Source: Crenothrix sp. D3
Lineage (GTDB): Bacteria > Pseudomonadota > Gammaproteobacteria > Methylococcales > Methylomonadaceae
DNA length: 64,000 nt
Reading direction: 5' to 3'
NCBI GenBank assembly: GCA_002134785.1
Contig: MBQZ01000051.1
Coordinates: 124,001-188,000, forward strand
Part shown: positions 1 to 64,000 of the stretch, one piece after another
Layout: each line of letters begins with the position of its first letter
Numbering within the stretch: position 1 is the stretch's first letter
The notes under the pieces: model-generated
What the model was told of the DNA's origin: nothing
Database searches by the model: none
What the model saw: the letters and a program-made list of their open reading frames with translations, nothing else
Made by a program: the position numbers and the translations under genes

Positions 1-224
1 TTTTTACAACCAAGAATATTTTTTTCTTTAAGAATAGACAGATGTTGCGAAATATTACTTTGACTCGTACCCACTTGTTCAACAATGTCTTGCACGCTAA
101 TCGATCGATTACCAAGCAGACATAATATTTTTAAGCGTAATGGATGTGACATGGCTTTTAAGCAGCGAGCCGCTTTAGTTATATCAGCGTCATTATACAA
201 AACGTGCGGGTCTTTAATTGTCAT
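1..224 (-). CDS. ArsR/SmtB-family transcriptional regulator (3' end cut by window edge)
   Basis: The frame reads 74 residues from ATG at 224 (minus strand) and runs off the window start, so the C-terminus is missing. It carries the ArsR-type winged-helix N-terminus: AMSHPLRLKILCLLG (helices 1-2), then SVQDIVEQVGTSQSNISQHL, the recognition helix with the typical S-x-S-x-x-S-x-H-L pattern, then the start of the wing. The classical alpha-3 metal-binding motif ELCVCDL is absent: the position reads SISVQDI. The inducer is therefore probably not a metal bound at that site, and a redox or sulfide-type sensor is possible. It is divergent from gpmI. Confidence 0.85.
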   Translation of the reverse strand, partial: MTIKDPHVLYNDADITKAARCLKAMSHPLRLKILCLLGNRSISVQDIVEQVGTSQSNISQHLSILKEKNILGCK

Positions 225-453
225 TATAAATACTGTGTGCTATGGGTTAATGGTATTCAATTTCAAAATTAATCCATAGTTACAAATTGTTGCCAAAGCA
301 TAAATCGCAACTGGATTTTCAAGTGGTTAACGGTGAACTTTTAGGAATGCTAAATAAAGCCCAGTAAACGGGTAGAGTCTAGCCGAAATCAATCATAAAT
401 AATTCACATACATGATGGATTTCACTGTTTTCTACCGATCCTACTACACTGAA

Positions 454-478
454 GTTCAGGTATAATAGTAGCCTGAAC
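454..478 (+). promoter_or_regulatory. Candidate promoter -10 box inside a 7-bp inverted repeat
   Basis: TATAAT at 461-466 is flanked by the perfect inverted repeat GTTCAGG (454-460) and CCTGAAC (472-478). A dyad straddling a -10 box is the layout of a repressor operator. No convincing -35 box is visible 16-18 bases upstream. The next gene on the plus strand is gpmI, about 165 bases downstream; the neighbouring ArsR-type gene diverges. Positions 225-453 hold nothing I can name. Confidence 0.4.
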
Positions 479-597
479 GGGCAAGTTTGCTTTCTTGTAA
501 AAATACAAAAAGCCAGCAAATCTAACAAAATGATACCTTATTTTTAATTATTTTGGGTAATGGATAATGCTATCACAGTGTAAATCAATTGAGTTAT

Positions 598-623
598 GTT
601 CGCGCCATTGCGCGGACTTTTTT
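598..623 (+). terminator. Hairpin plus T-run in the gpmI leader (terminator or attenuator)
   Basis: An 8-bp GC-rich stem (598-605 with 610-617, one G-T pair) has the tetraloop CATT and is followed at once by six T (618-623). The gpmI ribosome binding site GGAGA lies only a few bases further on. The structure fits an intrinsic terminator. With the TATAAT at 461-466 it would bound a leader RNA or small RNA of about 150 nt. Whether gpmI is read through it or has its own promoter cannot be told. Confidence 0.6.
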
Positions 624-640
624 AGTTTTTGGAGAAATGA

Positions 641-2170
641 ATGTCGAATAGACCAAAACCGTTGGTGTTGCTAATCCTTGATGGATTCGGTTATACACTG
701 GAAACAGAAAGCAATGCTATTGCGATGGCAAATACACCTTGTTGGGATCAGTTACAAAAAGATTATCCCATGACATTATTGGATTGTTCAGGTCATTCGG
801 TGGGTTTGCCTGGCGATCAAATGGGTAATTCAGAAGTCGGTCATACGCATATCGGCGCAGGTCGTTATGTGCCGCAGGATTTTTCTAAAGTCAATGATGC
901 CATCAAAGACGGCAGTTTTTATAGCAATTCGGTGCTGTGCCGTGCGGTAGACTTGGCTAAAGCCAACGACAAAGCCTTGCATATCATGGGCTTGTTGTCT
1001 GCGGGTGGTGTGCATAGCCATGAAGAACAAATTGTGGCCATGGTCGAGTTAGCGGCTAAACGCGGTTTGACTAACATCTATTTACACGCCTTTTTGGATG
1101 GTCGTGATGTACCCCCTAAAAGCGCGAGTTCTTCTATCGATTTATTGGATGCCACATTTGCGGCATTGGGTGTCGGACGCATTGCCTCAATCACAGGGCG
1201 TTTTTATGCAATGGACAGAGACAATCGTTGGGATCGCGTGCAAAAATTCTACAATCTAATTGCCAAAGGTGAAGCAGAGTTTAGTGCTGATTCCGCGCAA
1301 CAAGCCTTGGAATCTGCCTACAGCCGAGGCGAAACCGATGAATTTGTATTGCCAACGATTATTCAACACGCTGTCGCATTAGACCCGCAAGATTCAGTGG
1401 TATTTATGAATTTTCGTGCTGACCGTGCGCGTGAAATTTCACAAGCCATCACAGCAACAGATTTTACTGGCTTTGAAAGAAACCACGCGCCACATCAAGG
1501 TTATTTTTGTACCCTAACCGAATACCATCAAGATTATGATTATGAGGTAGCATTTCCATCGACTGATATGAAAAATGGTCTAGGCGAAGTGTTAGCCAAT
1601 GTCGGCATGACGCAATTAAGACTTGCCGAGACTGAGAAATACGCACACGTTACTTTCTTCCTTAATGGTGGCATAGAAACGCCTTTTGAAGGTGAAGATC
1701 GTATTTTAGTGCCTTCTCCCCAAGTTAGAACCTACGATTTACAGCCCGAAATGAACGCCGCTGAAGTCACAGATCATCTAGTCGCTGCTATTACGGGTGG
1801 AAAATATGATGTCATTATCTGCAATTATGCCAATTGCGATATGGTCGGTCATACGGGCATCATACCAGCGGCGATACTCGCAGTGGAAGCGGTAGATGCA
1901 GCATTGCAACGTATTGTTGAGGCATTGAAAAGCGTTGGCGGACAACTATTATTGACAGCAGATCACGGCAATATTGAACAACTGGTTGATAAAACCACAG
2001 GGCAACCACATACCGCACATACCACTAATCCAGTACCGTTAGTTTATGTCTGCGGCGACCGTCCACTCGCTGAAGGCGGTAGCTTAGCGGATTTAGCACC
2101 AACGATGTTGGACATTTTAGGTGTCGAAAAACCCATTGAAATGACAGGCAAATCGCTTATTTGTGAATGA
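641..2170 (+). CDS. gpmI: 2,3-bisphosphoglycerate-independent phosphoglycerate mutase
   Basis: Interconverts 3-phosphoglycerate and 2-phosphoglycerate in glycolysis and gluconeogenesis through a phosphoserine intermediate, in the cytoplasm, with Mn ions. The 509 residues match the usual length. The first metal ligand is in LLILDGFGY (Asp14) and the catalytic Ser64 is in [26 protein letters not shown] and the C-terminal TADHGN metal motif are all present. GGAGA lies just upstream of the ATG. Its stop overlaps the start of envC by 8 bases, so the two are probably translated together; gpmI-envC-ctpA is a recurrent gammaproteobacterial order. Confidence 0.97.
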
Positions 2171-3365
2171 AAAAAAGCTAATTTTTTGTCTATTGCTTAG
2201 CCTCTCTATCAATGAGGGGCGGGCTGAACTGTCAGACAAAAATAATGAATTAACCGAAACCCAAGTCGAGATTGACGTTGCCAAACAAGCGATGCAAAGC
2301 ATTGAACTAAAAAAAATTGACTTACAAAGTCGTTTGGCAGAGGTTGAAAAACGCTACGGTGAAACTGCCGCTATTTTAAAAACTTTGCAAGCACAAATCG
2401 AACAAGCGCGGCAAAATTTAGGAAAAAACCAACAGGATAGGATTATTTATCAAGCTGAAATAGATAAACAAAGCAAGGAATTAGCAGCACAAATAAAAGC
2501 CGCTTATGCAATGGGGAGAAAAGAAAAGCTAAAAGTTATGCTAAATCAACAAGACCCCGTGTTATCTAGTCGAATGATGCTATATTACAATTACCTAAAC
2601 AAAGCACGGTTAAAAAAACTGAGTGATATTAAAAGTATTATTCAGCGTCAAGGTCAGCTAGACAAACAAAAAGACACCGAAACCGCACAACTAGAAAAAA
2701 GTCTCGAACAAAAACAAACAGAACAAGCTGTTTTTGATGAGGTTAAAAAACAAAGAAACTTACTGCTCAAGCAATTATTGCGTGATTTTTCGTCTCATCA
2801 ACAACAGTTAAAAGACTTAAAAGAAAGCGAAAATAAGCTAAGAGGTTTAATTCGACAATTACAAGACGAAAAAGACGCACTGGCAGGTGGTCAATCTGAG
2901 TTACAGGATGAACCAACAAAAGCAAAAGCAATAGCTAACGCTACGCCGCCAATTGACAGCGATTTTATATCACTTAAAAATCAATTACCTTGGCCCGTCA
3001 ATGGTGCGGTACACAAATTTGGCAGTGCGCGAGCCAAAGGCTTATGGGATGGTGTATTAATTAATGCCGATGAAGGCGTGGAAGTCAAAGCAGTGGCTAA
3101 AGGCAAAGTTGCTTATGCAGATCCGCTACAAGGTTACGGCTCATTGATTATCATTGATCATGGTCAAGGTTACATGACAGTTCATGGTTTTAACCAAAGT
3201 CTATACAAAAAAATGGGCGATTTGGTCGAAGCAGGTGACGTGATTGCTTCCGTGGGAAAAAGTGGTGGACGTAAGCAGTCGGGGTTATATTTTGCAATAC
3301 GCAAACAAGGGTTGCCGATTGATCCGCTTGAGTGGTGTATCAAAAAACCACACTCAAGTGAGTGA
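2163..3365 (+). CDS. envC: Murein hydrolase activator EnvC
   Basis: Periplasmic activator of the AmiA/AmiB amidases during septum splitting. The 400 residues start with GTG and a signal peptide (residues 1 to about 22, ending in GRA). A long charged coiled coil follows (about 25-250), then a C-terminal LytM/M23 domain (about 275-395). The LytM metal ligands are degenerate: the region around [13 protein letters not shown] lacks the H-x(n)-D pair, and the HxH position reads YMTVHGF. That is expected for an activator without peptidase activity. The GTG at 2163 is the only plausible start in frame ahead of the signal sequence, and it overlaps the gpmI stop. Confidence 0.92.
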
Positions 3366-3416
3366 GTCGTTACATACTATATTTTAAGAAATTGAGGATT
3401 TGGGGTTTTAAGGCAC

Positions 3417-4826
3417 ATGCTAAAAAAGAAAAATATTTTAATTTTATCCCTAGGAATTATGCTGGGCGCGTTTATGGGCATCTGCGGCAGTGTCCTTGCT
3501 GAAAAAGATGATGCGCCCGCTGTTGCGCCCGTACCCGCCACCGCAGAAGCAATACCTTACGAAGATTTGCGGACATTTACCGAAATTTTTGGGCGCATCA
3601 AAAAGGACTATGTAGAGCCTGTGTCGGACAAAAAACTACTTGAAGATGCCGTTAAAGGTATGTTGAGTGGGCTTGATCCGCACTCCGCTTACTTAGATAC
3701 TGAGGAATATCAAGAACTAAAAGAAGGCACATCGGGGCAGTTTGGTGGTCTAGGTATTGAAGTCACTATGGAAAATGGCTTCATTAAAGTCGTTTCACCG
3801 ATTGATGATACCCCCGCCTACAAAGCAGGTATCAAAGCAGGTGACCTTATTATTAAGCTCGATGATAAGCCAGTAAAAGGCATGACACTCACCGAAGCAG
3901 TTAAGCACATGAGGGGTGAAGCGGGTAGCAAAATAGAGCTGCTCGTGGTGCGTGAAGGTGCGGATAAGCCGCTAAAAATAACACTCACTCGCGCTATTAT
4001 CAAAGTTAAAAGTGTCAAGAGTCGGCTGTTAGAAAAAGGCTATGCCTATGTGCGTATCAGTAGTTTTCAATCAGGTACGGGCGAAGGCTTGAAAGAAACC
4101 TTGGCAGCGTTGAAAAAAGAAAATGGCGGTGATTTAAAAGGCTTGGTACTGGATTTACGCAACAATCCAGGTGGCGTGTTAAATGCGGCTGTTGAAGTCA
4201 GTGATGCCTTTATGAAAAGTGGGCTAATCGTCTACACAGAAGGACGCATAGCCAACTCACAAATGCGCTTTACTGCCGCACCCGATGATCTTATCAATGG
4301 TGCGCCGATAGTCGTGTTAATTAATTCTGGGTCTGCGTCGGCTTCAGAAATTGTCGCGGGCGCGTTACAAGACTCAAAACGTGCCATTATTATGGGCGAA
4401 AAGTCATTCGGTAAAGGCTCAGTGCAAACCATATTACCGACTAACACGGGTTCAGCTATTAAAATGACGACTGCCCGTTACTTCACGCCTTCAGGTCGCT
4501 CCATTCAAGCCAAAGGCATTGAACCAGATCTTGTTTTAACACAGATGAAACTGGAAGCGTTAGACAAAGATAAAAATGACTTTAAGCCCATTAAAGAAGC
4601 CGATTTATCACATCATTTGGAAAAAATTAAAACCAATGATGACAAAAAAGATGAAATCGATAAAGAAAAACCGACAGAGGATAAACAACCAGACGATTCC
4701 AACAAAGATGATGAATCGACTGATGATAAAAAAGACGACCTAGGTAAAGCGGTTGTCGATACCAAAGATTATCCGCTTCATGAAGCACTGAACCTATTAA
4801 AAGGCATCAGTATTATGCGTAACTAA
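3417..4826 (+). CDS. ctpA: Carboxy-terminal processing protease (S41 family, CtpA/Prc type)
   Basis: Periplasmic, membrane-tethered serine protease that trims or degrades proteins from the C-terminus. It has an N-terminal hydrophobic signal/anchor (about 6-28), a PDZ domain (about 95-180, with GQFGGLG and IKAGDLI) and the S41 peptidase core. The catalytic Ser308 is in GSASASEIV, and Lys333, 25 residues later, is in SFGKGSVQ; this is the family dyad. After about residue 375 comes an unusual Lys/Asp-rich low-complexity stretch (KTNDDKKDEIDKEKPTED and similar) before a conserved-looking tail. It follows envC by about 50 bases. Confidence 0.95.
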   Translation: MLKKKNILILSLGIMLGAFMGICGSVLAEKDDAPAVAPVPATAEAIPYEDLRTFTEIFGRIKKDYVEPVSDKKLLEDAVKGMLSGLDPHSAYLDTEEYQELKEGTSGQFGGLGIEVTMENGFIKVVSPIDDTPAYKAGIKAGDLIIKLDDKPVKGMTLTEAVKHMRGEAGSKIELLVVREGADKPLKITLTRAIIKVKSVKSRLLEKGYAYVRISSFQSGTGEGLKETLAALKKENGGDLKGLVLDLRNNPGGVLNAAVEVSDAFMKSGLIVYTEGRIANSQMRFTAAPDDLINGAPIVVLINSGSASASEIVAGALQDSKRAIIMGEKSFGKGSVQTILPTNTGSAIKMTTARYFTPSGRSIQAKGIEPDLVLTQMKLEALDKDKNDFKPIKEADLSHHLEKIKTNDDKKDEIDKEKPTEDKQPDDSNKDDESTDDKKDDLGKAVVDTKDYPLHEALNLLKGISIMRN

Positions 4827-4836
4827 TAATCACTGA

Positions 4837-4952
4837 TAGAGCTAACGTACAATAAAATGATGCCGTTCGTGGTGAGCTTGTCGAACCACATTCACACTTC
4901 GACAAGCTCAGTGCGAACGGTTTTGTAATCATTTTATTGACGGTTAGCTCTA
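4837..4952 (+). repeat. Palindromic TA-ended mobile repeat, copy A (116 bp)
   Basis: Nearly the whole element is one palindrome. The ends TAGAGCTAAC (4837-4846) and GTTAGCTCTA (4943-4952) are perfect inverted repeats. An inner ATAAAATGAT / ATCATTTTAT pair follows, and the core 4863-4920 pairs CCGTTCG...GAGCTTGTCGAA with TTCGACAAGCTC...CGAACGG. Related copies lie at about 24971, 26144, 30523, 31711 and 51616. The size and terminal TA agree with the copy at 51616, where insertion at TA can be shown. No transposase is encoded. The likely class is a MITE-like non-autonomous element. Confidence 0.85.
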
Positions 4953-4968
4953 GTCCGTCGTTAAACTT

Positions 4969-5001
4969 AAAGCCCAGCGTTTTTTAAACGCTGGGCTTTT
5001 T
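4969..5001. terminator. Bidirectional intrinsic terminator between ctpA and the convergent restriction gene
   Basis: A 14-bp perfect stem (4969-4982 with 4986-4999) has a TTT loop, A-rich on the left and followed by a T-run on the right. It can stop transcription from both sides: ctpA from the left and the minus-strand gene ending at 5088 from the right. Confidence 0.85.
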
Positions 5002-5087
5002 TAATATCATTCAGGTAGTAAAACCGTTCGTTTTCGACAAACATCACCGCACTATTATCAGGAGTCCAAAACACGTTTTGGACGTTT

Positions 5088-7943
5088 TTAAAAGCCCAAG
5101 TCTTGCCTTGGACTCCGAACTTTTCTAGGTTTCTTTGCTTTCTCTGTTTCCATGAGTGGCGCGGTGAGTTGTTGATAGCGTTCAAACAAAAATGCGACGC
5201 GTGCTGTATCGTCTTTGCCACCTTTGTAAGCGTAAGCAGCATCAACGGCTTTATCGAGGGCGTTGTGGGCTTTGAGTAAATCAGCGGGCATATTGCCAGC
5301 GGCGTATAGCGTGGCAAGTGAGTATTTTTGCCCTTGCTCAGTACATAACTTTTCTTCGGCTGTTCGTGCGTCTAAAATCTGTTGTGCGGCGGTTTCGATT
5401 TTGGTTTTTTGAGCAGTCGTTACTTTTTCAGGGAATGGGAAGTTGTTATAAACGATGGTGTTTGAATAACGGTAATCGCTTTTTAGTCGTCCGCAAACAG
5501 TTCGCATCCACGCATTATGAAAGGTTGAAGATAATAAGCCAAAGTCGTAAAGGCTGGCGTTGGGCAACATAAACACCAAGTTACTGGCAATAACCGTTGA
5601 TGGAAAATAACCGATAGGAACAAATTTTCGTTGTTCAGATGAAACGCTTGGGATTAACAAATAGGGCTGGTCGGTTTGGCGAATTTCACCAAACAAATAC
5701 GACGTTTCTGCTAGTTTTTGCGTGGGTACTTTTGTACTGGCTAAGCGCATAACTTTGACAAGTTCCATACGTTTTTTGATTTCAGGTGAGTTAATACGGT
5801 CGTTGGTTGTGCTGCCTGTTAGCCATAAGCAATAACGCGGAATATTATTTATAAATTCTTCCGCGCCTAAAAATCGGCGGATGTATTTGGTTGCAATCGG
5901 GTCGTTTTGGCGAATAGCGTCTGCTTCTTCTTGAGATAACAATAAATATCCGCCATCGGTAGGTTGGCTACCTTTGGTCATTTCAGGTACGTTAGGATTT
6001 AACGGCTTACGGCGTTTATCAATTAATACCGTTGGTGCGTCCACTAAATACGGATTAATTTGCGTGGCTTTAATTTCAATGGGTTCGCCTTTGATGTTGT
6101 CGCCATAATCAAACAGTTGGCACGTTTTAGGGATGTTATCCCTTGAAGGGATAACATCCCTGTCTCCTAAATGAAACCCCATAATCACACAATGCACCGC
6201 CGCTACGCCTCGCCCTTCGTTGTTCCATTGAAAGGTTCGATGGGCAAAATGCAGTTTGATGTTGAGCTTTAATAATTCCGTCCATAAAATCGCCACTTGT
6301 TCGCCTTGCGTTAAGCTGTTGGTGGACACAAACGCAACAGGAATCGCTTTATTCGCTTGAATATAACGAGCGGCTTTAATATGCCACGCGGCGACTAAAT
6401 CCAACACCCCCGCGCCTTTCATGCCGTGAAAAACTAACGCTAAATCTTCTTTTTGGGCTTTGGTTTGATAGCTATAACCCACAAACGGCGGATTGCCCAT
6501 AATAAAACTACATTCTTTGGGATCAAGCACTATTTCCCAATCAATCTGCAAGGCATTCGCACACACAATATTGGCTTTTTTCACTAATGGAATACGGTTG
6601 TAATACAGCCCTAATTCCTGCACTTTTAAATTCATTTGATGATCGACTAGCCACATTGCCAGTGTCGCAATATGCACCGCGCTTTCATCAATGTCTATGC
6701 CGTGAAATTGATGCACGTTACACAAAATTAGGGTATCAACATTGATTTGCGCGGTCAGTGATTTGCCCCATTGCGCTTTAATCACTTCCAATTCCAACAA
6801 GCGCAATTCACGATACGCAATAATCAAAAAATTACCGCACCCACAGGCTGGGTCAAAGAAATTCAATCCAGCTAATTTTTGATGAAACGCAGCTAATCTG
6901 GCTTTTTTACATTTGGCAAATTCAGCGCGTAAATCATCCATAAACAGCGGATTAATAGTTTTTAAGATATTTTCCTCAGAGGTGTAATGTGCGCCAAACT
7001 CGCGGCGTTTTTTGGTGTTGGCATTTGCGGCTTCATCATCAAAGTGCATAATCGCTTGAAATAATGAACCGAAAATCGCGGGGCTAATCTCGCTCCAATC
7101 CAGATTAGCGCATTCAATTAACATTTGACGCGAGGATTCATCAAAATAACATTCGGCTAACGCACCTTCAAATAACGCGCCGTTGATATAGGGAAACTCG
7201 GCTAAATGCTGGGGCAGGTTTTTCAAGCGTTTGTTATCGGCTTTGTTGAGGGTGTCAAACAATTTACTTAACGCGCCGTGTAAATCAGAACCATCGGCGC
7301 GTGTCCAGTTGTGCAGGTAATTTAAAAATGTGCCGTTTTCACCAAACAAGCCCGTGTCTTCGGCAAATAAGCAAAACAGCAAACGTACCAGATAATTTTC
7401 TAAGTCTTTGCCGTCATAACCTGTGGCTTTAATGACATCGTGCAGATTCGCCATTTTTTCAGCGGCAAGTTTGTTGATGTGTTCTTGCTTTTCAATCGCC
7501 AGTTTTTCGTAACCCGCTAAAAATTTAAACTGTTCTATGTGTTGCGGTAAGTCAGCCAGTTTGATTTTTAACGGTTCGGCGTGGGTGTCTAAGTCGTATA
7601 AATGCAGGTTTTGAAAGTCGCTGATTAATACACAGCGTGGCAGCTCTTCATTTTTTAAGTCGTGGAAATACTCGGTGGCTTGCTGGTAGGCTTTGTCCAA
7701 GTCCTTGCCCATTGATTTCATTTCAATCAGCAATAAACTGGGAATAAAGCCATCAATACGCCCTCGTGTGTTGCCCAGTTTTTTAACCCGTTTTTCAAAT
7801 GACACAAAGCGGCGATGATTCAGCCCGAAAATAGCACATAAACCCCGCATGAAATCCTGTGCGTCGCCCATTTCATAAGTGGAATCTGCAAATTCTTTGG
7901 CAAATTTGGCGGCGTTAGTTCTGAGGGTTTCAATGGTTATCAT
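5088..7943 (-). CDS. MmeI-like single-chain restriction endonuclease / adenine-specific DNA methyltransferase (type IIL/IIG)
   Basis: The 951 residues contain the MmeI order. The N-terminal nuclease has Asp64 in GRIDGF and Glu74-x-Lys76 in LLIEMKS, a PD-(D/E)XK site. A helical linker (about 170-330) follows. The gamma-class N6-adenine methyltransferase has motif I FDPACGCGNF (Asp364) and motif IV GNPPF (Asn484). The target-recognition and C-terminal helical region covers about 600-950. Such proteins cut and methylate with one polypeptide, and usually only one strand is methylated. It stands alone, between convergent terminators. A 33-bp perfect palindrome is embedded as codons 595-605. The reading frame is intact, so it is probably functional. 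Confidence 0.9.
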   Translation of the reverse strand: MITIETLRTNAAKFAKEFADSTYEMGDAQDFMRGLCAIFGLNHRRFVSFEKRVKKLGNTRGRIDGFIPSLLLIEMKSMGKDLDKAYQQATEYFHDLKNEELPRCVLISDFQNLHLYDLDTHAEPLKIKLADLPQHIEQFKFLAGYEKLAIEKQEHINKLAAEKMANLHDVIKATGYDGKDLENYLVRLLFCLFAEDTGLFGENGTFLNYLHNWTRADGSDLHGALSKLFDTLNKADNKRLKNLPQHLAEFPYINGALFEGALAECYFDESSRQMLIECANLDWSEISPAIFGSLFQAIMHFDDEAANANTKKRREFGAHYTSEENILKTINPLFMDDLRAEFAKCKKARLAAFHQKLAGLNFFDPACGCGNFLIIAYRELRLLELEVIKAQWGKSLTAQINVDTLILCNVHQFHGIDIDESAVHIATLAMWLVDHQMNLKVQELGLYYNRIPLVKKANIVCANALQIDWEIVLDPKECSFIMGNPPFVGYSYQTKAQKEDLALVFHGMKGAGVLDLVAAWHIKAARYIQANKAIPVAFVSTNSLTQGEQVAILWTELLKLNIKLHFAHRTFQWNNEGRGVAAVHCVIMGFHLGDRDVIPSRDNIPKTCQLFDYGDNIKGEPIEIKATQINPYLVDAPTVLIDKRRKPLNPNVPEMTKGSQPTDGGYLLLSQEEADAIRQNDPIATKYIRRFLGAEEFINNIPRYCLWLTGSTTNDRINSPEIKKRMELVKVMRLASTKVPTQKLAETSYLFGEIRQTDQPYLLIPSVSSEQRKFVPIGYFPSTVIASNLVFMLPNASLYDFGLLSSTFHNAWMRTVCGRLKSDYRYSNTIVYNNFPFPEKVTTAQKTKIETAAQQILDARTAEEKLCTEQGQKYSLATLYAAGNMPADLLKAHNALDKAVDAAYAYKGGKDDTARVAFLFERYQQLTAPLMETEKAKKPRKVRSPRQDLGF
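6129..6161. repeat. 33-bp perfect palindrome inside the restriction gene, exactly 11 codons
   Basis: AGGGATGTTATCCCTT (6129-6144), one central base, then its exact complement (6146-6161). On the coding minus strand it begins at a codon boundary and reads RDVIPSRDNIP (residues 595-605), itself a near repeat. It looks like an in-frame insertion of a small palindromic element in a loop between the methyltransferase and recognition regions. I saw no second copy in this window. Confidence 0.8.
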
Positions 7944-7978
7944 AAGTTAGGTCAGTTTAAATTAGGTGGGTTTAACGC

Positions 7979-8017
7979 ATAAAAAAACCCGTCAGGTTTT
8001 AACAACCTGACGGGTTT
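7979..8017 (-). terminator. Intrinsic terminator of the OmpA-family gene
   Basis: A 14-bp perfect stem (7985-7998 with 8004-8017) has a 5-base loop. On the minus strand it is followed by a run of T (complement of the A-run 7979-7987). It lies about 20 bases after the stop of the minus-strand gene at 8038. Confidence 0.85.
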
Positions 8018-8037
8018 ATGTCTAGCGTACTATGCTG

Positions 8038-9348
8038 TTATTGCAGAATTTCTAATTGTACTCTGCGGTTGTTAGCACGACCTGCGGCAGTCTCATTGGT
8101 ATCAATAGGACGCGTTAAGCCATAACCATGCGGAACCAATTTATGTGGGCCATGAATTCGTTTGTTCAGGTACTTGGCCACTGCATCGGCACGACGGATT
8201 GATAACTTCATGTTATAAGCCGCTGACGCTGTGCTACTGGTATGCCCTTGGACTTCAATGGTTAAATTAGAGAAGTTTGCGGCAATATCATCCGCCAATT
8301 TGTCAAGTAGTGGGAAATAACGTGATTTTATTTCACTGCGATCATTATCAAATTTCACATCCACAATCCAACAGCCCAATTTATTAACGGGTGTGCCTTT
8401 TAGTGTATTAGGGCATTTATCCTCGCAATCATTGACACCATCACCATCCGAATCCAGTTGCGAACAATCTATATTAACGGGTTTAGGAACAGGTGATAAT
8501 AATACCGCTCGCATAAAATCTTTCATGCCCTCTGGCGTGGCAATCCTTTCAGCGGTGACACTGTTAGGTTGACCACACGTTTCTGGGTTTTTAGAATAGC
8601 TCGCTTCCTCACTGTCAAATTTTTCACTTTCTTCACCCGTCCAGACGTTATACACACACAATCTGTCGCCGTATTTAGCTCTTAGGGCTGTTATCGCTTC
8701 TTCACCATCACCTAATGGATAATCAAGGTTTGTAATGCCCAGCACGTCATTTACTTTGCTGCTCAGTTTGTTACTGATTAAATCACTGACAATAACCACG
8801 GAAATATTGCCCGCTGTGCTGGCTAAGTCATTGCCTGTTACACCCAGCGTTCCAGCAATCTCTGAACGACCATGCGCACAACGTATAGTCTCTGTGGCCA
8901 GATTAAAGGCTTCTGTTGAGTAGTTAGTCGGGGCTTGATGTAGGTCTGTATAGCGATCACCATAGCCTTTGCAATCTCCATAACCAAAACTACGAATGCT
9001 GGTTTTAAAATCTGCCAGTTTTAACGCAGGGGCAGAATTGGCAATGGTTCTGTTCATGCGGTGCAGAATTTCTCGTTGCACTTCAAGTTTTATCGGTTCA
9101 TTATTGGCTTTGTAGCCCGATTCACCGACATAATCTTCTGTTGCAGATGCTGACGCATCAAACACCATAAACAAGTTATTGGCTCTTTGTACATACTCAC
9201 CCGACGCAATATAAGGTGCTAGGCTTTCAATAGTCACAGGATTAAATACGGTTTCATCTTGTAAAACATTCATCGTAGTAGTTGATACAGCACAGCCAGA
9301 CAGCACTAAAACAGCACTTACAATGGCAGTTAAAAAAGTTTTTCGCAT
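8038..9348 (-). CDS. Outer-membrane lipoprotein with VWA-like, thrombospondin type-3 and OmpA peptidoglycan-binding domains
   Basis: The 436 residues start with a lipoprotein signal whose lipobox LSGC puts the acylated Cys at 19. A von Willebrand A-like fold follows, with MIDAS motif DASAS (Asp64, Ser66, Ser68) in NLFMVFDASASAT and a later VVIVSDLIS strand. A Ca-binding DSDGDGVNDCEDKCP repeat (about 297-312) comes next. The C-terminal OmpA domain (about 330-436) carries the NLTIEVQGHTSS and LSIRRADAV signature. Its likely job is to anchor an adhesive or scaffold domain to the cell wall. The adjacent upstream gene (gltX) diverges. The VWA module sits in front of OmpA in one lipoprotein, which is less common than plain Pal/OmpA. 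Confidence 0.85.
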   Translation of the reverse strand: MRKTFLTAIVSAVLVLSGCAVSTTTMNVLQDETVFNPVTIESLAPYIASGEYVQRANNLFMVFDASASATEDYVGESGYKANNEPIKLEVQREILHRMNRTIANSAPALKLADFKTSIRSFGYGDCKGYGDRYTDLHQAPTNYSTEAFNLATETIRCAHGRSEIAGTLGVTGNDLASTAGNISVVIVSDLISNKLSSKVNDVLGITNLDYPLGDGEEAITALRAKYGDRLCVYNVWTGEESEKFDSEEASYSKNPETCGQPNSVTAERIATPEGMKDFMRAVLLSPVPKPVNIDCSQLDSDGDGVNDCEDKCPNTLKGTPVNKLGCWIVDVKFDNDRSEIKSRYFPLLDKLADDIAANFSNLTIEVQGHTSSTASAAYNMKLSIRRADAVAKYLNKRIHGPHKLVPHGYGLTRPIDTNETAAGRANNRRVQLEILQ

Positions 9349-9575
9349 GGTAAATGCTCCATAAGTTAATAAATCGACACGATAAAATCGGTTGTTTTAG
9401 CATCGATGACTGCATTGAAGTCTAGCACTATCTTATTTAATTTAAATAGCGAATGTATCTTTAATGTGTAGCGTGGAATAATAAGCCATCCTAACGTCAG
9501 TCTTATCGGGTGATGTTACTATTAAAAACATTCATTCCAAGCGACTACGCTAACCATTTATCAGACAATAATATC

Positions 9576-10982
9576 ATGAGTATAACAACACGCTTTGCCC
9601 CTAGTCCTACGGGTTATCTCCACGTCGGCGGTGCGCGCACCGCGCTTTTTTCTTGGCTTTATGCGCGTAAACATGGCGGTCAATTTATTTTACGCATTGA
9701 AGATACCGATTTAGAGCGTTCCACGCAAGAATCGGTGGATGCCATTTTGCAAGGCATGACATGGCTTGGGCTGGAATACGATCAAGGGCCTTTTTATCAA
9801 ACTCACCATTTTGATCGTTACAAAGAAATTATTCAGCAGTTATTAGAGCAAGGCGATGCGTATTATTGTTATTGCAGTAAAGACGAGCTAGAGCAATTGC
9901 GTACTGAGCAAATGGCGAACAAAGAAAAGCCGCGTTATAACGGTAAATGTCGGCATTTGCCTTTACAGGCTGAGGATGAACGTGAACGCGTGGTGCGTTT
10001 TAAAAATCCAATCGATGACGTGGTCACTATTCCTGATTTAGTGAAAGGCGATATTGTGGTTGCTAACAAGGAATTAGACGATTTGATTATTGCCAGAGGT
10101 GATGGCACGCCGACTTACAATCTTACCGTGGTGGTTGATGATATGGATATGCAGGTCACACACGTCATTCGTGGTGACGATCACATTAACAATACACCAC
10201 GGCAAATGAATATTCTTAATGCGTTGAGTGCAGCACTGCCTAAATACGCGCATTTGCCAATGATTTTAGGCGCGGATGGCGCGAGATTATCCAAGCGTCA
10301 TGGCGCGGTCAGTGTCATGCAGTTTAGGGATGATGGTTATTTGCCTGAAGCATTATTAAATTATTTAGTGCGTTTAGGTTGGTCGCATGGCGATCAAGAG
10401 ATTTTTTCGATTGATGAAATGATTGAATTTTTTGAGCTGGAAAATGTCAATGGTTCAGCGTCCACATTTAATATGGAAAAGCTGTTATGGCTGAATCATC
10501 ATTACATCATGCACAGTGACCCTGCGCACGTTGCGCGGCATTTAAGCTGGCACATTGGGCAGTTGGGCATTGATCCGACCGAAGGGCCTGAATTGATTGA
10601 AGTGGTTAAAGCGCAGCGTGAACGTTGTAAAACCTTAGTAGAAATGGCTGCGGCTAGCATTTATTTCTATAAAGACTTTGAGTGTTACGATGAAAAAGCT
10701 GCGAAAAAGAATTTTACTCAAGGTTCAGATGAGGTGTTAGCAAAACTGTATGAGGAATTTTCTGCCGTCACTTATTGGAATGGTGAAATTTTGCATCACA
10801 TTGTGCTGAATGTTGCTGAAACCTTATCATTAGGTTTAGGAAAAGTCGCGCAGCCCTTACGAGTTGCGGTCTGTGGCTCTGCTGTTTCACCTGCAATTGA
10901 TGTTACTTTATCGTTACTTGGCAAAGAAAAGACCCTAAATCGGCTACAAAAAGCGATTGAACACATCAAAAGTGTAAATTAG
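9576..10982 (+). CDS. gltX: Glutamyl-tRNA synthetase
   Basis: Charges tRNA-Glu with glutamate (class Ic). From ATG at 9576 the protein has 468 residues and starts [19 protein letters not shown]. An upstream in-frame ATG at 9510 would add 22 non-conserved residues and is less likely. The HIGH-type motif is HVGG (His16). The KMSKS-type motif is RLSKRH (Lys240). The catalytic Rossmann core and the C-terminal anticodon-binding helices are complete. Its tRNA substrates lie immediately downstream: two tRNA-Glu genes within 400 bases, with a tRNA-Ala between. Confidence 0.96.
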
Positions 10983-10985
10983 TAG

Positions 10986-11013
10986 TAGACATAATCGGTA
11001 AATCCTGTAAAAT
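10986..11013 (+). promoter_or_regulatory. Candidate promoter of the tRNA cluster
   Basis: A -35-like TAGACA (10986-10991), 16 bases, then a -10-like TAAAAT (11008-11013), about 17 bases ahead of tRNA-Ala. It begins directly after the gltX stop (10980-10982). The elements are imperfect, so co-transcription with gltX remains possible. Confidence 0.4.
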
Positions 11014-11029
11014 TCGCTCTCTTTACAGC

Positions 11030-11105
11030 GGGGCCATAGCTCAATTGGTAGAGCGCAACACTGGCAGTGTTGAGGTCAGCGGTTCGATTCCGCTTGGCTC
11101 CACCA
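11030..11105 (+). tRNA. tRNA-Ala (anticodon GGC)
   Basis: 76 nt with encoded CCA. The acceptor GGGGCCA pairs with TGGCTCC, the anticodon stem is CAACA/TGTTG with loop CTGGCAG, and the T loop is GGTTCGATTCC. It reads GCC and GCU-type alanine codons. Confidence 0.97.
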
Positions 11106-11137
11106 AAAAAGTAAAAAAGTTTTAAAAATAGTTTTAG

Positions 11138-11213
11138 GTCCCCATCGTCTAGCGGCCTAGGACACTGCCCTTTCACGGCGGTAACAGGGGTTCGAACCCC
11201 CTTGGGGACGCCA
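11138..11213 (+). tRNA. tRNA-Glu (anticodon TTC), first copy
   Basis: 76 nt with encoded CCA. The acceptor GTCCCC pairs with GGGGAC, the anticodon loop is CTTTCAC, and the T arm is AGGGGTTCGAACCCC. It is identical in sequence to the copy at 11286. Confidence 0.97.
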
Positions 11214-11285
11214 CTATTTTATCCAGTTTGTAGTTAAGCTCTTTCAATTCCACGAATTGATTGAAGGTCGGACTAAACCAGTTTA

Positions 11286-11361
11286 GTCCCCATCGTCTAG
11301 CGGCCTAGGACACTGCCCTTTCACGGCGGTAACAGGGGTTCGAACCCCCTTGGGGACGCCA
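11286..11361 (+). tRNA. tRNA-Glu (anticodon TTC), second copy
   Basis: It is base-for-base the same 76-nt gene as the copy at 11138, 72 bases further on, and is followed by a terminator. It arose by tandem duplication; the spacer between copies is not repeated. Confidence 0.97.
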
Positions 11362-11370
11362 TAAAATGAA

Positions 11371-11399
11371 AGGGTTATCACTTGATAACCCTTTTTTTA
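11371..11399 (+). terminator. Intrinsic terminator of the tRNA cluster
   Basis: AGGGTTATCA (11371-11380) pairs with TGATAACCCT (11383-11392), followed by a run of T up to 11398. Confidence 0.85.
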
Positions 11400-11476
11400 T
11401 GCTTGAAGAAAAAGAGACTATGTTTCATTTTCATTCATAAGTTCTTAGCAACAAGTAAGGATATATTCATAACGTT

Positions 11477-11519
11477 GGAGGTCAGGCTTTGCCTGACTTG
11501 CAAGCGGAGCTTGCACTCC
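11477..11519. repeat. REP-like repeat with a perfect three-way-junction fold
   Basis: Outer stem GGAG (11477-11480) / CTCC (11516-11519) encloses two hairpins: GTCAGGC-ttt-GCCTGAC (11481-11497) and TGCAAGC-gga-GCTTGCA (11499-11515). Short elements with this look are commonly dispersed in such genomes. The rest of 11400-11657 holds no gene I can support. Confidence 0.6.
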
Positions 11520-11657
11520 TAAATACACACAAACTTATTGCCACGCACTTATCATCCAAGCTAATTTTATTCGCCATTATAATGACTACAGGCGTGTCGT
11601 ATTAATTTATAATCAGGCTTAATTTACATTAAACCGATTAATTATTCATCGACGAAC

Positions 11658-12617
11658 ATGAACGACCAAGCTAGACAACTCTTGATTCGACTGATTCGTG
11701 ATTACGGTATCGACCTTGCTGACGATCCACAGAAACTCAATGCACTGTTTAAAGACTACGCACGCGGGCAATTTAAGCGAGAAATTTTTTTATGCGTCCA
11801 AGCGGCGCGTGAAGGCGTTGTCAGTGACTTGCAAAATAATCAGCATTTACCGTTGGACACACTGTCTGCCCGCCTCATTAAACAACTGCAAGACGATTGC
11901 GGATTTGATGTACTAGCGGCAAACTGGACAATAGAAACATGGTGTGCCGCACTTGATTTAGCTGTTCAATTCCATGTAACCCCCGCCATAATTCCCGTCG
12001 TACCCTTGGCTTCGCCTTTACCAACACAAACTCCACTGGCAACGCCCGTATCAACAGGCATAGATAATTCATCATCAACTAGCCCACCTACGAAACCACA
12101 ATCGGTCTCTTTAGGTGATAATGATTTGACGTTGATTATTGAGGATGGTCTCTCTTGGCTTAAAAAATTGATTGGTTGGCAATATTATATTAACAATGGC
12201 AATGGCACGGTGACTGATAGTCGTACAGGATTACAATGGACACGCTTTTCACTGGGGCAATATTGGAATGGCAGAACCTGTGAAGGCAGAGCCATTGAAT
12301 ATAATCTACAAGATGCTCTGAACGCAGTTACCCAGTTGAATAGCAACGGAACGATTAACTGCGGCTATTCAGATTGGCGCATTCCCACTTGGGATGAGTT
12401 AAGCAGTATCAGAGAAACTGGCTCTCAAGTCATCGATGCAAAAGTATTTCCCAATACGCCTGACGGTCGGTTTTGGACGATAACAGAAAGCACCCCCGAC
12501 CTAACAGGATCAACAAATAAACGTTTTTATACCGTCAACTTTAACCGTTTCAATGCCCATTATTCTTTTGGAACAGCTCTTGCGCATGACATGAAATATA
12601 CGCGTCTGGTGCGCTAA
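11658..12617 (+). CDS. DUF1566 (Lcl C-terminal-like) protein, paralogue 1
   Basis: 319 residues without a signal peptide. An N-terminal helical domain (about 1-105, MNDQARQLLIRLIRDYGIDL...FKREIFLCVQAAREGV) is followed by a Pro/Thr/Ser linker (about 112-150). A DUF1566 fold runs from about 178 to 319, with NGNGTVTDSRTGLQWTR, SDWRIPTWDEL, FWT and the terminal TRLVR motif. DUF1566 resembles lectin-like folds, and its biochemical role is unknown. The next gene repeats the same two-domain plan, so this is a tandem duplication. No reverse transcriptase is nearby, which argues against a diversity-generating element. Confidence 0.75.
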   Translation: MNDQARQLLIRLIRDYGIDLADDPQKLNALFKDYARGQFKREIFLCVQAAREGVVSDLQNNQHLPLDTLSARLIKQLQDDCGFDVLAANWTIETWCAALDLAVQFHVTPAIIPVVPLASPLPTQTPLATPVSTGIDNSSSTSPPTKPQSVSLGDNDLTLIIEDGLSWLKKLIGWQYYINNGNGTVTDSRTGLQWTRFSLGQYWNGRTCEGRAIEYNLQDALNAVTQLNSNGTINCGYSDWRIPTWDELSSIRETGSQVIDAKVFPNTPDGRFWTITESTPDLTGSTNKRFYTVNFNRFNAHYSFGTALAHDMKYTRLVR

Positions 12618-12649
12618 TTAATCACTCAAACCCCTGCCCTTTATTCATC

Positions 12650-13486
12650 ATGAACAATCAAGCTCGACAGCACTTATTCCAAGTGATTAATGACTACGGT
12701 ATTGATATTGCCAAAGATTTGCGACGATTAGAATCACTGCTTAAAGATTACACCCAAGGACAATACAAGCGTGAAGTTTTTTTGTGCGTCCAAGCTGCCC
12801 GCGAAGGAGTCATTGAAGCACTGCAAAACAACAAACACCTACCTTATGAAATAGTCGCCGCCCGCTTAACCAAACAACTGCATGAAGACTATGGTCTCGA
12901 CTTACACGCAGCAAAATGGGCGGTGGGCAGTTGGGTAGTCGTACTGGGTTTAACCAATAAATTCCCGCATCCAAAGCCACTGGCTACCAAACCCCATCCA
13001 GTCAAACCTACCCACGCGCCAACACCACCGCCCCCTAAAAAATCCATTGTGATACAAAACTTGGCTGCCCATCGCTATTCAGATCAAGGTGACGACACGA
13101 TTGTAGACACACAAACCAATTTACAGTGGATGCGTTTCGCGTTGGGGCAAGTATGGGATGGTAAGACTAACCTAATCGAAGCGAAACGATACACTTGGCA
13201 AGAAGCAGTTAATGCGATTGATAGCTTCAATCAATCAGGTGGCTTTGCGGGTTATCAAGATTGGCGCGTACCCACTATTGATGAATTAAAAACCCTAATT
13301 GAGCGTGGCAAAAAACCTGCCATCAATCATGCCATGTTCCCTGCCACGCCATTGGCTTTCTTTTGGTCTTCCACACCCCTTATTAATGTTGACCATTCTG
13401 CGTGGGCAGTTTATTTTTATGGTGGCAGTGCCTATTGGTACGGAAAAACCAGTTATTACCATCTTCGGTTAGTGCGAAATTCATAA
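12650..13486 (+). CDS. DUF1566 (Lcl C-terminal-like) protein, paralogue 2
   Basis: The 278 residues share the layout of the preceding gene: N-terminal domain MNNQARQHLFQVINDYGIDI...YKREVFLCVQAAREGVIE, a Pro-rich linker (about 108-130, TPPPPKKS), then DUF1566 (about 143-278, with DTQTNLQWMRFALGQVW, YQDWRVPTIDELK, FFWSSTP and HLRLVR). It starts 32 bases after its paralogue and probably shares its transcript. The linkers and the loop regions between the WR.P and RLVR motifs differ most, while the N-domains stay close. Function unknown. Confidence 0.75.
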   Translation: MNNQARQHLFQVINDYGIDIAKDLRRLESLLKDYTQGQYKREVFLCVQAAREGVIEALQNNKHLPYEIVAARLTKQLHEDYGLDLHAAKWAVGSWVVVLGLTNKFPHPKPLATKPHPVKPTHAPTPPPPKKSIVIQNLAAHRYSDQGDDTIVDTQTNLQWMRFALGQVWDGKTNLIEAKRYTWQEAVNAIDSFNQSGGFAGYQDWRVPTIDELKTLIERGKKPAINHAMFPATPLAFFWSSTPLINVDHSAWAVYFYGGSAYWYGKTSYYHLRLVRNS

Positions 13487-13592
13487 TGCAAGAACAATCC
13501 CATTACACTGTAACACCAGTGTCAAAAAATGTGGTTATACTGACAAGTTGTAAAAAATAAGCCTATAAAGTTGCCCAATTGAAGTTACTAAA

Positions 13593-15122
13593 ATGAAAAT
13601 GCCAAAAAACAAAAAACACAAACTATTGCTGCGTCATCTCACCATTGAAGACTACGACAACCTTGCCGTCTTAATGAATCAAGTCTACGGTAACTTAGGT
13701 GGTGCGTGGAAAAAAGAACAATATCTGTCGCAAATAACTCGCTTTTCAGAAGGGCAAATTGTTATTGAAGACAATGGCGTGATGGTCGCGGCAGCGTTAA
13801 GCATGATTGTTGATTATGCGCGTTTTGGTGATAGCCATACTTACTCACAAATTACGGGCGACGGTTATTTGACGCATCACGACCCAGCAGGCGATACCCT
13901 TTACGGTGTGGATATTTTCGTGCATCCCAAGTATCGCGGCTTACGCTTAGGGCGCAGGCTTTATGATGCGCGTAAAGAATTGTGTCGCCGTTTTAATCTA
14001 CGCCGCTTTATTGCAGGTGGACGTATTCCAGGTTATTCAAAGTATGCCGATAACTTCACCCCCGTGCGTTACATTGAAGAAGTTAAAAATCGGGAAATTT
14101 TTGATCCCGTATTGTCCTTTCAACTGTCTAATGGTTTTCATGTTCGCAAATTATTGACAGGGTATTTGCCTGCCGATGAGGATTCTCTGGGCTATGCAAC
14201 GCTATTGGAATGGGTGAATCTGGATTATGTCGAAAAAGCACCGACTATTGGTGCTGATAAAAGTGTGGTGCGTTTAGGTGTAGTGCAATGGCAAATGCGC
14301 ACGATGAGCAGTGTTGAAGAATTGTTAAAACACGCGGAATTTTTTATTGATGCTCTTGCAGGTTATCACGCGGATTTTGTATTATTTCCTGAATACATGA
14401 GTGCGCCGCTCATGGGCTTATTTAATGATAACAGTCCGCCCGAAGCCATTCGCTCTTTGGCTGGCTTTAGTAGTGCTATTCGCAATGGGCTGTTGGAAAT
14501 GGCAATGTCCTATAACATCAACATCATTGCTGGCTCACTGCCTGAATACAGTAACCACGAACTTTATAACGTCTCATGGTTGTTACGCCGTGATGGCACG
14601 TTTGAAGCGCAATATAAAATTCACGTCACCCCAGATGAAGTCAGTTGTTGGGGTGTACAAGGCGGTGACGCACTGAAAGTGTTTGATACCGATTGTGGCA
14701 AAATTGCGATTCTAATTTGTTTTGACTCTGAATTCCCAGAACTCGCACGATTAGCAACCATGCAAGGGGCGCAAATTTTGTTTGTCCCCTTCTGGACAGA
14801 TACTAAAAATGCCTATTTGCGCGTGCGTTACTGCTCACAAGCCCGCGCCATTGAAAATGAATGTTTTGTGGCAATTACGGGCAGTGTCGGTAATTTACCT
14901 AATGCGGAAAATATGGATATTCAATACTCGCAATCCGCAATTTTTAGCCCCAGTGATTTTTCCTTTCCTCACGATGCTATTTTGGCTGAAGCCACGCCCA
15001 ATACCGAAATGACCTTAATTGCCGATGTTAATTTGGATTTATTAAAACAAGTGCGGACACGCGGTGCGGCGCGTAATTTTGCTAATCGCCGTCCCGATTT
15101 ATACCGTTTAGAATGGATTTGA
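13593..15122 (+). CDS. Fusion of GNAT acetyltransferase and nitrilase-superfamily amidohydrolase
   Basis: 509 residues in two domains. Residues about 12-210 form a GNAT N-acetyltransferase (LYGVDIFVHPKYRGLRLGRRL is the acetyl-CoA loop region). Residues about 226-505 form a carbon-nitrogen hydrolase with the full triad: Glu267 (LFPEYMS), Lys342 (YKIHVTP) and Cys376 (LICFDSEFPE). Both domains look intact. Such fusions are known in many bacteria, but their substrate is not settled. A role in acylating or deacylating a small amine, or in amide repair, is only a guess. It is flanked by unrelated genes. Confidence 0.88.
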   Translation: MKMPKNKKHKLLLRHLTIEDYDNLAVLMNQVYGNLGGAWKKEQYLSQITRFSEGQIVIEDNGVMVAAALSMIVDYARFGDSHTYSQITGDGYLTHHDPAGDTLYGVDIFVHPKYRGLRLGRRLYDARKELCRRFNLRRFIAGGRIPGYSKYADNFTPVRYIEEVKNREIFDPVLSFQLSNGFHVRKLLTGYLPADEDSLGYATLLEWVNLDYVEKAPTIGADKSVVRLGVVQWQMRTMSSVEELLKHAEFFIDALAGYHADFVLFPEYMSAPLMGLFNDNSPPEAIRSLAGFSSAIRNGLLEMAMSYNINIIAGSLPEYSNHELYNVSWLLRRDGTFEAQYKIHVTPDEVSCWGVQGGDALKVFDTDCGKIAILICFDSEFPELARLATMQGAQILFVPFWTDTKNAYLRVRYCSQARAIENECFVAITGSVGNLPNAENMDIQYSQSAIFSPSDFSFPHDAILAEATPNTEMTLIADVNLDLLKQVRTRGAARNFANRRPDLYRLEWI

Positions 15123-15147
15123 AATTGACACGCGCCTAGCTTATTTA

Positions 15148-16014
15148 TTAGGGAATCAAAAGCTGTACCGTCATACCCGCAGACCAATCAGGTGCTTGAT
15201 TAGGTTTGACTGCGTTGTAATAACTTTCTACGCGGGTATTTACTTTTTGGTTGCCAATATCAAACACCTTACCGACACCGCCGCCAATAGGCACAGTCCA
15301 AGGTTGGCTATTATTCCAATTGGCAACCATATTCATATCAGAAGCCAAATACCAACCATTTGCCAAGTTGTAATTAACAAAGGGCTTTAGTTCCATTTGA
15401 CTGACACTGTGGCGACTATCATTACCAAGCACCGACCAAATTTGTTTGACATTAAGTCCCAGCGTCCACAGTTCAGATTGCTTCACCATCATAGCACTAG
15501 GGCCAATACTGAACTTTCCACTACCCAATTGCCGTGACCGTCGGTCTTCTATGCTTGTAAAAAGCGTATCCGATGGAAACACGAAAGTCGGCCCGAACCC
15601 CCAACTAAAATTATCAGAACTCACAGGTGAAAACAGCGATGTAAAAGTTGTATCACCTAGACCCGTAGCCCCTGAGCCGAAATAAGGTTCAGGTAGTTCC
15701 GCAATACCATGCACACCGCCAGACGTACCGATAAAGTTTAATGAAAGCTGATTAATCACATTCCAAGAGCCTAATGAAATTGGAATAATAGGCTGTATGC
15801 TACCGATTGATACACTGCCATTACCCGCATCATGATAAACATAGTTAAGCGGTATGCTGTAATGCGGAGACAGTGGATTCTGCGCTCTAGCACGAAATTC
15901 ATCGATACTGTTATCACTAATAACGGATGGCACGGTATCAATATCCGCGTAACAAGGATGCGTCAAACATAACGTAATAGTAATGAGAATATTTTTATTA
16001 AATCGATGATTCAT
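15148..16014 (-). CDS. Predicted outer-membrane beta-barrel (phenol-degradation MetA / neuromedin-U-like family)
   Basis: 288 residues with a signal peptide ending near CYA-DI (about residue 24). Alternating aromatic and hydrophobic beta-strands run to the end, including GSIQPIIPISLGSWN, GATGLGDTTFTSLFSP, FSIGPSAMM and YNLANGWYLASDMNMVANW, closing with the strand AGMTVQLLIP. This is the pattern of the transporter family often labelled MetA-like or neuromedin U in annotation pipelines. It probably moves small hydrophobic compounds or is structural. It is a single gene converging on the GNAT-nitrilase fusion. Confidence 0.65.
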   Translation of the reverse strand: MNHRFNKNILITITLCLTHPCYADIDTVPSVISDNSIDEFRARAQNPLSPHYSIPLNYVYHDAGNGSVSIGSIQPIIPISLGSWNVINQLSLNFIGTSGGVHGIAELPEPYFGSGATGLGDTTFTSLFSPVSSDNFSWGFGPTFVFPSDTLFTSIEDRRSRQLGSGKFSIGPSAMMVKQSELWTLGLNVKQIWSVLGNDSRHSVSQMELKPFVNYNLANGWYLASDMNMVANWNNSQPWTVPIGGGVGKVFDIGNQKVNTRVESYYNAVKPNQAPDWSAGMTVQLLIP

Positions 16015-16173
16015 AATGGCTGTAGCCCATTTAAAGTTAAAGTGAATGCGTTATTTTATTATTATTATAAAAGCAGCTATCTTTCCAATAGCACACTTGC
16101 CTCTATTTCTTTTTAACATGAGAGATAACTAAGAGCAAGGAAAAGCCGTGTTTTATAGTATCGTTTTCAAAAC

Positions 16174-16200
16174 GCGCTATAGCGTATAATGCCCTTATTT
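16174..16200 (+). promoter_or_regulatory. Candidate promoter of hrpA
   Basis: TATAAT at 16195-16200 with a weak -35 TTTTCA at 16174-16179. The -35 lies in a small palindrome, CGTTTT-c-AAAACG (16172-16184). The hrpA ATG follows 15 bases after the -10 box, giving a very short leader and no clear ribosome binding site. Confidence 0.45.
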
Positions 16201-16214
16201 TATTCCCCCGCCGC

Positions 16215-19200
16215 ATGACTGCTTCCGATTTAATTAAACAACTTAGCCAACAATTACCGCTGTGTCTTAATCAAGACAGACCTCATTTAAAACGTCAGTT
16301 AGACCGCTTGAATAGTGAAGTGAAAAAGGGCAAAGACTCGCTTGAAGCCTTAAATTCCTTCGCCCAACGTGTGGAAAAATCTGTGGCGTTACGCAATAAA
16401 CGTCTTGCCAGTATTCCAGTATTAAACTTCCCCGATTTACCCGTCACGGGTAAAAAAGACGACATCGCGGAGCTAATTAAAAACAATCAAGTGCTGATTC
16501 TGTGCGGCGAAACAGGCTCAGGGAAAACCACCCAGTTACCCAAAATTTGCTTATCCATCGGACGTGGCGCGGCAGGTTTGATTGGGCACACACAACCGCG
16601 ACGCATTGCCGCGCGTACCGTTGCCGATAGAATCGCCGAAGAATTAGGCGAACCACTGGGTAAATCGGTGGGTTATAAAATTCGTTTTAACGATAAAACC
16701 CACGCAGAATCCTTAGTTAAATTGATGACCGACGGGATTTTACTCGCCGAATCACAAAATGATCCTTACCTCAATCAATACGACACCATCATTATTGATG
16801 AAGCGCACGAGCGCAGTTTAAATATTGATTTTCTGCTGGGTTATATGAAATGGTTGTTACCGAAACGTCCTGATTTAAAACTCATCATTACTTCTGCAAC
16901 CATTGACCCTGAACGTTTTTCCACGCATTTTAATAACGCGCCGATTATTGAAGTTTCAGGGCGTACTTATCCTGTGGAAATGCGTTATCGTCCAATTGAA
17001 CGCGAAACTGAAGAAGATGACGAAACAGGGGATGAATTACAACACGCCATACTTGACGCAGTCGATGAACTGTATCGAGATTTGCGCGGCGATATTTTGA
17101 TTTTCTTAAGCGGCGAGCGCGAAATAAGAGAAACCACTGATTCGTTAAAAAAACACCATCCCAATCAATACGAAATTCTACCGCTGTATTCTAAACTCAG
17201 TGTCAGTGAGCAAGAGCGGGTGTTTAATCCCAAAGGCGGCAAAATTCGCATTGTATTAGCGACCAATGTTGCGGAAACCTCTTTAACTGTTCCGGGAATT
17301 CGTGCCGTGATTGATACGGGTCATGCGCGTATCAGCCGCTACAGTCATCGCAGTAAAATCCAACGGCTGCCGATAGAACGCATTTCTCAATCCAGCGCGA
17401 ATCAACGTGCAGGTCGGTGTGGACGGGTTGCCGAAGGGATTTGTATTCGTCTGTATTCCCGCGAAGATTATGAAGCGCGTCCAGAATTCACTGAACCTGA
17501 AATCATGCGCACCAATTTATCAGCGGTTATTTTGCAAATGACAGCGTTGAAATTGGGCGATATTGAAGATTTCCCCTTTCTTGAACCGCCCGAAGACAAG
17601 ATGATTCGTGACGGTAAAACCATGCTGCACGAAGTCAACGCACTGGATAAAGCGGGCAAGCTGACCGAAACAGGCGCGAAATTGGCGCAATTTCCGACTG
17701 ATCCCAAGCTGGCGCGAATGTTATTGGCAGCACATGACGAAGGTTGTTTGACCGAAGTGTCGATTATCGTGTCGGCGTTAAGCGTTCAAGACCCACGCGA
17801 AAAACCTGCCGATAAAATGCAGCAAGCGGACGCGAAACACGTTGCCTTTCGTCATCCTGAATCGGATTTTTTGACGCTGTTAAACATCTGGAACACCTTT
17901 GAGGTGCAGAAAAAGCATTTATCCAATAGCAAACTGCGTAAATACTGTACCGATAATTTTCTGTCTTACATGAGAATGCGTGAGTGGTTTGATATTCACT
18001 CGCAGATTATGCAGGTGATGAAAGGCGATTTAAAAATGCCGCTCAACACCACTGAGGCGGCTTATGAAAATGTGCATAGAGCGTTATTAACAGGGCTGTT
18101 ATCGAATATCGGTTTTCGCCATGAACAATACGAATACATCGGTGCGCGGGGTTTAAAATTCTTCATCTTCCCTGGCTCAGGGCAACACAAAGCCAAACCC
18201 AAATGGATAATGGCGGCTGAGCAAGTCGAAACCAGCAAAGTCTATGCCCGAACCGTGGCGAAAATAGAACCCGAATGGATAGAAGCAGTTGCCACGCATT
18301 TAGTCAAACACAACTATTTTGACCCACATTGGGAGAAAAAAGGCGCACGTTGTATGGTGTCACAACGCACGTTGTTATACGGTTTGACCTTGCAAACTGG
18401 GCGAAAAATTCCTTACGACCACGTTGATGCCAAAACTGCCCGCGAGATGTTTATTCAATCCGCCTTAGTGGATCACGATTATCACAGCAACGCGCCATTT
18501 TATGTTGCCAATCAAAAATTGCTGGAAGAAGTCGGCATGATTCAGCACAAAGGTCGGCGTGTCGATTTGGTGGAAGATGAGCAATGGCTTTATAGCTTTT
18601 ATGACAAGCTGTTGCCCGCCGATGTATTCAGCGGTGTCACGCTAGACACTTGGCGCAAAACGGTAGAACGCGAAAATCCGAAATTGTTATTTTTAACAAA
18701 GGATGATTTAACCCGTGAACAAGAGAATCCCGTCAATGACTGGGACTATCCTGACAGTAAAAAAATCGGCACGCTAACTATTCCACTGCAATACCGTTTT
18801 GAACCCGGCCACAATGAAGACGGCGTGACCGCGATTATTCCCGTGCATCAACTCAACCAATTATCAACAGCTCCCTTTGATTGGCTGGTATTGGGAATGC
18901 TGGAAGAAAAATGTATCGCCATGATTAAATCCTTGCCGAAACAGATTCGCAAACATTTTGTCCCCGTGCCTGAAACTGTGAAACGCTGTTTAGAAATAGA
19001 ACCCGATTTTAAAGGCACGGTGCAAGAATGGTTAGGGTATCGCCTGCGTAAATTAACAGGTGAAGCCATCCCCTTAAATGCGTGGGCGATGGACAGTTTG
19101 CCTGAGCATTTAAAAATGAATTTTCGTATTGTGGAAGAGGGAAAATTACTGGATTACGGACGCGATTTAAAAAAATTACAGGCAAAATACGCGATTGAAG

Positions 19201-20114
19201 CAGGCGACAGTTTTGACCAAATCGCCGCCGATGAATTGAATTACACAGGCTGTATTCAATGGGCATTTGAAGATTTACCTGAAACTTACGCCTTCATACA
19301 AAAGGGACAGGATTTTATTGGTTTCCCCGCGTTAGTTGATGAAGGCGACTCGGTGGGCGTGCGCATTTTTGATACCCAACAAAAAGCCGCGTTGCAACAT
19401 TCAGCAGGTTTAATGCGTTTGTTTGCCTTACAACTGCGTAAAGAATGCAGTTATATCAGTAAAAATATGCCGCAATCTGCCGCGATAGAACTAACGTATA
19501 ACCGCTTACCTAAACATCCGTTTGTAGAGACGGCGCAAACCACAAGCACCTATAAAGACGATATGCTAAAATTCATACTGCATAGCGTGTTTATCGACGG
19601 CAAAACCATCCGCACCCAAGCCGCATTTGAACAAAGTTTACGCGAAAACAAAGCAGGATTAATGACGGTAGCCAATGAAGCCAGCAAAATCACCTTAGAC
19701 ATTATGACGCTTTACACCGCTATAAAAACCGCCTTACAACGTTTAAACACCAATGATCCATTGGCAAAAGACCTCAACGAACAATTAGATTTATTAATTT
19801 ATGCGAGTTTTATTCGTAACACGCCTTACGAACAACTCAAAGCTATCCCCCGTTATTTAAAAGCCGCTCAATACCGCTTAGATAAATACGATAACAACGT
19901 GCAAAAAGTCCAAGAAGTAAACCGTTATGCGGTTCGCTACTGGAAAGACATTGAGAAAAAAGCCAAGAAAGACACGGTAACGCCAGAACACGACGCGTTT
20001 CGCTGGGCATTAGAAGAATTTCGCGTATCCTTATTCGCACAACAATTAAAAACCGCTTACCCCGTATCGGCTAAACGCATGGATAAACTCTGGGATGAAC
20101 AAGTGGCTCATTAA
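16215..20114 (+). CDS. hrpA: ATP-dependent RNA helicase HrpA (DEAH-box)
   Basis: 1299 residues, the full HrpA length. RecA-like domain 1 has Walker A GETGSGKT (Lys104) and DEAH at 195-198; SATID is motif III. Domain 2 carries the QRAGRCGR motif VI. Winged-helix, ratchet and OB regions follow, with the long HrpA-specific DUF3418 C-terminal part. In E. coli this helicase rescues stalled or collided ribosomes and acts on fimbrial mRNA. It is probably monocistronic, with its own promoter just upstream. Confidence 0.95.
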   Translation: MTASDLIKQLSQQLPLCLNQDRPHLKRQLDRLNSEVKKGKDSLEALNSFAQRVEKSVALRNKRLASIPVLNFPDLPVTGKKDDIAELIKNNQVLILCGETGSGKTTQLPKICLSIGRGAAGLIGHTQPRRIAARTVADRIAEELGEPLGKSVGYKIRFNDKTHAESLVKLMTDGILLAESQNDPYLNQYDTIIIDEAHERSLNIDFLLGYMKWLLPKRPDLKLIITSATIDPERFSTHFNNAPIIEVSGRTYPVEMRYRPIERETEEDDETGDELQHAILDAVDELYRDLRGDILIFLSGEREIRETTDSLKKHHPNQYEILPLYSKLSVSEQERVFNPKGGKIRIVLATNVAETSLTVPGIRAVIDTGHARISRYSHRSKIQRLPIERISQSSANQRAGRCGRVAEGICIRLYSREDYEARPEFTEPEIMRTNLSAVILQMTALKLGDIEDFPFLEPPEDKMIRDGKTMLHEVNALDKAGKLTETGAKLAQFPTDPKLARMLLAAHDEGCLTEVSIIVSALSVQDPREKPADKMQQADAKHVAFRHPESDFLTLLNIWNTFEVQKKHLSNSKLRKYCTDNFLSYMRMREWFDIHSQIMQVMKGDLKMPLNTTEAAYENVHRALLTGLLSNIGFRHEQYEYIGARGLKFFIFPGSGQHKAKPKWIMAAEQVETSKVYARTVAKIEPEWIEAVATHLVKHNYFDPHWEKKGARCMVSQRTLLYGLTLQTGRKIPYDHVDAKTAREMFIQSALVDHDYHSNAPFYVANQKLLEEVGMIQHKGRRVDLVEDEQWLYSFYDKLLPADVFSGVTLDTWRKTVERENPKLLFLTKDDLTREQENPVNDWDYPDSKKIGTLTIPLQYRFEPGHNEDGVTAIIPVHQLNQLSTAPFDWLVLGMLEEKCIAMIKSLPKQIRKHFVPVPETVKRCLEIEPDFKGTVQEWLGYRLRKLTGEAIPLNAWAMDSLPEHLKMNFRIVEEGKLLDYGRDLKKLQAKYAIEAGDSFDQIAADELNYTGCIQWAFEDLPETYAFIQKGQDFIGFPALVDEGDSVGVRIFDTQQKAALQHSAGLMRLFALQLRKECSYISKNMPQSAAIELTYNRLPKHPFVETAQTTSTYKDDMLKFILHSVFIDGKTIRTQAAFEQSLRENKAGLMTVANEASKITLDIMTLYTAIKTALQRLNTNDPLAKDLNEQLDLLIYASFIRNTPYEQLKAIPRYLKAAQYRLDKYDNNVQKVQEVNRYAVRYWKDIEKKAKKDTVTPEHDAFRWALEEFRVSLFAQQLKTAYPVSAKRMDKLWDEQVAH

Positions 20115-20170
20115 ACGCCGCTTAGTGACGCGGGAAAAACAGCTTTTTAACGCGTAAAACGCTAACCGCT

Positions 20171-20176
20171 TATAAT
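20171..20176 (+). promoter_or_regulatory. Candidate -10 box upstream of the first hybrid kinase
   Basis: TATAAT at 20171-20176, about 70 bases before the kinase start, in the 130-base gap after hrpA. No strong -35 is visible. Confidence 0.35.
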
Positions 20177-20244
20177 CACAAAACATCTTATCTCTCCGTC
20201 TTTACGTTACGGATTGAGTTTATTCACGGATTGTTTTTTTCATT

Positions 20245-23200
20245 ATGCCTGCCGACAATAAAAATAAATTCATGCAAAAATTATTGTTTACACACCTGCT
20301 GGTTGTTTTATTAACCCTCAGCTCATTCAGTTATGGCGATGATAAGCTACTAATTGTTGGTAGCGAACAGGATTATCCACCGTTTGCCTTAGGTTTAACA
20401 GATTCCACTGCCGATGGTTTTACTGTCGAATTGTGGCGAGCTGTCGCTGCCGAAGCGCATATCAACTCGACAATTCGCGTCTTGCCCTTTCGTGACATTT
20501 TGTACGAATTTAAAGCAAAGGAAATTGATGTGCTTATCAATTTGGCACAATCCGATGAACGTCGCCTATTTGCTGATTTTACCGTGCCGCACGTTATTGT
20601 TCGTGGAGCTATTTTTGTTCGTAAAGGTGAAAGCAGCATTAGCTCTGAAGCGGCTTTACAGAATAAACGTATTATCGTGCTGAGTGCTGATTTAGCACAC
20701 GATTACGCGGTGTCTAAGGGCTGGAAAAATCAACTGACATTAGTGGGAACGGCTGAAGAAGGTTTTCAATTACTGGCATCAGGTCAGCATGACGCGCTGT
20801 TGCTGAGTAAATTGGCAGGTCAGCAAACGCTGGAAAAATTAGGGTTAACCAACATTGAAGCCTTGCATATTCCAATAGGTTTTGCGCAGAAATTTTCTTT
20901 TGCTGTCCACAAAGGTAATGCGGAATTACTGGCTAAAATCAACGAGGGTTTGGCATTAACCAAAGTAAATGGCGTTTATGATGCGTTGTATGACAAATGG
21001 TTCGGCGTGTATGAAGAAAAAGCATTGCTACCCACGGTGCTTAAATATCTTGCCCCTGTCGTTGGGCTTTTTCTGCTAATCATGGGGATTAGTTTTTATC
21101 GCCGTAATCACGAGAGCAAACAATATGTGCAGAAACTACAAGCCAATAAAGCCTCATTAGAGGCGGATTTATTAGCCGATATTACCTTGCGCAAAGGGCT
21201 TGAAACTGAGCTTAAAAATATGATTGCCCGCAAAGATATGGCGATTAATGCCTTGAATGCAGGGGTTTTTGTGTGGCGTTTTGACACCAACGAACTCATT
21301 TGGGATAAGTGTATGCGCAGACTTTATGGCGTGCCAGAAGACGTAGGCGACAATCACCTTTACTATGATTCTTGGCTTTCACGCATTCATCCTGACGATA
21401 AAAAAAATACGGAGTCTCTACTCTTAGGTGCGATTGCAGGAACGAACTCGTTCGATACAGAGTTCCGCATTGTGCTGGATAATGATATTCGCTATATTCG
21501 TGCGGCGGCGATACTTGAACGTGATGAAAATGCCTATCCAATACAAATGGTGGGGGTCAATCTTGACATCACCGACATCAAAACGGCAGAAGCACGCATT
21601 ATGGAAAGCAACGCGTCTCTGGAAAAACAGGTGGAAATGCGCACTTCAGAACTCAACACAGCATTAGAAGTTGCCAAAAGTGCAAATTCGGCTAAAACGG
21701 ACTTTTTGGCGAATATGAGTCACGAGATAAGAACGCCGATGAACGCGGTTATCGGCTTGGCTTTTCTGCTGCAAAAACAGGAACTGAACCTTATTGCGCG
21801 GGACATGGTCAACAAAATTGATGATGCAGGGCGTTCTCTGTTAGGTGTCATTAATGAATGCTTGGATTTTTCAAAAATTGAGGCCAATTTATTAGAAATA
21901 GAATACGTCCCTTTCCGCCTTTCCGATATTTTGGATAATCTAACCAGCATTATGAACATTCTGGGTGCTAATAAACCCATTAAGCTGTGTATTGCACCCG
22001 CGCCAAAGGGTTCAGATTATCTGCGTGGCGACCCTATTCGCTTAGAGCAGATATTGATTAATCTGGTTAGCAATGCCATCAAGTTCACAGAAAAAGGCGA
22101 AGTCGTCGTTGAAGTTAATATTACCGACTCCGTATCAACATCAACAGCCAATCAAATAAATATTCATTTTTCAGTACGCGATACGGGCATTGGCATTTCG
22201 CGAGAAAAGCACGAAAGTATTTTCCAGCCTTTCGTTCAAGCAGATAACTCGACCACTCGTGTTTATGGTGGATCAGGATTGGGGCTAGCCATCAGTCGTC
22301 GCTTGGTCGATTTGATGGGGGGAACATTGCAACTCACCAGCGAGATAGGTGTTGGTTCTGAATTTTTCTTTGATTTAACCTTCACCGTAATAGGTAACAT
22401 AAAAGCCGATGCAGTCCCTAGTTTGCCGCCTCAAAACGTCCTGATTATTGATAATAATAACATTGCGCGTAAATTACTTGAAGCCACGGTCATTAGCCTT
22501 GGCTGGAAGGCGCAGGTGGTCGATTCTGATATAAAAGCATTACAGATGCTGACTAAAAAAGGAGCGAATTATTTTGATTTTTTACTGTTAGATTGGTCTG
22601 TAGTCGCGGGCAATGGTAAACAGATCGCGATAAGGATTCAACAACAATTTGGCAAAAAACATTGCCCGATTATTATCATGGTAACTGCGCATAATAGAGA
22701 TATTTTATTAACGCACTCTTCTGACAATGCGTATTTTGATAACATTATTTCTAAGCCTGTCACAGGTTTATCTTTGACTAACGCGGTATTAGAAGTCAAA
22801 ATGAAGCACGGTGAACTGGTGTATGACCATAATCAGTCGGCAAGTGCTGAGCCACTAAAGGATAAATATAATCCGTCAGTAAGTGCTGAGCCACTAAAGG
22901 GATTAAATGTGCTGGTGGTTGATGACAGTGAAATTAATCGAGAAGTGGCGCGTCAAATTCTCACAGGCGAAGGGGCTACTATCGAAGATGCCGAGAATGG
23001 ACTTGATGCCATCAATCAACTAAAAGCTAAACCAAACTATTTTCATGTGGTACTGATGGATGTGCAGATGCCCGTCATGGATGGTTACACCGCGACCCAA
23101 CAAATTCGGATGCTGCCCGAACTGAAGCATTTGCCCATTATTGCACTGACGGCAGGCGCATTCAAAAGTCATCGTACTGCTGCACTGGAGGCGGGCATGG

Positions 23201-23916
23201 ATGATTTTATTGCCAAGCCTTTTGATGTCGATGAATTAGTGGCGTGCGTTCATCGACTCGCTCAACCAAAACAAATTCAAAAAACATCGGTAACAATCGC
23301 GCCACAACTACCGCACACCAGTTATAAAGATATGCCTTTAATTGACATAGACAATGGATTAAAAAAATGGCGTGACCCTGCCTTATATCAGAAGCACTTA
23401 CGCTTATTTTTAACGCAACACGCGCAAAATGTGAACCTTGTTCATGAAAAACTATTAAATACCGATAACACGGCGGCACTGGCAATCACTCATAAACTGT
23501 TGGGTGCGGCGGGTGCGCTGTCGCTGCAGCGTATTGTTCACGTTATTAAAAACCTTGATGAGGCGATTCGTGAACAGGATGATGTGAAGACAGAAAGCGA
23601 GTGTTTCTCGCTGGTTTTTGCGCAAACCATTGATGCGATTCACAAGTACATCGACGATGAAATACCACAACAAACGGAAGAATCAACGCTTGCTGTCTCC
23701 CCTATTTCAATTATTAAAGGACTGGAACAACTGATTGTCACATTGGATAGTGATGATCCAGACCTTATCGAGCCTCAGCTTGCGACACTAGCGGGGCAAT
23801 TACCCAAGGCGGCATTTGACGAGTTAGCCATTGCCATTGAAAATTTTGATTTTCGCGAGGCAGAGACTCTGGCAACAGTCCTGCTCACTGCATTTTTTGA
23901 CTCTACACAGGAATAG
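20245..23916 (+). CDS. Hybrid sensor histidine kinase: SBP3-TM-PAS-HisKA-HATPase-REC-REC-Hpt
   Basis: The 1223 residues begin with a signal sequence (about 10-31). A periplasmic family-3 solute-binding sensor (about 33-255) suggests detection of an amino acid or small ligand. One membrane span (about 268-288, VVGLFLLIMGISFY) and a PAS_3 domain (about 340-445) follow. The kinase has His493 in SHEIRTPMN, N-box LVSNAIKF and DTGIGI. Receiver 1 (about 730-845) has Asp783 but a weakened acidic pocket (IIDNNN). Receiver 2 is canonical (Asp893/Asp894, phospho-acceptor Asp939), and the Hpt has His1083 (THKLLGAAG). It starts an operon: the HD-GYP regulator begins 3 bases after its stop. Confidence 0.93.
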   Translation: MPADNKNKFMQKLLFTHLLVVLLTLSSFSYGDDKLLIVGSEQDYPPFALGLTDSTADGFTVELWRAVAAEAHINSTIRVLPFRDILYEFKAKEIDVLINLAQSDERRLFADFTVPHVIVRGAIFVRKGESSISSEAALQNKRIIVLSADLAHDYAVSKGWKNQLTLVGTAEEGFQLLASGQHDALLLSKLAGQQTLEKLGLTNIEALHIPIGFAQKFSFAVHKGNAELLAKINEGLALTKVNGVYDALYDKWFGVYEEKALLPTVLKYLAPVVGLFLLIMGISFYRRNHESKQYVQKLQANKASLEADLLADITLRKGLETELKNMIARKDMAINALNAGVFVWRFDTNELIWDKCMRRLYGVPEDVGDNHLYYDSWLSRIHPDDKKNTESLLLGAIAGTNSFDTEFRIVLDNDIRYIRAAAILERDENAYPIQMVGVNLDITDIKTAEARIMESNASLEKQVEMRTSELNTALEVAKSANSAKTDFLANMSHEIRTPMNAVIGLAFLLQKQELNLIARDMVNKIDDAGRSLLGVINECLDFSKIEANLLEIEYVPFRLSDILDNLTSIMNILGANKPIKLCIAPAPKGSDYLRGDPIRLEQILINLVSNAIKFTEKGEVVVEVNITDSVSTSTANQINIHFSVRDTGIGISREKHESIFQPFVQADNSTTRVYGGSGLGLAISRRLVDLMGGTLQLTSEIGVGSEFFFDLTFTVIGNIKADAVPSLPPQNVLIIDNNNIARKLLEATVISLGWKAQVVDSDIKALQMLTKKGANYFDFLLLDWSVVAGNGKQIAIRIQQQFGKKHCPIIIMVTAHNRDILLTHSSDNAYFDNIISKPVTGLSLTNAVLEVKMKHGELVYDHNQSASAEPLKDKYNPSVSAEPLKGLNVLVVDDSEINREVARQILTGEGATIEDAENGLDAINQLKAKPNYFHVVLMDVQMPVMDGYTATQQIRMLPELKHLPIIALTAGAFKSHRTAALEAGMDDFIAKPFDVDELVACVHRLAQPKQIQKTSVTIAPQLPHTSYKDMPLIDIDNGLKKWRDPALYQKHLRLFLTQHAQNVNLVHEKLLNTDNTAALAITHKLLGAAGALSLQRIVHVIKNLDEAIREQDDVKTESECFSLVFAQTIDAIHKYIDDEIPQQTEESTLAVSPISIIKGLEQLIVTLDSDDPDLIEPQLATLAGQLPKAAFDELAIAIENFDFREAETLATVLLTAFFDSTQE

Positions 23917-23919
23917 ACG

Positions 23920-24921
23920 ATGTTATCAATCATACTGTGTGTTGATGATGAGCCCATTAATCTGAGTTTATTACGCAATATACTACAAGACGATTATAAA
24001 TTGGTGTTTGCCCGCAATGGTGAGGAGGCATTGGCAGCGGCACTTAAACATAATCCTGATTTAATCTTACTCGATGTACAAATGCCCGATATAAGTGGCT
24101 TTGAAGTCGCACAACAATTAAAAGCCAATTTAAAAACAACGTCTATCCCCATCGTTTTTGTGACCTCTTTATTTGATGACGATCATGAAAAAATGGGGTT
24201 TGATGTCGGTGGTATTGACTACATCATCAAACCTATTTCACCCAGTGTTGTCCGCGCTCGTGTAAAAACTCACTTGACCTTAATACACGCCTCTCAACTT
24301 GAAGCCAGCTATCGAGATGCTATTTATATGCTGGGTGTGGCGGGGCATTACAACGACACTAATACAGGCGCACATATCTGGCGAATGGCAGCTTATGCAC
24401 ATTTATTGGCACAAGCGGTTGGATGGAATGAAAAACGTGCAAAACTGTTAGAAATGGCGGCACCGCTGCACGACACAGGAAAGATTGGCATCCCCGATAC
24501 GATTCTACAAAAAGCCACCGAACTCGATGCCGAAGAATGGGAAACCATGAAGCAACATTCGCAGATTGGTTATGACATTTTAAATACCAGTAACGTACCT
24601 TTATTTCAGCTAGCCGCCGAAATTGCACTCAACCATCATGAAAGATGGGATGGTAGCGGCTATCCAAATGGACTTGCGGGGGAAAATATACCCGAATCAG
24701 CCCGCATCGTGGCTATTGCTGATGTCTTTGACGCGCTGTCTACGAGTCGCCCTTATAAAGAACCGTGGCCATTGGAGCGTATTTTAGTGACACTAGAGGA
24801 GTTGGCTGGGAATCACTTAGAGGAAAGATTAGTCACTGTTTTCATAAAAATTCTGCCACAGATTCTGGAAATCAAGGCTAAATGGGACAGCCGCTCATTA
24901 CTTGACGGTTTTAAGTCGTAA
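23920..24921 (+). CDS. Response regulator with HD-GYP c-di-GMP phosphodiesterase output (RpfG-like), copy 1
   Basis: 333 residues: receiver domain (about 1-120, acidic pair in CVDDEP, phospho-acceptor Asp52 in LLDVQMP, Lys in YIIKPIS) and HD-GYP domain (about 135-325). The catalytic HD is His184-Asp185 in HDTGKIGIPD; downstream come NHHERWDGSGYPNGL and the DVFDALSTSRPYK tail. All visible metal-ligand positions are present, so it should hydrolyse c-di-GMP to pGpG or GMP. It directly follows the hybrid kinase and is its likely phosphorelay target through the Hpt domain. Confidence 0.95.
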   Translation: MLSIILCVDDEPINLSLLRNILQDDYKLVFARNGEEALAAALKHNPDLILLDVQMPDISGFEVAQQLKANLKTTSIPIVFVTSLFDDDHEKMGFDVGGIDYIIKPISPSVVRARVKTHLTLIHASQLEASYRDAIYMLGVAGHYNDTNTGAHIWRMAAYAHLLAQAVGWNEKRAKLLEMAAPLHDTGKIGIPDTILQKATELDAEEWETMKQHSQIGYDILNTSNVPLFQLAAEIALNHHERWDGSGYPNGLAGENIPESARIVAIADVFDALSTSRPYKEPWPLERILVTLEELAGNHLEERLVTVFIKILPQILEIKAKWDSRSLLDGFKS

Positions 24922-24970
24922 GTCGCTGATGATATATCTTTTAACATTTTTGCTGGCAGGATTGTTAAGC

Positions 24971-25040
24971 TGTTCGTGGTTCGACAAGCTCACAGATCAG
25001 CGCGAACGGTTTTTTAATCACAAATACTGCGTTAGCTATA
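24971..25040. repeat. Palindromic TA-ended repeat, copy B (partial or diverged)
   Basis: The core GTTCGTGGTTCGACAAGCTC and GCGAACGG is followed by TTTTTTAATCACAAATACTG and a right end GCGTTAGCTATA. This end matches the GTTAGCTCTA end of copy A. The left half is reduced. It lies in the gap between the first and second HD-GYP genes. Confidence 0.65.
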
Positions 25041-25114
25041 ACGCCTAACATTTTTATTTTAGTGATACAGGGCATTACTTCCTGAATTTTTTAATGCTAC
25101 AAGAGGAATAAACT

Positions 25115-26107
25115 GTGAAAAAAGAGACCATATTGTGTGTTGATGATGACCAGATTCAATTAGGTTTGTTACGCAGCATATTACAAAACGACTACGAATT
25201 GGTGTTTGCGCATAATGGTGCTGAGGCATTGGTAGCCGTACAAAAATATAAACCTGCGTTAATTTTACTTGATGTAGAAATGCCTGATATAAATGGCTTT
25301 GAAGTGAGCAGAAAACTTAAATCTGATTCAAAAACAGGGCATATTCCCATTATTTTTGTGAGTTCCTTAATTGACGAAATGTATGAGAACAGAGGCTTTG
25401 ATTTAGGCTGCGTTGATTATATTACCAAGCCCATTTTCCCGCGTATTATCCTCGCTCGCGTGCGAACGCATTTATCTTTAGCGCGTGCTTCTCGGCTTGA
25501 AGCCTGCTATCGAGGAATCATTTGTACGCTGGGTACTATTGGACTTTACAATGACGACAAGATGAAGGCACACCTTTCGCGAGTGGCGGCATACAGCCAT
25601 TTACTGGCACAAACTATCGGGTGGAACGAAGATAAGGCAACCTTGATGGAAATGGCAGTACCGATGTACGACACGGGAAAAATTGCTATATCCGATACGA
25701 TTCTACGAAAACCCGACCAACTCAGTCCCGAAGAATGGGACATCATGAAACAACATCCGCGTATTGGTTATGATATATTGAGTAAGGTTGACGCGCCCCT
25801 ATTTCAACTAGCCGCAGAGATTGCACTCAATCATCATGAAAGATGGGATGGTAGTGGCTATCCTAATGGTCTTGTTGGTGAAGAGATACCCGAATCAGCC
25901 CGCATCGTTGCCATTGCCGATGTTTTTGACGCGCTATCTATGTCTCTCTCTTATAAAGAAGCGTGGCCGATGAAGTCTATTTTATTGACAATACAAGAGT
26001 CGGCTGGAAATCACTTCGACAAAAATCTGGTCGCTGTTTTTATGGACACGCTACCGCAAATTCTGGAAATCAAGGCTGAATGGGACAGTCATTCATCACC
26101 CGATTAA
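25115..26107 (+). CDS. REC-HD-GYP paralogue with lost catalytic His (copy 2)
   Basis: 330 residues from a GTG start, with GAGGAA upstream. The receiver is intact (Asp53 in LLDVEMP, CVDDDQ). In the HD-GYP domain the HD motif reads Tyr185-Asp186 (MYDTGKIAISD) where both sister genes have His-Asp. The upstream helix reads KMKAHLSRVAAYSH, against TGAHIWRMAAYAH in copy 1. NHHERWDGSGYPNGL is retained. Loss of the first metal-ligand His predicts a dead or altered phosphodiesterase that may still bind c-di-GMP or partner proteins. It sits between two repeat copies and is probably transcribed separately. Confidence 0.92.
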   Translation: MKKETILCVDDDQIQLGLLRSILQNDYELVFAHNGAEALVAVQKYKPALILLDVEMPDINGFEVSRKLKSDSKTGHIPIIFVSSLIDEMYENRGFDLGCVDYITKPIFPRIILARVRTHLSLARASRLEACYRGIICTLGTIGLYNDDKMKAHLSRVAAYSHLLAQTIGWNEDKATLMEMAVPMYDTGKIAISDTILRKPDQLSPEEWDIMKQHPRIGYDILSKVDAPLFQLAAEIALNHHERWDGSGYPNGLVGEEIPESARIVAIADVFDALSMSLSYKEAWPMKSILLTIQESAGNHFDKNLVAVFMDTLPQILEIKAEWDSHSSPD

Positions 26108-26143
26108 ATGCCTAGCACTCTAAGTATTACATGGATTAAAAAA

Positions 26144-26242
26144 CCGTTCGCACTAAGCTGTGAGCTTGTCGAACAGTCAAAGCGTGAATATGGTTCGACA
26201 AGCTCACCACGAACGGCATCATTTTCTTGTGCTTTAGTTATA
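26144..26242. repeat. Palindromic TA-ended repeat, copy C
   Basis: Core CCGTTCG (26144) to CGAACGG (26216), with inner arms GAGCTTGTCGAAC and GGTTCGACAAGCTC. The right arm ATCATTTTCTTGTGCTTTAG ends in TTATA at 26242 and is very like the right arm of copy F. The left arm is diverged and its end is unclear (near 26121). It fills the gap between the second HD-GYP gene and the second kinase. Confidence 0.75.
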
Positions 26243-26282
26243 GCTTGCTCATTTTATTATATCTAACTGGTAGATTCGATTC

Positions 26283-29200
26283 ATGCCTCAATATCTCAGT
26301 AAATTTTTTGTAAACCGTCCGCTGAAAATCGCTGTAGGGTTATTTATAGTGAGTTTGCTAATTGCCACGTTAGCCGCACAGCAACAACGCATAAATAATC
26401 AAGCTGTATTACAGCAATTGTTTAATGATGAGGCAAATAAATTAGTTGATTCTATTATTACCCATATCAACACCTATAACCATGCACTACTGGGTATACG
26501 CGGACTGATTGTGTCGCATGGCGATGACAGTATTACCCGCAAAGCGTTCCAGCTCTATACTATGTCACGCGATTTCGATAGGGAATATAGGGGTGCGCTG
26601 GGTTTTGGATTTATTCGGAAGGTGACGCAGGCAGACGAGGAAAATTTTCTGACTAAAGCGCGTAAAGATGGTATGCCCAATTTTGCTATTAAGGATTTCG
26701 CCCCTCATGAGGGTGATCACTATATTATTCAGTACATTGAACCCGCTGATCGTAATCTAGCGGCTATCGGTTTGGATACTGCCTCTGAAGAAAATCGGCG
26801 CACTGCCGCGATACAGGCAATGCGAGACGGTACGGCAACCATAACCGCGCCTATTACACTGGTTCAAACATCTGGCTTATCATTGCGGTCATTTTTGATT
26901 CTGTTGCCTGTGTATCATTTAACGATGCCGCTTAATACCGCCGAGCTGCGCGAAGCCGCGACTTTTGGCTGGGCTTATGCCCCAATGGTGATTGATGATG
27001 TGCTAACGCAAGCGGGCAGGGCTAGTAGTGATCAAATTACCTTTCAAGTCGTCGATGTGAATCTTGATAAACAGACGACTATTTTTTATTCGAGTGCCAC
27101 ATTTGAGGAAGCGGCTAACACATCGATCAGCACTGCAATTCCCCGCGTTATCTTTGGGCGGCAGTGGCAATTTAACTTACGCGCCCAGCCACTTTTCTAT
27201 AAACACCATACACAATTATCCCCACTTTGGCTAGCCTGTTTTATTGGCTTTTTCGGGTTGATTACCGCGTTATCCGCTTACTTGTATTTGTCTTATTCTC
27301 AGCGCAAAGTGAAGGATTTAATCGAACAAGCGCGACTCGCGGCAATTGTTGAAAGTGCCAATGATGCCATTATCAGTTTCGATTTGAATGGCGTTATTAC
27401 CAGTTGGAACAATGCCGCCGACAGGCTGTTTGATTATTCGCCTACGGAAGCCATCGGAAAAAAAATCTATGATTTGATTACTCCCGATGAATTTCTTCCA
27501 GAAATCGAGCCTTTTTTGCGCAGAATTAGGCGTGGAAAGATTATTGCTCGTAGCAATACGATTCGCAAAACGCGAGCGGGGAAACTGATTGATGTCGCGG
27601 TGTCGTACTCACTGATTTACGACAACAGGGGTATTGTCATCGGTGTCGCCAATACCATCACCGATATTACCGAGCAAAAACGCAGTGAAGACCTGTTTCG
27701 ATTGACCATAGAAGCCATTCCCGATGCTATCGTCACGGTCAATCATGAAAACATAATAACCTTGTTGAATCAAAAGGCAGTTGATCTATTTGGTTATAAA
27801 AGGTCGGAATTATTGGGTCAAAACATCAGTTTTTTGATGCCAAATCACTATCGACAACAGTATTTTCGAGCCGATGCAAATTTTGATACACCATTAATGG
27901 ATCTCCCGCTGTGGTCTGGCGAACAAAATTTGTCTGTGTTGCGTAAGGATGGTGCTGAAATCCCCATCGAAATTCAGTTAAGTCCGATTCAGAGTGCCAC
28001 CGAACACTTCACATTAACAACCATTACCGATATTAGAGCGCGTAAAAACCTTGAAACCGAGGTTCAAACCACACTGGCACGTCTGAAAATGGCGATTACC
28101 GCCTTGAATGCAGGTGTTTGGGTGTGGCGTTTGGATGACAATACACTCTTATGGGACGAACAAATGTTCACGCTGTATGATGCCCCTGAAAGTCTCAAAG
28201 AAACCCAGTTATACTACAACTTCTGGACATCCCGTCTTCATGCTGACGATAGAGAAGAGTCCGAGTCTTTAATCATGGGCGCTATTGCTGGTAAAAATTC
28301 ATTCGATACAGAATTCCGCATTGTGCTTGATAATGGCAACATTCGTCATATTCGCGCATCGGCAATACTTGAACGGGATGCAAAAGGTAAGCCAATACAA
28401 ATGGTGGGGGTCAATCAAGACATTACGACTGTCAAAACCGCCGCTCAAAAAATTAAGCAACTCGATGAACGACGCACTACCGAGTTAAAAGCACTCAACG
28501 CCTCATTAGAACAACAGGTAGACAATCGTACCATTGAACTCAACTTAGCAATGGAAGTTGCTACACTGGCTAATACGGCTAAAACGAATTTTTTGGCTAA
28601 TATGACTCATGAGATAAGAACCCCGATGAATGCCATTATCGGCTTGGCTTATTTGCTACAAAAGGAGGGGCTAAACCCCAATGTGCGGGACATGGTTAAG
28701 CGAATTGATAGTGCTGGGCGTTCTCTGCTGGGTATTATTAACGAATGTCTGGATTTTTCAAAAATTGAGGCAAATCTTTTAGAACTAGAATCCGTGTCTT
28801 TTTGTTTGCCTGAGTTGTTACATAATGTGGCTAATATAATGACCACGCTGGTTGCTGAAAAGCCTATTAAGGCACATATTTTACCTCTGCCCAAAGGGGT
28901 TGATTATCTGATTGGAGACCCCGTTCGCTTGGAGCAGGTGTTGCTTAATTTGATTAGCAACGCCGTCAAGTTTACTAAAAAAGGCGAAGTAATCGTTGAA
29001 GTTCGCGTTATCGACTCGGTATCGACAGGCAGCCACATTTATCTTCACTTCTCAGTGCGAGACACAGGTATCGGTATTGCGCTAGACAAACAGGAGAGCA
29101 TTTTTCATCCGTTCATTCAAGCTGATAATTCAACCACCCGCCTTTATGGTGGCACGGGATTGGGGCTGAGCATCTCTCGTACCTTAGTCAAACTAATGGG

Positions 29201-30497
29201 CGGAGCATTACAACTCAAAAGTGAAGTTGGCGTGGGCAGTGATTTTTCTTTTGAATTAGAACTGGCAGTGAATAAGCCTACCGACAATTCATCGTCTATT
29301 GCGTTCCATCAGAACGCGTTGATTGTTGATAACAATACTCCCGTGAGTAGGGCTTTTCAATCAGTACTGTACGATCTTGGCTGGACTGCCACTGCGGTGG
29401 ACTCTGTTGAAAACGCATTATTGACGATGACTAAAAACGGAAAGGATTATTTTGATATTCTACTGTTGGATGAGCAACTATTTGAAGGTGATAGTATTCA
29501 GTTAGTGACTAACATTGATAAACAGCTAAATAAAGAACACTGCTCAATTATTATTGCGAGTTCTAATTATGATCAGGGACAGACTCTACTAAAGCAGTTT
29601 AGTGGGATTGCTGGTAGCGTTATTTCCAAATCTGTGACCGATTTATCGTTGTTTAATGCGATATTGGACATCAAGAAAAAGCGCGGTGAACGAGATAAAC
29701 AGCGCATGAATGGCGAACGGCTAACAGGAGTCAATTTGCTGGTAGTTGATGACAGTGAGATTAATCGAAACGTTGCCTATCAAATTCTCACTGGCGAAAA
29801 AGCTAACGTTGAATGCACGGGAAATGGTCGTGATGCGATTGCATTGCTTAGAGCAAAACCACACTACTTTCATGCGGTACTGATGGATGTACAGATGCCT
29901 ATTATGGATGGCTACGCGGCTACTCGAGAAATCCGTACTCTGCCTGAGTTGAATGACTTAGCTATTATTGCACTGACGGCTGGGGCATTCAAAACGCATC
30001 GCACGGCGGCATTTGAAGCAGGAATGAATGATTTTATTGCCAAGCCCTTTGACGTGGATGAGCTAATCGCCTGCGTTGAACGACACGTTTGCCATAATAT
30101 TCAAATCGAACCCGCGCATATCCTGCCAATTTTACAGAGTCCCACTATAGTAACTGATACTATGCCCTTGATTGACGTAGAACACGGTTTAAAAAAATGG
30201 CGGGATGTTACACTTTACAAAGAATGCTTAGACCTATTTATACAACAACATGGCCACGATGCTGAACGTTTTCATGATAATCCAGCAGAAGCGAAAGCGA
30301 TTGCGCATAAATTATTGAGTGCGTCGGGTGCGCTGTCGCTGAAACGCATTAGCCATCTTGCCAAAGAAATTGAAAACGCTTTTAGTAATAACGAGGATGT
30401 CGAGATATTAAGTAGTCGCTTCGCCCCCCTGTTATCGGAAACAGTGGATGCTATCAATGCTTATCTTTACGCTGATATAACAATAGACATAAAGTAA
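26283..30497 (+). CDS. Hybrid sensor histidine kinase: TM-CHASE-TM-PAS-PAS-PAS-HisKA-HATPase-REC-REC-Hpt
   Basis: 1404 residues. The extracytoplasmic CHASE domain (about 45-290) lies between two membrane spans (about 13-32 and 318-340). Three PAS domains follow (about 352-470, 478-590, 612-715). The kinase has His776 in THEIRTPMN, with LISNAVKF and DTGIGI motifs. Receiver 1 keeps Asp1063 but has IVDNNT instead of an acidic pair. Receiver 2 is complete (Asp1156/1157, Asp1202), and the Hpt has His1342 (AHKLLSASG). From the third PAS domain onward it is clearly paralogous to the first kinase, while the sensor half differs (CHASE instead of SBP3). The two kinases therefore share output modules but read different signals. 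Confidence 0.93.
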   Translation: MPQYLSKFFVNRPLKIAVGLFIVSLLIATLAAQQQRINNQAVLQQLFNDEANKLVDSIITHINTYNHALLGIRGLIVSHGDDSITRKAFQLYTMSRDFDREYRGALGFGFIRKVTQADEENFLTKARKDGMPNFAIKDFAPHEGDHYIIQYIEPADRNLAAIGLDTASEENRRTAAIQAMRDGTATITAPITLVQTSGLSLRSFLILLPVYHLTMPLNTAELREAATFGWAYAPMVIDDVLTQAGRASSDQITFQVVDVNLDKQTTIFYSSATFEEAANTSISTAIPRVIFGRQWQFNLRAQPLFYKHHTQLSPLWLACFIGFFGLITALSAYLYLSYSQRKVKDLIEQARLAAIVESANDAIISFDLNGVITSWNNAADRLFDYSPTEAIGKKIYDLITPDEFLPEIEPFLRRIRRGKIIARSNTIRKTRAGKLIDVAVSYSLIYDNRGIVIGVANTITDITEQKRSEDLFRLTIEAIPDAIVTVNHENIITLLNQKAVDLFGYKRSELLGQNISFLMPNHYRQQYFRADANFDTPLMDLPLWSGEQNLSVLRKDGAEIPIEIQLSPIQSATEHFTLTTITDIRARKNLETEVQTTLARLKMAITALNAGVWVWRLDDNTLLWDEQMFTLYDAPESLKETQLYYNFWTSRLHADDREESESLIMGAIAGKNSFDTEFRIVLDNGNIRHIRASAILERDAKGKPIQMVGVNQDITTVKTAAQKIKQLDERRTTELKALNASLEQQVDNRTIELNLAMEVATLANTAKTNFLANMTHEIRTPMNAIIGLAYLLQKEGLNPNVRDMVKRIDSAGRSLLGIINECLDFSKIEANLLELESVSFCLPELLHNVANIMTTLVAEKPIKAHILPLPKGVDYLIGDPVRLEQVLLNLISNAVKFTKKGEVIVEVRVIDSVSTGSHIYLHFSVRDTGIGIALDKQESIFHPFIQADNSTTRLYGGTGLGLSISRTLVKLMGGALQLKSEVGVGSDFSFELELAVNKPTDNSSSIAFHQNALIVDNNTPVSRAFQSVLYDLGWTATAVDSVENALLTMTKNGKDYFDILLLDEQLFEGDSIQLVTNIDKQLNKEHCSIIIASSNYDQGQTLLKQFSGIAGSVISKSVTDLSLFNAILDIKKKRGERDKQRMNGERLTGVNLLVVDDSEINRNVAYQILTGEKANVECTGNGRDAIALLRAKPHYFHAVLMDVQMPIMDGYAATREIRTLPELNDLAIIALTAGAFKTHRTAAFEAGMNDFIAKPFDVDELIACVERHVCHNIQIEPAHILPILQSPTIVTDTMPLIDVEHGLKKWRDVTLYKECLDLFIQQHGHDAERFHDNPAEAKAIAHKLLSASGALSLKRISHLAKEIENAFSNNEDVEILSSRFAPLLSETVDAINAYLYADITIDIK

Positions 30498-30522
30498 AAC
30501 GGCATTTTATCAACCCTAACTT

Positions 30523-30636
30523 TATAGTATTTTTGGTTTATGTTAATCCGTTCATGGTGAGCTTGTCGAACCATGAACACCCTTCGACAAGCTCAGGGCG
30601 AACGGTTGCGACTTAACTAAAAACTGAAATACTATA
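30523..30636. repeat. Palindromic TA-ended repeat, copy D (114 bp)
   Basis: Perfect 10-bp ends TATAGTATTT (30523-30532) and AAATACTATA (30627-30636) enclose the core CCGTTCATGG...CGAACGG (30548-30605). Length and TA ends agree with copies A and F. It occupies nearly the whole gap between the second kinase and the third HD-GYP gene. Confidence 0.85.
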
Positions 30637-30671
30637 TTAGGCTCGCGAATAAACCACATGAAGAATAGAAC

Positions 30672-31676
30672 ATGACACATAACATAATACTGTGCGTTGA
30701 TGATGACTCCATTAATCTTTTGCTGTTACAAAGCACTTTGCAAGAAGATTACTCATTAATTTTTGCGCGTAATGGGGCTGACGCATTGACAATGGCAGAG
30801 AGTCAATTGCCTGCTTTAATTTTGCTCGATGTAAATATGCCCGACATGACTGGATTTGAAGTTGCACATCATCTTAAATTGAATCCAAAAACAAAACATA
30901 TTCCCATTATTTTTGTTACCTCCTTACTCGATGAAGGCGATGAGGAATTGGGTTTTGATGTAGGCGGTGTTGATTACATTACCAAACCTATTTCCCCCGC
31001 CATTGTCCGCGCTCGCGTGCGGACGCATTTGTCTTTAGTGTCTGCGTCCCAACTTGAAGCCAGCTATCGAGATGCCATTTATATGTTAGGTGAAGCGGGG
31101 CATTACAATGACTCAGACACAGGCGTACACATCTGGCGAATGGCAGCATATTGTTATGCGTTAGCACTGGCAGCAGGCTGGAAAAAGGGTCGTGCAAAAT
31201 TGCTGGAAATGGCAGCCCCTATGCACGACATGGGCAAGATTGGTACACCCGATGCCATTCTAAAAAAACCAGACAAACTGACCCCAGAAGAATGGCTTAT
31301 CATGAGGGAACATTCGCGTATGGGTCATGATATTTTAAAAAAGAGCAATGCCCCTGTATTTAAACTAGCCGCAGAAATTGCCCTTAATCATCATGAAAGA
31401 TGGGATGGCACTGGTTATCCTAATGGTCTCGCAGGGGAAGCCATACCCGAATCAGCCCGCATCGTTGCCATTGCCGATGTCTTCGATGCCTTATCCATGC
31501 GTCGCCCTTACAAAGAAGCGTGGCCTATGGAACGTATTTTACCAACGTTGCTTGAATTGTCTGAAAGTCACTTGGATAAAAGACTGGTGACTATTTTTAT
31601 CGACATCATGCCCGATATTCTGAAAATTAAAGACGACTGGGATTCTCGCTCACCACTTGACAACTTTGTGCGATAA
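30672..31676 (+). CDS. Response regulator with HD-GYP c-di-GMP phosphodiesterase output, copy 3
   Basis: 334 residues with the same plan as copy 1: receiver (Asp53 in LLDVNMP, CVDDDS) and HD-GYP domain with His185-Asp186 in MHDMGKIGTPD and NHHERWDGTGYPNGL. The visible catalytic motifs are intact. It lies downstream of the second hybrid kinase, so the kinase plus HD-GYP unit occurs twice in this region. Here a 114-bp repeat separates the pair, unlike the tightly coupled first pair. Confidence 0.95.
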   Translation: MTHNIILCVDDDSINLLLLQSTLQEDYSLIFARNGADALTMAESQLPALILLDVNMPDMTGFEVAHHLKLNPKTKHIPIIFVTSLLDEGDEELGFDVGGVDYITKPISPAIVRARVRTHLSLVSASQLEASYRDAIYMLGEAGHYNDSDTGVHIWRMAAYCYALALAAGWKKGRAKLLEMAAPMHDMGKIGTPDAILKKPDKLTPEEWLIMREHSRMGHDILKKSNAPVFKLAAEIALNHHERWDGTGYPNGLAGEAIPESARIVAIADVFDALSMRRPYKEAWPMERILPTLLELSESHLDKRLVTIFIDIMPDILKIKDDWDSRSPLDNFVR

Positions 31677-31710
31677 ATAAAGAATGAGCCGCATTTATTT
31701 TCTGTTTGCA

Positions 31711-31794
31711 GGTCGAAGAAAGCCTGTCGAAGGATGGACGGTTACTCATAGCGAAGCCCAAGGACTCACCACGAACGGCGTTAGCTCTGGCAGT
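31711..31794. repeat. Palindromic TA-ended repeat, copy E (degenerate)
   Basis: Recognisable by GGTCGAAG...CCTGTCGAAGG on the left and CTCACCACGAACGG (ending 31778) then CGTTAGCTCT on the right; the middle no longer pairs well. It lies between the third HD-GYP gene and the PilZ gene. Confidence 0.5.
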
Positions 31795-31829
31795 TAGTTA
31801 AAACAAACACCTAGTCATTAGAAAAATTT

Positions 31830-32141
31830 ATGAAGAAATATAAGACCGAACAACGAAGTGCCGCTCGCGTAAATATAAGTTCCGATTTACACTTTAGACC
31901 CATGAATTCCGATAAATTTTATGAAGCAAGTTGCATCGATTTAAGCATAACTGGCATTTCATTTCATAGTGAACATGAATTTGAGGTGGGTGAACAAGTA
32001 GAAGTAGCCGTCTATCCGACACCGCATATTAAGTTTTCAACCTCATTTACTATTAAAATCGTTAGAGTTGAACTCGAAAAAAATGGATTTTTTAAAATGG
32101 GCGCGAATATTGAATATGAAGAAAACGATAATCAAGCATAA
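31830..32141 (+). CDS. PilZ-domain c-di-GMP receptor
   Basis: The 103 residues are a single PilZ domain. The N-terminal RxxxR motif is RSAAR (about 9-13) and the strand motif DLSITGISFHS gives the D-x-S-x-x-G signature. These are the two c-di-GMP contact sites of the family. With no other domain it must act by binding a partner, for example a motility or polysaccharide-export protein. It lies next to three HD-GYP genes, which supports membership in the same c-di-GMP circuit. Confidence 0.88.
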   Translation: MKKYKTEQRSAARVNISSDLHFRPMNSDKFYEASCIDLSITGISFHSEHEFEVGEQVEVAVYPTPHIKFSTSFTIKIVRVELEKNGFFKMGANIEYEENDNQA

Positions 32142-32208
32142 AATAGTTTAAACGCATTGTGACCAATGCTTATAACAAAGACAATAATACTATTTAAGAG
32201 GTAACAAA

Positions 32209-32502
32209 ATGGAACACACCGAAAAAGAACTAGGTATTACAATCGCAATATTTGAACGATTTGAAACGCAAACACTGCCTGATCTTTTGTGGATTAAAGG
32301 CAAAGTTGATAAGGGTGAATTGCTCAGCGACGGCGATATGGAATTTTTAGAACAAATTTCTCAAAATGCCACCGATGTTAAACCGCTAGTGGATAATCAG
32401 CCAAGCTGGCAATTGTTATACGCACAGGTGGTCAATCTTTATGAAGAGATTATCGCTAAAGCGTTGGAGAATCAGCAAGCCGCAGACTCTGCAAAAGAGT
32501 AA
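32209..32502 (+). CDS. Small acidic protein of unknown function
   Basis: 97 residues preceded by a clear AGAGGTAAC ribosome binding site. It is acidic, predicted helical, without signal peptide or membrane span. Visible features are [20 protein letters not shown] and an Ala/Glu-rich C-terminal helix. I do not recognise the family. It sits between the PilZ gene and fhs, 55 bases ahead of the latter, and could share their transcript. Confidence 0.7.
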
Positions 32503-32557
32503 GTTAGATAATCACCCCCGATTCAAAGCAACACATTATTCGTTACTAGGAAACTTA

Positions 32558-34231
32558 ATGTCCGATATAGAAATCGCCCAACAAGCTAATATGAAACCGA
32601 TTATCGGTTTAGTCAAAGAACACTACGGTATCGATGCCGAACACCTAGATCCAATTGGGCATTACAAAGCCAAAATGTCGTTGGAATACGTCAATAGCTT
32701 GACTGACAAAGAAGACGGCAAACTGATTTTAGTCACCGCCATCAGCCCAACGCCTGCTGGCGAAGGCAAAACCACGACTACTGTGGGCTTAGGTGATGCC
32801 CTGAATCGCCTCAAGAAAAAAGCCATTATGTGTTTGCGTGAGCCATCTTTAGGGCCTTGTTTTGGTGTCAAAGGTGGCGCGGCAGGTGGCGGTTATTCAC
32901 AAATTGTACCGATGGAAGACATTAACCTGCATTTTACGGGGGACTTTCATGCCATCGGCGTGGCACATAATTTATTATCAGCCTTGATAGATAACCACAT
33001 TCATCACGGCAACGAGCTGAACATAGATCCGCGCCTTGTGCAATGGAAACGTGTGATTGACATGAACGACCGCGCTTTACGTCACATCGTAGTGGGTATG
33101 GGCGGTACGGCGAATGGCTTTTTGCGTGAAGATGGCTTTGATATTGTGGTTGCTTCAGAAGTCATGGCGATTTTATGTCTCGCCACCAGCCGTGCGGATT
33201 TAAAAGCCCGTTTAGGTCGTATCGTTATCGGCTATAAATCCGATAAAGTCACGCCTGTTTATGCGCGTGATTTAAAAGCGCATGGCGCGATGGCAGCCAT
33301 TCTAAAAGAAGCCATTAAACCCAATCTAGTACAAACTCTTGAAAACAATATCGCCATCATTCACGGGGGCCCATTTGCCAATATTGCCCACGGTTGCAAT
33401 ACTGTTATAGCCACCAAAACGGCGTTAAAACTCGCTGATTATGTGGTCACAGAAGCAGGTTTCGGCGCGGATTTAGGCGCGGAAAAATTCATTGATATTA
33501 AATGCCGATTATCAGGACTCAAACCGTCAGCGGTAGTTTTAGTCGCAACGATTCGCGCTCTAAAATTTCACGGCGGTGTCGCTAAAGAACATCTTAATAA
33601 AGAAAATATTGCCGCTATAGAACAAGGTTTTGCCAATCTGGAACGCCATTACCACAACATCACCCAGCATTACGGCTTACCGTGTGTCGTGTGCATTAAT
33701 CATTTTAGCTTCGACACCGACGTGGAAATTACGCTATTAGAAGAACTATGTGCAAACATCGGCGCAACCTGTGTCGTGTCTAAACATTGGGCAAAAGGTG
33801 GTGCGGGAGCAGAAGAGTTAGCAAAATCTGTACTCGAAATAGTCGATAATCGTGAAGCAGGTTGCACCTTCGTTTACGATGAAAACCTCAGTTTATGGGA
33901 AAAAATTGAAACCATTGCGACTAAGCTATATGGCGCGGAAAACATTACCGCCAGTGCCAAAGTAAAAGCTCAACTCGCCGCGTGGAATGTAGATTATGGT
34001 ACATTCCCTATTTGCATTGCCAAAACGCAAATGTCATTTTCAACCGACCCGCTCCTTAAAGGTGCGCCCTCGAATCACACTGTCGAAATTCGCGATGTTA
34101 AACTTGCCAATGGCGCAGGTTTTATCGTTGCTATCGCAGGCGACATCATGACTATGCCCGGTTTGCCCAAAGTCCCAGCCGCCGAGCGTATTGATATTGA
34201 TGATGATGGACGGATTACAGGCTTGTTTTAA
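32558..34231 (+). CDS. fhs: Formate-tetrahydrofolate ligase
   Basis: Makes 10-formyl-THF from formate, THF and ATP in one-carbon metabolism. From ATG 32558 ([15 protein letters not shown]) it has 557 residues, the usual length. The longer reading from 32441 would overlap the preceding gene and add non-conserved residues. The P-loop is [16 protein letters not shown]. Further family blocks are [31 protein letters not shown] and the C-terminal [15 protein letters not shown]. Such a gene in a gammaproteobacterium suits an organism that handles formate, for example a methylotroph; this is inference. Confidence 0.95.
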
Positions 34232-34260
34232 GGATGTAGAGATCAAAATACTGCATCAAA

Positions 34261-35166
34261 ATGAATAACCCACTCAAAACGACCGAGCTTTTCGTCCTCG
34301 CTACTGCCGCTCTAGTGACACTAGTAACACTGGTGTGGCTACTGGCTCATAGTCGCTATGGCATCAACTTAACCGATGAAAGTTATTACCTCATCTGGAT
34401 GGCGAATCCTTGGCTTTATTCTGTGTCTGCGACGCAATTTGGCTTTATTTATCATCCACTGCACCTGCTACTTCATGGTGATATTAGCCGACTTCGGCAA
34501 GCCAACATTCTGCTTATTTTTGGTTTGGCATGGATGCTTTGTGTGGTTTTTTTCAGAGCCACTATTGATAATACTGCCGAACACGCTTTATCTTGGCGTA
34601 GCCTACCGATGTTAACATTGGCAGCCATTACTGCCACTTGTTCATTAATCTATTTTTGCCCCTTTGGCTGGTTGGCAACACCCAGTTATAACAGTCTAAT
34701 TTTTCAAGCACTGTTACTGGCTAGCATCGGGCTACTGTTGGCTGAAAAAACCATTTCACCTATCAGCATCATTAGCTGGATACTCATTGGTGTGAGTGGT
34801 TGGCTGGCTTTTATGGCTAAACCGACTTCAGCGGCAGCATTGGGTTTAGTCATCAGTGCTTGCCTCCCGTTGACTGGAAAATTTAACATTCGTTTACTGA
34901 GTGTTTCAATAGTAACGGCTGTTATTTTATTAATAACCTCAGCGTGGGTGATTGATGGTTCGTTGCTCCTGTTTATTGAACGGCTAAAAGGCGGAGTTGA
35001 TATGGTTCGACTGTTAGGCGGGGGGCAAATGGATATGATGAGAGCCGAGGCTTTATTAATAAAAGGTAACGAGCGTATTTTTCTAGTATTTTTTAGCGTG
35101 ATTACCCTAGGAATCACTTGCCTTCTTGCTACGTCAGAAAAAAAAAACGCGTATTTACGGGGCTAG
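34261..35166 (+). CDS. Polytopic membrane protein, GT-C-like, N-terminal part of a frame-split gene
   Basis: 301 residues with about eight hydrophobic spans. After span 1 comes a loop with NLTDESYYLIW, an acidic motif in the place where GT-C glycosyltransferases carry their catalytic Asp/Glu. The frame ends shortly after a run of ten A (35138-35147). The next frame continues at once with more membrane spans and has no ribosome binding site of its own. I read 34261-36107 as one gene of about 615 codons broken by a -1 shift. Function is inferred only from topology and from the glycan genes downstream. Confidence 0.65.
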   Translation: MNNPLKTTELFVLATAALVTLVTLVWLLAHSRYGINLTDESYYLIWMANPWLYSVSATQFGFIYHPLHLLLHGDISRLRQANILLIFGLAWMLCVVFFRATIDNTAEHALSWRSLPMLTLAAITATCSLIYFCPFGWLATPSYNSLIFQALLLASIGLLLAEKTISPISIISWILIGVSGWLAFMAKPTSAAALGLVISACLPLTGKFNIRLLSVSIVTAVILLITSAWVIDGSLLLFIERLKGGVDMVRLLGGGQMDMMRAEALLIKGNERIFLVFFSVITLGITCLLATSEKKNAYLRG

Positions 35167-36107
35167 GGTGTGTATTGCTGTTAGCCTTAGCCAGTTTGAT
35201 TATTATTTCAGGCTGTTTTTTGTTTGAAGTCAGTAACCCTTTTATATCTCACTCACCCCTGCTAATTTTAACAACGCCCTTAAGTGCATGGGCTTTTGGC
35301 TGTCTTTTAATCTACCGTCACCCCTGCTTTAAATTGTCGAAAATTCAATGGGGAATCGCACTGTATTTCGCAGTATTACCTCATGTATTAGCAGTTGGCA
35401 CTAATAATAACTACTGGTTGCAAGGTTCGTTAGGCAGTTTATTTTGGGTATTAGCAGGGTTAGGTATTTTGATGCCCTTTATTTCAAGCACTGTCAAACT
35501 ACGCGTTTTATTACCTACCGTAGTGAGTGGGCAATTAATTACGGTGTTTTTACTTTATGCGGCTATGGAGCATCCCTATTTTGGGCAACCTGAACCCTTT
35601 AGTCAGTATGATGCTACGATGACCACGCGAGTAAATGAATCCATTCTTATTCTCCCTAAAGAACTTGCTGATTATTATATCAATGTCAAAAAAATGGCAG
35701 ATCAATCAGGTTTTCAAGCAAAGATGCCTATGATTGATATGTCAGGATACGGCTCTGGTGTGCTGTACGCCATCAATGCGAAAGCAATAGGTAGTGCGTG
35801 GATGATTGGCGGCTATTCTGGAAGTAATAATGTGGCGGTTGCACTGCTAAATCGAGTATCATGCACCGACATTACAGCGGCTGGTCTGCTTATTGACCCT
35901 GACAGTCAGATGAAATTATCACTGACAATTTTAAATGGTTTCGGTCTCATTTTTGAACAAAACTTCGCGCTGGCAGCTGAGTTTAATATCCCATCTACTA
36001 ATATAGCGCGTGTTGGTATACCCTCGAAAAAACTACAGTTATGGATGCCTAAATATCCAACTCGATATACAACTGATGCCTGCGAAAAAAAACGGAACTC
36101 ACTTTAA
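35118..36107 (+). CDS. Polytopic membrane protein, C-terminal part of the same frame-split gene
   Basis: 329 residues in the -1 frame. The annotated start, TTG at 35118, lies inside the upstream frame and lacks a ribosome binding site. The true protein more likely continues from ...LLATSEKK into KRVFTGLGCVLLLALA. It has about five more membrane spans followed by a soluble C-terminal region (about residue 160 onward) that looks like the extracytoplasmic end of a GT-C-type protein. The split could be programmed slippage on the A10 run, a recent mutation, or a base-calling error. Confidence 0.6.
   Translation: MPSCYVRKKKRVFTGLGCVLLLALASLIIISGCFLFEVSNPFISHSPLLILTTPLSAWAFGCLLIYRHPCFKLSKIQWGIALYFAVLPHVLAVGTNNNYWLQGSLGSLFWVLAGLGILMPFISSTVKLRVLLPTVVSGQLITVFLLYAAMEHPYFGQPEPFSQYDATMTTRVNESILILPKELADYYINVKKMADQSGFQAKMPMIDMSGYGSGVLYAINAKAIGSAWMIGGYSGSNNVAVALLNRVSCTDITAAGLLIDPDSQMKLSLTILNGFGLIFEQNFALAAEFNIPSTNIARVGIPSKKLQLWMPKYPTRYTTDACEKKRNSL
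35138..35147 (+). other. A10 homopolymer at the frame switch (possible slippage site)
   Basis: Ten consecutive A read GAA-AAA-AAA-AAC in the upstream frame and AGA-AAA-AAA-AAA-CGC in the downstream frame. One extra A here would join both frames into a single open reading frame. Such runs cause transcriptional slippage as well as sequencing errors. Confidence 0.6.
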
Positions 36108-36196
36108 TCTATTATTCAGTCTAATGACATTCTATGGAAAATCCATTTTAATATAATGACTACCTTTATTAATAACTCGAACTTATATCCTGTTTT

Positions 36197-37498
36197 ATGG
36201 CAAGACACATTACTAAAAACGAGAGTAACCGCAATATGCTAAAGGATTATAAGTTATCAAATAGTGATTTTTTTAGTAAGCATTCAGCGACAATTAAACT
36301 AATACTATTTATAGTATTTTCTGCTGTATTTTTTGGTGCGGTCACTTACAAAATAATACTAATACCTAATGGCCCAGTGCATGAATATGATGCTCATATA
36401 CTGGCTACGGTAAAAATGTTTCAAGAAAAGCGAATAATTAATCCGCATTTTCTTTTCCAATTACTAACAATTATTCACTATTATTTATTAAGTTTTTTAC
36501 ATTTACCCACTTATCAAATAACAGGCGTAAACCAGATAATTACTTATGACTGGGGATTCACGGCATTTATTGTTATGCTTGAGGTGTATATTGGCATTGA
36601 GCTTTTACTATTTTATCACTTTAGATTAAAATTCCAGAGTACTATAAAAAATTCCGAAAATATAGCTTATTTAATTGCCTTTGGGGTATCAATTTGCACA
36701 CCTATTTTTCTATTAGCCCCTTTTGATGGCAAGTTCTATCTTGGCTATGTGACACCCGCAACGATTTATATTATCTCAAGTCAGGTATTATTAAAGCTAC
36801 CGTCTTTAGCATTGTTTATATTAAGCCCGCTTTACTTTACCAAAAACAAAGATAACGCAACATTTTTACTGACAATCGCTGTTCTTGTCATTTTAAGTGG
36901 ACTGGCAAAACCTAATTGGTTGATAGTCATGCTACCTGCATTGGGAATAGTCACACTAATACATTTATTTAAAAGAAGTTATATTAATTGGTGGGCATTA
37001 ATCGTAATAATAATGGCTAGTGCTGTGGTGCTGGGCTGGCAATATTATTTTACCTTTACCAATGCGTCTCCAGATACTTATAAAAGTAAAATAATCATTA
37101 CCGCGCCATTTGAAGTCTTGGGCTATTATTCGGATTTTATATTCATAAAGATAATTCTTTCCATATTATTTCCTTTATACATTACTGTCTTCTTTTGGAA
37201 AACTATTAAGCAGGATTTTTTATTCAGTTATGGATGGATCGTGTTTTTAATCGGTATGGTCTATTCAGGATTCTTTGGTGAAGCAGAACCTTATAAATTT
37301 GCAGGCAATTTTTGTTGGAGTGGGCAAATTGCTTGTTTCATGCTGTTTGTGTCTGCCGCATCGGTATTTTTTGCAAACTGTGTAACTGAGTATCCAAAAG
37401 ATAAGCAAAAAATAATCCTAGGTGTGGCATTATTCTGCGCCCATGTTATCTGTGGTTTAATTTATTATTTTAGAGCATTTGAGTCATCTTTTGCCTAA
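36197..37498 (+). CDS. Polytopic membrane protein, probable GT-C-like glycosyltransferase or polymerase
   Basis: 433 residues with about ten to eleven predicted membrane spans. The first large loop has VHEYDAHILATVKMF, where Glu-Tyr-Asp could be the GT-C acidic motif. The gene is clearly more AT-rich than its neighbours, which suggests acquisition. The start could also be the ATG at 36236, just before LKDYKLSN. No family is recognised from sequence alone. Position at the head of the glycan cluster suggests use of a lipid-linked sugar donor at the periplasmic face. Confidence 0.6.
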   Translation: MARHITKNESNRNMLKDYKLSNSDFFSKHSATIKLILFIVFSAVFFGAVTYKIILIPNGPVHEYDAHILATVKMFQEKRIINPHFLFQLLTIIHYYLLSFLHLPTYQITGVNQIITYDWGFTAFIVMLEVYIGIELLLFYHFRLKFQSTIKNSENIAYLIAFGVSICTPIFLLAPFDGKFYLGYVTPATIYIISSQVLLKLPSLALFILSPLYFTKNKDNATFLLTIAVLVILSGLAKPNWLIVMLPALGIVTLIHLFKRSYINWWALIVIIMASAVVLGWQYYFTFTNASPDTYKSKIIITAPFEVLGYYSDFIFIKIILSILFPLYITVFFWKTIKQDFLFSYGWIVFLIGMVYSGFFGEAEPYKFAGNFCWSGQIACFMLFVSAASVFFANCVTEYPKDKQKIILGVALFCAHVICGLIYYFRAFESSFA

Positions 37499-37546
37499 AC
37501 AATCAACCTACATTCGCTGTTGACAAAAAAAATGGAAGTCACTTTA

Positions 37547-38245
37547 ATGAAAAAAATCGCTATTCTCCAGTCTAACTACATCCCGTGGAAAGGCTATTTT
37601 GACATGATTGCCGCCGTCGATGAGTTTATCCTTTACGATGATATGCAGTACACTCGGCGTGATTGGCGCAATCGTAATCAAATTAAAACCCCACAAGGTC
37701 AGCAATGGCTTACCGTGCCTGTTAAAGTAAAAGGCAAATACTTTCAGACTATTCGAGACACGGAACTTGATGGTGCAGATTGGGCAGACACGCATTGGAA
37801 AGTAATCGTGCAGAACTATAAAAAAACGCCACATTTTGCAGAAGTGGCAGCTATTTTTGAGCCGTTATATCAGCGGCAATACAGCCATTTATCACCGCTC
37901 AACCGTGATTTTATCGAGGCAGTGTGCGCCTATCTGGGCATTCATACTAAAATCAATAATTCTTGGGACTACCAACTGCTTGAAGGTAAAACAGAAAGAC
38001 TGGCGGACTTATGTGTTCAGGCGGGAGGCACAGAATATATTTCAGGGCCTGCTGCAAAAAATTATATTGAAGAGCATTTTTTTACCGAGCGGGAGATTAA
38101 ACTAAGTTGGTTTGATTACGCGGATTATCCAGAATATCCCCAACTTTATGGCGAATTTGTCCACGGTGTCACCATTCTTGATTTACTGTTCAACTGTGGC
38201 AAGCAAGCACCTAATTATATGAAATTTGTGAAGGGGGCAATATGA
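37547..38245 (+). CDS. WbqC-like family protein
   Basis: 232 residues from ATG 37547, starting MKKIAILQSNYIPWKGYFDM, the family N-terminus. The upstream TTG start at 37520 would add nine residues and has a poorer context. The YDDMQYTRRDWRNRNQI block and the C-terminal YPQLYGEFVHGVTILDLLFN are family hallmarks. WbqC proteins occur in O-antigen clusters. Their reaction is not established, although a role in amino-sugar modification has been proposed. Its stop overlaps the PhyH gene by 4 bases (ATGA). Confidence 0.88.
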   Translation: MKKIAILQSNYIPWKGYFDMIAAVDEFILYDDMQYTRRDWRNRNQIKTPQGQQWLTVPVKVKGKYFQTIRDTELDGADWADTHWKVIVQNYKKTPHFAEVAAIFEPLYQRQYSHLSPLNRDFIEAVCAYLGIHTKINNSWDYQLLEGKTERLADLCVQAGGTEYISGPAAKNYIEEHFFTEREIKLSWFDYADYPEYPQLYGEFVHGVTILDLLFNCGKQAPNYMKFVKGAI

Positions 38246-39060
38246 AGGAAAGTTTCTACGGACGTATTGAGCAAACTGCGGTCAATGATGAGGTGACTCG
38301 ACACGCGGAAGAAATTGCTGTTCGCGGGTTTACCATCATTCCTGATTTGTTCTCGGCAACAGAATTAGCAACATGGCGCGAAAAAATAGACAGCGTTTAT
38401 CATCAGCAAGAAGTGGAATTTGGCAGAGATAATTTGATTGCTATTCAAGAACTCAATCTATGTAGAGCGCCATTGCTTTATGATTTTGACTTCATTCAGC
38501 TGGCGACTCATCCGCGTGTATTGGCAGTTGTTAAACAGTTTTTAGGTGATTGGTTTATTTTAAATTTGCAAAATGCCATTATTAATCATCCCCATCAAAC
38601 ACACCATCAAAGCTCTTGGCATCGTGACCTTCCCTATCAAAACTGGGTAATTTCTCGACCTATTGCTATCAATGCCCTATTAGCGATTGATGAATTTTCA
38701 GAAATAACAGGCGGTACTCATGTTGTACCCTTTACCCATAAGACAGAAGTGCTACCTTCCGATGCTTATATTGCCGCTAACCGCGTAGTGGCATCTGCAC
38801 CCGCAGGTTCGGCAATCGTGTTTGATACCATGCTCTTTCATCGCGCAGGGGCGAACAGCTCAGCGAATATTCGCCGTGCCGTTAATCATCTTTATACAAC
38901 CCCCATTCTGAAACAGCAATATGACTTTCCTAGAGCATTAGGTGATGATGCGGATCTTGATCCTGAGATTGCACGTTTACTTGGTTATACCTCGCAAGTG
39001 CCGATTGATGTACGCGCATGGCGAACAGCCAGAGCGGCAAGATTGTTAGCAACACCATAG
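38242..39060 (+). CDS. Phytanoyl-CoA dioxygenase (PhyH) family Fe(II)/2-oxoglutarate oxygenase
   Basis: 272 residues with the facial triad HxD...H: His127-x-Asp129 in SSWHRDLPYQNW and the distal His in MLFHRAGANSS. The 2-oxoglutarate Arg is probably in ANIRRAVNHLY. It is predicted to hydroxylate or oxidise a small molecule. In this position the substrate is more likely a sugar, lipid carrier or side group of the glycan than phytanoyl-CoA. It is translationally coupled to WbqC and followed 3 bases later by the GT2 gene. Confidence 0.88.
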   Translation: MKESFYGRIEQTAVNDEVTRHAEEIAVRGFTIIPDLFSATELATWREKIDSVYHQQEVEFGRDNLIAIQELNLCRAPLLYDFDFIQLATHPRVLAVVKQFLGDWFILNLQNAIINHPHQTHHQSSWHRDLPYQNWVISRPIAINALLAIDEFSEITGGTHVVPFTHKTEVLPSDAYIAANRVVASAPAGSAIVFDTMLFHRAGANSSANIRRAVNHLYTTPILKQQYDFPRALGDDADLDPEIARLLGYTSQVPIDVRAWRTARAARLLATP

Positions 39061-39063
39061 GAT

Positions 39064-40023
39064 GTGATAGTGAACAACAATACCGTATTAAATCCCACCA
39101 TTAGCGTGGTCGTTCCTGTCTATGGCTGTCTTAGTTGCTTAGATGTCCTTTGTCAGCAGTTAGAAACCAGCTTACGAACTTTGACTAAGCATTTTGAGAT
39201 TATTTTGGTGGATGATCGCAGTCCAGACAATTGGTGGTCTCACATTGAAACACTACAAAATAAGTATCCATCCGTCCAAGGACTACGCCTTAGTCGTAAT
39301 TATGGTCAACAAATCGCCATTACCGCAGGATTAGCCGCCGCACGCGGTGATTATGTGGTGGTGATGGATTGTGATTTACAAGATTCACCCAGTCTCATTC
39401 CAGAGCTTTATGCAAAGCTACAAGAAGGCTACGATTTGGTACTCGCTAAGCGGGTTGAGCGTCATCATTCGGGGTTTCGTTTGTTAGCCGCTAAATTGTA
39501 CTTCGGCTTACTCAGTAAATTAGCAAACGAACCCATTGATGGTAGTTATGGCGCGTTTTCGCTATTGTCGCGTAAAGTCGTTGATAGCTTTTTATTGTTT
39601 GAAGAAAAAGAACGGCATTATTTATTCATCTTGCGCTGGTTAGGTTTTAACATGGGTAGTATTGATATTGTGCATCAAGAACGTCACTCTGGACGGAGTA
39701 GTTATACCCTAAGCGGATTAATTCGACTGGCATTGGATGGCGTGCTGTTTCAAGCGACAGTCATGTTACGTTGGATTATTAGTTTAGGTTTTCTGTTTGC
39801 TTTTTCTGGTCTTGCAGGAGCAGTGTATTTTATTTGGCAACACCTTTACTATACCAGTTTGCCGGGGTGGACAAGTTTGGCAGTTTTAATCTTGGTCAGC
39901 ACAGGCGTATTACTCATCAGCCTTGGTATCATCGGCTTGTATGTGGGCAAAATTTTTGATCAAGCCAAACAGCGTCCGCTTTATGTGGTAGATACTGTGC
40001 GTGAGAGAAAACTGACGTGGTAA
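39064..40023 (+). CDS. GT2 glycosyltransferase with two C-terminal membrane spans (GtrB/DPM1-like)
   Basis: 319 residues from a GTG start. The N-terminal GT-A fold has ISVVVPVYG, LVDDRSPDNW, the RLSRNYGQQIAITAGLAAA block and the DxD motif MDCDLQDSP. RHSGRSSY lies before two membrane spans (about 235-258 and 268-292). This is the plan of polyprenyl-phosphate glucosyl/mannosyl transferases such as GtrB. It should load a sugar onto undecaprenyl phosphate on the cytoplasmic face. The SMR-like protein (43110) could flip the product and a polytopic protein upstream could use it. Confidence 0.9.
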   Translation: MIVNNNTVLNPTISVVVPVYGCLSCLDVLCQQLETSLRTLTKHFEIILVDDRSPDNWWSHIETLQNKYPSVQGLRLSRNYGQQIAITAGLAAARGDYVVVMDCDLQDSPSLIPELYAKLQEGYDLVLAKRVERHHSGFRLLAAKLYFGLLSKLANEPIDGSYGAFSLLSRKVVDSFLLFEEKERHYLFILRWLGFNMGSIDIVHQERHSGRSSYTLSGLIRLALDGVLFQATVMLRWIISLGFLFAFSGLAGAVYFIWQHLYYTSLPGWTSLAVLILVSTGVLLISLGIIGLYVGKIFDQAKQRPLYVVDTVRERKLTW

Positions 40024-40062
40024 GTCTTTATACCCTGCCCTCGCATACCCATCGGAGTCATT

Positions 40063-40893
40063 ATGCAGTACGTTAAAATTTTGCCACCTGGCAGTTTTTG
40101 CTTCCATGAAGCTGTTTTAGATATGCTTAACTTTGCCAAGTTGGAAGCGGATAATAAAATTCGTTTTGTTGAGGTTGGCTGTGGCGCGGGTGATTTGTCT
40201 GCCATATTACTAGCGCGTGGCTATCAAGGAATGGGCGTAGATTTTTCATCGAATGCCATCGCACTGGCAGCAGAAAATCTCAAATCACCTATTGCTGAGG
40301 GACGTTATCAATTGCTTGAAGGCGATATTATGCAATCGGATAATGTTACAAAGTACCGCAAGGCATTTAATCTCGCCCTCAGTATGATGGTAATGGAACA
40401 TATAGAAAATGATATACAGTTTATCAAAAATCTTGCCGAACTAACTGTACCAGAAGGCATGGTCATGTTGGCAGTACCAGGCAGAATGGATCGCTGGGGA
40501 ATAGAAGACGATACCGTTGGTCATTTGCGCCGCTATGAAAATATTGATTTGCAGAAAGTCATGGAAGCCGCAGGATTGCGGGATGTTACTGTCTGGTCTG
40601 TTGCCGTACCAACAGCCAATATGCTCTTTAGTCTAAGCAACTTCTTCATTAAAAAAAGTGCTGAAGTAACAAAAGTGAACAGCACTCTGCGAGAACAAAC
40701 TGAACTGAGTGGCATTAGAGAAATCCCCTTTAAAACGGTTTTTCCCGCATGGTTTCGTCTCATTTTAAATAGAGTTACGCTTTATCCTTTGTTTATGTTG
40801 CAACGCTTGTTTTATCGCACTAATTTAGGCTTGACCATGCTGGCAGTAGGTCGTGTAGTCACTAAAGAAGAGGATGATATTGCCAATGTCTGA
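40063..40893 (+). CDS. SAM-dependent methyltransferase (class I), glycan cluster 1
   Basis: 276 residues. Motif I is FVEVGCGAGDLS, followed by GMGVDFSSNAI; post-II LALSMMVMEHIEND is typical of small-molecule methyltransferases. The C-terminal half (about 180-276) is hydrophobic and basic (LILNRVTLYPLFMLQRLFY), suggesting membrane contact and perhaps a lipid-linked substrate. The next methyltransferase overlaps its end. Confidence 0.85.
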   Translation: MQYVKILPPGSFCFHEAVLDMLNFAKLEADNKIRFVEVGCGAGDLSAILLARGYQGMGVDFSSNAIALAAENLKSPIAEGRYQLLEGDIMQSDNVTKYRKAFNLALSMMVMEHIENDIQFIKNLAELTVPEGMVMLAVPGRMDRWGIEDDTVGHLRRYENIDLQKVMEAAGLRDVTVWSVAVPTANMLFSLSNFFIKKSAEVTKVNSTLREQTELSGIREIPFKTVFPAWFRLILNRVTLYPLFMLQRLFYRTNLGLTMLAVGRVVTKEEDDIANV

Positions 40894-41524
40894 TAAAAAA
40901 ACAACCGCTATTTTAACCGAAGTGGCTGACTACTATTCTGCCAAACTCGCCGAACATGGCGAAACACCGCGTGGTGTTGATTGGAACGGCGAAGAAAGTC
41001 AGGTGTTACGCTTTGCCCAATTAGCGAAAATTATTCAACCGTCTAGCACATTTTCACTGAATGATTTAGGTTGTGGTTACGGTGCATTATTTGATTATTT
41101 GAATACAGTGAGCCAAGACTTTATGTACACGGGCTGTGATGTTTCAAACGACATGATTGAAGCTGCCAACACTCGCTATGCTAATCAAGCCAATGCCCAG
41201 TTTGTCATGGCGAGTGAGCCGCCAGAAATAGCTGATTACGGCATTGCCAGTGGTATTTTTAATGTCAGGCTTGGACGCAATGATGCTGAATGGCAGCAAT
41301 ATCTGGAAACCACATTGGATGTATTAAATAACACTAGCCGTCACGGTTTTGCCTTCAATTGCCTCACCTCTTATTCCGATGCCGATAAGATGCGAGACTA
41401 TCTTTATTATGCCGACCCTTGTTGGTTATTTGACCTGTGCAAGCAGCGTTATTCACGCCATGTCGCATTGCTGCATGATTATGGTCTTTATGAATTTACC
41501 ATCCTAGTGAAAAAACAACTATGA
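40886..41524 (+). CDS. SAM-dependent methyltransferase (class I), glycan cluster 2
   Basis: 212 residues from ATG 40886, overlapping the preceding gene by 8 bases. An in-frame ATG at 40874 abuts the AAGAGG ribosome binding site directly, so the later start is preferred. The SAM motif is LNDLGCGYGALFDYL, followed by YTGCDVSNDMI. The substrate is unknown. Its end overlaps the acyltransferase gene by 4 bases, so the cluster is translated as a tight operon here. Confidence 0.85.
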   Translation: MSDKKTTAILTEVADYYSAKLAEHGETPRGVDWNGEESQVLRFAQLAKIIQPSSTFSLNDLGCGYGALFDYLNTVSQDFMYTGCDVSNDMIEAANTRYANQANAQFVMASEPPEIADYGIASGIFNVRLGRNDAEWQQYLETTLDVLNNTSRHGFAFNCLTSYSDADKMRDYLYYADPCWLFDLCKQRYSRHVALLHDYGLYEFTILVKKQL

Positions 41525-42186
41525 AAAAACTGCTGATTATTTTCGGTGCAGGCGATATTGCGCAATTGGCATTCTATTACTTTTCTACTGACTCGAATTA
41601 TGAGGTTGTCGCGTTTACGGTCGATGCCGCTTATCTAACTGCAACCGAGTTTTGCGAACTGCCCGTAGTGGCATTTGAAGAACTGGAAAGTCATTACCCT
41701 GTTACTGATTATGAGCTATTTGTTGCTGTAAGCTACGCAAAATTAAATCAAGTGCGTAAAGAAAAATACCTCGCTGTCAAAGCAAGAGGCTATCGGCTTG
41801 CCAGTTATATTAGCTCACGCGCAACCGTACTGAATGCGGGTAACATCGGCGAAAACTGCTTCATTCTCGAAGACAATACTATTCAGCCCTTTGTCACACT
41901 CGGCAACAATATCACCCTATGGAGTGGCAACCACATTGGTCACCATTCAACCATTCACGATCATTGCTTTCTTGCTTCTCATGTGGTCGTTTCTGGCGGT
42001 GTTGACATTGGTGAAGCCTGTTTTATTGGTGTCAACGTTACTTTACGAGACCACATCAAAATCGGCGAAAAATGCGTGCTAGGCGCGGGGGCATTACTAT
42101 TAGCGGATGCTGAACCCGAAGGTGTTTATTTAAGTGCTGCAACGGAGCGGTCTAAAGTACCTAGTAGCCGATTGAGAAAAATATAA
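41521..42186 (+). CDS. NeuD/PglD-like sugar O- or N-acyltransferase
   Basis: 221 residues. The N-terminal Rossmann-like PglD_N domain has LLIIFGAGDIAQLAFYYF. The C-terminal left-handed beta-helix has hexapeptide repeats (about 105-200, with GNNITLWSGNHIGHHSTIHD). The His pair GHHS resembles the catalytic His region of PglD/NeuD. It likely acetylates an amino sugar, and the product of WecE in the same cluster (a 4-amino-4,6-dideoxysugar) is the obvious candidate. Confidence 0.88.
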   Translation: MKKLLIIFGAGDIAQLAFYYFSTDSNYEVVAFTVDAAYLTATEFCELPVVAFEELESHYPVTDYELFVAVSYAKLNQVRKEKYLAVKARGYRLASYISSRATVLNAGNIGENCFILEDNTIQPFVTLGNNITLWSGNHIGHHSTIHDHCFLASHVVVSGGVDIGEACFIGVNVTLRDHIKIGEKCVLGAGALLLADAEPEGVYLSAATERSKVPSSRLRKI

Positions 42187-43097
42187 TGATTTGGAAGAAA
42201 TTAGGGCAACTCTACTCGCCAACTTATCTTCATCCCAAACTTGTCAGTCACGCCGCTAATCCATTGGCAATCTGCTTGAAAGATGATATTTATCGCGTTT
42301 TTTTTAGTGGTCGAGATGAACAAAATCGCTCCTCAGTTAGCTTTATTGATGTAGACATCATCAAACGAGAAGTAGTTTATATTCATGATAGCCCTGTTTT
42401 TGAACATGGTTCTGCCGATAGTTTTTACTCACACGGCGTTAGCATTGGCAACTGCTATGAGGCAGACGGTCAGCGTTATATATTATTCATGGGTTGGCAA
42501 TGCCCGCCTGATGGTCACTGGCGTGGTGATGTAGGTCGTTTGATACTGGAAGACAATACAACACTTCGACTGGATGGCAATGAGCCATTTATGTCCACCG
42601 ATGCGATTGATAAAGTCAGTCTGTCCTATCCTTGGGTACTGCAAGAAGCCAACGGCAACTATCTTATGTGGTACGGCTCAACAGTCACTTGGAATGCAGG
42701 GAATGGCGAAATGGTACATACACTCAATCATGCCTCTTCAACTGACGGACATCATTGGCAACGACAGGGTCTGGCTGTCCCCTATCAACTGGGTATAGCA
42801 CAAGCATTTTCACGCCCGACAGTCATCGGCAATGCACAAGCAGGTTATGATATGTGGTTTTCTTATCGTAGCGGAACAGGTGAAAAATACCGCATCGGTT
42901 ACGCCCACAGCCAAAACGGCAACCATTGGGAACTGCGTTTAAATGACACAGGCATCACTGTCTCTACCTCTGGCTGGGATTCCGAAATGATTGAATATCC
43001 ATTCGTTTTTGACCACAAAGGTGAGCGTTATATGCTTTACAACGGTAATGGTAATGGGCAAACAGGATTTGGTTTGGCAATCCTTGAGACAACATAA
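42186..43097 (+). CDS. Predicted five-bladed beta-propeller protein (GH43/GH117-like fold)
   Basis: 303 residues without signal peptide. Repeated strands have the glycosidase-propeller look: YRVFFSGRDEQNRSSVSFID, RYILFMGWQC, NYLMWYGSTVTW, GYDMWFSYRSGTGEKYRIGY and RYMLYNGNGNG. The last three are blade repeats with the W/Y-G/S pattern of GH32/GH43-clan relatives. Without an export signal it would act in the cytoplasm, so it may process or bind a sugar intermediate rather than degrade polymer. It starts at the last base of the acyltransferase stop codon. Confidence 0.7.
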   Translation: MIWKKLGQLYSPTYLHPKLVSHAANPLAICLKDDIYRVFFSGRDEQNRSSVSFIDVDIIKREVVYIHDSPVFEHGSADSFYSHGVSIGNCYEADGQRYILFMGWQCPPDGHWRGDVGRLILEDNTTLRLDGNEPFMSTDAIDKVSLSYPWVLQEANGNYLMWYGSTVTWNAGNGEMVHTLNHASSTDGHHWQRQGLAVPYQLGIAQAFSRPTVIGNAQAGYDMWFSYRSGTGEKYRIGYAHSQNGNHWELRLNDTGITVSTSGWDSEMIEYPFVFDHKGERYMLYNGNGNGQTGFGLAILETT

Positions 43098-43109
43098 AGA
43101 GCGAATCAA

Positions 43110-43475
43110 ATGAAGATATTACTACTTACTTTTCCAGTGGCATTATTAGTCGCGTATAGCCAGATTATGGTGAAGTGGCGAATGATGAGCATAAATGTGG
43201 TGGAAATACAAAATCTGCCCTTGTTACCACGACTCCTTAAATACTTTTCCGATCCCTTTATTTTATCTGCTTACGCTACCGCATTTTTATCCTCATTGGT
43301 ATGGATGTATGTAGTCACTAAACTGCCATTAGCGGTCGCGTTTCCTGTGTATATTGGCATTACGTTTTTATTGGTTATCGTCGGTGGTTGGCAGTTTTTG
43401 GCGGAGGAAATTACGGTAATGCGTTTGGTATCCGCTACGCTAATATTGTCGGGTATTGCCCTAGGAGTAAAATAA
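43110..43475 (+). CDS. Small four-span membrane protein, SMR/EamA-like, candidate lipid-sugar flippase
   Basis: 121 residues with four predicted spans (about 2-16, 48-68, 72-90 and 100-120). The pattern KLPLAVAFPVYIGITFLLVIVGGW is typical of SMR/EamA half-transporters such as ArnE/ArnF. Next to a GtrB-like transferase it is a good candidate for flipping undecaprenyl-phosphate-linked sugar. It overlaps the next gene by one base (TAATG). Confidence 0.8.
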   Translation: MKILLLTFPVALLVAYSQIMVKWRMMSINVVEIQNLPLLPRLLKYFSDPFILSAYATAFLSSLVWMYVVTKLPLAVAFPVYIGITFLLVIVGGWQFLAEEITVMRLVSATLILSGIALGVK

Positions 43476-44329
43476 TGTCCGATATGCAGGTGTGGCTAAA
43501 TGAGGTGCGTACTCATGTACTTGCTCATGAGCCTGATATGTTATCGATTTTAATAACTTACCAAGAAGAAGCCCTGTTTGGTCGGCGATACATAGCGGAT
43601 GATTTAGCGGAATTGGCTAAAGGCGCGACGATTCTGGAAGTAGGCGCAGGTGCATTGTTACTAAGCTGTCAATTAGTGAGAGAAGGTTTTAAGGTTGTCG
43701 CTTTAGAACCTGTCGGCGACGGATTCTCGCACTTTAATCGCTTGCGTGAACTGGTTTTAGAAAAAGCAAAAATGCTTGGTTGTGTACCTGAATTGCTTAA
43801 TCAGGGAGCTGAAGAGCTGTCAATTACAGACTATTTTGATTATGCGTTTTCTATTAATGTCATGGAACACGTCGGTGATGTACACGCCGTGATTAAACAA
43901 GTTGGGCTAAGTCTACACAGCAACGCCCGTTATCATTTCACTTGCTCTAACTACTCCTTTCCTTATGAGCAGCATTTTAATATTCCGACCTTGTTTTCAA
44001 AATCGCTTACTGAAAAAGTATTTAGCAAACAAATCTATGATAGCGATATACCCGACCCTATTGGCACTTGGCAATCACTTAATTGGATTTCTGTGGCGCA
44101 AGTGAGCAAACTGGTCAAACAAATGCCCGAACTTAGCGTTACCTTTAATCGGCAATTTTTAGTGTCAACCTTAGCAAGAATGGCGCATGACAAAGAATTT
44201 GCTGCACGGCGTTCTAAATGGGTAAGAACATTTATTACCGTCTTACTTTCTTGTCGCTTACACCTGCTTGCAGGTTTTATTCCCGCAATGATGCAACCTA
44301 TAATAGACTGCACCTTGACACGCAAATAA
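43475..44329 (+). CDS. SAM-dependent methyltransferase (class I), glycan cluster 3
   Basis: 284 residues from ATG 43475. The longer TTG-started reading from 43388 lies inside the transporter gene and is not credible. Motif I is ILEVGAGALLLSC, with SINVMEHVGDVH as the post-II block. The C-terminal part has FIPAMMQPIIDC. It closes the tight run of overlapping genes; about 80 bases with a small repeat follow before wecE. Confidence 0.85.
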   Translation: MSDMQVWLNEVRTHVLAHEPDMLSILITYQEEALFGRRYIADDLAELAKGATILEVGAGALLLSCQLVREGFKVVALEPVGDGFSHFNRLRELVLEKAKMLGCVPELLNQGAEELSITDYFDYAFSINVMEHVGDVHAVIKQVGLSLHSNARYHFTCSNYSFPYEQHFNIPTLFSKSLTEKVFSKQIYDSDIPDPIGTWQSLNWISVAQVSKLVKQMPELSVTFNRQFLVSTLARMAHDKEFAARRSKWVRTFITVLLSCRLHLLAGFIPAMMQPIIDCTLTRK

Positions 44330-44357
44330 AAGATTTAATTAAAAAACAACCGTGTAG

Positions 44358-44384
44358 GTCAGGTTAGCGACAGCGTAACCCGAC
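44358..44384. repeat. Short palindromic REP-like element
   Basis: GTC-a-GGTTA ... TAACC-c-GAC forms an imperfect hairpin in the gap before wecE. It is of the type often dispersed in such genomes. No T-run follows it. Confidence 0.45.
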
Positions 44385-44410
44385 AATATCGCCTCAAGTA
44401 TGAAAACAAT

Positions 44411-45541
44411 ATGAAGTCAGAAAATATCCCCTTTAATTTTCCCTACATGACAGGCAAAGAACTGTATTACATTGCTGAAGCGCATTTTAATGGTCGCTTA
44501 GCGGGTGACGGTCCTTTTACCAAACGCTGTCACAGTTGGCTGGAAGAACGCACCGCTTGCATCAAGGCATTATTAACTCATTCATGTACAGCGGCATTGG
44601 AAATTTCTGCCTTGTTGCTAGATATTGAAGCGGGTGATGAAGTGATTATGCCCTCTTATACCTTTGTCTCCACTGCCAACGCGTTCGCCTTGCGGGGTGC
44701 AGTGCCTGTATTTGTTGACATACGCCCTGATACCCTCAATATTGATGAAACCAAAATTGAAGCTGCCATTACCTCACGCACCAAAGCCATTGTCCCCGTG
44801 CATTATGCAGGTGTCGCCTGTGAAATGGACACCATCATGGACATCGCCAAACGTCATGATTTATGGGTAGTTGAAGACGCAGCGCAAGGTGTTATGTCAA
44901 CCTACAAAGGGCAAGCACTCGGCTCTATCGGACATTTAGGGGCTTATTCGTTTCACGAAACCAAGAATATTATCTCTGGCGAAGGCGGTGCTTTACTGAT
45001 TAATGATAGCCCTTTTGTCGAACGGGCAGAAATTATTCGTGAAAAAGGTACAAATCGTGGGCAGTTTTTTCGTGGGCAAGTCGATAAATATACTTGGGTA
45101 GATATAGGTTCATCTTATTTGCCTAGTGAAATTATTGCCGCGTTTTTGTGGGCGCAAATGGAAGAAGCACAACTCATTACCAACCGTCGCTTAGCAATCT
45201 GGCAGTCCTACCATGACGCATTACACGGCTTAGAAGCGGCAGGTAAATTAAGACGACCTATTATTCCCGCAGAATGTCAGCATAATGCCCACATGTACTA
45301 TGTGCTACTGGATTCTTTCGCCACTCGAACACGCGTCATACAGGCATTAAATCAGCAATGTATTAACTCCGTATTTCACTATGTACCGTTACATCTCTCA
45401 CCCGCAGGTAAGCAATATGCACGCGTCCACGGTGAACTCACTCATACCGAAGACCTAGCGGATCGTTTACTGCGTCTGCCTTTGTGGGTGGGAATGAATA
45501 GCGTAGACAGAGTAGTTAATGCCCTCACCCAGCTTCTGTAA
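44411..45541 (+). CDS. wecE: TDP-4-oxo-6-deoxy-D-glucose aminotransferase (WecE/RffA type)
   Basis: PLP enzyme making TDP-4-amino-4,6-dideoxy-D-galactose (TDP-Fuc4N). It has 376 residues, the same size as the E. coli protein. PLP Lys185 is in SFHETKNI, and GDGPFTKRC, the DEVIMPSYTFVSTANAF block, VVEDAAQG and GTNRGQFFRG are present. It is the only clear nucleotide-sugar enzyme of the cluster; TDP-glucose synthase and dehydratase must be elsewhere. Its product probably feeds the NeuD-like acyltransferase and the transferases upstream. Confidence 0.93.
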   Translation: MKSENIPFNFPYMTGKELYYIAEAHFNGRLAGDGPFTKRCHSWLEERTACIKALLTHSCTAALEISALLLDIEAGDEVIMPSYTFVSTANAFALRGAVPVFVDIRPDTLNIDETKIEAAITSRTKAIVPVHYAGVACEMDTIMDIAKRHDLWVVEDAAQGVMSTYKGQALGSIGHLGAYSFHETKNIISGEGGALLINDSPFVERAEIIREKGTNRGQFFRGQVDKYTWVDIGSSYLPSEIIAAFLWAQMEEAQLITNRRLAIWQSYHDALHGLEAAGKLRRPIIPAECQHNAHMYYVLLDSFATRTRVIQALNQQCINSVFHYVPLHLSPAGKQYARVHGELTHTEDLADRLLRLPLWVGMNSVDRVVNALTQLL

Positions 45542-45578
45542 ATCTCATTAATAAAATACCCCAGAGCTGTATCTGTAC

Positions 45579-45606
45579 TTGTACCTTGCGCCTTATGAAA
45601 TATAAT
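45579..45606 (+). promoter_or_regulatory. Promoter of hom
   Basis: -35 TTGTAC (45579-45584), 16-base spacer, -10 TATAAT (45601-45606). The start codon follows 29 bases downstream. This is the best-formed sigma70-type promoter in the window. Confidence 0.65.
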
Positions 45607-45635
45607 GACAGTTTTTAGCGAAACTGGAGTTGACT

Positions 45636-46946
45636 TTGAAACCGGTAAAAGTAGGTGTATTAGGATTGGGGACTGTTGGCGGCGGTACGGTCAATGTATT
45701 AAAACGCAATGCCGCAGAAATTGCGCGTCGTGCAGGACGGGAAATTATTATCACCCGTGCGTCAGCAAAAGATTTAGACAAAGCGCGTATTTGCGACACG
45801 ACAGGCATTCAATTAACCAGTAATCCCTTGGACATTATTAATGATCCTGACATCGACATCGTGTTGGAACTCATCGGTGGCGCGGGTATTGTTAAAGACT
45901 ACGTTTTACAAGCTATCGCCAACGGTAAACACGTTGTCACTGCTAATAAATCCCTAATTGCCTTACACGGCAACGAAATTTTTGCCAAAGCCAGTGAAAA
46001 AGGCGTAATCGTTGCCTTTGAAGCGGCAGTTGCAGGTGGTGTGCCGATTATCAAAGCCATACGCGAAGGCTTAAGCGGCAATCAAATCGAGTGGGTTGCA
46101 GGGATTATCAACGGCACAGGCAATTTTATTTTGACCGAAATGCGCGACAAAGGACGTGATTTTGCCGATGTCTTAGCCGAAGCCCAAGCCCTAGGTTATG
46201 CCGAAGCTGACCCCACGTTTGATGTCGAAGGCATAGACGCAGGGCATAAACTCACCATTCTCGCTTCTATCGCATTCGGTATTCCGTTACAGTTTGAAAA
46301 AGTGTACACCGAAGGCATCACCAAAATTACCCGCACCGATGTCGAATACGCCGAAGAATTGGGCTATCGCATCAAGCATTTAGGCATAGCGCGAAAAACC
46401 CCCGAAGGCATTGAATTACGCGTACACCCGACATTAATTCCCGAACGCCGCTTAATTGCTAATGTAAATGGCGTAATGAACGCCGTGTTAGTCAAAGGCG
46501 ATGCTGTCGGTGCAACTTTATATTATGGTGCAGGTGCAGGTGCAGAACCCACAGGTTCAGCCGTCGTTGCCGATGTGATAGACGTAGTCAGAGCCTTAAC
46601 TGCCGACCCTGAAAACCGCGTCCCGCATTTAGCGTTTCAAGCGGATTCATTAGCTGATATTCCCGTCTTATCTGCTGACAGCTTTAAAACCGCTTATTAT
46701 TTACGCCTACACGCCGAAGACAAATCAGGCGTACTCGCCGATGTCACTCGCATCCTCGCCGACCACGACATCAGCATCGAAGCCATTACCCAAAAAGAAC
46801 CCCCCAAGGGTGAAACCATCGTCCCCATTATTATGTTGACTCAAGTCACACAAGAACACCGCATGAATGCGGCGATTGCCAAGATTGAAGCATTAGCGAC
46901 AGTGAGCGGCAAAGTGAATCGAATTCGCTTGGAAACCTTGGGTTAA
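45636..46946 (+). CDS. hom: Homoserine dehydrogenase
   Basis: Reduces aspartate semialdehyde to homoserine, the branch point to threonine and methionine. From the TTG at 45636 it has 436 residues (MKPVKVGVLGLGTVGGGT). GGAG at 45626-45629 is spaced 6 bases from this TTG but abuts the upstream TTG at 45630. The NAD(P) fold, the catalytic core (INGTGNFILTEM, DAGHKLTILASIAF) and the C-terminal ACT domain (about 350-436, YYLRLHAEDKSGVLADV) are complete. The ACT domain implies feedback control by threonine. Unlike E. coli ThrA it is not fused to an aspartokinase. Confidence 0.96.
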   Translation: MKPVKVGVLGLGTVGGGTVNVLKRNAAEIARRAGREIIITRASAKDLDKARICDTTGIQLTSNPLDIINDPDIDIVLELIGGAGIVKDYVLQAIANGKHVVTANKSLIALHGNEIFAKASEKGVIVAFEAAVAGGVPIIKAIREGLSGNQIEWVAGIINGTGNFILTEMRDKGRDFADVLAEAQALGYAEADPTFDVEGIDAGHKLTILASIAFGIPLQFEKVYTEGITKITRTDVEYAEELGYRIKHLGIARKTPEGIELRVHPTLIPERRLIANVNGVMNAVLVKGDAVGATLYYGAGAGAEPTGSAVVADVIDVVRALTADPENRVPHLAFQADSLADIPVLSADSFKTAYYLRLHAEDKSGVLADVTRILADHDISIEAITQKEPPKGETIVPIIMLTQVTQEHRMNAAIAKIEALATVSGKVNRIRLETLG

Positions 46947-46961
46947 TTTATATTGATGTAG

Positions 46962-46986
46962 GTTGGGGTGAGGCACGAACCCCAAC
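46962..46986. repeat. REP-like hairpin after hom
   Basis: GTTGGGGT (46962-46969) pairs with ACCCCAAC (46979-46986). Repeats of this kind, with a core like GTAGGTTGGGGTGAGGCACG, are widespread between genes of many bacteria. It marks the left edge of the accessory insert between hom and thrC and may double as a terminator. Confidence 0.55.
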
Positions 46987-47072
46987 ATTTACATTTGACC
47001 TGATTTTCTGTGGGTGATTGGCAAATCCACCCCAAGCCATGAGCTAGAAAACTTAACAATTGGGAAGAAATA

Positions 47073-47942
47073 ATGGAGTTTACTAAGTTTGAAAAACTAT
47101 CTCTAAAAACTCATACAGAACTTACAGAACGCTGGGTACAAGATAGAATTGCGGAATCCCCTGCTATTCTTGGATTAGGTGATGTAATTGTAAAAGATAA
47201 AGAGAGAATTCAACCAAGAGCTGGTCGATTAGATTTATTACTACAAGATGCTGAATTAAATCGCAGATATGAAGTTGAAATTCAATTAGGTGCAACGGAT
47301 GAAAGTCATATTATCAGAACGATTGAATACTGGGATATTGAAAGGAAAAGATACCCACAATATGACCACACAGCCGTCATTATTGCTGAAGATATTACCA
47401 GTCGATTTTTCAATGTTATTAGTCTATTCAATGGAAATATTCCATTGATAGCTATTCAAATGAGCGCGTTAAAAGCAGGTAATCAAGTTGGCTTAGTATT
47501 TACTACGGTACTCGGTAAAAATTCCCTTGGACTTGTTGATGACGATGAAGAAATTCAAGAAGTGACTAATAGAGCATATTGGGAAGCAAGAGCCACTAAA
47601 CAAACATTGGCAATGGCGGATGAATTACTTCAAATTGCAAAACAATTCGATAGCCAACTTGAACTAAAATACAATAAGTTTTACATAGGCTTATCAAAAA
47701 ATGGACTTCCTAGAAACTTTATAATTATTAGACCAAAGAAAAATTTTATTCGATTTGAGCCTCGATTAAAGAGTGCTACTGAAACTACAGAATTTTTAGA
47801 AAATGCTGGGCTTAATGTCATGGATTACGACAGTAGAAATAGCAGGTATCGTATCCGTCTTAATTTAGGCGATATAGATAAACAAAAAGAAATTATCACT
47901 CAAGTTATTAAAAAAGCATTCGAAGAAATTAGCAACGAATAG
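47073..47942 (+). CDS. PD-(D/E)XK nuclease-like protein with DUF5655-like C-terminus
   Basis: 289 residues. The N-terminal half has a nuclease-like core: Asp54 in AGRLDLLL and Glu67/Glu69 with Gln71 in YEVEIQLG, so the usual Lys of the motif is replaced by Gln. The C-terminal part (about 200-289, KFYIGLSKNGLPRNFIIIRP...RFEPRLKSATE) resembles DUF5655. The gene is AT-rich relative to hom and thrC. It could be a solitary restriction-like or DNA-binding protein. Biochemical activity is uncertain because of the Lys change. Confidence 0.65.
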   Translation: MEFTKFEKLSLKTHTELTERWVQDRIAESPAILGLGDVIVKDKERIQPRAGRLDLLLQDAELNRRYEVEIQLGATDESHIIRTIEYWDIERKRYPQYDHTAVIIAEDITSRFFNVISLFNGNIPLIAIQMSALKAGNQVGLVFTTVLGKNSLGLVDDDEEIQEVTNRAYWEARATKQTLAMADELLQIAKQFDSQLELKYNKFYIGLSKNGLPRNFIIIRPKKNFIRFEPRLKSATETTEFLENAGLNVMDYDSRNSRYRIRLNLGDIDKQKEIITQVIKKAFEEISNE

Positions 47943-47989
47943 CCCATAAGTAAGTAGCCCTTATGGAGTTAAACGTAACAAGGGGAATC

Positions 47990-48034
47990 ATGATAAACCG
48001 CCTCTTGTTAATCGACTCCTTTGAAAATTACTAG
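47990..48034 (+). CDS. Possible 14-residue leader peptide ahead of the toxin-antitoxin pair
   Basis: A short frame, MINRLLLIDSFENY, is preceded by AAGGGG four bases upstream and ends 8 bases before the antitoxin start. AACAAGGGG (around 47976) and CCTCTTGTT (48001-48009) could pair across its start and hide the ribosome binding site. This is weak evidence; it may be chance. Confidence 0.25.
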   Translation: MINRLLLIDSFENY

Positions 48035-48042
48035 GAAAAACC

Positions 48043-48267
48043 ATGCAAGCACAAAAACTAACACCACTGCAACTTGAGCTATTAAAATTGTTTAGTTATC
48101 AAATTAATAACCAACAATTAACTGATATAAAAAATATATTGGCAGATTATTTTGCTAATCAAGCAACTCAAGAAATGGATAAACTTTGGGAGGCTAATGA
48201 GTGGAATGATGACACAATGGACGAATGGGCTAATGAACATTTAAGAACGCCGTATCATCAATCATGA
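48043..48267 (+). CDS. Antitoxin partner of the PIN toxin
   Basis: 74 residues, acidic C-terminal half (WEANEWNDDTMDEWANEH). The N-terminus LTPLQLELLKLFSYQIN matches the pattern of small antitoxins encoded just ahead of PF13470-type PIN proteins. AGGAAAAACC is the ribosome binding site. Its stop overlaps the toxin start by 4 bases (ATGA), the usual coupling. It is assumed to neutralise the toxin and repress the operon. Confidence 0.75.
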   Translation: MQAQKLTPLQLELLKLFSYQINNQQLTDIKNILADYFANQATQEMDKLWEANEWNDDTMDEWANEHLRTPYHQS

Positions 48268-48674
48268 GGGTTGTTTTAGATACCAATATATTATTAGTTT
48301 CTATTGACAGGAAATCTCGTTATCGAATTATTTTTGATAGTTTGATAACTAGAAAATTTGATTTAGTTATCAGCAATGAAATATTAAGTGAATATACAGA
48401 AATAATCGCTAAAAAAACCAATGAAATTATTGCCAATAACATTGCAGAGATGTTATTAACGTTGTCAAATGTACAAAAACAAGACGTTTATTACAAATGG
48501 CATTTAATTAATGCTGATGAGGATGATAATAAATTTGTAGATTGTGCAGTTGCAGGCAATGTCGATTATTTAATCAGCAATGACAAACATTTTAATGAAT
48601 TGAAAGCAGTAGAATTTCCAAAATTGATGGTCTTAACGATTGATGAATTTATGGATTTGCTTTTGAAAAGCTAG
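48264..48674 (+). CDS. PIN-domain ribonuclease toxin
   Basis: 136 residues. The PIN acidic residues are visible: Asp6 in VVLDTNILL, Glu39/Glu43 in SNEILSEY, and the acidic cluster NADEDDNKFVDCA followed by YLISNDKHF. PIN toxins of this class cut RNA when the antitoxin is lost. It is coupled to the 74-residue gene upstream. With the nuclease-like gene before it, it forms an AT-rich insert separating hom from thrC. Confidence 0.88.
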   Translation: MRVVLDTNILLVSIDRKSRYRIIFDSLITRKFDLVISNEILSEYTEIIAKKTNEIIANNIAEMLLTLSNVQKQDVYYKWHLINADEDDNKFVDCAVAGNVDYLISNDKHFNELKAVEFPKLMVLTIDEFMDLLLKS

Positions 48675-48703
48675 TTTACATTTTAATCTTATAGGAAAAC
48701 CTA

Positions 48704-49774
48704 ATGACACGTTACACAGGCTTAATTGAACGCTACAGAAACCGCTTACCTGTCAGTGCTGACACGCGCATTATCAGTTTGGGCGAGGGTAATACGCCGC
48801 TGATTCAATTACAAAACATTCCGCGTTTAATCGGTAAAGACGTGGATATTTATGTCAAATTTGAGGGCTTAAATCCGACAGGTTCATTTAAAGACCGTGG
48901 GATGACGATGGCGGTGACGAAAGCGGTTGAGGCGGGTAGTCATGCGATTATTTGTGCGTCAACAGGTAATACATCGGCTTCGGCTGCGGCTTATGCAGTG
49001 CGGGCGGGTATTAAAGCCTTTGTGTTAATTCCTGAAGGCAAAATTGCGTTGGGTAAATTAGCGCAAACGTTGATGTATGATGCAAAAATCATTCAAATCA
49101 GCGGTAACTTTGACCAAGGTATGCAGTTAGTGAAAGAAGTCGCTGACCACGCGCCTGTGACTATTGTGAATTCGATTAATCCGTTCAGAATTGATGGACA
49201 GAAAACAGCGGCGTTTGAGATTGTTGACGCGCTGGGTTTTGCACCTGATTATCATTGTTTGCCTGTCGGTAATGCGGGTAATATTACGGCGTATTGGAAA
49301 GGCTATACGGAATATGCACGCGATAGAGTGTGTGGCAATCTCCCTGTGATGTGTGGTTATCAGGCGGCGGGCGCAGCACCGTTTGTGTTGGGTGAGATGG
49401 TGGATCATCCTGAAACGGTGGCAACGGCAATTCGTATCGGGCATCCGCAATCATGGGATTTTGCGTGGGCAGCACAACGTGAATCAAACGGTTGGTTTGA
49501 TAAATTCACTGATGAGCAAATTTTGGCGGCACAAAAAATGCTGTCGCAATTTGAGGGTATTTTTTGTGAACCTGCGTCGGCGGCTTCATTAGCAGGTGCG
49601 CTGCATGACATCGGTTCGGGTAAAATTCCCGAAGGCAGTAAAATTGTTTGTACACTGACGGGTAACGGTATTAAAGACCCTGAGATTGCTATGATGCAAT
49701 GTGCAGATGCTAAACCTATCACTATTGATGCCAGTTTGAATGCGGTTAAACGCGCCATTTTGGATAGTTTGTAA
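48704..49774 (+). CDS. thrC: Threonine synthase
   Basis: PLP enzyme converting O-phosphohomoserine to threonine. The 356 residues belong to the short type. PLP Lys63 is in NPTGSFKDRG; CASTGNTSASAAAYA and the phosphate-binding LPVGNAGNI are present. It probably once followed hom directly. The insert at 47073-48674 now lies between them, and AGGAAAACC serves as its own ribosome binding site. Confidence 0.96.
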   Translation: MTRYTGLIERYRNRLPVSADTRIISLGEGNTPLIQLQNIPRLIGKDVDIYVKFEGLNPTGSFKDRGMTMAVTKAVEAGSHAIICASTGNTSASAAAYAVRAGIKAFVLIPEGKIALGKLAQTLMYDAKIIQISGNFDQGMQLVKEVADHAPVTIVNSINPFRIDGQKTAAFEIVDALGFAPDYHCLPVGNAGNITAYWKGYTEYARDRVCGNLPVMCGYQAAGAAPFVLGEMVDHPETVATAIRIGHPQSWDFAWAAQRESNGWFDKFTDEQILAAQKMLSQFEGIFCEPASAASLAGALHDIGSGKIPEGSKIVCTLTGNGIKDPEIAMMQCADAKPITIDASLNAVKRAILDSL

Positions 49775-49799
49775 GTCAATCTTTTGTCATATTGCCGCT

Positions 49800-51026
49800 A
49801 TGTCTACATTTAATATCAATCTGCACGAGGCTGTGTATTCACTATCGAACGCACTTGATTTGGTGGGAGTTACGCATATTCATCACGGTAAACGGGTGGC
49901 GTATATAGCGGCAGAATGTGGCAAGCAATTCGGTTGGACAGAGCAGTGTTTGGATGATTTATTCCAAGCGGCAATTCTGCACGATTGCGGGGTTTCAAAA
50001 ACCGCTGTTCATGCACGACTCGCTCAATTTGAATGGGAGCAAGATAGCGAACATTGTCAGATTGGTGCGGAATTATTGGCAAATTGTTCATTATTAGCAC
50101 ATTTGTCCGATGTCATCCTGCATCATCATACTTGTTGGTCAGTATTGAAAGACGTGGATATTGATATGCAGTTGAAGCTCATCGCTAACTGCATTTATCT
50201 AGCGGAGCGGGTTGACGTGTTATCGCTGATTTATTTAGTCGATCAGGCTAATCTGCTACTCAATCGGCAAACCATTATTGATAACATTGTTGAAAATTGC
50301 GGTGAGCTTTTCTGCCCTGAATTGGTGGCTGCTTTTATGGAAATTGCGGAATCCAGCCTCTTTTGGTTGTTGCTGGAAAGTGGTGATACCAGTGGTTATA
50401 CCTCAACATGGCAAGCGTATATTCCGAATAGACGCATAGAGTTTGTCGATTTAAAAAGCCTCGTGCAGATTTTTTCGCATATTGTTGATGCGAAAAGCCC
50501 ATTTACGAAAGAACATTCAGATGGTGTGGCTAATTTGGCTAAATTTTTAGGTGAACGCCTTGAACTTTCTGAAGAAAGTTGTGAAATGCTGGAATTATCA
50601 GGCTTGTTACACGATATTGGCAAGTTACGAGTCCCCAGTGAGTTACTAGAAAAAGAGGGTAAATTGACGGCAGAGGAATATCTCATTGTACAAAAGCATA
50701 GTTTTGACACTTACGATATTTTAAAAAATATCAATGGCTTAGAAAAAATTACTGAATGGGCTGCACAACATCATGAGCGACTAGATGGCAAAGGCTATCA
50801 CCTGCAAATTAGCAATGGCTCACTATCACTGGAAGCCAGAATCGTCGCGGTTGCCGATGTATTTCAAGCATTAGCGCAAAACCGACCCTATCGCAACGCG
50901 CTTAATGTCGATGCCATCATGGCTATATTGAAACAACAGGCAGATGAAGGGCAATTGGATGCGACAATTGTATTGTGTGTGGAGAATAATCTGCACGCGT
51001 GCTTACGCGCTGCCTATTGCCAGTAA
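49800..51026 (+). CDS. Protein with two HD domains, C-terminal HD-GYP (c-di-GMP phosphodiesterase-like)
   Basis: 408 residues from ATG 49800; the upstream ATG at 49740 lies inside thrC. The N-terminal HD domain (about 20-170) has His61-Asp62 in LHDCGVSKTA and HHHTCW. The C-terminal HD-GYP domain (about 225-400) has His271-Asp272 in LHDIGKLRVP and HHERLDGKGYHLQI, so the GYP signature reads GYH. There is no receiver. The tandem layout is reminiscent of stand-alone c-di-GMP or cyclic-nucleotide phosphodiesterases. This is the fourth HD-GYP protein of the window. Confidence 0.88.
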   Translation: MSTFNINLHEAVYSLSNALDLVGVTHIHHGKRVAYIAAECGKQFGWTEQCLDDLFQAAILHDCGVSKTAVHARLAQFEWEQDSEHCQIGAELLANCSLLAHLSDVILHHHTCWSVLKDVDIDMQLKLIANCIYLAERVDVLSLIYLVDQANLLLNRQTIIDNIVENCGELFCPELVAAFMEIAESSLFWLLLESGDTSGYTSTWQAYIPNRRIEFVDLKSLVQIFSHIVDAKSPFTKEHSDGVANLAKFLGERLELSEESCEMLELSGLLHDIGKLRVPSELLEKEGKLTAEEYLIVQKHSFDTYDILKNINGLEKITEWAAQHHERLDGKGYHLQISNGSLSLEARIVAVADVFQALAQNRPYRNALNVDAIMAILKQQADEGQLDATIVLCVENNLHACLRAAYCQ

Positions 51027-51049
51027 CACCGAATAGCTCCGTCTGGCGT

Positions 51050-51055
51050 TATAAT
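51050..51055 (+). promoter_or_regulatory. Candidate -10 box ahead of the SirB2 gene
   Basis: TATAAT at 51050-51055 in the context GCGTTATAATGCC, about 38 bases before the ATG at 51093. The -35 is not clear. Confidence 0.4.
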
Positions 51056-51092
51056 GCCAACTTTTATTTCAACCACTCAAGAAGAAAAAGCC

Positions 51093-51455
51093 ATGATTAA
51101 AATGCTTCATCTCATGTTCGTCTTACTCACACTTGCCGCGTTTGTCGGTAAAATGTTCGTTTCTGTCACTCGTCCAGATTTACTCACCCATAAAGCCGTT
51201 AAAATCGCGCCGCACGTTATCAGTTCTTTGTTACTGCTCAGCGGTATTATTTTAGTGTTTCAGGGGGCGTGGCTTTCTGGCAATTACGGCTGGCTGATTG
51301 CCAAAATAGTTGTATTATTCGGCTTTATCGGTTTAGGCATACTGGCAATGCGCAGTGAAGGCACAAACCGCTGGCTGGCATTTGGTGGCGCGATAGTGTG
51401 CTTTATTTATATTAGTATTGTTGCCGTTAGTAAAAATCCGTTTTTATTTTTATAA
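51093..51455 (+). CDS. SirB2-family membrane protein
   Basis: 120 residues from ATG 51093, preceded by AAGAAGAAAAAG. Four hydrophobic spans: about 4-20, 42-62, 68-86 and 92-112. LHLMFVLLTLAAFVGKMF and APHVISSLLLLSGI are family patterns. SirB2 was named for an effect on invasion-gene expression in Salmonella, and its molecular role is not known. Its stop touches the end of the ancestral, now interrupted, nucleosidase frame on the other strand. Confidence 0.8.
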   Translation: MIKMLHLMFVLLTLAAFVGKMFVSVTRPDLLTHKAVKIAPHVISSLLLLSGIILVFQGAWLSGNYGWLIAKIVVLFGFIGLGILAMRSEGTNRWLAFGGAIVCFIYISIVAVSKNPFLFL

Positions 51456-51615
51456 AAAAACCGCTACCTTGCTGATTTGTTGCTCTAGCCACAGCAGCAC
51501 CTCTTTACCGTTACGCAATTCAGCTTCATCTAGTTCAAGCAGCTGATTGTCAGTTAATACTGCCCAACGCGCCAGTTGGGCTTTTAATTGCGTCTGTGCG
51601 CTGGCAGTAAAATGA
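51450..51615 (-). pseudogene. Detached C-terminal end of the nucleosidase gene
   Basis: On the minus strand this stretch reads YHFTASAQTQLKAQLARW and continues to ...QQISKVAVFL and stop (stop codon 51450-51452). It is in frame with the gene at 51709 once the 115 bases between the two TA of the repeat are removed. It has no start of its own and is now separated by the inserted repeat. Confidence 0.8.
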
Positions 51616-51732
51616 TATAGCCAAAGCAGTTTAAATTGATTTGCAAAACCGTTCGCCCTGAGCTTGTCGAAGGGCTGTGGTGGTTCGACAAGCTCACCAC
51701 GAACGGTATCATTTTATTGTGCTTTGGCTATA
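51616..51732. mobile_element. Palindromic TA-ended repeat, copy F, inserted in a gene (117 bp)
   Basis: Perfect 13-bp ends TATAGCCAAAGCA (51616-51628) and TGCTTTGGCTATA (51720-51732) enclose the core CCGTTCG (51649) to CGAACGG (51706). Deleting one TA plus the interior (115 bp) rejoins the minus-strand frame as ...QRY-HFTASAQ... and gives 270 codons. This identifies TA as the duplicated target, as for IS630/Tc1-type elements. No transposase is present, so it is a non-autonomous passenger. Confidence 0.85.
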
Positions 51733-52377
51733 GCGTTGTATGAGTTGTTCAAATAACGGTGTTTTTGGAGGGATAATTAACGCCGCTAAAGCAAGCGATT
51801 GAATCATCAATGCGTCTATCGTAGCAACATGATGGGCGATTAATAGGCTGACTTGCTTTGCTTGAATCATGTTTGCAGGCGATGATTGATTATCAGAAAT
51901 CACTTTTAAACAATGTACTAATTCACCTGTAGTAAAGCGAGTCGCTGTTTCATAAAATGCTGACGCTTCCATATCGCATAATTCAGCATGATCGTAGTTG
52001 AGTTGTGGGCTTGAGCTGGTTCTTATTGCGCACGAAGGACACAATGCTTTGCCTATTAACGGTGGATAATAATTTTTGTGACTATCCACATCAATAATTT
52101 TATCAACCACATATAAAGCACCGATGGCATAATCGCGGTGTCCTGCAATACCGACATTCATTAATATCGGCTGTTCACTCATTGCAAATAATGCTTGCGT
52201 ATAGCCTACACCCGCTGCCATTGCAGACTTACCTAATCCTGTCACCGTTAAACAAATTTCACCTTGTACATACACCGCAAACGGCTGTATATCCACGCGT
52301 TTTTTTAATTTAAAATGCTCGACCAATGGCTTGGCTTCACAAGGTAAGGCGGTATAGATAAAAATTTTGTAGCTCAT
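51709..52377 (-). CDS. Nucleoside phosphorylase/nucleosidase-like protein, C-terminally truncated by a repeat insertion
   Basis: Present frame is 222 residues. The phosphorylase core is visible: CLTVTGLGKSAMAAGVGY, LMNVGIAGHRDYAIGAL, the substrate motif CDMEASAFYETATRF and CLKVISDNQSS. These mark the PNP/MTAN superfamily. The last six residues (SQSTIK) are encoded by the inserted repeat. The original protein would have had 270 residues. The catalytic core is complete, so activity may remain. The substrate may be a purine nucleoside such as methylthioadenosine, or a hopanoid-pathway adenosyl compound; this cannot be decided. Confidence 0.8.
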   Translation of the reverse strand: MSYKIFIYTALPCEAKPLVEHFKLKKRVDIQPFAVYVQGEICLTVTGLGKSAMAAGVGYTQALFAMSEQPILMNVGIAGHRDYAIGALYVVDKIIDVDSHKNYYPPLIGKALCPSCAIRTSSSPQLNYDHAELCDMEASAFYETATRFTTGELVHCLKVISDNQSSPANMIQAKQVSLLIAHHVATIDALMIQSLALAALIIPPKTPLFEQLIQRYSQSTIK

Positions 52378-52500
52378 GCAATTTTATAGCGGTTAGTGAA
52401 GGTGTAGACGCATTGTACGGACTGATTTTAGTTAAGCAAGCAAGCAAAAACTGTAATAAGATAGCCGTAGTTTTTCCATTACGCATAGAAGGAGTCTGTC

Positions 52501-52851
52501 ATGCGCCGTTTTATTCTACTACTGAGCATTCTCGCGTTACCCGTCTTTGCTGCCGAAGATGAAGTACCGCCACCACCACAAGTTGAAACTCTCCCTGAAC
52601 AGCCTGATATACCCGCTTCAGCAAAAAGCGGGCAAACCTTAGAACCTGATATTACCATTATTCGTAAAGGCAAAAAGACCATTCAAGAATACCGCCGAAG
52701 TGGTCAACTTTATATGGTAAAAGTCATACCCGACATCGGTCCCCCGTATTATTTTATTGATACCAATGGTGATGGCACTTTAGATGCACGCCGTGGTGAT
52801 AATGGTATCGATAGCAATGTTAATATGTGGAAAATAGTCGAGTGGGAGTAG
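52501..52851 (+). CDS. DUF2782 periplasmic protein
   Basis: 116 residues with a signal peptide (MRRFILLLSILALPVFA). A proline-rich segment is followed by the conserved DITIIRKGKKTIQEYRRSGQ and MVKVIPDIGPPYYFIDTNGD. Function unknown. In gammaproteobacteria it typically sits ahead of thrB, as here (7 bases apart), and probably shares its transcript. A hairpin-free AGAAGGAG ribosome binding site precedes the ATG. Confidence 0.85.
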   Translation: MRRFILLLSILALPVFAAEDEVPPPPQVETLPEQPDIPASAKSGQTLEPDITIIRKGKKTIQEYRRSGQLYMVKVIPDIGPPYYFIDTNGDGTLDARRGDNGIDSNVNMWKIVEWE

Positions 52852-52858
52852 CCGCACG

Positions 52859-53797
52859 GTGTCTGTTTATACGCGCATAACGCGCTCGCAACTGGAATTT
52901 TTTTTTGATCGCTACAACTTAGGTACAGTGCTTAGCTTTAAAGGCATCACCAATGGTATCGACAACAGCAATTATTTTGTCGAAACCACGCAGGGCAGTT
53001 TTGTTTTAACGCTATTTGAAACGCTGAACATTGACGAGTTGCCCCCTTTTATCAAACTGTTAAGCCATCTAGCATACTATCGCATCCCCTGCCCCAGCCC
53101 GCAGCTCGACAAGCACGCAAAGTCACTGCGGTTACTGAATAATAAACCAGCGGCAGTTTTTAAACGCTTATCGGGTGTCGCAATTGAACAGCCCACACAG
53201 CTACACTGTTCACAAGTCGGCTTACAACTCGCCGAGCTACATGACTGTACGGAACACTATCACTTTCCTATCATCAGTCATGTAGTGGACGAATGCAAAA
53301 CGCTATTTAATCAAATTGACACGCAATTAACCGAAATAGACCGTGCATTAATTCAAGACGAACTGACTTTTCAAACGCTAAATTATCCTGAAAACTTGCC
53401 CAGCGGCATGATACACGCTGACTTATTTAGAGATAACGTGCTGTTTGATGGCGACAAACTCAGTGGCATACTGGATTTTTACAGTGCTTGTAAAGGTACG
53501 TTACTGCTGGATCTTGCGATTACCGCTAATGACTGGTGCTATGACAATGGGGTAATAAATCATGAAAAAATGACTGCCCTACTGTCCGCTTATGAAACCT
53601 TAAGACCGTCACACAAACAAGAAAAACAGCACTGGCAAACATTACTCAGAGTTGCCGCCTTGCGTTTTTGGCTGTCTCGATTAACACATCAACTGTATCC
53701 GCGTCAGGGTGAAATTACCCAACAAAAAGACCCATTATTTTTTCGCCAACTCCTAAAACAACACCGTTCACCCGACAACACCGTTTCTACGCTATAA
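52859..53797 (+). CDS. thrB: Homoserine kinase, APH-fold type
   Basis: Phosphorylates homoserine, the step between Hom and ThrC. 312 residues from a GTG start. N-lobe GITNGIDNSNYFVETTQGSF; catalytic loop His186-x-Asp188 in IHADLFRDN; DFYSACKG is the DFG-like motif. This kinase belongs to the aminoglycoside-phosphotransferase fold, not the GHMP family of E. coli ThrB. With hom and thrC in the same 8-kb stretch, the threonine branch is complete here. Confidence 0.94.
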   Translation: MSVYTRITRSQLEFFFDRYNLGTVLSFKGITNGIDNSNYFVETTQGSFVLTLFETLNIDELPPFIKLLSHLAYYRIPCPSPQLDKHAKSLRLLNNKPAAVFKRLSGVAIEQPTQLHCSQVGLQLAELHDCTEHYHFPIISHVVDECKTLFNQIDTQLTEIDRALIQDELTFQTLNYPENLPSGMIHADLFRDNVLFDGDKLSGILDFYSACKGTLLLDLAITANDWCYDNGVINHEKMTALLSAYETLRPSHKQEKQHWQTLLRVAALRFWLSRLTHQLYPRQGEITQQKDPLFFRQLLKQHRSPDNTVSTL

Positions 53798-53798
53798 T
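53793..53798 (+). promoter_or_regulatory. Candidate -10 box of glyQ overlapping the thrB stop
   Basis: TATAAT at 53793-53798 in CGCTATAATTGCCC. The thrB stop TAA is 53795-53797. The glyQ GTG follows 31 bases downstream. The -35 is poor. Confidence 0.4.
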
Positions 53799-53829
53799 TG
53801 CCCACTTTTTACTGACTTAACAAGCCGCC

Positions 53830-54735
53830 GTGTCTAATACATCCTACGATTTAACCACCTTTCAAGGTCTTATTCTCGCCCTACAAGCCTACTGGGCAGA
53901 ACAAGGCTGTGTATTACTGCAACCCCTAGACCAAGAGGTTGGCGCAGGTACATTTCACCCTGCCACCTTCTTACGCGCTATTGGCCCTGAGCCGTGGAAC
54001 GCCGCTTACGTCCAGCCCTCACGCCGTCCAACAGACGGACGTTTTGGTGAAAACCCCAACCGCTTACAACATTACTACCAATACCAAGTCATGTTAAAAC
54101 CCTCGCCTGACAACATACAGGAACTGTATTTAGGTTCATTGCGCGTATTGGGTTTTGACCTACTGGAACATGACATTCGTTTTGTCGAAGACAATTGGGA
54201 ATCGCCCACCCTAGGCGCGTGGGGATTAGGCTGGGAAGTCTGGCTCAACGGCATGGAAGTCACCCAATTCACCTACTTCCAACAAGTCGGTGGTTTAGAA
54301 TGTCGCCCCATCACAGGCGAAATCACCTACGGTTTAGAACGCCTCGCCATGTATATGCAGGGTGTCAGCAGTGTTTATGATTTAGTGTGGACAAAAACCC
54401 CACACGGCATCGTCACCTACGGCGACGTATTCCACCAAAACGAAGTCGAAATGTCCTCGTACAACTTCGACCACGCCAACGTGGACTTCCTATTCGAGTG
54501 TTTCAACACCTACGAAGCCGAATGCCAAAAACTTATCGCCTCAGACCTACCGCTACCCGCGTATGAAATGGTGCTAAAAGCCTCACACACCTTTAACCTA
54601 TTAGATGCCCGTAACGCCATCTCCGTCACCGAACGCCAACGTTACATCTTGCGAGTGAGAACATTGTCCCGCGCAGTCGCCGAAGCCTACTACGCCCGCC
54701 GCGAATCGCTGGGCTTTCCGATGTGTCAGGAATAA
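53830..54735 (+). CDS. glyQ: Glycyl-tRNA synthetase alpha subunit
   Basis: Catalytic class II subunit of the alpha2-beta2 enzyme. 301 residues from a GTG start, the usual length. [45 protein letters not shown], the motif-3 region [12 protein letters not shown] and the C-terminal [18 protein letters not shown] are all present. In this order the beta subunit normally follows within a few bases. Here two foreign genes intervene. Confidence 0.97.
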
Positions 54736-54744
54736 AGCTAGCCC

Positions 54745-55794
54745 ATGAATACATTTTTCAACACCGTCCATATTACCAATTTTAAGTCGCTTAAAGATGT
54801 CACTTTAAGCGATTGTAAGCGGATTAATCTGCTGATTGGCAAGCCGAATGTTGGGAAATCGAATATTTTGGAGGCGATTGATTTATTTAGCCTGCCTTAT
54901 TTTTTAAAGTACAACAAAAATAAAAGAATATCTCAATTTGTTAGATTAGAAAATATTACTGAGTTATTTTTTGATGGCAATATAAATGAAAAAATAATTA
55001 TTAGCACTAATGATAATAGTCTTTGTTCAGTTGGCTATTTAGAAAATGATGGTTTATGTCAATTTAATATTTCATTAAAAAATAGAGATGGTGAAAAATA
55101 CGATAAATACGATATAAGAGCAGGAGGTATTCGTAATTTAGTACTTAATAAAAAAGGTAACTATGTAAAAAATTACCCACTACCTTCAAGAGTTAATTAC
55201 TATAAATTTCATCAGGCTGTAGAGAAATCAGGCGATACTTTTGACGCTATCAGTTTAATGCCACCTAGTGGCTTTAATTTATTTACTGTTGTTCAATATA
55301 ACGAGCGATTAAGAAATGAGTTATCAGCGTTATTTTCAGAATATGGATTAAAACTTGTTTTTGATAAGGCAAGCCACTCTTTAAGGATTATGAAGGAAAT
55401 AAAAAAAGATGCAGATGATATATTTTTACTTCCTTATAATTCAATAGCCGATACGCTACAAAGAGTAATATTTTATAAAGCTGCCATTGCCTCAAACAAA
55501 GATTCAATAATCCTATTTGAAGAGCCAGAAGCACATTGTTTTCCACCCTACATACGGCATATAACACAAGAAATAATTAATTCAGAAAGTAATCAGTTTT
55601 TTATTGCTACACACAGCCCTTATGTACTAAATGATTTTTTAGAATATCAGCGTGATGATGTGGCTATATTTATAGCTGATTTTAAAGATGGACAAACGGT
55701 AATTAAACGATTAACTGACAGTGAAGTTAATGATGTTTATGGATATGGAATAGACTTATTCTTTAATTCTGAGTTATTTACGGATGAAATATAA
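54745..55794 (+). CDS. ABC/OLD-type ATPase (AAA15/21-like) of a two-gene system inserted in glyQS
   Basis: 349 residues. FNTVHITNFKSLKDVTL leads to Walker A GKPNVGKSN (Lys38), Walker B IILFEEPEAH (Glu259/Glu260) and the switch His290 in ATHSPYVL, the order of Rad50/OLD-like ATPases. The middle (about 60-240) is short and lacks a long coiled coil. The gene starts 9 bases after glyQ and is strikingly AT-rich compared with it. It overlaps the TOPRIM-like gene by 11 bases. By analogy with OLD, PARIS and Septu-like systems it may sense phage and control the partner; no direct proof is in the sequence. Confidence 0.88.
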   Translation: MNTFFNTVHITNFKSLKDVTLSDCKRINLLIGKPNVGKSNILEAIDLFSLPYFLKYNKNKRISQFVRLENITELFFDGNINEKIIISTNDNSLCSVGYLENDGLCQFNISLKNRDGEKYDKYDIRAGGIRNLVLNKKGNYVKNYPLPSRVNYYKFHQAVEKSGDTFDAISLMPPSGFNLFTVVQYNERLRNELSALFSEYGLKLVFDKASHSLRIMKEIKKDADDIFLLPYNSIADTLQRVIFYKAAIASNKDSIILFEEPEAHCFPPYIRHITQEIINSESNQFFIATHSPYVLNDFLEYQRDDVAIFIADFKDGQTVIKRLTDSEVNDVYGYGIDLFFNSELFTDEI

Positions 55795-56389
55795 TATCAA
55801 CCTTTGTATTATGCCAGAATGTTATCTTGACACTAATCTAGTTGAAACCATTGTACCTCCTGAAAGAATTGGCAGTACCTGCGGCTATAATCACCAACAT
55901 AGTTGCGATAAAGTAATTGCTCAAATGATAGATAAATTAAAAGATAAATTTGCATTAGGTATTGTAGATATTGATAAAAATCCATTAGCGCGTACTTCTG
56001 AATTTAAGTCAATCATTGAAAAACAACTGCCTAATGAAAGTGTTTTAAAATTATACAAACATCCAAATAAAAATCATTATTTGATATTTCATACCAACAT
56101 GGAAAAATGGCTTCTTAATGAAGCTAACAACGTAAATATTTCCTTAGCCGATTATGATTTACCTGTCACGCTGAAAAGATATAAAGATAAAAACGGAAAA
56201 TTCGTCAATGGATTAATAGATGAAAAAGGTGGGTTAAGCAAAAATGACCAGAGATTTAAAAAATTATTCCGTGAGCTTATAAAAAAAGAGGCCATCGGTA
56301 TTAAGCTATTAGCCGAATGGATAAAATATTTAAAAGAACATCCTGATGATGCTGATATAAACGAATTAAAAAAACTTTCATACTATTAA
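55784..56389 (+). CDS. TOPRIM-like effector candidate, partner of the ATPase
   Basis: 201 residues. The N-terminus has IMPECYLDTNLVETI (Glu12, Asp16), and ALGIVDIDKNP gives Asp62-x-Asp64. A Glu in strand 1 and a DxD after strand 3 is the TOPRIM pattern seen in OLD-family nucleases and in the small partners of ATPase-based defence systems. The C-terminal half is basic (KRYKDKNGKF, FRELIKKEAIGIKLL). It starts inside the ATPase stop region, so translation is coupled. I do not recognise a named family; the TOPRIM call is my inference from motif spacing. Confidence 0.65.
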   Translation: MKYNINLCIMPECYLDTNLVETIVPPERIGSTCGYNHQHSCDKVIAQMIDKLKDKFALGIVDIDKNPLARTSEFKSIIEKQLPNESVLKLYKHPNKNHYLIFHTNMEKWLLNEANNVNISLADYDLPVTLKRYKDKNGKFVNGLIDEKGGLSKNDQRFKKLFRELIKKEAIGIKLLAEWIKYLKEHPDDADINELKKLSYY

Positions 56390-56401
56390 AAAGGTCGCCC
56401 T

Positions 56402-58471
56402 GTGTCAGAACAACAACATTTACTTTTTGAATTAGGTTCAGAAGAACTCCCCCCAAAAACTTTATTAAAACTCAGCAACGCCTTATTAGACGGCATCGTG
56501 CAGGGTTTAAACGCCGCTGAATTGGGCTTTACTGCTAGCAAAGCCTACGCGACACCCAGACGCTTGGCGGTGTTTATTGAAAACCTCGCCAGTTCACAAC
56601 CTGATAAAACGGTCGAAAAACGTGGCCCTGCGATACAGGCGGCATTTGATAAAGACGGCAATCCAAGCAAAGCGGCGTTGGGTTTTGCGAGCAGTTGCGG
56701 CACGACGTTTGACCAGTTGGAACGCTTGAAAACCGATAAAGGCGAATGGCTGAGCTATACGCAAGCGGTGAAAGGGCAGAATACCGAAGAGCTGATTGCT
56801 GATATTATTCGCGCCAGTATTGCTAATTTGCCGATTGCTAAACGGATGCGGTGGGGCAGTTTTACCACTGAATTTGTGCGTCCTGTGCATTGGGCGGTGT
56901 TGCTGTATGGCGATAAGGTGATTGAAACGGAAATTTTAGGGCTACAAACAGGCAGAGAAACACGCGGGCATCGTTTTCACGCGCCGCATTCTGTCAGTAT
57001 TGATAAGCCTGAAAACTACGCCGATATTTTGTACACGCAAGGCAAAGTCATTGCCGATATTGAACAACGCAAAGCGATTATTAAAGACGCTGCACAAACT
57101 GCTGCTACCAATGTCGGTGGTATCGCCCATATCGAAGTCGATTTATTAGAAGAAATTGCCGCGCTCAATGAATTTCCTGTGCCGATTACAGGCGGTTTTC
57201 ATGATCGATTTTTGGCATTGCCAGCGGAAGTGTTGATTACTACCATGCAGACTAATCAAAAATATTTTCCTGTGAAAAATGCTGATGGCGGTTTATTAGC
57301 GCATTTTATTACCTTTAGTAATATCGAAAGCACGCGCCCTGAATCCATACAACAAGGCAATGAGCGCGTGGTAACACCTCGTTTATCAGATGCAGAATTT
57401 TTCTGGAATCAAGACCGCAAGCAAACCTTAGCTGAACGGGTGTTGAGTTTATCTAGCGTCGTGTTTCAAGAAAAACTCGGCACAGTGGCAGATAAAACTC
57501 ACCGCGTGATTAAACTGGCTGAATTTATTGCTCAGCATTTAAATGCCGATGTAGAACTGGCAAAACGTGCCGCGTTATTAGCAAAAGCCGATTTATTGAC
57601 TTCAATGGTCGGTGAATTTGGTAATTTGCAGGGCATCATGGGGCGTTATTATGCCTTAGTAGAAGGCGAAGCCAGCGAAGTGGCGTGGGCGTTGGAAGAA
57701 CAGTATTTTCCTAAACAATCAGGCAGTCCAACGGCAAGCAGTACCACAGGACAAATTCTAGCGATTGCCGAAAAAATCGACACGCTGACAGGTATTTTTA
57801 GCGCGGGTTTAATTCCAACAGGTGATAAAGACCCGTATGCCTTGCGCCGTGCCGCCTTAGGTTCGTTACGCACACTGATTGAAAATGATTTAACACTGGA
57901 TATACGCAAAGTTATCGCCTTTTCATTGTCGTTGTTCATGCACAGCTTTGACGTGGCAAACACCGAAACTGCGGTGATTGATTTTGTGTTTGACCGTTTA
58001 AAGGGCTATTGCTTAGACAAAGGCTACAGTGCCGATGAATTTGATGCGGTGATGACAGTTAAACCCGCTGATCCCTTAGATTTCATGCAACGCTTAGCCG
58101 CTGTAAAAGCCTTCCGCCAATTACCTGAAGCCGAAAGCTTAGCCGCTGCGAATAAACGCATTCGCAATATTCTCAAAAAATCCGAATCACCTGCCGCCGC
58201 AACCATCGGCGCGTTAGTCGAAACCGCTGAATTGCAATTATTAACCAGTGCCAAGCAATCCGCTGTTGATATTGCGCCACTGCTTGCCCAACACGATTAC
58301 AGCGCGACCTTAACTCGCCTAGCCGCCTTGCGTAATGATGTCGATGCGTTTTTTGATAGCGTGATGGTGATGTGTGATGATTTAGAGTTACGCGCTAGTC
58401 GTTTGGCTTTATTAAATATGCTATCGGAACAGTTTTTAACTTGCGCGGATATTTCTAAATTGCAATCTTAG
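56402..58471 (+). CDS. glyS: Glycyl-tRNA synthetase beta subunit
   Basis: 689 residues from a GTG start with AAGG eight bases upstream, close to the usual family length. LLFELGSEELPPK, KRMRWGS, GHRFH, QTNQKYFPV, the HD-like segment and the C-terminal DALR-type anticodon-binding region (VMVMCDDLELRASRLALL) are present. It provides the tRNA-binding part of the enzyme with GlyQ. Its ribosome binding site and start are intact despite the insert upstream, but it is now about 1.67 kb from glyQ. Expression must pass through, or start within, the inserted genes. Confidence 0.96.
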   Translation: MSEQQHLLFELGSEELPPKTLLKLSNALLDGIVQGLNAAELGFTASKAYATPRRLAVFIENLASSQPDKTVEKRGPAIQAAFDKDGNPSKAALGFASSCGTTFDQLERLKTDKGEWLSYTQAVKGQNTEELIADIIRASIANLPIAKRMRWGSFTTEFVRPVHWAVLLYGDKVIETEILGLQTGRETRGHRFHAPHSVSIDKPENYADILYTQGKVIADIEQRKAIIKDAAQTAATNVGGIAHIEVDLLEEIAALNEFPVPITGGFHDRFLALPAEVLITTMQTNQKYFPVKNADGGLLAHFITFSNIESTRPESIQQGNERVVTPRLSDAEFFWNQDRKQTLAERVLSLSSVVFQEKLGTVADKTHRVIKLAEFIAQHLNADVELAKRAALLAKADLLTSMVGEFGNLQGIMGRYYALVEGEASEVAWALEEQYFPKQSGSPTASSTTGQILAIAEKIDTLTGIFSAGLIPTGDKDPYALRRAALGSLRTLIENDLTLDIRKVIAFSLSLFMHSFDVANTETAVIDFVFDRLKGYCLDKGYSADEFDAVMTVKPADPLDFMQRLAAVKAFRQLPEAESLAAANKRIRNILKKSESPAAATIGALVETAELQLLTSAKQSAVDIAPLLAQHDYSATLTRLAALRNDVDAFFDSVMVMCDDLELRASRLALLNMLSEQFLTCADISKLQS

Positions 58472-58496
58472 TTTTGTAAATTCTGTCTAAATAAAC

Positions 58497-58521
58497 CTGC
58501 TAGGTCTTAAAGACCTAGCAG
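58497..58521. terminator. Palindrome after glyS, possible terminator
   Basis: A 12-bp perfect stem CTGCTAGGTCTT (58497-58508) / AAGACCTAGCAG (58510-58521), with only one base between arms. It is followed by ATTTAGCC rather than a T-run, so it could be a dispersed repeat instead. Confidence 0.45.
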
Positions 58522-58567
58522 ATTTAGCCATTTGTACCCAGCTGATTATTCGTTTGCCTAAACTCCC

Positions 58568-59113
58568 ATGCCCAAACAATATTATGTTTTACTAGACCGC
58601 GACGGGGTGATTAATCACGACTCCGATGCGTTCATTAAATCTCCCGATGAATGGTTGCCGATAGACGGCAGTCTTGAGTCGATTGCTTTATTAAACCAGC
58701 ATGGTTATCAAGTCGTTGTCGTGACCAATCAATCAGGCGTGGCACGCGGTTTATTTGATGAATCGATGTTAGAACAAATTCACGCTAAAATGCACCGCTT
58801 AGTCGGTGAAAAAGGCGGACAGATTAGCGCGATTTATTATTGTCCACACGGTGCGGACAGTGCTTGCGAGTGTCGCAAACCGAAAGCGGGACTATTAAAA
58901 GCCTTTGCCGCTGACTTTGATGCTGACTTAAGCACGATTGCTGTTATCGGCGATTCGTTGCGTGATTTACAAGCCGCAGAGCTGGTGGGTGCGATGCCGA
59001 TATTGGTTAAAACGGGCAAAGGGCAGCAGACTTTATTGAATAATCCACATCTTACATTTCTTGTTTTTGAGAACTTATATGACGCAGCAAAATACATCAC
59101 TTCCAGACCCTAG
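58568..59113 (+). CDS. gmhB: D-glycero-beta-D-manno-heptose 1,7-bisphosphate 7-phosphatase
   Basis: HAD phosphatase of ADP-heptose synthesis for the LPS inner core. 181 residues. LLDRDGVIN gives the nucleophile and acid Asp pair. VVVTNQSGVARG, the zinc-binding CPHGADSACECRKP and the VIGDSLRDLQAAE motif are all as in GmhB. It is placed between glyS and plsC as in many gammaproteobacteria. Its end overlaps the plsC start by 35 bases. Confidence 0.94.
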   Translation: MPKQYYVLLDRDGVINHDSDAFIKSPDEWLPIDGSLESIALLNQHGYQVVVVTNQSGVARGLFDESMLEQIHAKMHRLVGEKGGQISAIYYCPHGADSACECRKPKAGLLKAFAADFDADLSTIAVIGDSLRDLQAAELVGAMPILVKTGKGQQTLLNNPHLTFLVFENLYDAAKYITSRP

Positions 59114-59822
59114 ACCTAAAAATTATATTGGCTCAACGATTTTATTTGTGGGCATTTTTTTTACCGCGACTATTATTGGCATTCTGCTTATTACGGGGAT
59201 GTTAACGACTTTCAAATTCCGCTGGAAAATCGGTCACATCTGGTGTGCAATTATCAGTTGGATAACGAAAGTGTCTTGCGGTTTGACCTTTGAAGTCGAA
59301 GGCATGGAAAATATCGACCCTAATCAACCTGTCGTTTTTTTGAGTAATCATCAATCGGCGTGGGAAACCTTGGCGTTGCGTTATATTTTGCCCCCGCACT
59401 CGGTCGTTATTAAGAAAGAGTTATTGTATTTTCCAATTTGGGGCTGGTCATTGCTGACACTAAAATCTATTGTGATTGACCGTAAAAATCAACGTGCCTC
59501 ATTACGCGCTTTGCTGGAACAAGGCACGCGTTATTTAAATGAAGGTTTATCGGTACTTATTTTCCCAGAAGGCACGCGCACCGCACCTAAAGAACTCAAG
59601 AGTTTCAGTATTGGTGGTGCAATGTTAGCGCAGAAATCAGGCTATCCTGTGATTCCTGTCGCCCATAATGCAGGTGATTTTTGGCCGCGTTATAGTTTCT
59701 TTAAATACCCTGGAGTGATTAAAGTCAAAATTGGCCCGATGATTGAGACCAAAGAACGCAAAGCGGCTGAGATTAATAGTGAGGCGGAAAGCTGGGTGGC
59801 ACAAGCTCTTAAAGAGATGTGA
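59079..59822 (+). CDS. plsC: 1-acyl-sn-glycerol-3-phosphate acyltransferase
   Basis: Makes phosphatidic acid at the inner membrane. 247 residues from ATG 59079; the upstream TTG at 59061 lacks support. An N-terminal span (about 11-35) is present. The acyltransferase motif reads SNHQSAWETLAL (NHQSxWE variant of HX4D), followed by FPEGTRTAP and YPVIPVAHNAG. The start lies inside gmhB, suggesting translational coupling. Confidence 0.93.
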   Translation: MTQQNTSLPDPRPKNYIGSTILFVGIFFTATIIGILLITGMLTTFKFRWKIGHIWCAIISWITKVSCGLTFEVEGMENIDPNQPVVFLSNHQSAWETLALRYILPPHSVVIKKELLYFPIWGWSLLTLKSIVIDRKNQRASLRALLEQGTRYLNEGLSVLIFPEGTRTAPKELKSFSIGGAMLAQKSGYPVIPVAHNAGDFWPRYSFFKYPGVIKVKIGPMIETKERKAAEINSEAESWVAQALKEM

Positions 59823-59884
59823 GCAATTCAAATAGACGTTACTCTACAACGTCTCTACATTTTTAAAACAACAACGGTAACAAC

Positions 59885-60289
59885 ATGAAAAAAAAATTAT
59901 TAATTCTTCTCTGCGCCTTATTGCTAACGGCGTGTGCTGATAAAAACCAATATGAGCAAGCGGTATTAGCACAAATGCAGAAAGAAAAAGACGTGGCTGA
60001 TTATAAAATAGCTCCTGAAGATATGGTGAGCTGTGTCGTCGCACAAACGGCGAATAAAATGGCAGGTGTTTTCCCGCTTGATCCAGCACGATTAACCGCT
60101 TATCGTAACTATGCAAGAATGCTTAGCCCAGAAGCCGCTAAAGATCCGAAAGCAGAAATGGATCAATTACGCGCTGATTTTGGCTCTCCTGAAGCTCTTG
60201 CAGAAGCCCATACTAACTACACAGAAAGTGTCGTGGAATGTTATTCGGTGGTTATTTCAAAGTCTGAAGATTCAGCAAAATCAAAATAA
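59885..60289 (+). CDS. Small lipoprotein of unknown function
   Basis: 134 residues. Signal peptide MKKKLLILLCALLLTAC has lipobox LTAC (Cys17). The mature part is helical and charged, with two Cys (SCVVAQTANKMAGVF and VVECYSVVIS) that may form a disulfide. No family is recognised. The residue after Cys is Ala, so outer-membrane sorting is expected. It follows plsC by about 60 bases. Confidence 0.75.
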   Translation: MKKKLLILLCALLLTACADKNQYEQAVLAQMQKEKDVADYKIAPEDMVSCVVAQTANKMAGVFPLDPARLTAYRNYARMLSPEAAKDPKAEMDQLRADFGSPEALAEAHTNYTESVVECYSVVISKSEDSAKSK

Positions 60290-60300
60290 AATGATGTAGT

Positions 60301-60354
60301 GGCAATCCCTTGTGGTTGCCATGATACCAACAAGGGCAGGCACAAGACCTGCCC
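60301..60354. repeat. Two adjacent hairpins, REP-like, between convergent genes
   Basis: GGCAA/TTGCC (60301-60305, 60316-60320) is followed by GGGCAGG (60334-60340) / CCTGCCC (60348-60354). The second resembles the dispersed GGGGCAGGTCTTGTGCCTGC repeat common between genes. It may slow transcription from both sides. Confidence 0.45.
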
Positions 60355-60385
60355 CTACCCAATTGAATCACAAATACTGTTTTTG

Positions 60386-62680
60386 CTAATTCTTAACTTC
60401 ACAACCCTCATCTTTAAACCAATACGGCGTTTTCTTTTTCCATTCACTGCTGCCAAAACGGTCTTTTAACAGATCAAACGCGGCTTTAGACACTTTGCCA
60501 GTATCACAATTTTGACAACCGTAGCGCGTGGATTTAACCGCTAACGCGAGGGCTTCAGGTAAGCGTTTTTCTTTCGGTGAAAATGTAGCCCACTCGGTGG
60601 TTTTTGCTGCTAAAAAGTTAGAACCGCTGGCAGCAATTTTAGCAATGCTGGCATTTTCTGCCGTTGCTTGCGCCTGTTGTTCTTTAGTTAAAAACAAGGG
60701 AACGGGCGTGGCAACGGTATTGTCTGGATTCAGCGTATTGCACCACCAATTATCACGGTAATTATCAATTTCATTAAATGCACTTCTGCGCCCTGTGCCT
60801 GAATCCACTAACGGACGTGTTGCTGGATTTTTTAATAACGTCCACACGGCTTCATAACTTCTCGCTTTAGCATCTTTGGCTTTGCTATAACTTGCCATGT
60901 CGCTTTTTAATTCAGGAATGAGTTGCGCCACTTCTGGAGCAAGTGCTTGGGCAGACGCGTCATCGTCCAGAATCACTGCGCGTACCCACGCCGACAGCAC
61001 CACTCTGCTCCGCAAATAAGCGGGTAAATCAGGATGTAGCGCGATTTGTTTTAACAGTGATAACGGCATAGACGTATCCATTATGCGTGTGGCATCGGTA
61101 TCAAATAGAACACGCTTCGCCCACGGACGTTCGTTTTTGTTGTAATCTTCCTCGCCTGCTTTTGGTGAAGCGGTAATATCAACTAACTGATTTTCCATTT
61201 CATCATAAGCAAACGCCGCAGCGTGACGTTGAGAAAATTTAACAAATTCTGCCAAGTCTTGAGCTAATAACAGCCGCTCTGATAACAATTGATTGGTCGC
61301 TGACGCATTCATTGCCACGCTTGCATCATTCAAAATAGCATCGAGGGTTTTTCTGGCTTCATCAGTTTGTCCGAGCGCGGTTTGTAAACGCACCGCGTGA
61401 TAAGTAGCCGTTAAAAATGCAGGTGAAGTTTTCTCAATACTTTTACTGGCTTCAATCAACTTGGCAACATCGGGGCTATCGGGGCTGGCTTTTAATAAAC
61501 TTGCCACCAGCCACGCGGTGTTTTTGCTTGCTTGCCATTTTTCAACCGCATGAGTAAACGCCTCTTTACCCTGCGCTTGCACAGTCATAATCCAATCGGT
61601 TAATTCAGTTTGGCGAAATTTAGCATCCAAGCCTTTATCCGCGTCACTGGGATATTCAATCGCTTTATCCAATAAGCGGCGGTAATCAGTCACATCTTGA
61701 AATAGCGTGGTATTTTCAGTTTTATCGGCTAATTTTTTCGCTAACTCCGTGTGGAGCGTGTCAGGATGCAGACGGAAGTTAATCAGATTTAACAGTTGTT
61801 GTGCGGGCGCATGAACACTCGCTAAACTTTTGTCGGCTAATACGCTATTCAGTTGCTTTTCAGCTTGTTGATAATAAGCCAGCATCTTGTCATGTTCAGC
61901 TTCATTCTCAGAAATCGCACTGGCTAGCCGTATATAAACTCTAGCCACTAAATAAGCGGCGGTATCGCGCCACGGTGACGCGGTATTGCTAGCAATTTTT
62001 TCAAATGCAGCTTTGGCTTCGTCATAGCGGGTTGCGTAAAAATGCGCGGCAGCGATTTGATAATCACGGTCGGCTTTTAACCAATCAGGCGCGTCAGCGG
62101 CAACAGGACTAGGCAAGTCTTTCACTTCTGAACAATTCGCAAACACTTGATCTTGACCGCGTAACCAGTCTTTCATATTGGCATCATCGGCTTTGGTTTT
62201 TTCCAGCCGTGCGTCTAAAGTTTTTACCGCATTATCAAATGCCCCAGCATTGCAATTAGAAAAAGAACTGTAACTTTCTGGATTGGTTCTATCGGTATAA
62301 ATTGTCGGCTCAGCTTCATTGGTGACTATCTTTTTCCGCACCGCTATCCAGTTATTAATCGCCGCGTTTTTTGTGGCTTCGTTGGTATCAGTATTTTCAT
62401 ATTCCGCTTGCCAATTTTTAACTAAATCGCGTTGTTCTGATTCAGAAAACTGCAGATTATTAAATTCACGATACGCGACCAATAACGCCGAACGGTACAT
62501 AGTCGGATAAATAATCCCCACCTTGCCGTTAGCAAAATCAGCAAATTGTTCAGGACGAACCCCCATTGAAAAAATAGGTAATAAAAAACTAGGACCACAC
62601 GCTACAGCGGGCGAGGAATTGAGCGCGAATAAAGCGCAGGTTAAAGCAGAAATGGACAACACACGAGAAAGTTTTTTCAT
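60386..62680 (-). CDS. Large periplasmic helical-repeat protein of unknown function
   Basis: 764 residues from ATG 62680; a GTG at 62695 would add five. A signal peptide precedes Cys-Gly-Pro (SSPAVACGPSFLLP). The mature protein looks like an array of TPR-like helices (AAAHFYATRYDEAKAAFEKIA and similar) across its length. It has scattered Cys in the N-terminal part and a C-terminal CQNC pair (RYGCQNCDTGKV). I do not recognise a characterised family. The ACGPSF start after cleavage suggests a tethered or disulfide-bonded N-terminus. It is monocistronic, convergent with the lipoprotein gene. Confidence 0.75.
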   Translation of the reverse strand: MKKLSRVLSISALTCALFALNSSPAVACGPSFLLPIFSMGVRPEQFADFANGKVGIIYPTMYRSALLVAYREFNNLQFSESEQRDLVKNWQAEYENTDTNEATKNAAINNWIAVRKKIVTNEAEPTIYTDRTNPESYSSFSNCNAGAFDNAVKTLDARLEKTKADDANMKDWLRGQDQVFANCSEVKDLPSPVAADAPDWLKADRDYQIAAAHFYATRYDEAKAAFEKIASNTASPWRDTAAYLVARVYIRLASAISENEAEHDKMLAYYQQAEKQLNSVLADKSLASVHAPAQQLLNLINFRLHPDTLHTELAKKLADKTENTTLFQDVTDYRRLLDKAIEYPSDADKGLDAKFRQTELTDWIMTVQAQGKEAFTHAVEKWQASKNTAWLVASLLKASPDSPDVAKLIEASKSIEKTSPAFLTATYHAVRLQTALGQTDEARKTLDAILNDASVAMNASATNQLLSERLLLAQDLAEFVKFSQRHAAAFAYDEMENQLVDITASPKAGEEDYNKNERPWAKRVLFDTDATRIMDTSMPLSLLKQIALHPDLPAYLRSRVVLSAWVRAVILDDDASAQALAPEVAQLIPELKSDMASYSKAKDAKARSYEAVWTLLKNPATRPLVDSGTGRRSAFNEIDNYRDNWWCNTLNPDNTVATPVPLFLTKEQQAQATAENASIAKIAASGSNFLAAKTTEWATFSPKEKRLPEALALAVKSTRYGCQNCDTGKVSKAAFDLLKDRFGSSEWKKKTPYWFKDEGCEVKN

Positions 62681-62856
62681 ATTATCAAGGCTCACGATGA
62701 ATTAAAAAAGCGCGGTTTAAGCATCACTGATTAAGGTTTGTTATGCAAGCGTTTTAAAGATACTTGGTAGTTGAATCCAAGATATAAAAAGCTCGTCAGT
62801 CACGATTTGTAGCAATCTATTTTTTACACTCGTAAGGACAAAATGCTGATTTCAAC

Positions 62857-63057
62857 CTATGTCCTATCTTCCTTTTTTTCCATCCACACAGAAACAAGCA
62901 CCATTAAATCTTGGCTTTCTGGGTGTGGTTGCATGAGCGTTTCTTGTTTTACAACGTGATAGCCACTTTCTTCGTTGAACTTGATAAAATCATTTACACT
63001 AAGATTTAGCCTTTCAATATCGCTATTGATAAATTCATAAAAACATTTGAATTTCAT
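62857..63057 (-). CDS. Small protein of unknown function with a strong ribosome binding site
   Basis: 66 residues from ATG 63057 (minus strand). AAGGAG ends 5 bases upstream, the best Shine-Dalgarno sequence in this part, which supports a real gene. Visible features: FKCFYEFINSDIERLNLSV and HVVKQETLMQPHPESQDLMV. No family recognised. It is divergent from the gene at 63100. The gap 62681-62856 shows no gene. Confidence 0.6.
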   Translation of the reverse strand: MKFKCFYEFINSDIERLNLSVNDFIKFNEESGYHVVKQETLMQPHPESQDLMVLVSVWMEKKEDRT

Positions 63058-63099
63058 CACTTCTCCTTAATTTTCTAATATATATTGGGTTTAAAAATT

Positions 63100-63465
63100 A
63101 TGACACAGGCAGTTGGCATATTCTTTATAGTGAACGGTAACGTGGTATTCGATGCTGCACCGCTTGAACAAGGCGAACTGTATGGCGATACCATTGGTTT
63201 CGGTGGTCATTATGATTACTGGGAAGCACTGATTCCTAAAAATTCCACAGAACAGCTATTTAAAAGCCACGAATATGACTACTTCCCACGCGGACGGGTG
63301 GTCTATTTCATAAAATCCAAAAGTTTCAGGCTGTATGCTGACCGTTGCCTGAAAACCTCCGACCTCGAAAAAATTGCAGCAACATTTCATTTACCTGCTT
63401 ATCAGTTGGCAAGGGATGAACATTATCAATGTGCAGGATGCAATTCAGAATATATTGATTTTTAG
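63100..63465 (+). CDS. Hypothetical protein
   Basis: 121 residues from ATG 63100; a TTG at 63085 would add five. Soluble, mixed alpha/beta: VGIFFIVNGNVVFDAAPL, GDTIGFGGHYDYWE, and a C-terminal CAGC pair. There is no clear ribosome binding site and no family recognised. Size and company resemble immunity or accessory proteins of toxin loci, but nothing proves it. Confidence 0.5.
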   Translation: MTQAVGIFFIVNGNVVFDAAPLEQGELYGDTIGFGGHYDYWEALIPKNSTEQLFKSHEYDYFPRGRVVYFIKSKSFRLYADRCLKTSDLEKIAATFHLPAYQLARDEHYQCAGCNSEYIDF

Positions 63466-63581
63466 AACTTAGAAATTGAAATATACGGTTAGAAAAGAAA
63501 GGTTTACTATCTGCACCTTCAAACCGATATTCAGTTATCAAAGCCAAAGGCTGATTGACGAAAGAAGTGCATTAACCCTTC

Positions 63582-64000
63582 CTACCTCAAACAATTCCAT
63601 CCTTCTACAAAATCGCTTGATAAAATTTCTCTAAGTTCCATTTTTTTACTACCAGAACCTCTATTTTCTTTGAATTTTATCAATGGTTTTGTCCATACAA
63701 AAGTGTGGTTCACATCCCCTAATAGTAATGGAGTAGATTTATTTTTGTAGATAATGTCATCGTGCCACTGGTCTCCGCCATGAGAATGATTTTTGCATGG
63801 GTCTTCGTACATTTTTGGATCAAGAGGGTCAGCGCAAGGAGATTTTGGCTTAAAAATATCTCCAAGAGGATTTTCTACGGCATTCTTGATTTGTAGAGCA
63901 TTAGAATTTTTCTCATCTAAATATTTAAATAATGCCTGATGAGATTCAAACCCTTTTTCAACTTTCATTAGATAAAAAAAGAAATGTTCACCCTCAAAAC
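63582..64000 (-). CDS. Hypothetical protein, 5' end probably cut by the window edge
   Basis: An ATG at 63968 gives 128 residues, but the frame stays open to the window edge and reads GEHFFFYL just before it. The real protein may therefore start outside. Contents: GFESHQALFKYLDEKN, a His/Asp-rich segment NHSHGGDQWHDD and a short C-terminus SSDFVEGWNCLR. No family recognised. The His/Asp cluster could bind metal. Confidence 0.5.
   Translation of the reverse strand, partial: FEGEHFFFYLMKVEKGFESHQALFKYLDEKNSNALQIKNAVENPLGDIFKPKSPCADPLDPKMYEDPCKNHSHGGDQWHDDIIYKNKSTPLLLGDVNHTFVWTKPLIKFKENRGSGSKKMELREILSSDFVEGWNCLR

What the first reader, a model, noticed from the sequence alone, without database searches (positions are those of the whole stretch)
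4837..4952. Near-complete 116-bp palindrome that can fold end to end
Copy A pairs from its terminal TAGAGCTAAC to the core, so either strand or its RNA can form one long hairpin. With copies D and F it defines an element of 114-117 bp with TA ends and a conserved inner core but variable outer arms. The arms differ between copies (TAGAGCTAAC, TATAGTATTT, TATAGCCAAAGCA) yet match within each copy, so both arms of one copy co-vary.
Basis: seen in the sequence. Interest (0 to 1): 0.6.

Follow-up and report, generated by a model that had tools for sequence, protein, structure and literature searches.

The report
Mini-transposon carrying a paired hairpin repeat
The palindrome is one of many copies of a gene-less mini-transposon that a common bacterial insertion sequence (IS630 type) probably moves around a methane-oxidising bacterium, and its centre is a small hairpin repeat that occurs on its own in very distant bacteria.

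Summary
The palindrome is real (DNA fold z -11.7). It is a MITE: 33 complete copies were parsed in this genome, and 8 of 8 genomes of the genus hold at least partial matches. It ends in TA (65 of 66 ends), and its arms match ends of IS630-family elements in this genome and its relatives, one arm consensus at 25/25. One relative has the empty site with a single TA; one copy splits a gene at a single TA.

Co-variation lies inside, in the 3-bp stems flanking TTCGACAAGCTCA. That unit (hairpin plus one-sided CGAACGG tag) is a REP-like repeat also found without the MITE in other phyla. It nests in its own loops, and 0 of 31 Y1-transposase family loci had it nearby, though the MITE abuts two broken Y1-like fragments. 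Each part has printed precedents; this unit and the combination were not found in my searches.

The parts
4837..4952 (+). Copy A: complete 116-bp MITE, subfamily A; TA at both ends
   Evidence: empty site in G006
4837..4861 (+). Left arm; the A-subfamily consensus matches the 3' (C-terminal side) end of the IS630 in G000:C60 at 23 of 25
4928..4952 (-). Right arm; the A-subfamily consensus matches IS630 ends of relatives (L111 5' end and L110 3' end) at 23 of 25
4863..4889 (-). Left REP-like unit: hairpin GTGG-TGAGCTTGTCGAA-CCAC with outward tag CCGTTCG
   Evidence: sequence; stem co-variation; tag conservation
4895..4920 (+). Right REP-like unit: hairpin CAC-TTCGACAAGCTCA-GTG with outward tag CGAACGG
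   Evidence: sequence
24970..25040 (+). Degraded copy: altered REP unit and right-arm end remain (read by eye)
26134..26242 (-). Degraded F-type copy with a nested REP unit in the loop of one unit; right arm truncated (read by eye)
30523..30636 (+). Copy D: a different TA-ended element (TATAGTATTT ends, 5 copies found in the genome) with the same REP-pair core
51616..51732 (-). Copy F: complete 117-bp MITE, subfamily F; overlaps the 3' end of the ORF at 51709-52377 (-)

Best explanation
Copy A is a MITE: a gene-less element whose outer arms are IS630-family insertion-sequence ends and whose middle is a passenger, an inverted pair of REP-like hairpin units. An IS630 transposase supplied by full-length IS copies would bind the arms, excise the element and insert it at a TA, duplicating the TA. 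The end-to-end palindrome results from this make-up (IS ends that are nearly inverted repeats, plus an inverted pair of hairpins), not from selection for pairing of the outer arms. Shown by comparison: copies, TA ends, an empty site, arm/IS-end match. Inferred: mobilisation in trans by this transposase. How the REP-like unit itself first spread is open.
For: The IS630 transposase in G000:C60 has HTH_Tnp_IS630 and DDE_3 domains and a terminal sequence identical over 25/25 to the F-subfamily left-arm consensus; 13 contig ends of the genome stop inside the same transposase C-terminus, as expected of a multicopy IS that broke the assembly. Full-length elements in relatives carry arm-like ends on both sides (L110 in G007, L108 in G002). 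Relative G006, 91% identical upstream, has the same site without the element and with one TA..GAGATAGTCAGTCGTTAAAC versus ..CTGATA[element]TAGTCCGTCGTTAAAC. A copy in L148 splits a Y1_Tnp-like gene, both halves of which are recognised, at CATT-TA-CATTG (read by eye). 8 of 8 genomes of the genus hold at least partial matches.
Against: No transposition was observed. The only IS630 copy assembled over most of its length in this genome (C60) is split over two frames and lacks a readable second end; intactness of the collapsed copies cannot be read. The A-subfamily arms match known IS ends at only 23 of 25, and the right arm equally well to a 5' and a 3' end, so its exact partner was not found. A clean empty site was shown at one locus only; the other five relatives aligned are too diverged beyond the stop codon.
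Confidence: 0.9

Rival explanations
1. The element is built by hairpin-targeted insertion: the REP-like unit is itself mobile and inserts into the centre or loop of existing palindromes (MITE arms, other palindromes, its own loop), giving nested palindromes.
For: By eye the same REP pair sits in at least four different envelopes (TATAGCTAAC, TATAGTATTT, TTAAGCC, AAGGATATGG). One copy, L175, has the MITE arms around an unrelated palindrome GTAGGTGCGAATGAATTCGCACCTAC. In own-genome copies 15 of 15 alignment insertions of 8 nt or more fall at reference positions 40-72, inside the REP pair; in a second set 11 of 13 do, one of the 11 (L233) repeating an own-genome copy and the other 2 coming from one record, L207, where I judge that the parser joined two elements. 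One nest type is present in 9 of 33 complete copies. Di Nocera 2013 describes REP dimers inserted within palindromes (PMC3733652 section 7).
Against: Nested forms recur at the same few positions, so few events copied with the MITE could explain them. My parser requires intact arms, so insertions in arms would be missed. Only 15 of 78 dimers in the named-genome loci have arm similarity above the 99th percentile of shuffles. No enzyme was found.
Confidence: 0.2
2. The REP-like core is the mobile part, moved by a RAYT / IS200-type (Y1) transposase, and the arms are incidental.
For: The hairpin-plus-one-sided-tag design resembles REPs. The genome has one Y1_Tnp gene over the cut-off. Two further Y1-like gene fragments lie directly against the motif, in L148 and L068.
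Against: In L148 the fragments are the two sides of a gene interrupted by the whole MITE, and in L068 the match to the RAYT stops where the MITE begins, so both look like insertions into a gene, not like a gene with its own repeats. 0 of 31 Y1_Tnp family loci from this genome and 12 searched genomes (two of the 31, L262 and L271, overlap) have the motif (up to 1 mismatch) in the flanks held, at most 1.5 kb and less at contig ends. Of 9 searched genomes outside the genus, 6 have no Y1_Tnp match, including one with 89 motif copies (G274). The intact Y1 gene here is flanked by GTAGGATGGGT repeats instead.
Confidence: 0.06
3. A functional regulatory RNA or terminator hairpin kept by selection on pairing.
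For: Copy A lies 10 nt after the stop codon of an S41 peptidase gene and before its terminator-like hairpin, so its RNA would fold strongly.
Against: Outer arms do not co-vary. The relative without the element keeps the terminator-like hairpin. No Rfam family reached its gathering score in the window apart from three tRNAs.
Confidence: 0.05

Closest known systems
RUP of Streptococcus pneumoniae (mobilised, it is proposed, by IS630-Spn1)
   Same: 107 bp, TIRs like an IS630 element of the same host, TA target, about 110 copies, insertions into transposase genes (PMC2229807 passages; PMC3049150 passages).
   Different: Here the centre is a pair of REP-like hairpins that also exist outside the MITE and across phyla; no such core is described for RUP in the passages read.
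Correia/NEMIS elements of Neisseria
   Same: TA-ended MITEs with 24-26 bp inverted repeats and stable folding (PMC2229807 Table 1; PMC3049150 passages).
Anabaena variabilis GTAG-15 REP dimers inside TATAGGA...TCCTATA palindromes (Di Nocera et al. 2013, PMC3733652)
   Same: A REP dimer in the middle of a long palindrome with TATAG ends: the same architecture (section 7).
   Different: Another REP type and other arms; in the passages read that paper calls the arms target palindromes and does not link them to an IS.
CGTC-tagged REPs (PMC3733652)
   Same: Hairpin with a one-sided tag, predominantly in dimers, several phyla, no dedicated transposase.
   Different: Tag here is CCGTTCG/CGAACGG; the co-varying stem plus one constant T-A pair makes 4 bp with an 11-nt loop, against 8-9 bp stems and 4-5 nt loops (Table 1).

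Membership tests
IS630-derived MITE | Short, no coding capacity of its own, multiple near-identical dispersed copies | tested here: met
   33 complete copies of 87-161 bp, most 116-139 bp
IS630-derived MITE | Terminal inverted repeats shared with an IS630-family element of the same host | tested here: met
   (25/25 for the F left arm; 23/25 for the other three arm consensus sequences, the right arms against IS ends of relatives)
IS630-derived MITE | TA target duplication | tested here: met
   empty site in one relative; 65 of 66 TA ends; interrupted gene
IS630-derived MITE | Mobilisation by the IS transposase in trans | not testable with these tools
   needs an excision or transposition assay
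REP (core unit) | Short extragenic hairpin in high copy, often as inverted dimers, tag at one end | tested here: met
   239 matches at up to 1 mismatch versus 5 for the reversed control; one-sided tag conserved; extragenic position was not counted genome-wide
GTAG REP | GTAG tag and an associated RAYT gene | tested here: not met
   tag is CGAACGG; 0 of 31 Y1_Tnp family loci with the motif; two broken Y1-like fragments abut a MITE insertion
CGTC REP | CGTC tag, 8-9 bp stem, 4-5 nt loop | tested here: not met
   tag CCGTTCG; 3 co-varying pairs plus a constant T-A, 11-nt constant loop

The most novel reading that the evidence does not exclude
The unit N3-TTCGACAAGCTCA-N3'-CGAACGG is a transposase-less mobile hairpin of several phyla that spreads by inserting at the loops or centres of existing palindromes, and in this genus it has taken IS630 ends as a vehicle; the MITE is thus a layered element in which hairpins are inserted into hairpins.
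Probability: 0.2. Interest if true: 0.65.

Novelty: new variant of a known kind. Interest (0 to 1): 0.4.

Why it matters
Di Nocera et al. left open how REPs without a dedicated transposase spread (PMC3733652 abstract and discussion). Here one such repeat rides inside a MITE with IS630 ends in one genus, which gives a concrete route for amplification, and the REP dimers inside TATAG-ended palindromes of Anabaena may be the same arrangement. The unit's stem co-varies while loop and tag stay fixed between distant genomes, which hints at recognition of a folded single strand and makes the missing enzyme searchable.

Tried and rejected
Outer-arm co-variation: rejected. RAYT as mover: disfavoured, with two abutting broken Y1-like fragments told above. 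Known RNA family: none at gathering score besides three tRNAs; the low-threshold hits on the 401-nt stretch (best AaHKsRNA41, 39.1 bits, E 1.2e-7, gathering score 97) were set aside as far below the cut-offs. A general rule that REP dimers sit in palindromic envelopes in all genomes: not supported. 20 of 36 own dimers but only 15 of 78 dimers in the 74 named-genome loci exceed the 99th percentile of shuffled arm scores; with a direct TATAGCTAA test 35 of 78 have it on both sides, all in Methylococcales-titled loci, and 0 of the 24 dimers in loci with other titles have it on both sides. A plasmid search for the element gave 9 records, none covering 80% of it. The first arm regex was wrong by one base and its arm counts are not used. 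Literal-motif paper searches found no relevant paper; figures and supplements are not searched, so a printed consensus in a figure cannot be excluded.

Full report
OBSERVATION. Window 4837-4952 folds end to end far better than chance (DNA z -11.7, RNA z -12.3). The window is part of a 3.63-Mb assembly. I infer a methanotroph from the monooxygenase subunit B gene next to the IS630 copy (PF04744); the named loci with the same arms on both sides all carry Methylococcales titles, among them Methylovulum psychrotolerans Sph1 (L057).

COPIES AND ENDS. A BLAST-type search scored 40 places in the genome, its ceiling, out of 144 candidates; arm searches gave 112 matches at up to 2 mismatches against 2 for the reversed control. 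I fetched 60 further stretches and parsed 33 complete copies with both arms: 21 of subfamily A and 12 of subfamily F. TA is present at 65 of 66 ends. Truncated copies and copies with damaged arms were dropped from these counts.

THE IS630 PARTNER. DDE_3 gives one hit in the genome, next to that monooxygenase gene, with two overlapping ORFs of 106 and 174 aa carrying HTH_Tnp_IS630 and DDE_3 domains. Its 3' end is TATAGCTAAAGCACAATAAAATGAT, identical to the F-subfamily left-arm consensus (25/25; 23/25 to A). 13 contig ends of this genome stop inside the same C-terminus (counted), so the IS appears multicopy and collapsed. The F right arm matches the 5' end of the full-length IS in G002 (L108) at 23/25; the A right arm matches IS ends in relatives at 23/25, a 5' end in L111 and a 3' end in L110 equally. 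Full-length IS elements with both ends were read in L108 (886 bp) and L110 (919 bp, uninterrupted 274-aa ORF). The left/right asymmetry of the MITE thus follows, at least for subfamily F, the two different ends of an IS.

INSERTION SITE. In G006, 91% identical upstream, the site lacks the element and has one TA. In L148 a copy splits a Y1_Tnp-like gene; its two halves are both recognised by phmmer, and by eye the junction reads CATT-TA-[element]-TA-CATTG. In L068 a copy stands where the match to a Y1-like gene breaks off. In G006 a related left arm starts at a TA about 200 nt further on, where the window has the plain sequence; only one end of that element was seen.

ARMS. For 25 nt: left versus own right 0.773, left versus other rights 0.775, left versus other lefts 0.885, right versus other rights 0.801; 3270 of 5000 shuffled pairings equal or exceed the own pairing; in 0 of 33 copies is the own right arm closer than other left arms. 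Over the outer 10 nt own pairing is 0.845 against 0.831 (330 of 5000 shuffles), a weak trend seen within subfamily F (534 of 5000) and not in A (4391 of 5000). The claim of co-varying outer arms fails.

CORE. The core is an inverted pair of units N3-TTCGACAAGCTCA-N3'-CGAACGG. In 104 distinct own-genome contexts the three flanking pairs are Watson-Crick in 97, 89 and 89, against shuffled means of 48, 33 and 49; offsets 4-6 show no excess. In 153 contexts from the 74 loci they are 152, 150 and 144, against 73, 63 and 75. That second set is not independent: the pattern fixes one unit of each pair (stem TGG/CCA), 51 of the 74 loci are Methylococcales-titled, and coinciding contig lengths suggest that several are the genus genomes G001, G003, G004, G006 and G007. 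In the 23 loci with other titles the counts are 59, 59 and 57 of 59 against about 30 by shuffling, but nearly all are two stem types, TGG/CCA (28) and CCC/GGG (26). A test without that constraint: in 20 fetched stretches of motif-bearing genomes of the same phylum, chosen by me from listed places, 25 of 28 distinct units have a fully paired 3-bp stem and 14 of 28 the exact tag; the 3 failures are L249, L250 and L259. The tag is exact in 68 of 104 own and 125 of 153 other contexts. Shuffling ignores relatedness; what counts is that several fully paired stem types recur (TGG/CCA, CTG/CAG, CCC/GGG, CAC/GTG, TCC/GGA; TGC/GCA, GGC/GCC, CCT/AGG by eye).

SPREAD. In 299 genomes of the phylum 131 have the 13-mer at all, most of them once to three times, near the level of the reversed control, while a few are rich (G084 121, G274 89, G343 40, G263 40, G079 32; own 177) with 0 in the reversed control for each of these.

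ENVELOPES AND NESTING. The same REP pair lies in TATAGTATTT-ended elements (5 copies found, including copy D) and, by eye, in other palindromic surroundings (L154, L188-L192). L175 has MITE arms around a different palindrome. Of 78 REP pairs in the 74 named-genome loci, 35 have MITE-type arms on both sides, 8 on one, 35 on neither; all 35 two-sided ones are in Methylococcales-titled loci, while of the 24 in other titles (Chloroflexi, Betaproteobacteria, Omnitrophota, Sulfuricurvum and others) 23 have neither and 1 has one side. So the REP pair exists without the MITE. Of 33 complete own copies 15 are longer than 119 bp; 13 of these give 15 insertions of 8 nt or more, all at reference positions 40-72; the aligner flagged none in the other two, L148 and L153, though L148 has the common nest. 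A second set repeats positions 40, 42, 46, 60 and 67 in 11 of 13 insertions, one of them a repeat of an own copy; the other two come from L207, which I judge mis-joined. The parser needs intact arms, so this is not an unbiased test.

MOVER OF THE CORE. 0 of 31 Y1_Tnp family loci (two overlap) have the motif within the flanks held, up to 1.5 kb; 6 of 12 searched genomes have no Y1_Tnp match. Against this stand L148 and L068, where Y1-like fragments touch the motif because a whole MITE sits in or against them. Lack of a dedicated transposase is also printed for CGTC REPs (PMC3733652; abstract, passages, sections 14 and 17 read), but the unit does not meet the CGTC definition.

KNOWN OR NEW. MITEs with IS630-like ends or TA ends are known (RUP, Correia; PMC2229807 passages; PMC3049150 passages; PMC10969869 passages). 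REP dimers inside TATAG-ended palindromes are reported for Anabaena (PMC3733652 section 7). New here, as far as searches of an open-licence library can tell, are this REP unit and its carriage by IS630 ends.

Noticed in passing
L140 (G000:C51:194615-194744): A complete copy is flanked on both sides by the same stretch of about 21-23 bp (TATAACTTATGGATTCACTGC...), unlike the TA-only duplication elsewhere (read by eye).
   Followed up: no
L148 (G000:C29:212312-213556) and L068:2321-2617: Copies sit inside, or against a fragment of, Y1_Tnp/RAYT-like genes; in L148 a D-type element lies just downstream.
   Followed up: partly
L112:1398-1812 (G006:C37): The start of a MITE (left arm and first REP unit) lies directly against an IS630 transposase fragment, perhaps an insertion or an intermediate in MITE formation.
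   Followed up: no
window 20245-31676: Paralogous histidine-kinase and HD-domain response-regulator genes in repeated blocks; elements of this family lie in the gaps between them (24970-25040, 26134-26242, 30523-30636).
   Followed up: partly
window 11138-11213 and 11286-11361: Two identical tRNA genes 148 bp apart.
   Followed up: no
L032 (G000:C60): An IS630 copy sits beside a monooxygenase subunit B gene; its two ORFs overlap in different frames near a run of A, possibly a frameshift site, and the next ORF looked to me like another IS transposase (not searched).
   Followed up: no
L031 (G000:C15): The genome's one Y1_Tnp gene over the cut-off is flanked by GTAGGATGGGT repeats that look like GTAG-tagged REPs.
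   Followed up: partly
window 5088-7943: MmeI-like restriction-modification enzyme gene (minus strand), convergent with the S41 peptidase gene, with copy A between them.
   Followed up: no
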